A stretch of DNA of 23,278 nucleotides from a virus. The stretch spans positions 1 to 23,278 of IMG/VR virus record IMGVR_UViG_3300025687_000342. One strand, written 5' to 3'. The position numbers and the translations under genes were made by a program. This document shows, piece after piece, positions 1 to 23,278 of the stretch (positions within the stretch are counted from its first letter, which is position 1; each line of letters begins with the position of its first letter). The notes under the pieces were generated by a model. The model searched no databases. It was not told the DNA's origin and saw nothing but the letters and a program-made list of their open reading frames with translations.

Positions 1-831
1 CCTCGGACGGCCGGGCAATACCGGAGCGTTGCGTCGCGTCGCTTCGTCGACGGAGGCTTCAAGTTCTACGCGGGATTCAACGGGATGATCGGCGTCCTCC
101 TCAACGACGCGATCGGCGACGCGAGCTCCGCTCAAGTGGACGCCTCGTCGGCCTATGATCACACGATCAATCCGGACTCGGATCTCCCGGTCGGGCTCTC
201 GATCCAATGCTCCCGCGACGCGGCGAACATCGGGACGGCTTACGACTACGAAGGATGTCAGATCGAGAGCTTGACTCTCCGGCAATCCAACGAGGCTCCG
301 CTCGAAGTCGAGGTCGCCTTCCAAGGCGAGGAGGAGACGAAGCAGAGCGAGGCGACCGAGTCCTTCGCGACGCTCTACCAGATCGACTACTCGATGTTGA
401 CTGTTCAGGTCAACTCGGTCGCGCAGAACGTGAAGGAGTTCGAGGTCACGATCGCAAACAACCTCGCAACGGATCGCGGCAATCTCGGATCGAGGCTTCG
501 TCCCGGCATCGGTCGCGGATCAGGTCCGCGCGAAGTCTCGGGCTCGATGCTGATCGAATTCGACGACGTGACGGAATACGATCTCTTCCGGGATCTCACC
601 GAGGTTCCGATCGTCGCGACTTGGGCGGCTCCGGCCAATGCGATCGAGTCGGGCTACACCTACAATCTCGCGATTACGATGTCGCAGTGTTACCTCGAAG
701 GTCCGCCCGACATCGGGATGAAGGATGGCGGCCCGCTCATGCTCCCGGTCGACTTCCGCGCGTTCTGCACGACTGCGGACAACGACGAGATCACGGCCGT
801 TCTCCGCAACACCGATACGTCGATCATCTGA
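1..831 (+). CDS. Major tail tube protein (5' end outside window)
   Basis: Structural protein expected to polymerise into the tube of a non-contractile tail. The reading frame is open from base 1, so the gene starts upstream; the first internal ATG (85) is not the real start because the preceding codons also encode a plausible sequence (GGFKFYAGFNGM). The visible 276 residues are rich in beta-type segments and end with NDEITAVLRNTDTSII before TGA. The call rests on the overall character and above all on position: it sits directly before the tail assembly chaperone pair and tape measure gene, which is the standard siphovirus order. An alternative is another tail-tube-fold protein. No catalytic motif is expected or seen. 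Confidence 0.72.
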   Translation, partial: PRTAGQYRSVASRRFVDGGFKFYAGFNGMIGVLLNDAIGDASSAQVDASSAYDHTINPDSDLPVGLSIQCSRDAANIGTAYDYEGCQIESLTLRQSNEAPLEVEVAFQGEEETKQSEATESFATLYQIDYSMLTVQVNSVAQNVKEFEVTIANNLATDRGNLGSRLRPGIGRGSGPREVSGSMLIEFDDVTEYDLFRDLTEVPIVATWAAPANAIESGYTYNLAITMSQCYLEGPPDIGMKDGGPLMLPVDFRAFCTTADNDEITAVLRNTDTSII

Positions 832-865
832 TCGAAGCTCACCCTCAACACTGGATCACACGCCA

Positions 866-1339
866 ATGAATCCTAACCTCACAACTCGAAAGAAAATCAC
901 CCTCCCCAGCGGGGGGACTTGCGTCGTCCGCGCATTGTCGGCCCTCGATTATGCGTCGATGGAAAAGAAACCGAAGGCCTTCCCCAATCCCGACGAGATC
1001 AAGGCGATCGAATCGGGGGAGCGGGAATTCTCCGATCAGGAGATCGCGGACTCCGGCTCGATCATGGAGACAATTCTCCTTCGATGCTGTTCTCCGATCA
1101 CTTGGGACGATGCGCGGAAGCGGCTCGTCACGGGGAAGGATCTGGATCAACTTAGCGACGACGAGATCTTGATCGAGGAACTCTCGCAGGCGGACGCTAA
1201 CGCGATCGTTACGGCGGCGGCCGAGGTCAACAATATGACGGAGGAGGCCGGCGATTCCGTCGGCAACTTTCCTGAAGAATCAGCCGCTTCTGGTATCGAT
1301 TCACAGGTTGGCGAAGACCTACGGGAAGCTCCCGAGTGA
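866..1339 (+). CDS. Tail assembly chaperone, G-like short form
   Basis: 157-residue protein that should bind the tape measure during tail assembly and be absent from the virion. The ATG at 866 gives MNPNLTTRKKITLPSGG, a typical beginning for this family. The middle is acidic (EIADSG, EELSQADANAIV, EVNNMTEEAG). It lies between the tail tube and tape measure genes. The last ~23 codons overlap a second open frame (1239-1451) that encodes a convincing continuation, so this is probably the in-frame product of a frameshifting gene, as with lambda G/GT. An upstream ATG at 725 in the same frame lies inside the tail tube gene and was not used. Confidence 0.75.
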   Translation: MNPNLTTRKKITLPSGGTCVVRALSALDYASMEKKPKAFPNPDEIKAIESGEREFSDQEIADSGSIMETILLRCCSPITWDDARKRLVTGKDLDQLSDDEILIEELSQADANAIVTAAAEVNNMTEEAGDSVGNFPEESAASGIDSQVGEDLREAPE

Positions 1340-1451
1340 GATCCTTGAGCGGGACGCGGCCGCGTTTCAACTCGACGTCTTGATCTGCAACGTCGGGACG
1401 ACACGGGACAACTACGAGGCCGAACGCGCGGCCAAGAGAGCGAGACGATAA
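1239..1451 (+). CDS. T-like extension of the tail assembly chaperone (frameshift product)
   Basis: This frame is open from 1239 (after a TGA at 1236) to TAA at 1449-1451, and its stop ends one base before the tape measure ATG. It reads FLKNQPLL..HRLAKTYGKLPSE, then ILERDAAAFQLDVLICNVG and a basic tail ending in AKRARR. An AK-YGKLPSEIL-like segment is typical of the second tail chaperone. There is no ATG or GTG start; only a poorly placed TTG (1308) exists. The frame is +1 (equivalently -2) relative to the 866 gene, so a programmed shift between 1239 and 1336 is inferred. One candidate is AAC TTT C at 1265-1271, where TTT could slip to TTC; that would give a fusion of about 194 residues. The exact site is not proven. 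Confidence 0.7.
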   Translation, partial: RRRPAIPSATFLKNQPLLVSIHRLAKTYGKLPSEILERDAAAFQLDVLICNVGTTRDNYEAERAAKRARR

Positions 1452-1452
1452 A

Positions 1453-3618
1453 ATGGGCGCCGGAGTGAAAATCGTTGTCGACGCGGTCGACAAGACTAAG
1501 AAGGGGCTGACCGCTCCGATCAAGAACGTCAAGGATCTCGGGAAGGCGGTCAAGAACCTCGCCCCGGCCTTCGCGGCTGCGGCGACTGCGGCGACTGCGG
1601 CCTTCGCGGCAATGGCGCGATCGCAGATCAATGTTTTCGACCAGACGGCGAAGCTCGCAGCGAAGCTCGGCGTCTCAACCGAGATGCTCTCGACGATGAC
1701 TCATGCGAGTCATCTCACCGGAACTTCCCTCGACGGCCTCCGGAATGCGTTCAAGACTTTGGGGCAGAGAGCCGTCGACTCGACTCGCGGCCTCAAGTCA
1801 GTAAACGACGACTTCAACGCTCTGGGCGTGAACGTCCTCGACGCCTCGGGGAAGATGAAGACGACCGAAGTCCTCTTTCTTGAGATCGCCGACGCAATCT
1901 CGGGGATGGAGGACGGCCTCGAAAAGGCGGGAATCGCGTCCAAGCTCATGGGCCGCCAAGGCCTTGAACTTGTTCCTCTCCTCAATCAAGGCGCGGACGG
2001 GATCAAGAGGATGCAGGAGGAAGCCCGCGCGCTCGGGCTTGAGATCGACGGGAATACGGCCGCGCAAGCGGAGAAATTTAACGACGATATTGTCCGAATG
2101 AAAGGGCTCGCGACCGGGATGGCCCGGACGTTCCTTTCGGAGACTCTCCCGGCTCTGATCGGGGTCACCGACTCACTCGTAAAGGCCGGGATTCAGTCCG
2201 GAGTCTTCCAAGGAGCCGCGCAGACGATGGCGGACACGCTTCTCGCGGTCGGCCGGGCGGCTTCTGGCGTTGTCGCGATCTTCAAGCTTCTGGGCGGGAT
2301 CACGGCGTCGGTTGCGGCGTCGATCGTTCAAGTGTTCTCCGGGATCGCCAACGTCGTCGAGACGGCCCTCTCCGGGATGGATAAAGCGATCTCGAAGTTG
2401 AGCGCGGCGATGGAGAACCTCGCGATCGGGAACTTCCGGCGAGCGGGAGCCTTGATCGCTGAAGCTGGCGATGAAATGGGCAAGGGATTCGAGGGAGTCC
2501 CGGACGAAGCGAAGAAGCAATTCGAGATTCTCGGCAAGGTTCAAGAGGACGCGGTCAAGCGAGCGAAGGAGGACGCGAAGGCGATCTTCGACGCTTTCGC
2601 CGGGAATGATCAGTCGGCTCGCGGAGGCCAAGGCGGGACGCTTGCGAGCGCGCAGAATTTACCGGGGATCGGAGATCCGGCCGAGGCGACTCTTCAAGCT
2701 CAATCCTTCATCGACAAGATTCAAGGGAAGTTCAATCAATTGACGATGACGAAGATCGAGCTCGCTCGATTGGAGCGGGACGAGCGTCTCAAAATGGCCG
2801 AGCAATTGATCGCGGACACTCAAAAGAGAGCCGAGGTCGAAGGCCAGATCGAAAAGATCTTCACCGACGCAAAGATCGCCGGAATCGAGGAGGAGCTCGC
2901 GAAGCGCGTGGAGGCTCAAGCTTTTATTGACGAGCTCAAGTCGAAGGCTCGACTGATCGACGCCGAACAGCGGGAGGTCGACATCGCCAACGCTGACGCG
3001 GATCTCGCTCGGACGATCGAGCGCGCGGAGCAGATCGCCGAGACCGAGGCTCAACTTCGGGAGATGAAGGAGGCGGCCGAGGCCGTTCATCAAGCGAAGC
3101 TCGTCAAGATCGAGAAGGAGTCCGCGAAGAATAAGATGATGATGCAGAACGCGGTCGCTCAAGGCTACGCGGACAGTCTCGGGAAGATGTCGCAGGCGGC
3201 CGGGACTTTCTTCGGGCAGGAGTCGGCGGCCTTCAAGGCTTTTGCGATCGCCGAGGCGATCATCAACACCTATCGCGGAGCAAATAAGGCTCTCGCGGAG
3301 CATACTTGGCCGCTCAACCTCGTCGCGGCCGGAGCCGTGATCGCTTCAGGTCTCGCGAATGTCGCGACGATCTCGGGCGTCGCTCACGGTGGGATCTCGG
3401 AAGTCCCGAGCGACCAGACTTTTCTTTTAAAGAAGGGCGAGCGCGTCCTCTCCCCGGATCAGAATTCCGACTTCACCGAAGCAATGCAGGGAGGCGGCGG
3501 CTTTGGCGGGGGGGACTTTCACTTGACAATCGAACTCGACGGTCAGGCTCTCTGGGATGCTATGGGCAAGGCCTCCCGAGACGGCCGTCTGGAACTCGCC
3601 CCGAGGGCTATTGCATGA
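1453..3618 (+). CDS. Tail tape measure protein
   Basis: 721-residue protein that sets tail length and acts in DNA ejection. It starts at ATG 1453, one base after the chaperone extension. The N-terminus (VKIVVDAVDKTKKGL) leads into an Ala-rich segment (about 35-55) and a region with SQINVFDQTAKLAAKLGVS, typical of tape measures. There are hydrophobic stretches around residues 235-300, long charged helices around 435-560, and a characteristic C-terminus: INTYRGANKAL, a membrane-like AAGAVIASGLANVATI, then HGGISE and KKGERVLSPDQN. At roughly 0.15 nm per residue this predicts a tail near 110 nm. Its stop overlaps the next start (ATGA at 3615). Confidence 0.93.
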   Translation: MGAGVKIVVDAVDKTKKGLTAPIKNVKDLGKAVKNLAPAFAAAATAATAAFAAMARSQINVFDQTAKLAAKLGVSTEMLSTMTHASHLTGTSLDGLRNAFKTLGQRAVDSTRGLKSVNDDFNALGVNVLDASGKMKTTEVLFLEIADAISGMEDGLEKAGIASKLMGRQGLELVPLLNQGADGIKRMQEEARALGLEIDGNTAAQAEKFNDDIVRMKGLATGMARTFLSETLPALIGVTDSLVKAGIQSGVFQGAAQTMADTLLAVGRAASGVVAIFKLLGGITASVAASIVQVFSGIANVVETALSGMDKAISKLSAAMENLAIGNFRRAGALIAEAGDEMGKGFEGVPDEAKKQFEILGKVQEDAVKRAKEDAKAIFDAFAGNDQSARGGQGGTLASAQNLPGIGDPAEATLQAQSFIDKIQGKFNQLTMTKIELARLERDERLKMAEQLIADTQKRAEVEGQIEKIFTDAKIAGIEEELAKRVEAQAFIDELKSKARLIDAEQREVDIANADADLARTIERAEQIAETEAQLREMKEAAEAVHQAKLVKIEKESAKNKMMMQNAVAQGYADSLGKMSQAAGTFFGQESAAFKAFAIAEAIINTYRGANKALAEHTWPLNLVAAGAVIASGLANVATISGVAHGGISEVPSDQTFLLKKGERVLSPDQNSDFTEAMQGGGGFGGGDFHLTIELDGQALWDAMGKASRDGRLELAPRAIA

Positions 3619-4403
3619 GATTTTTCTGGGACAACTTTATCGACGCGGCGGCGACAGCGATCTCTTCGGCAACCGAGGACTCAGTCTTCATCGACGACAA
3701 CGTCGCCGAGGCGCGCAAGGGCAAGACCTACAAGACCGGGACGTCGCAGGCGGCCGAGTGGATCAAGTTTGACCTCGGCTCATTTTACAATCTCAACCAA
3801 GTCATCGATGGATTTATCGTCTTCAATCACACGCTCGACGAGAATGATTTGGCGATCAATATCGAAGGGCACACTTCGGATTCATGGGGAAGCCCGGATA
3901 TTTCCGAAGCGATCTCAATCACGTCCGAAAACGAGACGGGCGTGCAAAAATGGGAGTCCGCGCAGGCGAAGCGTTGGTGGCGGTTTGAATTTACGAAGCA
4001 ATCGGCCGGCGATCAGATCTCGATCGGGAGGATCTTTCTCGGCGACGTCTACGACACGACGGCCGATCCGGACTCGGGCGGCTACGACGAGGAAGTCCGG
4101 GACAACTCTTCACATCAGAAGTCGATCGGCGGCCAGAGCTTCTCCTATATCAAGGAGGAATTCCAACGCTTCAAGGTCACGTTTCGCGCGATCAGTAACT
4201 CCGAGATGAAGCAACTCCGGAAGATCTACCGCGCGCTCGGGATGCACACTCCGCTTTTCATACAAATCGATCCTAGCGCGAGCGACGGCGTCCGCGAGGT
4301 GATTCAATACGTCAAATTCTCGGCTCCGTTCCGGCCGAAGGTTCACTCCTACGATGGAGAGCTTCGATGGGACTTGACTCTCGAATTTGAGGAGCAGATT
4401 TAG
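3615..4403 (+). CDS. Tail-tip protein with discoidin-like region (distal-tail-like)
   Basis: 262 residues from the ATG at 3615 that overlaps the tape measure stop. The first half (about 40-150) has beta-sandwich character with EWIKFDLGSFYNLNQVIDGF and KRWWRFEFTK, resembling F5/8-type C/discoidin domains that bind sugars or other ligands. The second half (SFSYIKEEFQRFKVTFRAIS, then LRKIYRALGMHTPLFIQIDP) looks like a tail-tip assembly domain. The position right after the tape measure is where distal tail or minor tail proteins are encoded. A structural role at the tail tip is inferred from context; binding of a host glycan is only a possibility. Confidence 0.6.
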   Translation: MRFFWDNFIDAAATAISSATEDSVFIDDNVAEARKGKTYKTGTSQAAEWIKFDLGSFYNLNQVIDGFIVFNHTLDENDLAINIEGHTSDSWGSPDISEAISITSENETGVQKWESAQAKRWWRFEFTKQSAGDQISIGRIFLGDVYDTTADPDSGGYDEEVRDNSSHQKSIGGQSFSYIKEEFQRFKVTFRAISNSEMKQLRKIYRALGMHTPLFIQIDPSASDGVREVIQYVKFSAPFRPKVHSYDGELRWDLTLEFEEQI

Positions 4404-4405
4404 CG

Positions 4406-4597
4406 ATGGCGATTCAAGCTTCAGATCAGCCGAATGTCCGCCCCGTGATCCTCGCGGAGATCGAGGTTGCGGTCCGGATGGAGGGTGCCATCTTGGCAGC
4501 GGGGACAATCACAAAGAACAACCTCGTCGTCGAAGGCGGGGCGGACGATCTCGTCGTTGAAGGCGGGGCGGACAACTTGAAAACAGAAGGAGCATAG
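4406..4597 (+). CDS. Small hypothetical protein with tandem 9-residue repeat
   Basis: 63 residues, starting two bases after the previous stop and ending immediately before the next ATG, so it lies tightly inside the tail operon. The N-terminal half (VRPVILAEIEVAVRMEGAIL) is a plausible beta-rich segment. The C-terminal half is LVVEGGADD followed by LVVEGGADN and a degenerate LKTEGA. No family is recognised. It could be a small tail-tip component, or the remnant of a longer tail protein whose body was lost. Its DNA repeat is listed separately. Confidence 0.55.
   Translation: MAIQASDQPNVRPVILAEIEVAVRMEGAILAAGTITKNNLVVEGGADDLVVEGGADNLKTEGA
4523..4576 (+). repeat. 27-bp tandem repeat, two copies
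   Basis: Units 4523-4549 and 4550-4576 differ at only a few bases and encode LVVEGGADD and LVVEGGADN. The copy is in phase with the reading frame, so expansion or contraction would keep the gene open. Confidence 0.85.
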
Positions 4598-5542
4598 ATG
4601 GCCGACGTTGCATATTCAGACTTGAGTGAACACACGGCTCCGGAGCCCGACGATCTCCTCGGGATCAATCACGTCTCGGACACGACCGCAGATCCGGCCG
4701 GAACGACGAAGAAGGTCAAAGTCAAGAACGCTCGCGGAAACTTCTTTGCGTCGAAGTCTTCCAACTACACGGCGACGACGACCGATCGGAACATCTTTGT
4801 CGACACGAGCTCGGGGAACGTGACGATCACTCTCCCGGCTGCGGCGAGCTCCTCGGGACACATCCTTCGGATCAAGAAGACGGTCGCGGCGAATCTGCTA
4901 TACATCGACGGGAACGCGAGCGAGACGATTGACGGGGAGACTCAAGTCGAGATCGCGAATCAATACGATTGCATCGAGATCCAATGCGACGGCTCGAACT
5001 GGATGGTTCTCGCCTACTATCGCGCTCCGAATAATAAGTACATGACGATTTCCAACGCGGCTCTAGGTAAGGGCGGCTCCGCTCCGACTCAAGCCGTGAT
5101 CGGGGACTATATCGTCTACAAATTCGGAATTGGAGACGACGCGGTCTATGTCGGCGAGCTCCCTCACGACATCGATTTGACTCAAGACCTTGACGTCCAT
5201 ATTTCATACATCATCGAGGAGGCTTACGCTACGGCGAGCGCGGAAGTTCAATGGCAAGTTGAATACTCTCTCACGCCTCACGACGAGAGCGAGGCGATCG
5301 ACTCTCCCGGAAATAGCGGGACGCTCACGAGCGGAGATCTCAACATCCCGGCAACGGCCAAGGCGGTCGCTCACGCGACGGGGATCACAATTCCGGCCTC
5401 GGCCTTGACTACGACTCACGACATCCTCGGCTTGACGATCTCCCGGATCGCTTTGACCGGGGGAACGAATCCGACGGCCGAGCCGGGGATTCTTGAGGTT
5501 CATATCGTTTACAAGCGGCGGCCTTTTGTGAATGACTCCTGA
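4598..5542 (+). CDS. Tail/tip structural protein (fibre-like)
   Basis: 314 residues. The ATG at 4598 follows the previous TAG directly, with GAAGGAG upstream as ribosome site. Residues 55-130 (NYTATTTDRNIFVDTSSG, TITLPAAASSSGHIL, then YDCIEIQCDGSNWMVLAYY) form a beta-repeat segment seen in many phage tail fibre and tip proteins: the 'fixed value, FVDTSSGNVTITLPAA, uncertain ID' pattern that precedes receptor-binding parts. The C-terminal half is beta-rich (ELPHDIDLTQDLDVHISYII, EVQWQVEYSLTP). No enzymatic motif is seen. Position between distal-tail-like and hub-like genes supports a virion role. Confidence 0.62.
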   Translation: MADVAYSDLSEHTAPEPDDLLGINHVSDTTADPAGTTKKVKVKNARGNFFASKSSNYTATTTDRNIFVDTSSGNVTITLPAAASSSGHILRIKKTVAANLLYIDGNASETIDGETQVEIANQYDCIEIQCDGSNWMVLAYYRAPNNKYMTISNAALGKGGSAPTQAVIGDYIVYKFGIGDDAVYVGELPHDIDLTQDLDVHISYIIEEAYATASAEVQWQVEYSLTPHDESEAIDSPGNSGTLTSGDLNIPATAKAVAHATGITIPASALTTTHDILGLTISRIALTGGTNPTAEPGILEVHIVYKRRPFVNDS

Positions 5543-5544
5543 TC

Positions 5545-7350
5545 GTGAGCTCCTTCTCGATAACCTATATCTACGACACGACCGAAGAGATCGTCGCGGT
5601 CAAGATCGACGGCTCGTCGTTGACAGAGCGGAGCTCGGCGTCGGACTGCGAGACGCTTCCGGGCTCCTTCTTCTTCGATAGCCAGAACGGGAAGCTCTAC
5701 GTCTCGGCCTCCTCCGGGAGCGTCTATGGGAAGAGCGTCGTCGCGATCGCGAAGCTCTACGTCTCAAGCAAGGAGAAGGATCTCGCCGGCCGATACTACG
5801 ATCCGCGTCTCACTGGAATTCCCCGGCTCTCGATGCGGATCGAGAAGACCTTCGGAGGCGTCGGGCAGATCTCGATCGGGAGCTTGAAGCTCGCCAACCT
5901 CGACGGCGCCTACGACGCGCGAGAGGGCTATCTCTGGGCGAATGCGGACACAAAGATCTCGCTCTTGATCGGCTACGATACGAGGACGGAGGAGGCGGCT
6001 TATGGAGACTTCGAGAGCCTCGGGACTTGGGGCGTCGATCGCTGGTCGAATTCCGACAAAGTCTTCTCGCTCGACCTCCGGGAGAAGAAGAGTCGGCTCG
6101 AAACGGAGATCCCGGTCGAGGTCTTCAACAAGACGACCTACTCCTCGATGGCGGACGACGACGTCGGTCAGCCGATCCCGCGAGCCTACGGCGAAGTCTT
6201 CGGAGCTCGGCCGATCTTGATCAACTCCGGGACGAAGACCTTCAAGGTCGCGAATCACGCGATCAAGTCCTTCGACGAGATCCGGCTCTTGATTGACGAG
6301 GCGTGGACGACGTCGAGCTTCACGACGACCGACGAGGCGAGCGGAGAGTTCACTTGCTCGGCTTGGGTTGAGGGCTACGAGGTCGCGGTCGACTTCAAGG
6401 GGCGGAAGAACGACGACGGAACTCTCATGGATAACGCGGCGGACGTCGTCGAGGATCTCCTCCTTTACGGCGGGATCGCGGCGGCCGACATCGACTCAGC
6501 GGCTCTCGCCGAGGCTTGGGCTCGACTCGACAACGGTCTCTTCGAGGCGACCGGCCTCCGGGGGACTCTCATGGCGGTCTCGCTCTACCTCAACGAGGTC
6601 GAGAGTCTCGCCGACATCATCGCGCGGATCAATGCTTCGGTCGGCTCCTACCTGATCGTCGATCCGACGGGAAAGTTCTCCTTCAATGTATTCTGGCCGC
6701 AAGTCCGGGAAGGCCTCACTTCCTACGGCGACCAGACGCTCCTGAAGTTCACTCCGATCACCGAGGCCGACAAGCTCTCGTCGAAGATCAATGTCAAATA
6801 CGCTCCCCGGCTCAATGACGAATGGTGGAGTCTGGAGACGGTCAATCGGACGGCCAATCAATACGATCACCTCGTCGACATCGAGGAGGTCTTGAACATC
6901 GAGATCCCGGAGATCTCCGAGGAGGACGACGCGGAGCAATGGGCTCAACGACATCTTGTCTCCGACGGGAAGCCTCGGAGATTTTACCGGATCGAGCTCC
7001 CGGCGACCGGGCTCGACATCATCCCCGGAGATCAACTTCACATTGAGAACGATCGCCGAGGCTTCAACGAGGTTCTCGACGTCGTGAGCGTCGACGCGAA
7101 CTTCGAGAACGGCGTCGTCTCGCTCTTGTGCTCCAACCTCCGGGGATGGGGACGCGACTCCGGCTTCTGGGGCGACACGACGATCGCCTTCCCGAGCTCC
7201 CTCGGAGGCGCGACAATCTCTTCTTGGGATTCTTCATGGACGGCCGATCAAAAGGCTTGGGCTCGACAGAACGTCGGCTTCTGGACTGACTCCAACGGCT
7301 TTGCGGACTCGACAGATCCGGAAAGCTTCATAATCTCAACATGGTTCTAG
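5545..7350 (+). CDS. Tail hub / baseplate-like protein
   Basis: 601 residues starting at GTG 5545, two bases after the preceding TGA; there is no ATG nearby. Features consistent with a tail hub are a beta-rich N-terminus with SIGSLKLANLDGAYD, LWANADTKISLLIGYD and KVFSLDLREKKSRLE, a middle PIPRAYGEVFGARPILI segment, an ADIIARINASVGSYLIVDPTG segment and a late region (LDIIPGDQLHIENDR). The last is the element that commonly ends hub domains. The C-terminus (WTADQKAWARQNVGFWTD) resembles a short linker to the next tail protein. It is the largest tail-tip protein here, so a central hub holding the receptor-binding protein is likely. Family assignment is by pattern, not search. Confidence 0.66.
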   Translation: MSSFSITYIYDTTEEIVAVKIDGSSLTERSSASDCETLPGSFFFDSQNGKLYVSASSGSVYGKSVVAIAKLYVSSKEKDLAGRYYDPRLTGIPRLSMRIEKTFGGVGQISIGSLKLANLDGAYDAREGYLWANADTKISLLIGYDTRTEEAAYGDFESLGTWGVDRWSNSDKVFSLDLREKKSRLETEIPVEVFNKTTYSSMADDDVGQPIPRAYGEVFGARPILINSGTKTFKVANHAIKSFDEIRLLIDEAWTTSSFTTTDEASGEFTCSAWVEGYEVAVDFKGRKNDDGTLMDNAADVVEDLLLYGGIAAADIDSAALAEAWARLDNGLFEATGLRGTLMAVSLYLNEVESLADIIARINASVGSYLIVDPTGKFSFNVFWPQVREGLTSYGDQTLLKFTPITEADKLSSKINVKYAPRLNDEWWSLETVNRTANQYDHLVDIEEVLNIEIPEISEEDDAEQWAQRHLVSDGKPRRFYRIELPATGLDIIPGDQLHIENDRRGFNEVLDVVSVDANFENGVVSLLCSNLRGWGRDSGFWGDTTIAFPSSLGGATISSWDSSWTADQKAWARQNVGFWTDSNGFADSTDPESFIISTWF

Positions 7351-7351
7351 T

Positions 7352-8524
7352 ATGGCATTCATAACGATCACAAAGCCAAGCGTCGGAAATCCGACCAAGC
7401 GAGATCTCGCGTCGGACATAATCGACAATCTCAACGACCTCAACTCTCGGATCGGATCGGGAGGCTCCTCGGGGATCTCGAATCCGTCCTTCGAGAACTT
7501 CACGACCAACGATCCCGACGGTTGGGACGTGACGGAGACGGGCGGGACTCAAACGATCGAGGACGACGATAACACCGAGCAAGCTCACGGCGCGGCCGCG
7601 ATCAAGTTCACCTATCCGGCGAGCGCGAGCGGAGGAGGCTACTTCGAGACCTCCGACTTCTACGAGTGCGCGGCGAATGAATACTTGAAAATAGCTTGGA
7701 AGATGCTCGGGACGTCCGCGACCGGGGCGAAGCACATCGTTCGATTTTACTGGCATAAACACGACCAGAGCGCGAGCTCTACCGCCTCAACGGATGCCTA
7801 CAGCGACACGTTCAATCCGACGGCTTGGACGCAAGGCTACACGGAGGCGCGCGTTCCGTCGGACGCAAAGTATTTCAAGATTCGGATCATCGCATCGGAT
7901 ACAAGCGCGACGCCGAGCGGCACTGGCTCAATCTCTTTCGACGACATTCGATTCGTCAAAGGCCCGTGGGAAGTATTCCGCAATTCATATGAATATCGTG
8001 GCGACGACGGCGGCCAAACGGCTAACACGTTGAAATACAAAAACGTGACGCAGCAACTCATTTGGGTTGAGGCAATCGGCGGCGGCGCGTCTAGCTCTAT
8101 AGGCGGAAATCAAGGCGGCGGCGGCGGCGGCGAATATGCGGCCGCATACTTCGCGGCGGCGGCCTCGACAAATTACGCAGTCAGTCCAGCGCCTGCGGAG
8201 CAAACAACGCTCACTGCCGGCCACAATTCGACTTTCAACTCAACAACGGTTGTAGCAAATGGCGGATCGGCTCCGGTCTCAATTAATGGTGGCGCTGGCG
8301 GAACCGGGGGAACCGGGCAGATCACCATCGACGGGCAAGATGGCGGCGACAATAGCGACGGGGCTTGGGGCGGTAGTGGCGCGCGAGGGGGCGGAGGCGG
8401 CATTGGGGGATCTGGGGCAACCGGCGAAGTTAATGGCTCCTATCCCGGCGGCGGCGGCGGCGGCGATACAAAGGACGGCGACGGCGCGCCCGGAATGGTG
8501 AAAATTTGGCACAACGATGGCTAA
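7352..8524 (+). CDS. Receptor-binding tail protein with glycine-rich tip
   Basis: 390 residues in three parts. Residues 1-40 form a short coupling segment (DLASDIIDNLNDLNSRIG). Residues 45-210 look like a carbohydrate-binding module: NPSFENFTTNDPDGW, AAIKFTYPA, SISFDDIRFV. Residues 240-390 are a glycine-rich tip with GGG runs separated by short strands, ending GAPGMVKIWHN. Such domains form polyglycine sandwiches in adhesins like T4-like gp38 and often set host range. Two runs of six GGC codons lie in the tip. The start at 7352 follows the hub stop by one base, and the end overlaps the next gene by 8 bases. Host receptor unknown. Confidence 0.75.
   Translation: MAFITITKPSVGNPTKRDLASDIIDNLNDLNSRIGSGGSSGISNPSFENFTTNDPDGWDVTETGGTQTIEDDDNTEQAHGAAAIKFTYPASASGGGYFETSDFYECAANEYLKIAWKMLGTSATGAKHIVRFYWHKHDQSASSTASTDAYSDTFNPTAWTQGYTEARVPSDAKYFKIRIIASDTSATPSGTGSISFDDIRFVKGPWEVFRNSYEYRGDDGGQTANTLKYKNVTQQLIWVEAIGGGASSSIGGNQGGGGGGEYAAAYFAAAASTNYAVSPAPAEQTTLTAGHNSTFNSTTVVANGGSAPVSINGGAGGTGGTGQITIDGQDGGDNSDGAWGGSGARGGGGGIGGSGATGEVNGSYPGGGGGGDTKDGDGAPGMVKIWHNDG
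8114..8131 (+). repeat. Run of six GGC codons
   Basis: Perfect (GGC)6 inside the glycine-rich tip, encoding six glycines. Triplet slippage here would change the length of a surface loop without breaking the frame. Confidence 0.8.
8447..8464 (+). repeat. Second run of six GGC codons
   Basis: Another perfect (GGC)6 in the same reading frame near the C-terminus of the tip protein. Confidence 0.8.
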
Positions 8525-9026
8525 AGGGATCGCCATCTCTTATCTCCTGCTCGATCCCGTGAAGGGAGGGAGGAGGTTCCGCGTCGTCGAGAAGACGACC
8601 TTCAAGGCGGACTCGTTCTTGTGCGAGATCCCGGCCGGCTTCGAGACTGACTTCGCGTCGATCCCTTCGACTCGCTTCTTTGTGATCGCGGCTCTCGCGC
8701 TTTGTTGGGCGGCCGTGATCTTCTTTGGCCCGGAGGCTGGCGAGGGCCTGGCCCTCGCGCTTGTCGTTGCCTTTGCTCTCGCCGGCCGGCTCGGGGCTTG
8801 GGGCAAGTGGGGATGGGCGGCCGTCCTTCACGACTACCTTTATTCGACGGAGAGCGACAACGCTTGCGGCGTCTCGCGCTATCTGGCCGACCGGCTCTTC
8901 TGGGTCTTCATGCGATACCGGGGGACTCCGTTGACACAAGCGGTCTTTATCTGGGGAGCCGTGAGGCTCTTCGGTTGGGCATTCTGGAAGGGCGGAAGAT
9001 TATGGAAACGACATCGAACATCTTAG
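8517..9026 (+). CDS. DUF1353-family membrane protein
   Basis: 169 residues. It carries the two DUF1353 signatures: IPAGFETDFASIP (about 38-50) and AAVLHDYLYS (about 101-110). Between them lies an insertion with two hydrophobic segments (FFVIAALALCWAAVIFF and LALALVVAFALAGRL), so the protein is membrane-embedded. DUF1353 genes are common in tailed phages near tail and lysis genes; their role is not established, though the conserved D and H-D residues suggest a metal site. The start overlaps the tip gene by 8 bases, and its end overlaps the next gene, indicating co-translation. Confidence 0.8.
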   Translation: MAKGIAISYLLLDPVKGGRRFRVVEKTTFKADSFLCEIPAGFETDFASIPSTRFFVIAALALCWAAVIFFGPEAGEGLALALVVAFALAGRLGAWGKWGWAAVLHDYLYSTESDNACGVSRYLADRLFWVFMRYRGTPLTQAVFIWGAVRLFGWAFWKGGRLWKRHRTS

Positions 9027-9415
9027 GCATCATGGACGGGATCTCCGAGCTCACGGGCGCGGGGATTCTCGTCGTCCTCATTCTGAAGCTCGTCTTCGAC
9101 TTCTTGAAGGAGCAGAAGGCGAAGAAGGTTGTCACCGATCAAACGCAGTACTTCGCGAAGACTCCGGGCTTCAACGGCGAGACGAAGAAGATCTCCGAGA
9201 ACGTCGCAGAGATCCACGATGTCCTTCTCGCGCAACCTCCACGACAGTCGGTCGTCTCGACGCTCGCGAAGGTCGACGACACTCTCCGCGATCAGGTTCA
9301 GAGGCAGAAGGAGGCCGTTCACGTCCTCGAAGAGATCCGCGACGAGCTCCGGACTCACGGCCCGAAATTAGACGACGCAAAATGCGCGGCAAAAGACGAG
9401 GTAAAAAAAAGCTAG
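9002..9415 (+). CDS. One-TM coiled-coil protein (holin- or spanin-like)
   Basis: 137 residues from ATG 9002, overlapping the DUF1353 gene. A membrane segment at about 20-36 (AGILVVLILKLVFDFL) is followed by a charged, probably coiled-coil domain (TKKISENVAEIHDVLL, VSTLAKVDDTLRDQV). One N-terminal TM plus a long charged helix fits an inner-membrane spanin subunit or a class III-type holin; no motif separates the two. The next gene encodes a lipoprotein, which is what one expects beside an inner-membrane spanin. A longer frame beginning at 8702 is a shadow of the DUF1353 gene. Confidence 0.65.
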   Translation: METTSNILGIMDGISELTGAGILVVLILKLVFDFLKEQKAKKVVTDQTQYFAKTPGFNGETKKISENVAEIHDVLLAQPPRQSVVSTLAKVDDTLRDQVQRQKEAVHVLEEIRDELRTHGPKLDDAKCAAKDEVKKS

Positions 9416-9473
9416 AGATCGAGTTATCGAAATGCGTCAAAATCCTTTTTCCTGAAGCAGAATCAACTCACCC

Positions 9474-9974
9474 ATGAAAAAGAACAAACTCCTCCCGATC
9501 TGGATCGCGCTCGCCGCGATGTTATTCACCGGATGCGCTTCGACCGGACGCCTCGACGGCGGACGCTCTTCAAACTATGGCAAGGACGCCGAGACCGGCC
9601 TCGCAAACGGAAAGAAGATGGAGGTTCTCCCGATCAATCTCCTCGGCTCCTTCTTTCGGCTGATCCCCTTCACGATGGAGAGCGGCCTTGAGTCTACGAT
9701 CGACGAGCCGGTCGTCGCGGTCGCGTCCTCCGTTGCGTCGAAGACGGCGGCCGAGAAGCTCTCGGCGAGATCCGAGCGAGATCCGGGGACCGGCCGGAAA
9801 GTTGTCGAGTATGGCGCGGCCGGGATCTCGACCGACGCTCAGAAGCTTGACGCGATCCTTCGCGAGATCGAGCGGATCAAGAACGGAATCCCCCATAAAG
9901 TCGATCGCTCCGGCGACGACTCTTCCTCCGACACGAGCGACGACGGCTCCCCCAGCGACGCTCCGAGCTCGTAA
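9474..9974 (+). CDS. Lipoprotein, possible outer-membrane lysis partner
   Basis: 166 residues with a clear lipoprotein signal: MKKNK, hydrophobic LLPIWIALAAMLF, then lipobox FTGC with Cys21. The mature part holds VVAVASSVASKTAAEKL and ends in an acidic Ser/Asp-rich tail (GDDSSSDTSDDGS). A lipoprotein implies a Gram-negative-type host envelope if sorted to the outer membrane, but this is inference. It is preceded by a 58-base gap (9416-9473) in which I see no clear promoter or ribosome site beyond weak A-rich sequence. A strong terminator follows 25 bases after the stop, closing the late operon. Confidence 0.72.
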   Translation: MKKNKLLPIWIALAAMLFTGCASTGRLDGGRSSNYGKDAETGLANGKKMEVLPINLLGSFFRLIPFTMESGLESTIDEPVVAVASSVASKTAAEKLSARSERDPGTGRKVVEYGAAGISTDAQKLDAILREIERIKNGIPHKVDRSGDDSSSDTSDDGSPSDAPSS

Positions 9975-9999
9975 CCCGCAAACCGCAACAAAGCGCGAG

Positions 10000-10033
10000 A
10001 TCCTCCGGTCGAAAGGCCGGGGGATTTTTTTTT
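10000..10033 (+). terminator. Rho-independent terminator ending the tail/lysis operon
   Basis: An 11-bp stem (ATCCTCCGGTC with GGCCGGGGGAT, two G-U pairs) with GAAA loop at 10011-10014 is followed by nine T at 10025-10033. Confidence 0.93.
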
Positions 10034-10085
10034 AATTTAGGGCTTGCGTTCTCAAGGCCTTGAGCATAAGTTCGCATCAATGAAA
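10026..10085 (+). repeat. 60-bp cassette element, copy 1
   Basis: Begins in the terminator T-tract and ends with ATGAAA of the next gene. Same as copies at 10693-10752 and 11344-11403 except one base (G at 10074, A in the others). Contains the perfect palindrome CTCAAGGCCTTGAG at 10051-10064. Confidence 0.95.
10044..10072 (+). promoter_or_regulatory. Candidate promoter with operator-like palindrome, copy 1
   Basis: TTGCGT (10044-10049), 17-base spacer, TAAGTT (10067-10072). The spacer contains the 14-bp palindrome, so a bound repressor would block polymerase. A start site 7-8 bases after the -10-like hexamer falls on the ATG at 10080, suggesting a leaderless message. Hexamers match sigma70 only partly. 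Confidence 0.5.
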
Positions 10086-10661
10086 GCGAACAACAACAAC
10101 AACGAGCAAGGAACCAAAGCAATGAAAGCAAACAACGACACGCAAACGAAAATCCTCCTCGTCGACGGCGACTGCAAGTGCGAGCTTCGCGGCGATCGCT
10201 ACGTCTTCTCAAACGACCTCGACAACAACGCACACTCGATCTCGGCCGATCCCTCGATCACGAGCGAGGAGCGACTCCTCGGACACTGGAGAGGCTTCCT
10301 CGAGGTGACTCGACGCTCTCGCCTCAACGTCGAGACGTCCAAGGCTTCCGAGATCTCGACCTGCGTCCGCAGGGCGAAGGACGAACTTAGAAAGGACGAA
10401 GACATCGACTACGTTGACAAGGAAATACAGATCTTGGCTATTGATAAAAACGGCGAGCGGATCGAGGACGCAACGACCTACTCATACGGATGCCCGACGC
10501 TGCGCGAGCTTCGCGCGCTCTTCCTCGAGTTCCCTCAAGCGATCAAGCTCCACCTCAGCGGCAAGGGGCGCGCGTTCCTCGATCGAAGCCTCCCGCTCGC
10601 CGAGCGATACGAGAACGCAGATATCGTCGACTACTGGGGGATCGACGTCTACCGTCGATAG
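10080..10661 (+). CDS. Cassette gene A, unknown protein
   Basis: 193 residues from ATG 10080; 179 from the alternative ATG 10122, which has AAGGAACCA before it. The first start is analogous to the two sister cassettes and would be leaderless; the second is the start with a ribosome site, so both may be used. The N-terminus is Asn-rich (MKANNNNNEQ, then MKANNDTQTK). The body is charged, with LDNNAHSISADPSITSEERLL, STCVRRAKDELRKDEDIDYVD and CPTLRELRALFLEFPQAI. No family, TM segment or signal peptide is recognised. The cassette is bounded by nearly identical repeats on both sides, so it could be gained or lost by recombination. Function unknown. Confidence 0.75.
   Translation: MKANNNNNEQGTKAMKANNDTQTKILLVDGDCKCELRGDRYVFSNDLDNNAHSISADPSITSEERLLGHWRGFLEVTRRSRLNVETSKASEISTCVRRAKDELRKDEDIDYVDKEIQILAIDKNGERIEDATTYSYGCPTLRELRALFLEFPQAIKLHLSGKGRAFLDRSLPLAERYENADIVDYWGIDVYRR
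10108..10116 (+). promoter_or_regulatory. AAGGAACCA start motif (ATG 10122)
   Basis: Shine-Dalgarno-type AAGGA extended to AAGGAACCA, 5 bases before ATG 10122. One of six copies of this motif before start codons in the window; it argues for an internal start in cassette gene A. Confidence 0.7.
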
Positions 10662-10669
10662 GCCGAAAA

Positions 10670-10700
10670 CGGGGAGGGAAACCTCCCCGAAATTTTTTTT
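10670..10700 (+). terminator. Terminator after cassette gene A
   Basis: GGGGAGG (10671-10677), loop GAAA, CCTCCCC (10682-10688), with an outer C-G pair at 10670/10689, then GAAA-like spacer and eight T (10693-10700). Same stem as the terminator at 11321. Confidence 0.9.
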
Positions 10701-10752
10701 AATTTAGGGCTTGCGTTCTCAAGGCCTTGAGCATAAGTTCACATCAATGAAA
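10693..10752 (+). repeat. 60-bp cassette element, copy 2
   Basis: Same element as 10026-10085 with one substitution; identity with copy 3 extends leftward through the hairpin to 10671 (82 bp). Palindrome at 10718-10731. Confidence 0.95.
10711..10739 (+). promoter_or_regulatory. Candidate promoter with palindrome, copy 2
   Basis: TTGCGT, 17-base spacer containing CTCAAGGCCTTGAG, TAAGTT; ends 7 bases before the ATG at 10747, again predicting a leaderless message. Confidence 0.5.
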
Positions 10753-11313
10753 AACACCAACGACAACAACCGGGCGGCCATCGAGGTCGCGCTCACTCCT
10801 ACCCGTAAAGCCATCAAGGCCTCGCTCAAGGACAGTTATTCCGCAGCGGTCGCTCGGATCTTCGAGAAGATCGACGAGGCCGGAGGCGATCTCAAGAAGG
10901 CCTTCCCTGTCAATACTAACGGATGGAACTACAAGCAGCAAAAAGCCGAGAAGGCCTTCGCTCGCCAGTGGGTTGAGATCACGTCCTACACCTCTCGGAT
11001 GAGCGATCCCGTTCTCTGCGAGAAGCTCCCGATCACGATCGTCGAGGCCAAGATCGAAGAGATCGCCGAGAAGGAGTCTCACGCGACGCTCGCGGCCTAC
11101 GTCTTCAAGCTCACGGCGAAGGTCGCTCAACACTTCGAGGGCGAGGAGATCGAGACCGTCACCTACTCCGGGACGCGCGATCCTTGGAACACGTCGACTC
11201 TCTCGGTCGGCTTTAAGAGCGGCGGCAAGGGCGAGCTCTCGACGAAGATGATCATCAATTGCTCGTGCCTCGGGAAGCTCTTCAATCAGTTTCCGACTCG
11301 CAAGATCTCGTAA
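10747..11313 (+). CDS. Cassette gene B, unknown protein
   Basis: 188 residues from ATG 10747. There is no Shine-Dalgarno sequence near this ATG. An Asn-rich beginning (MKNTNDNN) resembles the other cassette products. A helical segment follows (LKDSYSAAVARIFEKIDEAG), then NGWNYKQQKAEKAFARQW, EITSYTSRMSDPVLCEKLP and a C-terminal beta-rich part (LAAYVFKLTAKVAQHFEGEE, LSTKMIINCSCLGKLFNQF). No family recognised, and no signal peptide or TM segment. A TTG at 10711 extends the frame through the repeat element but is inside the likely promoter. It is bounded by terminators on both sides, so it is probably its own transcription unit. Confidence 0.78.
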   Translation: MKNTNDNNRAAIEVALTPTRKAIKASLKDSYSAAVARIFEKIDEAGGDLKKAFPVNTNGWNYKQQKAEKAFARQWVEITSYTSRMSDPVLCEKLPITIVEAKIEEIAEKESHATLAAYVFKLTAKVAQHFEGEEIETVTYSGTRDPWNTSTLSVGFKSGGKGELSTKMIINCSCLGKLFNQFPTRKIS

Positions 11314-11320
11314 CTCAACC

Positions 11321-11351
11321 GGGGGAGGGAAACCTCCCCGAAATTTTTTTT
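11321..11351 (+). terminator. Terminator after cassette gene B
   Basis: GGGGAGG (11322-11328), GAAA loop, CCTCCCC (11333-11339), short spacer GAAA and eight T (11344-11351). Copy of the hairpin at 10670. Confidence 0.9.
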
Positions 11352-11403
11352 AATTTAGGGCTTGCGTTCTCAAGGCCTTGAGCATAAGTTCACATCAATG
11401 AAA
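11344..11403 (+). repeat. 60-bp cassette element, copy 3
   Basis: Identical to copy 2 and one base different from copy 1. Palindrome at 11369-11382. Identity with copy 1 continues past the ATG (GCGAACAACA). Confidence 0.95.
11362..11390 (+). promoter_or_regulatory. Candidate promoter with palindrome, copy 3
   Basis: TTGCGT, 17-base spacer with CTCAAGGCCTTGAG, TAAGTT; ATG 11398 lies at the predicted transcription start. Confidence 0.5.
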
Positions 11404-11583
11404 GCGAACAACAGCAACTTGCTCACCTACAAAGTCACCTACATCGAAGACGGCAAGCTCGTCGAGATCCCGTGCGCAACCTACGCCGACACCGAGATGT
11501 TCAAGGATCGCGTGACGGTCTGGTCCTACCGGACTCCGCTCATCGGCGGCGCGAAGCGCTGGGAAGTCATTACGAGCCGTTAA
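11398..11583 (+). CDS. Cassette gene C, small unknown protein
   Basis: 61 residues from ATG 11398, with the Asn-rich start MKANNSN shared with gene A. The rest (LTYKVTYIEDGKLVEIPC, then DRVTVWSYRTPLIGGAKRWEVI) suggests a small beta-sheet protein. No family is recognised. Unlike A and B it is not followed by a terminator; a 23-base gap with AAGGAACCA leads to the next gene, so this promoter probably also serves the downstream operon. A longer start at TTG 11362 lies within the promoter-like element and was not used. Confidence 0.7.
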   Translation: MKANNSNLLTYKVTYIEDGKLVEIPCATYADTEMFKDRVTVWSYRTPLIGGAKRWEVITSR

Positions 11584-11592
11584 CCTCAACGC

Positions 11593-11601
11593 AAGGAACC
11601 A
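11593..11601 (+). promoter_or_regulatory. AAGGAACCA start motif (ATG 11607)
   Basis: Five bases before ATG 11607; decides that start against a longer upstream ATG at 11472 that lies in gene C. Confidence 0.75.
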
Positions 11602-11606
11602 ACGAA

Positions 11607-12416
11607 ATGAAAACGAACAAAGCAAACATCAAAGTCCCGGATCGCGAAGGAGGTGGAGGCGTGAAGATCAAGCTCTCGAAGCCTTGGCATAACGGGAGCG
11701 CGAGCCGGAACCGCTTTTGCGGCCCGGCCGCCCTCTCGGCGATCCTCGGGATCTCGTGTGAGAACGCGGCTCTCCGGATCAGGGAGAAGAGCGGGAAGCG
11801 CTCTTGCATGGGGACTTGGGCGCCGGAGCTCCGCGTCGTCCTTCGCGACTTCGGTCTCGACTTCGTCTCAGAGGAGGAGATCGGGCGAGTCATTCGGCCG
11901 ACCTTCGCTCAATGGCTCAAGGCTCGCTCTGAGGCCGATCGCTGCCGGCTCTACATGATCGCGGCCGGTCATCACTGGATCGTCGTCAAGGGCGGCTTGA
12001 TCGTTGACTCAATGCAAGGGATGACGATCGAGAGCGAGTCTCAGCACAAGCGGAAGCGCGTCGCCGAGGTCTATGAGATCCGGGACACGCGGCCGGATGT
12101 CTGGCTCCGCTGGCAGGCTCGCGTCGACAAGGAGGTCTGGCCGACCGGGAAGAGCCCGGAAGAACGCGCGGCGGCCGCTCAGGGACGTCGCAAGACGAGC
12201 GACAGGCTCCGAGCCCTCCTAAAGTCTACGGGCGCGGAGATCGAAGGCTCCGGCCGTTATTTCGAGGGATGCTTCTTGCATCTCCCTCCGAATCGCTCCT
12301 TCGACGGGGCTCACTGTCGATCGCTTTGGTCGATCGAGGAGGGGATCGAGGTTCTCGAAGAGATGGAGGAGTGTCACTGCGGCGACTGCGATCCCGAGGA
12401 GGATCTTCAGGCTTGA
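11607..12416 (+). CDS. C39-like papain-fold cysteine peptidase candidate
   Basis: 269 residues. RFCGPAALSAILGIS (Cys38) matches the cysteine-containing helix of C39-type peptidases (C-G-P-A). A His follows in AAGHHWIVVKGG (H122/H123) and an Asp in LIVDSM (D134), giving the Cys-His-Asp order of papain-fold enzymes. GTWAPELRVVLRDFGL between them is also typical of phage and bacterial C39-like proteins. The C-terminal half (140-269) has no known fold and ends with a Cys-rich acidic tail (ECHCGDCDPEEDLQA), which might bind metal. No transporter or secretion partner sits nearby, so it may act inside the cell on host or phage protein. Substrate unknown. The start is fixed by AAGGAACCA upstream. Confidence 0.6.
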   Translation: MKTNKANIKVPDREGGGGVKIKLSKPWHNGSASRNRFCGPAALSAILGISCENAALRIREKSGKRSCMGTWAPELRVVLRDFGLDFVSEEEIGRVIRPTFAQWLKARSEADRCRLYMIAAGHHWIVVKGGLIVDSMQGMTIESESQHKRKRVAEVYEIRDTRPDVWLRWQARVDKEVWPTGKSPEERAAAAQGRRKTSDRLRALLKSTGAEIEGSGRYFEGCFLHLPPNRSFDGAHCRSLWSIEEGIEVLEEMEECHCGDCDPEEDLQA

Positions 12417-12448
12417 CGGGGAAATTAAAATAATTCAAAACGCATCAA

Positions 12449-12619
12449 ATGAAATCAGCGATCCACATTCCAAACATCGAGCCGAGCCTCAAGAAGCAGT
12501 TGGAGCAATGCGCGGGAGATCGAGACCGATCCCTCGCCTCGCTCTGTCGCGCGATTCTCTCGGGATGGGCTCAGAACAACCCGGCCAATCCCCGGCCGAA
12601 GAAGAAGTCGAAGAAGTGA
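12449..12619 (+). CDS. Small ribbon-helix-helix-like DNA-binding protein
   Basis: 56 residues. A short beta-like start (SAIHIPNI) is followed by two helices, EPSLKKQLEQCAGDRDR and SLASLCRAILSGWAQ, in the arrangement of Arc/CopG-type ribbon-helix-helix repressors, with a basic tail (RPKKKSKK). It would bind DNA as a dimer and could be the regulator of the palindrome upstream of the cassette genes, but this is inferred only from neighbourhood. The ATG lies in CGCATCAAATGAAA, echoing the start context of the cassette genes, and lacks a good ribosome site. The gap before it (12417-12448) is A/T-rich. Its TGA overlaps the next gene's GTG. Confidence 0.62.
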   Translation: MKSAIHIPNIEPSLKKQLEQCAGDRDRSLASLCRAILSGWAQNNPANPRPKKKSKK

Positions 12620-12882
12620 AGACGAAGCGAATCATTTACAAGGAACCAGCATGGACAATCGATCAGATCACTCAACCTCCCCGACTCCTCGAAGCGGAAC
12701 TCCTCGGAGTGTCCGACTCCCCGACGTTCTACAAGATCCAAGTGGGCGGCCGGCTTCTTGTCGTCCACTGTTCAACGCTGTTCTGCTGGGACGCCGACGG
12801 AGATCTCTTGCGGCTCTTTGTCTTGTCCTCGGGATCGCGCTCCTCGGATCGAGATGCTATTCGGCTTCGACCGACCGCTTGA
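12616..12882 (+). CDS. Hypothetical protein, overlapped by the lysozyme gene
   Basis: 88 residues from GTG 12616, whose GTGA overlaps the stop of the RHH gene; GAAGAAG upstream could act as ribosome site. The sequence RIIYKEPAWTIDQITQPPRLL, ELLGVSDSPTFYKIQVGGRL and VVHCSTLFCWDADGDLLRLFVL looks like a real globular protein, and third positions are C/G-rich in this frame between about 12650 and 12810. The last 77 codons share DNA with the lysozyme gene in another frame. No family recognised. A longer frame to ATG 12508 overlaps the RHH gene and is not favoured. Confidence 0.6.
   Translation: MKTKRIIYKEPAWTIDQITQPPRLLEAELLGVSDSPTFYKIQVGGRLLVVHCSTLFCWDADGDLLRLFVLSSGSRSSDRDAIRLRPTA
12640..12648 (+). 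promoter_or_regulatory. AAGGAACCA start motif (ATG 12651)
   Basis: Followed by GC and ATG 12651. It lies inside the coding sequence of the 12616 gene and is the main reason to start the lysozyme-like gene at 12651. Confidence 0.72.
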
Positions 12883-13211
12883 TCGCGGCGATCCATCAAG
12901 TCGAGACCTCCGGCCGACTCGGACCGATCAAGGGAGACGGAGGTCGAGCCCTCGGTCCTCTTCAGATCCATCGAGCCTACTGGATCGACTCACGAGTCCC
13001 CGGACGCTACGAGGACGTCGCTCGTCTCGACTACGCAAAGCGAGTGTTTCTCGCCTACATGAGACGCTATTGTCCCGAGGCTCTCGCCTCCGGCGACTTC
13101 GAGACGATCGCAAGGATTCACAACGGCGGACCGCGCGGCCGCCACAAGCAAGCAACCCTCGGCTATTGGCGCGCGGTCAATCGCCACTTGCAAAGGAAAA
13201 CATCGAAATGA
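12651..13211 (+). CDS. Lysozyme-like (SLT-type) endolysin with signal segment
   Basis: 186 residues. The catalytic domain (about 75-180) has lysozyme/lytic transglycosylase signatures: Glu85 in AIHQVETSG, GPLQIHRAYW (102-111) and ARIHNGGPRG (154-163). It should cleave the glycan of peptidoglycan. Before it, RRRRSLAALCLVLGIALLGS is a basic-hydrophobic export or signal-arrest-release segment at about 48-67, implying Sec-dependent delivery. The first 47 residues are Ser/Pro/Arg-rich and overprint the 12616 gene; no ATG, GTG or TTG lies between 12651 and the membrane segment in this frame. ATGA overlap with the next gene at 13208. Confidence 0.75.
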   Translation: MDNRSDHSTSPTPRSGTPRSVRLPDVLQDPSGRPASCRPLFNAVLLGRRRRSLAALCLVLGIALLGSRCYSASTDRLIAAIHQVETSGRLGPIKGDGGRALGPLQIHRAYWIDSRVPGRYEDVARLDYAKRVFLAYMRRYCPEALASGDFETIARIHNGGPRGRHKQATLGYWRAVNRHLQRKTSK

Positions 13212-14395
13212 ATGAACACGACACAGGCGGGGCGCTCGTCCCGGTTAACCACTCCTCGGCCATCGACCGGATTCAAGATCCGATCGCGGCGGTCGAGAAA
13301 ATGGGGACTTGGTTTGCGAAGTCGGGGATGTTCGGCTGCGAAAAGCAGGAGCAAGGGCAGATTCTCGCTCTCGCGGCGATCCTCGAAAAGAAGAGCCCGA
13401 TCGAGATCGCGGACACCTATCATCTCGTCGACGGTCGGCTGACGATGAAGTCTCGCGCGCAGTTGGCGAAGTTCCGGGCGGCCGGAGGTCGCGTAAAGTG
13501 GACGACGACCGACGCGAAGGCCGCGACCGGGATCTGGAGCTTCGAGGGTAACGACATAGAGATCTCCTTCACGATGGAGGAGGCGAAGCTTGCCGGCCTG
13601 ATCCGGAAGGGCTCGGGCTGGGAGAAGACTCCGGCCGAGATGCTCCGGGCTCGATGCACGACGCGAGCGATCACGATGCTCGCCCCGGAGATCCTCTTCG
13701 GGGGATCGATCGAGGACGAGGTTGCGGCCTCGGCTCCGGTTGCTCCGGCGCCTAACCCGCTCAAGGCGGGAACTCCCCCGCTCTCCGACGAGAAGAAGGC
13801 GAAGGCCGGGAAGAACGATTCCCGATCCGAGGAGCGCGCGGCGGCTCGCGAGAACGCGGCCGAGGAGGCTCCTCGCGACGCGGCCGGGGGAACCTACACC
13901 GAGCGACTCGCCGAGGAGCAGGAGGGCGGAAGGCCGACGAAGGCCGGAAGCAACCCGGAGAACAAGGAGATCAAGGTCGACGACCTCCCGGAGCCGAAGA
14001 AGAAGCCGCGCAAGTCGCGGAAGACGGTCAAGAAGGACGCTCAGGCTCCGCAGGAGGCGTTTGAGGCGTCCGAAGGTGACAACACGGCCGAAACGGCTCC
14101 CGACGCAGGAGAGGGCAAATCTGAAGCCGAGAAGTCTCAGGAGGCGAAGGCGGCCGAGGCGATCGAGGAAGGCGTCGGCGACGAGGCTCCGGAATACGCC
14201 TCGATCTACCAGATCAAGCAGATCATGGAGATCGTCGCCGACTGCGAGGAGGACGCGATCAAGTGGCTCACGGCGAAGAAGTGGATTCCCTCTGCTGATA
14301 AGCCGACGAAGATCTCCCCGGAGAACGCGGCCCAGATCATCAAGGCTCCCGACAAGTTTCTTCGCGCGGTCGCGAAGCTGGCGGCGAAGAAGTAA
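13208..14395 (+). CDS. RecT-like single-strand annealing protein
   Basis: 395 residues. Residues 25-170 resemble RecT/Redbeta-superfamily annealing proteins: MGTWFAKSGMFG, ADTYHLVDGRLTMKSRAQLA, FRAAGGRVKW, then WEKTPAEMLRARCTTRAITML. Residues 175-325 form a long charged, Ala/Glu/Lys-rich, probably disordered linker. Residues 328-395 form a small helical C-terminal domain (SIYQIKQIMEIVADCEEDAI, KFLRAVAKLAAKK) that may contact partner proteins. It would anneal ssDNA during phage recombination and pairs with the nuclease and ssDNA-binding genes downstream. ATG 13208 overlaps the lysozyme stop. Another ATG at 13212 is in a different frame. Confidence 0.75.
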   Translation: MNEHDTGGALVPVNHSSAIDRIQDPIAAVEKMGTWFAKSGMFGCEKQEQGQILALAAILEKKSPIEIADTYHLVDGRLTMKSRAQLAKFRAAGGRVKWTTTDAKAATGIWSFEGNDIEISFTMEEAKLAGLIRKGSGWEKTPAEMLRARCTTRAITMLAPEILFGGSIEDEVAASAPVAPAPNPLKAGTPPLSDEKKAKAGKNDSRSEERAAARENAAEEAPRDAAGGTYTERLAEEQEGGRPTKAGSNPENKEIKVDDLPEPKKKPRKSRKTVKKDAQAPQEAFEASEGDNTAETAPDAGEGKSEAEKSQEAKAAEAIEEGVGDEAPEYASIYQIKQIMEIVADCEEDAIKWLTAKKWIPSADKPTKISPENAAQIIKAPDKFLRAVAKLAAKK

Positions 14396-14405
14396 ACCCC
14401 AACCC

Positions 14406-14440
14406 GGAGCGGCGTCGAGCCTCACCCTCGGCGTCGCTCC
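14406..14440 (+). other. Strong 14-bp hairpin without T-tract
   Basis: GGAGCGGCGTCGAG (14406-14419) pairs with CTCGGCGTCGCTCC (14427-14440) with two G-U pairs; loop CCTCACC. No T-run follows, so it is more likely an RNA-stabilising or processing element than a classical terminator. Confidence 0.75.
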
Positions 14441-14449
14441 CTCAACCAA

Positions 14450-14458
14450 AAGGAACCA
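14450..14458 (+). promoter_or_regulatory. AAGGAACCA start motif (ATG 14464)
   Basis: Five bases before ATG 14464, just after the hairpin at 14406-14440. Confidence 0.75.
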
Positions 14459-14463
14459 GAACC

Positions 14464-14661
14464 ATGAAGAAGAAGATCCTCCTCGCTCTGATCGCGATTG
14501 TCGCGGCCTCGGGATGCTCGTCGCCAATGACGCGCGAGAGGTGGCGGTCGATGAATGCAGACGAGCGACTCCAATCGACGCGGAGCGCGAATCAGGCGAT
14601 GAAGGACTTCGAGACGGAAATCCTCCGGGCGAAGCTCCGGAACTATCCTAGAAACCCATGA
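14464..14661 (+). CDS. Small lipoprotein
   Basis: 65 residues: MKKK, hydrophobic ILLALIAIVAA, then ASGC with Cys at about 19. The mature peptide is a short charged helix (RWRSMNADERLQSTRSANQA). Its size and lipobox fit small outer-membrane spanin-type lipoproteins, but it sits in the recombination operon rather than beside the other lysis candidates, so an envelope-surface role such as exclusion is as likely. The stop overlaps the next start (ATGA at 14658). Confidence 0.72.
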   Translation: MKKKILLALIAIVAASGCSSPMTRERWRSMNADERLQSTRSANQAMKDFETEILRAKLRNYPRNP

Positions 14662-15728
14662 ACACAGAGAAGAAGATCCGGCCCTCGTCGCTCCCCGCGA
14701 TGGCCGAGTGTCCGCAATTCGAGGGAGACGGAAAAGAGAGCGATCACGCGGCCGAGGGAACTCGGCGACACTCGCTCCTCGCAGCCTTCAACACGACCGG
14801 CAAATTCGAGAACGAGGACGGATCGCCGATCAACCTCACCGAAGAGTCGCAGGAGGCGGTCAAGTGGGCTTCGGAATACATCGACAATCACAAAGTCGGC
14901 GACGGCGTCTTCGAGAAGAAGATCGCGATCGCGCTCAACGTCGAAGGCCAGACCGTGACGATCGAGGGGACTCCTGATTGTCGCGACGGCCTCGACAACG
15001 GTCCCCGGAACCTGTTTGACTTGAAGTGGCGATTCGGGAACTACCGCCCTCAGTTGGCGGCCTACGCTCTCGGGATCATGCAAGACGCCTTCACCGAGAA
15101 GATCAAGGTTCACATCCTCTTCGGCTACGACAAGAAGCCGCAGACTTTCACGCTCACCGAGGACGAGGCCGAGGCCGAGATCGTCGACATCGTCGGCCGA
15201 GTGATCCGGGAGGAGCCGGCCAATCCTTGCGAGTATTGCGGTTGGTGCGGGAAGGCCGCTTCTTGCCCGGCTCTCGCCGAGCGCGTCGAGGCCGTTAGAT
15301 CCGGCCGGGACGATTGGGGACTCGACAGCTATCACGCGAGCGAGATCGAGAGCCCGGTCGAGATGGCGAAGGCTCTGGATCTCGCGCGAGCCCTCAAGAA
15401 GTGGTGCGAAGCGATCGAGTATCACGCCAAGCAGATGCTCCTCAAGAAGGGCTCCCTTCCGGGCTTCAAGCTTTCGACGCGAGCCGGGAAGAAGCGGATC
15501 ACCGACCTCGCCCAAGCGGTCGTCTTGTCCGGGCTCGATCCGGACGAATTCATCAAGGTCTGTTCGGTCGCCTTCGGGGACTTGAAGGCTCTTCATCAAG
15601 CAACCTTCGGCGAGGATTACACCTCGAAGGCGGCGGCCGATCGAGATCTCCTCAAGAAGCTTGAGCCCGTGATCGAGACTGGCTCCGAGATTCACATGAT
15701 CTTGAAGGACCGGCCGCAAAAGAAGTAG
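14658..15728 (+). CDS. DUF2800 / Cas4-like PD-(D/E)XK nuclease
   Basis: 356 residues. The order of motifs matches DUF2800: PSSLPAMAECPQFEG with Cys18, HAAEGTRRHSLL (H38), IEGTPDCRD (D107), LFDLKWRFGN (D121-x-K123), then PQLAAYALG (Q132, Y136). A Cys cluster at 191, 194, 197 and 203 (CEYCGWCGKAASC), with Cys18, would hold an iron-sulfur cluster as in Cas4/AddB. It probably degrades DNA ends to feed the annealing protein encoded two genes upstream. A C-terminal helical region (DLAQAVVLSGLDPDEFI) is typical of the phage members. ATG 14658 overlaps the lipoprotein stop. Confidence 0.85.
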   Translation: MNTEKKIRPSSLPAMAECPQFEGDGKESDHAAEGTRRHSLLAAFNTTGKFENEDGSPINLTEESQEAVKWASEYIDNHKVGDGVFEKKIAIALNVEGQTVTIEGTPDCRDGLDNGPRNLFDLKWRFGNYRPQLAAYALGIMQDAFTEKIKVHILFGYDKKPQTFTLTEDEAEAEIVDIVGRVIREEPANPCEYCGWCGKAASCPALAERVEAVRSGRDDWGLDSYHASEIESPVEMAKALDLARALKKWCEAIEYHAKQMLLKKGSLPGFKLSTRAGKKRITDLAQAVVLSGLDPDEFIKVCSVAFGDLKALHQATFGEDYTSKAAADRDLLKKLEPVIETGSEIHMILKDRPQKK

Positions 15729-15771
15729 AACTCCCACACAACAAAAACCAGAAAAGAGAAAGAAGAACACA

Positions 15772-16209
15772 ATGCCAAAGCACAAATTCGGAAACGCTCA
15801 ACCGATCCCGGACCTCCTCGAAGAGGGAGACTACATCCTTCGCGTCGTCGACTGCGAGGAGACGATCTCAAAGGGGCGGAAGACCAACGGAGCCGATCAG
15901 TTGGAGCTCAAGCTCAAGGAGGAATCGACCGGCAAGATCATCTACGAGACGCTGATCTTCGACGAGTCGCTGGAGTGGAAGATCGATTGTTTCATCCAAT
16001 GCTTCGGGATCAAAGCGCAGGAGGGGCAAGATCTCGAACTCGAAGCCGACGACATGATCGGCCTCCGGGGATGGGTTGCGCTCAAGGTCGAGGAATACAA
16101 CGACAAGAAGCGGAACCGCGTCGCGGTCTTCTACACCGACAAGGAGAAGCTTGAAGCGATCGAGCCTGATCCGTTTGACGATGGCGACGACGAGAACGTC
16201 CCCTTCTGA
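15772..16209 (+). CDS. ssDNA-binding protein, DUF669-like
   Basis: 145 residues. The pattern DLLEEGDYILRVVDCEET, DQLELKLKEESTGKIIYETL, DDMIGLRGWVALKVEEYNDK and RNRVAVFYTD fits DUF669-like OB-fold proteins found beside phage recombination and replication genes. The C-terminus is acidic and ends in Phe (DPFDDGDDENVPF), like the tails of SSB and T7 gp2.5 that recruit partner enzymes. It likely coats ssDNA during recombination and replication. The 43-base leader is A-rich with AGAAAGAAG near the ATG instead of the AAGGAACCA motif. Confidence 0.78.
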   Translation: MPKHKFGNAQPIPDLLEEGDYILRVVDCEETISKGRKTNGADQLELKLKEESTGKIIYETLIFDESLEWKIDCFIQCFGIKAQEGQDLELEADDMIGLRGWVALKVEEYNDKKRNRVAVFYTDKEKLEAIEPDPFDDGDDENVPF

Positions 16210-16216
16210 AGAACCT

Positions 16217-16246
16217 CTCCCTCCTCGGGGAGACTCGGGGAGGGAG
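16217..16246 (+). other. GC-rich hairpin after the ssDNA-binding gene
   Basis: CTCCCTCCTC (16217-16226) and GGGGAGGGAG (16237-16246) can form a 10-bp stem with one G-U pair. No T-run follows. Direct repeats of CTCGGGGAG allow other folds. Confidence 0.5.
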
Positions 16247-16255
16247 GCAACTTGA

Positions 16256-16264
16256 AAGGAACCA
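16256..16264 (+). promoter_or_regulatory. AAGGAACCA start motif (ATG 16267)
   Basis: Two bases (GC) before ATG 16267; decides against a longer TTG start at 16252 that overlaps the motif. Confidence 0.78.
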
Positions 16265-16266
16265 GC

Positions 16267-16452
16267 ATGGAAACTTTAGCCCTAGTTGTTTGGCTCGTCG
16301 GATGGCCGCTCGTGTGTAATCTCGAAGACCTCGTCGAGGCTCTCCGGGCTCGCCTTAACATCGATATCGAGAGCGACAGTGACTCCCCGGATCGGATCGT
16401 TCGCATCGTGATCTGGCTCGCCGTCGGAATATCAATCCTCCTGAAACCATGA
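16267..16452 (+). CDS. Small membrane protein with two hydrophobic segments
   Basis: 61 residues. TM1 is METLALVVWLVGWPLV and TM2 near the end is IVRIVIWLAVGISILL, separated by a charged loop (EALRARLNIDIESDSDS). Two short TM segments in a small protein fit a holin-like or envelope-modifying phage protein; no motif decides. It is co-translated with the helicase (ATGA overlap at 16449). Confidence 0.65.
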   Translation: METLALVVWLVGWPLVCNLEDLVEALRARLNIDIESDSDSPDRIVRIVIWLAVGISILLKP

Positions 16453-18059
16453 AGCTCCGACCTTATCAGCAAGAGGCGGTCGACAAGATCTTCCGAGCCT
16501 TCGGAGACTGCGACAAGAATCTCGCCGTCCTTCCGACCGGAGGAGGGAAGACGATCATCTTCTCGAAGATCGCGGAGCAGATCAAAGGGAGAGTCTTGAT
16601 CCTCGCTCACCGGGAGGAGTTGATCGATCAGGCGATCGAGAAACTTCACAAGGCGACCGGGCTCTTCGCAGACAAGGAGAAGGCCGAGCATCGCGCAAGC
16701 TTGAGCGCGCGGATCGTTGTCGCGTCGATCCAGACTCTCTCCCGGAAGAAGAGGCGCGAGCGATGGCCGCACGATCACTTCGACTGCGTGATCTGCGACG
16801 AGGCTCATCATTCAATCTCGAAGAGCTGGCTCGCCGTCCTCAACTACTTCGCGACGCTCACGCTCGGAGTCACGGCGACACCGGACCGAGGCGACAAGAA
16901 GAACCTCGGGCAATACTACGAGAACGTCGCCTTCGAGATCTCGCTCCTCGACCTGATCGGGGACGGCTACCTCTCACCGATCCGCGTCGTCGCGGCTCCC
17001 TTGGAGATCGACCTCAACGACGTGAAGCAGACGAGCGGAGACTTTGACGCGGCCGGAGTCGCGAGCGCGCTCGATCCGTTTCTTCCGTCGATCGTCCGGG
17101 AGCTCAAGAGGCTCGCTCCTCACCGGAAGATCTTGACGTTTCTCCCGCTCCGGGCGACGTCGCGGAAGTTTGTCGAGATCTGCAATCAATCCGGGATCTC
17201 CGCGAAGCACGTCGACGGCGAGTCCCCGGACCGGAAGGAGATCCTCCGGGAGTTTGAGGACAACGACTTCCAACTTCTCTCAAACGCGATGCTCTTGACC
17301 GAGGGCTACGACTGCCCGGACATCGACTGCGTCGTGATCCTCCGGCCTACGCGATCGAGGCCGCTCTACTCGCAGATGGTAGGGCGGGGGACGAGGATCG
17401 ATCCGTTCAAGGACGATCTCCTTCTGATTGACTTCTTGTGGGCTCACGAGCGGCACAACCTCGTCAGACCGGCGAGTCTTGTCGCGGAGACCGACGAGCT
17501 CGCGGAGATGGCGACCGGGATCGTCGAGCGCGAGGCGAAGGCCGGAGGCGACAAGCAGGAGTCCCTCGATCTCGCGGATCTCGTCTCCGACGCGACGCGG
17601 GAACGGGAGGAGAAGCTCGCCGAGGAGCTCCGCAAGAACGCGAAGCGCAAGAAGGAGGAGAAGGATCTCGCGGAGTTTTGCCTCACGCTTCACGCGACAG
17701 AGCTCGCCGATTGGGAGCCGGCCGTGAAGTGGGACTCGTTCCCGGCGACTCCCCGTCAACTTGAGATCCTTGAGAAGAACGGCTTCCCTCTCGACGCCGT
17801 GAAGGGGCGCGGTCACGCTTCCGCGATCCTCGACGTGATCTTCAAGCGGTCAAAGCAAGATCTGGCGACACCGAAGCAAGTCCGACTCTTGAAGCGGCTC
17901 GGACATCCGGCTCCGGCTCAATGCTCCTTCTCGGAAGCGAGCGCTTATCTCTCGTCGCGGCTCCCGAATAAGCCGCGCAAGCCTCGCACGTCGAAGCCGG
18001 TCGCGGCCCGACGTTTTCGTCTCAAGAAATCAACCCCGAGCGGCCCGGCGCCGTTTTAA
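16449..18059 (+). CDS. SF2 DEAH-type helicase
   Basis: 536 residues. N-terminal LRPYQQEAV, Walker A LPTGGGKT (28-35), ILAHREEL (51-58), DEAH (117-120), TATP (142-145), and in the second RecA domain LLTEGYDCPDIDCVVILRP and motif VI QMVGRGTR (309-316). These are the motifs of RecG/UvsW/Ssl2-like phage SF2 helicases. It should unwind or remodel DNA at forks or recombination intermediates using ATP. The C-terminal part (about 440-515) has two related helical repeats, each beginning ATP-x-Q (ATPRQLEILEKNGFP, ATPKQVRLLKRLGHP), of unknown role. A charged linker precedes them. Confidence 0.92.
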   Translation: MKLRPYQQEAVDKIFRAFGDCDKNLAVLPTGGGKTIIFSKIAEQIKGRVLILAHREELIDQAIEKLHKATGLFADKEKAEHRASLSARIVVASIQTLSRKKRRERWPHDHFDCVICDEAHHSISKSWLAVLNYFATLTLGVTATPDRGDKKNLGQYYENVAFEISLLDLIGDGYLSPIRVVAAPLEIDLNDVKQTSGDFDAAGVASALDPFLPSIVRELKRLAPHRKILTFLPLRATSRKFVEICNQSGISAKHVDGESPDRKEILREFEDNDFQLLSNAMLLTEGYDCPDIDCVVILRPTRSRPLYSQMVGRGTRIDPFKDDLLLIDFLWAHERHNLVRPASLVAETDELAEMATGIVEREAKAGGDKQESLDLADLVSDATREREEKLAEELRKNAKRKKEEKDLAEFCLTLHATELADWEPAVKWDSFPATPRQLEILEKNGFPLDAVKGRGHASAILDVIFKRSKQDLATPKQVRLLKRLGHPAPAQCSFSEASAYLSSRLPNKPRKPRTSKPVAARRFRLKKSTPSGPAPF

Positions 18060-18064
18060 AAAGA

Positions 18065-18073
18065 AAGGAACCA
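18065..18073 (+). promoter_or_regulatory. AAGGAACCA start motif (ATG 18076)
   Basis: Followed by GC and ATG 18076; only 5 bases after the helicase stop. Confidence 0.78.
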
Positions 18074-18075
18074 GC

Positions 18076-18270
18076 ATGGACAACACAGTGACAGACCTTG
18101 AAGTCGCAAAGACGATGCTGATCTTCGGAAGCGGCTTCTCAAAGGCTCTCGCGACGGCCTACATGGTCGCCGACTCGGAGAACTCAAAGAAGATCCGCGA
18201 GACTTGGCCGGAGCTCTGGAAGGTGTTTCGCGAGCGCGCCGAATGGCAGAAGGAATGGAGGCAATTGTGA
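18076..18270 (+). CDS. Small hypothetical protein
   Basis: 64 residues, preceded by a textbook copy of the window's start motif. Helical, with EVAKTMLIFGSGFSKALATA then aromatic and charged RETWPELWKVFRERAEWQKE. No family recognised. It ends at a TGA overlapping the GTG of the next gene. Confidence 0.7.
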   Translation: MDNTVTDLEVAKTMLIFGSGFSKALATAYMVADSENSKKIRETWPELWKVFRERAEWQKEWRQL

Positions 18271-18656
18271 AGGACTTCTTCTGCACGTGGACGCCGGAGG
18301 CTTATCGGCCGAAGTGGTGGCAGGCGGTTGCCTACTTCTCCGTCGAGCGGCGAGCCTATCGCCTTTGGATCTGGCCGCTCAACTACGCGGTCGCGCTCTT
18401 CTTCTGGATCTCGCTCAAGTGGGCGATCGCGACGAAAGATCCGAGGCTTTCGCCGATCGAGAAATTGATCGAGAAGCGATACGGCCAGATCCTCTCTCGC
18501 CATATCGAAGACAAGGGCTACCTCGTCGAGACGATCCGCGCGCTCGATCTCCATATCCGGAAGACCAACGCTCGCCGCTATCCTCTCCCGCTTCGGAGTC
18601 GCGTCTCCGAGGTTGTCTGCAAGTGGGACTTCAACGGGAAGGAGGGCGGGGAATAA
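18267..18656 (+). CDS. Hypothetical protein with one hydrophobic segment
   Basis: 129 residues from GTG 18267, supported by GGAGG at 18257-18261, five bases upstream, and by a GTGA overlap with the previous stop. ATGs at 18243 and 18255 in the same frame are less well placed. A hydrophobic stretch (NYAVALFFWISLKWAIA, about 48-64) follows an aromatic N-terminus; the rest is helical (PIEKLIEKRYGQILSRHI). No family recognised. Confidence 0.65.
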   Translation: MKDFFCTWTPEAYRPKWWQAVAYFSVERRAYRLWIWPLNYAVALFFWISLKWAIATKDPRLSPIEKLIEKRYGQILSRHIEDKGYLVETIRALDLHIRKTNARRYPLPLRSRVSEVVCKWDFNGKEGGE

Positions 18657-19009
18657 TGACACCGACGCAAAGGACACTGGCGAAGCTCAAGGCTCTTGAG
18701 TATCGAGCCGGGATCGTCGAGCGATTCATCGCTCCCCGGAAGATCCGGATCGACCTCTTCAACATCATCGACATCGTCGCGATCAAGCCGGGCGAGATCC
18801 TCGGTGTCCAGTCGACCGGATCGGACTTCTCCGGACACTGGAACAAGCTCACGATCGAGAAGGCTCAGGAGTCGCTCGACTGGATCAGAGCCGGAGGCAA
18901 GCTTGAGCTCTGGGGATGGCGGAAGCTCAAAGCGAAGCGGGGCGGAAAACGGATGATCTGGCAGCCTCGGATCGAGCGGATCACAATCTTCGATTTGGAG
19001 GGAGTATGA
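18656..19009 (+). CDS. PD-(D/E)XK-like protein (possible resolvase or nuclease)
   Basis: 117 residues. EYRAGIVERFIAPRKIRIDLFNIIDIVAI (E22, D33, D39) followed by ILGVQSTGSDFS (Q52) resembles small phage endonuclease-fold proteins of the Vsr/resolvase type, where Q replaces the usual E-x-K pair. SLDWIRAGGKLELWGWRK matches the C-terminal element of that group. It may cut branched or damaged DNA. Whether it is catalytically active is uncertain because of the Q. Starts at 18656, sharing one base with the previous stop. Confidence 0.65.
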   Translation: MTPTQRTLAKLKALEYRAGIVERFIAPRKIRIDLFNIIDIVAIKPGEILGVQSTGSDFSGHWNKLTIEKAQESLDWIRAGGKLELWGWRKLKAKRGGKRMIWQPRIERITIFDLEGV

Positions 19010-19233
19010 GAATCGAATTCATGGGCGGGGCGAAGGACGGAGCCGTCGAGGAGTTCCCCGACAACATCCCGATCGGGGCGGTCTATCTTACGGCGACGAA
19101 AGTCCCGGACGACGTCAAGATCGGCGAGGCCTTCAAGTCGACGCTCGACGGCTACGTCTTCTGCGGGGAACATTTTCACTTCACCGGAACGTCTCCCGAA
19201 GAGGCTCAACTTCGGAAGGAGGCGGAAAAGTGA
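19006..19233 (+). CDS. Small hypothetical protein
   Basis: 75 residues. ATGA overlap with the preceding gene and GGAGT before the ATG. MRIEFMGGAKDGAVEEFPD and VYLTATKVPDDVKIG suggest a small beta-rich protein with a C-terminal charged tail. No family recognised; such genes are common fillers in phage early operons. Confidence 0.68.
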   Translation: MRIEFMGGAKDGAVEEFPDNIPIGAVYLTATKVPDDVKIGEAFKSTLDGYVFCGEHFHFTGTSPEEAQLRKEAEK

Positions 19234-19595
19234 AGTGCGCGACGAAATACTGCCGAGGGATCACGACCAAGGGAGGCAAGAGTCCCTATTGCGGCAAGTG
19301 CCGGTCGAAGAAGTGGAAAGCGAAGAATCCTCTCCGCTACTACTACAACGCTCTCAAGCAACGAGCGAAGCAACGAGGTAAGGAGTTCAAGCTCACCTTT
19401 GAGGAGTATCGCAAGCTCGCGATCGAGAGCGGTTATCACGAGAGGCGCGGTCGAGGGGCTCTATGCTTGAGTCTCGACCGGATCGACAACGACAAAGGCT
19501 ATGAGATCGGGAACCTCCGGGCGATCACGGTCTCAGAGAATTCGATGAAGGGACAGCGGCAAGAGTGGATGTTTAGAGAGAAGGGATTGATCTAG
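19230..19595 (+). CDS. HNH endonuclease
   Basis: 121 residues from GTG 19230 (GTGA overlap, GGAGG upstream). An N-terminal Cys cluster (C3, C8, C21, C24: KCATKYC, YCGKC) likely binds zinc. The HNH core is LSLDRIDNDKGYEIGNLRAIT (80-100) followed by SENSMKG, the pattern of small phage HNH nucleases in which D takes the place of the first H. It could be a homing-type free-standing nuclease or part of recombination. No intron or intein is apparent around it. Confidence 0.85.
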   Translation: MKCATKYCRGITTKGGKSPYCGKCRSKKWKAKNPLRYYYNALKQRAKQRGKEFKLTFEEYRKLAIESGYHERRGRGALCLSLDRIDNDKGYEIGNLRAITVSENSMKGQRQEWMFREKGLI

Positions 19596-19596
19596 T

Positions 19597-21780
19597 ATGG
19601 CAAAGCTACGGAAAACCAAAGAGGAACGAGTGAGGCTCTACCTTGACAAATGCGATCAAGCAATCGCAGGGGCGCGCGGACACGACACGACCTATTCGGT
19701 CGCTTGCTCCATCGTGAACGGCTTCGACCTCTGCGAGGAGGAGGCGATCGCTCACCTCCTTTACTACAACACGCGATGCGATCCGCCTTGGAGCGAGCGC
19801 GAGCTTCGACACAAAGTCCGGGAGGCTCTCAAGGCGACGCACGACAAGCCGCGCGGACATTTCCTCAAGGATCGCTCGCCGAGCCCGAAGGCCTACCGGC
19901 ACGTCAAGGCGCCGGAAAGGCCGCCAGAAGCCAACCTCGAAGCGATGCGGCTATCTGGGGGGGAGGTCAAGCTCCCGGAGGCGATGAAGAATCCGACGGC
20001 CGAGTTCTTGAAGGCGGCCTTCTTCGAGGACGAGACGATCTGCGTCGAGCCGGCGATCTACACGTCGCGCGAGCTCCAGAACCGGCTCAACGGCGACGCC
20101 TCCTTCGAGGAGAGCTTCGTCGCGGAGTGCATCCGGGACAAGCAATGGCCGCCAGCGAGGCCGCGAGGGAAGGGGATCTTCAAGACGCGGGAGGAGTGGA
20201 TCAAGCTCTTCGAGAAAGATCCGGACGCGGCGGCCGAGGCCGGGCTTCCCGGAGTCTTCGTCGTCGTGAATCCGTTCCCCGGAGGATCGAAGAAGCGGAC
20301 CGACGACTCGATCGAGCAATTCCGACACGTCCTCCTCGAATTCGACTCGATCTCCAAGGAGGCTCAATGGAGCGTGATCAAGGAGAGCAACGTCCCTTGC
20401 TCGGTCGTCCTCGATAGCGGGGGAAAAAGCGTTCACGCTTGGGTTCGAGTCGACGCGGCGACGCGCGAGGAATACGACGAGCGCGCGAAGCAACTCTTCG
20501 ACCTCTTCGCGACCTACAAGCCCGACGTCAAATGCGGCAATCCATCGAGACTCTCGCGACTCCCCGGAGCTCGCCGGGGCGACAAGGATCAGACGCTTCT
20601 CGCGACCGACATCGGCGACGAGCGGGGCTTCCGCGAGTGGGCGAATGAGAAGATCTCCGGCGACGACGGAATGATCGAGCACAGCATCGACGCGCTCCTC
20701 GACTACGTCCCGAGCCTCGACAAGAACAACCTCGTCGGCCGGAACTGGCTCAAGCGAGAGGGCTCGCTTCTCCTGATCGGAGCCTCGGGGATCGGGAAGT
20801 CCTCGCTCGTCATGCAGATGGCGATCTCGTGGGCTCTGGGGCGGCCGCTCTTCGGCCTTCAGCCAGTTCAGCCGCTCAAGGTGATGCTCGTCCAAGCCGA
20901 AAACGACGAAGGCGATCTCGCGGAGCAGTTTCAAGGCGTCCTTCACGGCCTCGACATCGATCGCTACTTCGACGAGGACGAGATGAAGCTCATCCGGAAG
21001 AACCTCGTCACGTTCACAAACCGGACGCACGTCGGGAAGGAGTTTGTCGACGCGATTGAGCGGAGGGTGAAGGAGGTCCGCGCGGACATCGTGATCGTCG
21101 ATCCGCTCCTCTCCTTCATCGGCGACGACATCTCGAAGCAAGAAGTTTGCTCTCGATTCCTGCGGCAATGGCTCAATCCGGTCTCGGCCGGCAAGTCGGA
21201 GCACGATCACAAGTTTGCTTGGGTTCTCTGCCATCACACCAACAAGCCGAAGGGGCGGGAAAATGGCTACACGGGAACGATCAGCGAGCGCGCTTATTCC
21301 GGAGCCGGATCGGCCGAGCTCACAAACTGGGCGAGGGCTGTTCTCTACGTCGAGGAGACACCGACAAACGAGGACGCCGATCGGATCTTCACGCTCTACG
21401 CTCCGAAGCGCGCGTCGAGATCCGGACTTGAGTCAGTGGAAGGCCGCGACACCGATCAGATCTGGATCGAGCACAACAAGGAGGGCAAGATCAATTGGAA
21501 TCAGAGAGCGCAGCCCGACTCGGCCGAGCTTCCCCGGAAGAAGTCAAACGCGAAGATCAAGGTCTCATTGAAGCCTCGCGGCCGCGCGAAGGCCGAGGTC
21601 TCGTCGGATTGGATCGAGTCGAAGATCGGCGACTTCAAGGGCTCCCGGACGGCCCTCTCGAAGCGGCTCGCCGAGGCTTGGGATCAGGAGGGCGACGCTC
21701 CCTCCTCGAAGACCTTCGAGCGGCGGCTCAAGGAGTCCTTCGCGCAAGATCCGGAGACGCTGGATTGGAGGTCGAAATGA
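19597..21780 (+). CDS. Primase-helicase fusion (AEP-type primase plus RecA-like ATPase)
   Basis: 727 residues, the replication enzyme of the window. Residues 1-85 hold a PriCT-like helical domain (ARGHDTTYSVACSIV, CDPPWSERELRHKVREAL). Residues 215-340 look like an archaeo-eukaryotic primase core: LLEFDS (E248-x-D250), SGGKSVHAWV (S278-x-H280) and CGNPSRLSRLPGARRG. Residues 385-560 are a RecA-like helicase: Walker A GASGIGKSS (395-403), Walker B DIVIVDPLLSFIG (D502) and LCHHTNK (545-550). The C-terminus is basic and possibly DNA-binding. It should prime and unwind at the origin, and the repeat-rich region directly downstream is the likely site. Starts one base after the HNH stop. Confidence 0.87.
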   Translation: MAKLRKTKEERVRLYLDKCDQAIAGARGHDTTYSVACSIVNGFDLCEEEAIAHLLYYNTRCDPPWSERELRHKVREALKATHDKPRGHFLKDRSPSPKAYRHVKAPERPPEANLEAMRLSGGEVKLPEAMKNPTAEFLKAAFFEDETICVEPAIYTSRELQNRLNGDASFEESFVAECIRDKQWPPARPRGKGIFKTREEWIKLFEKDPDAAAEAGLPGVFVVVNPFPGGSKKRTDDSIEQFRHVLLEFDSISKEAQWSVIKESNVPCSVVLDSGGKSVHAWVRVDAATREEYDERAKQLFDLFATYKPDVKCGNPSRLSRLPGARRGDKDQTLLATDIGDERGFREWANEKISGDDGMIEHSIDALLDYVPSLDKNNLVGRNWLKREGSLLLIGASGIGKSSLVMQMAISWALGRPLFGLQPVQPLKVMLVQAENDEGDLAEQFQGVLHGLDIDRYFDEDEMKLIRKNLVTFTNRTHVGKEFVDAIERRVKEVRADIVIVDPLLSFIGDDISKQEVCSRFLRQWLNPVSAGKSEHDHKFAWVLCHHTNKPKGRENGYTGTISERAYSGAGSAELTNWARAVLYVEETPTNEDADRIFTLYAPKRASRSGLESVEGRDTDQIWIEHNKEGKINWNQRAQPDSAELPRKKSNAKIKVSLKPRGRAKAEVSSDWIESKIGDFKGSRTALSKRLAEAWDQEGDAPSSKTFERRLKESFAQDPETLDWRSK

Positions 21781-21805
21781 TGCCCGAAACCTTGAGCATA
21801 GAACC

Positions 21806-21991
21806 GAGACAAAAATCGTTTTGTCTTTTTGTCTCACTCTTCTTTTTGTCTCAAAACGCCCTCCCCGAGGGGCGAGACAAAAACCTCCCCCTTCTCCCCC
21901 CTTTAGGGGGAGGAGAGAAGGGGGTAGGTATTTATGTCTCATCCCATCGGAGGACAGTCGGGCAATCCCTAACCCTTTTCAATTTTGTCTC
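21806..21991. repeat. GAGACAAAAA iteron-like repeats in both orientations
   Basis: Copies: 21806-21815 (+), 21819-21826 (partial, inverted), 21826-21835 (inverted), 21843-21852 (inverted), 21874-21883 (+), 21931-21940 (inverted, one mismatch) and 21983-21991 (inverted, nine bases). The first and third form a perfect 10-bp inverted repeat with a 10-base loop, and 21843-21852 with 21874-21883 form another. Confidence 0.85.
21887..21924. other. Long bulged GC hairpin
   Basis: CCCCCTTCTC (21887-21896) with GAGAAGGGGG (21915-21924), inner CCCCC with GGGGG around loop TTTA, and a 4-base bulge. No T-run follows, so it is not an obvious terminator on the + strand. Confidence 0.8.
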
Positions 21992-22013
21992 GCCAAGGGC
22001 TTGGGCATTAACA
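21985..22013 (+). promoter_or_regulatory. Candidate promoter of the right-hand virion operon
   Basis: TTGTCT, 17-base spacer holding AAGGGCTTGGGCA, and TTAACA (22008-22013). The layout and spacer sequence resemble the cassette promoters. The ATG at 22030 leaves a short leader. Weak match to consensus. Confidence 0.38.
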
Positions 22014-22029
22014 CGGGCGGCTTTTCTAC

Positions 22030-22680
22030 ATGAGCATGAACGCGACAATCGTCGGCCTGAAAGGGACCGTCGGCTTCTTGACGGACATCCCGAAACAAAC
22101 CCGCTTCGCGACGGCGAAGACGCTCACGCAATCGGCTTGGGCCGCGCAGAAGTTCACGGTCGACAAGCTCCTTCCGGAGAAGTTCACGATCCGGTCGAAA
22201 TCTCCGGGAAGGCCTTGGTCGAAGTTCGGCAAGTTCCGCTTCAAGGTGAAGCAGGCGACGAAGGAGAAGCTCCGCGCGGAAGTCGAGTCAATCGCTCCTT
22301 GGATCGAGGATCACGAGCGGGGCGGATCTCGGAGCGGACCGAAAGCGATCGGAGGCGTCGCGATCCCCTTCACGGCGAGGCCTTCCCCGAATGCGGTTAT
22401 CCCGAGGCCGCTCAAGGCGATCAAGGCTTCACGCAAGAGAGGGGCGTATATCGGCCCGAGCCCTACCGGCAAAAGCGAAGCCCTATACATCCCGCACGTC
22501 GGAGGAGACGGCGCCTATCGTTTGCTCTACCTGATCCAGAAGTCGGTCAGGATCAAGAAGACGCTCGGCTTCGAGACGAAGGCGCCGAAGATCGCCGCGA
22601 AGGAATTCGAGAAGCGATTCGACAAGAACTTCCAAGCGGCCATGAAGGATTCAGCAAAGCGACACTTCAAGCCGATCTAG
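22030..22680 (+). CDS. Minor tail/neck protein (virion morphogenesis-like)
   Basis: 216 residues. AWAAQKFTVDKLLPEKFTIRS, a Gly/Arg-rich middle (DHERGGSRSGPKAIGG, IPRPLKAIK, PTGKSEALYIP), and LYLIQKSVRIKKTLGFETKA followed by EFEKRFDKNFQAAMK resemble phage tail-completion or minor tail proteins (gpZ/HK97 gp10-like) that link head and tail. Basic overall. A virion role also fits the return to structural genes. It starts after the repeat region, with GGGCGG as a weak ribosome site; ATG 22036 is an alternative start. Confidence 0.55.
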   Translation: MSMNATIVGLKGTVGFLTDIPKQTRFATAKTLTQSAWAAQKFTVDKLLPEKFTIRSKSPGRPWSKFGKFRFKVKQATKEKLRAEVESIAPWIEDHERGGSRSGPKAIGGVAIPFTARPSPNAVIPRPLKAIKASRKRGAYIGPSPTGKSEALYIPHVGGDGAYRLLYLIQKSVRIKKTLGFETKAPKIAAKEFEKRFDKNFQAAMKDSAKRHFKPI

Positions 22681-22747
22681 GGCTCTGGTCTTGTGATCGC
22701 TGCGGTCAAGGTCCGGAGGCTTGTCACTGCGAAGGAGGGGAGGAGAT

Positions 22748-23173
22748 ATGAGCGACAGAGATCACACGGTTGAGGATACGCTTCTCGCATCCGAGGACTT
22801 TGACTACGACAAGATCGACGGGATTCCCTCTCTCATGGAGGGCTTGCCCTCAACGGTTGAGTTCCAGATGGCAGGAGTCGCGCTTCACGACATTCTCGAA
22901 TGGGCTCTTCGGTCAAGCGGGGGGCGGGGGGCGGTCGAGTGGGTACCGCTCAAGATTCAAGCGGCAATATGGGTTGTCTGTCCTTCCCTCTTCGGAGGAT
23001 GCACACAATCGGAGCTCGCCGAGAGGTTGGGATTCACGAGACAAGCATTCTCGCGACACATCCGATCGTTCAGGGATGAATTCAAGTTTCGGAATCACCT
23101 CATGCGATCGGACGAGACGAGGGAGAACAACGCGGCGGCGGCGAGGCGACAGCACGAGGGGAGGGTGGCATGA
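22748..23173 (+). CDS. HTH protein, possible terminase small subunit or regulator
   Basis: 141 residues from ATG 22748, chosen because GGGGAGGAGAT lies just upstream (an alternative GTG start at 22721 lacks this). A helix-turn-helix lies at about 90-120: GGCTQSELAERLGFTRQAFSRHIRSF. The N-terminus is acidic (EDTLLASEDFDYDKID) and the C-terminus is Ala/Arg-rich. Small terminase subunits with HTHs are commonly encoded at the start of the packaging module, and the next gene runs off the window, so this role is plausible but unproven. A transcription regulator is the alternative. Confidence 0.62.
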   Translation: MSDRDHTVEDTLLASEDFDYDKIDGIPSLMEGLPSTVEFQMAGVALHDILEWALRSSGGRGAVEWVPLKIQAAIWVVCPSLFGGCTQSELAERLGFTRQAFSRHIRSFRDEFKFRNHLMRSDETRENNAAAARRQHEGRVA

Positions 23174-23278
23174 TGAGGTGGTCAATTCTGACCAATCGAC
23201 AGTCAGTGTCTCATATGTGGACACAGTGTCTAGTTCGAAGGCTACCACAGCGAAAGGCGTCGGCAGGTTACGCGCGGG
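23170..23278 (+). other. Start of the next gene or an intergenic control region, unresolved
   Basis: Two frames stay open to the window end: ATG 23170 (ATGA overlap, giving MMRWSILTNRQSV) and GTG 23178 (giving VVNSDQSTVSVSYVDTVS). Neither is clearly coding. Inverted repeats GGTCA-ATTC-TGACC and GTGTC-N9-GACAC lie within it. If coding, the gene is probably a packaging gene; if not, a regulatory or cos-type site is possible. Confidence 0.3.

Follow-up and report, generated by a model that had tools for sequence, protein, structure and literature searches.

A Repeated Element at the Starts of Three Small Genes

What lies between the small genes near the middle of this viral DNA? In the window—the whole stretch of 23,278 nucleotides that we analyzed—a 60-bp element, read directly from the sequence, occurs three times (10026–10085, 10693–10752, and 11344–11403), each time ending inside the start of a different gene. 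The features of the locus and of the genes just behind it are as follows:

9997–10034, plus strand: terminator 1, hairpin GATCCTCCGGTCGAAAGGCCGGGGGATT and T-tract, behind an upstream lipoprotein-like gene; 14 pairs, −23.4 kcal/mol
10026–10085, plus strand: element copy 1, 60 bp, with T-tract, AATTTA, TTGCGT (10044), TAAGTT (10067–10072), and ATG (10080)
10051–10064: palindrome in copy 1, between TTGCGT and TAAGTT
10080–10661, plus strand: gene 1, 193 aa, no relatives found
10670–10700, plus strand: terminator 2, CGGGGAGGGAAACCTCCCCG and T-tract
10671–10752, plus strand: 82-bp repeat, copy 2, comprising hairpin, promoter-like part, and ATG; palindrome at 10718–10731
10747–11313, plus strand: gene 2, 188 aa, phrog_4687 family
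11322–11352, plus strand: terminator 3, GGGGAGGGAAACCTCCCC and T-tract
11322–11403, plus strand: 82-bp repeat, copy 3; palindrome at 11369–11382
11398–11583, plus strand: gene 3, 61 aa, no relatives found
11607–12416, plus strand: gene 4, 269 aa, Shine-Dalgarno-led
12449–12619, plus strand: probable ribbon-helix-helix protein (Arc/FitA-like), downstream of copy 3

The three 60-bp copies differ at a single position (G at 10074, A in the other two), lie 667 and 651 bp apart, and reach six bases into their genes (ATGAAA), the start codons being at 10080, 10747, and 11398. Copies 2 and 3 share still more, as 10671–10752 and 11322–11403 are identical over 82 bp, hairpin included. The 60-bp positions, the single substitution, the spacings, and the 82-bp identity agree with a preliminary description of the locus. 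Copies 1 and 3 are 97% alike across 75 bp; because this similarity runs into the first codons, the gene starts have a common Asn/Lys-rich beginning. There are no repeated 24-mers in the window outside these cassettes, so the repeats are not a product of chance. The order of parts is the same in every copy: a G+C-rich hairpin, a T-tract, AATTTAGGGC, TTGCGTT, the palindrome CTCAAGGCCTTGAG, CA, TAAGTT, seven bases, and ATG. The palindrome is a perfect one of 14 bp and occurs free of mismatches only at the three copies.

The hairpin before copy 1 (GAGATCCTCCGGTCGAAAGGCCGGGGGAT, −23.4 kcal/mol) differs from that of copies 2 and 3. Of the terminator-like sites within 8000–15000, the three upstream hairpins rank with the best; the hairpin-3 stretch folds no better than its own shuffles (z = −0.6). 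We found no terminator behind gene 3 and none between genes 3 and 4. Transcription from copy 3 thus probably covers an operon beginning at 11398, with gene 3 its probable first gene; gene 4 and the ribbon-helix-helix gene (12449) are probably transcribed from this copy as well. Gene 4 belongs to phrog_3754, with relatives in Brevundimonas, Roseobacter, and Erythrobacter phages, and its ORF carries CGPAAL...GHHWIVV...DS, by eye resembling papain/C39-like cysteine peptidases.

A Second Contig and a Fourth Copy

A second IMG/VR contig, IMGVR_UViG_3300007960_000066 (37,590 bp), comes from the same virus: it matches 19,000 bp of the window at 99.99% and has the same three copies and the same gene order. 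Its base 1 corresponds to window position 23278; this common end point may reflect either the physical end of the genome or assembly data common to both contigs. Its portal, terminase, major head, and tape measure genes are of families other than T4-type.

A fourth, diverged copy of the element, TTGAATGCTCAAGGCCTTGGCTTTAAATT, lies in the contig's other 14.3 kb, between head genes. Compared with copies 1–3, it differs at 8 of 29 positions, none of them in TTG, CTCAAGGCCTTG (the core of the palindrome), TAA, or TT—a pattern noticed post hoc. No G+C-rich terminator stands in front of it, and only three of the four copies are fused to one. Behind it is a further ORF:

L010 8311–8577, minus strand: ORF of 89 aa behind the fourth copy, no family match

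The first codons of this ORF resemble those of gene 1, where a second in-frame ATG stands about 42 nt downstream behind a Shine-Dalgarno-like AAGGAA; this ORF, too, has a further in-frame ATG that is preceded by a Shine-Dalgarno-like sequence. Next comes a small ORF that carries a zinc-ribbon-like CPHC motif. L064 is a relative at some distance (38% in the major head protein, 33% in the protease); there the protease gene follows the preceding gene immediately and no cassette intervenes, as expected for an inserted unit.

Could the repeated blocks have come from misassembly? Repeats may be collapsed or multiplied in short-read metagenomes, but distinct genes lie between the copies, the fourth copy is diverged, and the second contig has the same arrangement, even though it may derive from related data. 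We therefore regard an artifact as very improbable.

In IMG/VR, scans with exact and with relaxed patterns recovered the element from this virus alone. Its sole near relative is again this virus and carries an identical set of three genes, so cassette turnover is unseen in its lineage; a varying number or order of cassettes was seen in no relative. A scan of bacterial genomes for the host, using gene 2 and the terminase, found nothing.

A Putative Operator-Bearing Promoter

What might the element do? Its TTG-N20-TAAnTT layout is promoter-like, with a 17-bp spacer between the hexamers, the palindrome inside that spacer, and, in copies 1–3, 7 nt between the −10 box and ATG. In the two pieces of the 37.6-kb contig, scanned on both strands, the pattern occurs four times, always at the element and 7–8 nt before an ATG. 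The match of copies 1–3 to the sigma-70 consensus is poor (TTGCGT/TAAGTT, 6/12), and a promoter scan listed no promoter at these copies. The promoter assignment thus rests on architecture, repetition, and conservation.

From these features, we infer that the phage has in this element a promoter of its own, present in several copies, bearing an operator, and joined to the terminator that closes the gene before it; accessory genes would thereby be insulated and separately started. We put the probability of this reading at about 0.72. The cassettes are best read as co-regulated promoter–terminator modules, PeSL- or moron-like (see below), that carry accessory genes. Their anatomy fits the separate terminator–promoter–gene units that had been proposed at the outset, and the diverged fourth promoter copy elsewhere in the genome adds to it.

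Under this promoter reading, TTG-N20-TAAnTT would be the binding site of RNA polymerase, with an A/T-rich stretch immediately upstream, and a regulator of host or phage origin would bind CTCAAGGCCTTGAG in the spacer, switching all copies together. Copies 1 and 2 would each drive one gene up to its terminator, and copy 3 an operon. The ribbon-helix-helix protein at 12449 (phrog_3431, E = 0.001; PF22513, E = 0.002, below Pfam's curated cutoff) is perhaps that regulator, and a natural candidate for autoregulation. At the contig end, a 141-aa protein (22748–23173) with a weak winged-helix match (MarR/Crp-like) is a candidate for a second regulator or for the small terminase.

Transcription would begin at or next to the ATG. 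A start is expected some 7–8 bases past the −10 hexamer, which here is the A of ATG, so a leaderless or nearly leaderless mRNA is predicted. A Shine-Dalgarno motif is missing from about half of this phage's genes, and its absence at the element is therefore no proof of a leaderless start. Two other genes are preceded by copies of one translation start module, AAGGAACCAGCATGGACAA (12640–12660 and 18065–18085), so the phage also reuses ribosome-binding starts.

The palindrome or the hairpin might instead act in RNA, as an attenuator or translational operator, or a small RNA might be encoded here. A hairpin with a T-tract before each copy is compatible with such a role, but the palindrome sits between promoter-like boxes directly before ATG, the positions conserved in the fourth copy suit DNA binding, and an Rfam search matched no RNA family. 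A post-transcriptional element is accordingly improbable.

Gene 2 Is Shared Between Otherwise Unrelated Phages

Are the genes behind the element related to anything known? They had initially been thought to match no family. That held for genes 1 and 3, for which searches found no relatives (the structure prediction for gene 1, made without relatives, has a pLDDT of 39 and is unusable), but not for gene 2, which matches the phrog_4687 profile over its full length (E = 1.4e-14, profile positions 9–183 of 184). No PADLOC model was matched; as these models cover defense proteins, the outcome speaks neither for nor against the anti-host or anti-defense role suggested in the preliminary description.

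The nearest copies of gene 2, in L011/L012, are 91% identical in DNA to window positions 10745–11328. The shared stretch runs from 2 nt before ATG into the downstream terminator hairpin, of which the stem is retained and the loop changed; the T-tract and the promoter are gone. Gene 2 is the only protein common to this phage and the L011/L012 phage (ORFs of at least 60 aa, as called), the further similarity being 154 bp at 73% in ORF 12651–13211. The two versions of the gene differ by a dN of 0.06 and a dS of 0.24, values in keeping with purifying selection acting on the protein. L056 and L059 form a second unrelated pair and likewise share a member of the family, over 514 bp at 93%, from 11 nt before ATG (the ribosome-binding site) into a terminator hairpin whose stem is altered on both strands; no other protein or long DNA stretch is common to the loci compared. 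In both exchange pairs, then, the shared unit is the ORF plus its downstream hairpin, with the element or promoter excluded.

Phages thus appear to trade gene 2 as a single plug-in unit, and judging from the sequence comparisons, the portable unit is best read as gene 2 with its terminator. Because the promoter would end at ATG and the gene ends in a hairpin, ORF and hairpin could be exchanged without harm to the neighbors. Homologous recombination between identical flanking copies could also delete or duplicate a gene. Of the gain, loss, and swapping of genes suggested in the preliminary description, the part concerning the gene-2 cargo is borne out—it occurs alone in an unrelated phage, with a second pair in the same family—and only that part; strict swapping by recombination at the element itself is possible.

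Might the element be chiefly a homology site for gene insertion and loss, its promoter role being secondary? A unit of hairpin, promoter, and gene 2 could have entered one ancestral hairpin-promoter by a single crossover, and the exact 82-bp copies that flank gene 2 are what one crossover would leave. That gene 2 alone is common to an unrelated phage also speaks for this idea. Against it, the relative's gene 2 lacks the element and the DNA preceding it is not repeated in its contig, the promoter lies outside the shared unit in both exchange pairs, and no variant without gene 2 was seen. We consider a site of this kind possible but rather unlikely.

Repeated Start-Region DNA Across the phrog_4687 Family

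Does the association between gene 2 and repeated DNA extend beyond this virus? The phrog_4687 family is uncharacterized and widespread; an alignment-based scan gave 41 family loci, and 18 of 20 aligned members match the phrog_4687 profile. At 12 of 23 family loci from diverse phages, the gene start carries repeated DNA (24–150 bp); among the other intergenic starts, 13 of 179 do (Fisher P = 4.9e-7; the window phage is excluded, and the ORF caller used for the control is crude). A G+C-rich hairpin follows the family gene in 11 of 27 cases, against 2.2 expected.

At eight loci (L026, L031, L032, L036, L043, L047, L052, and L053), the repeats look like the phage's own promoter and start region, and they differ in sequence from the element described here. 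Two of these, L032 and L047, have a terminator-like hairpin directly before one repeat copy. In the unrelated phage L036, a repeated near-consensus promoter precedes the gene-2 homolog (TTGACA-17-TATAGT-TAGGGTC-ATG) with the same 7-nt gap; the layout in L043 is similar but weaker. Repeats near some other gene-2 homologs were rejected as promoters: those of L029 are tRNA genes, that of L054 is a repeated hairpin, those of L027 and L050 are ribosome-binding-site stretches, that of L056 is mainly a start-region stretch, and that of L059 belongs to repeat-rich DNA. Since some repeats are not promoters, the statistic of 12/23 describes repeated start-region DNA, which need not always be a promoter. 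The L029 homolog is surrounded by tRNA-like repeats, which form a cluster in this phage contig (1534–5309).

Repeated promoters are common in phages. The copies might then have arisen by plain duplication of a promoter with no role in gene exchange, the sharing of gene 2 being ordinary phage mosaicism, and several gene-2 homologs do stand elsewhere behind ordinary repeated promoters with ribosome-binding sites. Yet in two independent pairs, the borders of the exchanged stretch fall at the start region and at the hairpin, and repeated start DNA is about seven times commoner in the family than at other intergenic starts. A promoter that was simply duplicated thus strikes us as a doubtful account of the whole. 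We tentatively suggest, with well under even confidence, that the family is transmitted among unrelated phages as single genes, each no more than an ORF and its terminator hairpin, which habitually land directly behind a repeated promoter or start region of the recipient, such repeats serving as standing docking sites.

For the gene-2 protein, the structure model is confident (pLDDT 93), with long helices and a C-terminal curved sheet, and Foldseek returned no match at E < 0.001. The best VIA match, a cystatin-like designed binder (Z = 5.8 over 64 residues, rmsd 3.2), reflects a common arrangement only, with 5 of 994 chains reaching a Z of at least 5. There were no credible sequence relatives in the PDB; weak Pfam matches to Robl_LC7 and MCR_alpha are not credible either, and a plasmid search gave only two partial Aeromonas matches.

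Small phage genes are gained and lost fast, but what is exchanged can seldom be seen as a unit; in the two pairs of unrelated phages compared here, members of one gene family are shared, with borders that lie at the start region and at the terminator hairpin. Were this arrangement general, it would explain how genes of unknown function are added without harm to phage operons, and it would offer a way to find such genes—by looking behind repeated phage promoters. It also singles out phrog_4687 for study.

Relation to Known Phage Systems

Morons are extra genes that lie between phage genes as separate transcription units with a promoter and a terminator, usually with individual promoters. This anatomy fits cassettes 1 and 2, where the promoter is predicted, and the fourth copy lies between head genes; insertion between phage genes is seen for the fourth copy only, against the distant L064. 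Here, in contrast, one predicted promoter is common to all, presumably under one regulator. Accessory loci with their own promoters have also been described (PMC7067206).

The closest known kind appears to be the promoter-early stem-loop (PeSL) cassettes of T4-type phages, and the element appears to be a variant of that kind, going by the account of PeSLs in two later sources. PeSLs are held there to mediate gene shuffling (PMC4503421, PMC3950731). As in the PeSLs so described, a terminator hairpin is fused to a repeated promoter—here, promoter-like boxes in three copies—between small accessory genes. Measured against that account, our phage differs in being non-T4, so that the T4-type background is lacking; in having only three copies plus one, nearly identical; in its palindrome within the promoter spacer, a predicted promoter that ends at ATG, and another promoter sequence; and in an exchanged unit that consists of ORF and hairpin without the promoter.

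In the haloarchaeal virus HGTV-1, TATA and inverted-repeat motifs precede many ORFs, and its authors compared them to PeSLs (PMC3950731). The combination of a promoter-like box and an inverted repeat before ORFs recurs here, but the promoter there is archaeal, and the likeness drawn here is one of layout. The SAS/ESAS repeats of Cluster K mycobacteriophages are likewise tied to start codons, those of nonstructural genes, about half with inverted repeats just upstream; the ESAS has 17-bp imperfect arms with a spacer, beside a 13-bp GGGATAGGAGCCC repeat (PMC3203893). Our element instead has a continuous 14-bp palindrome between promoter-like boxes, together with a terminator, and the 13-bp start-associated repeat, on direct reading, is not present at the three copies. 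Cluster O mycobacteriophages have predicted leaderless promoters that start at the first base of the start codon (PMC4351075). Those are single promoters rather than repeated cassettes, and the palindrome of Cluster O, a 17-bp repeat, is separate from them; the predicted start point at the start codon is the feature that they share with the element.
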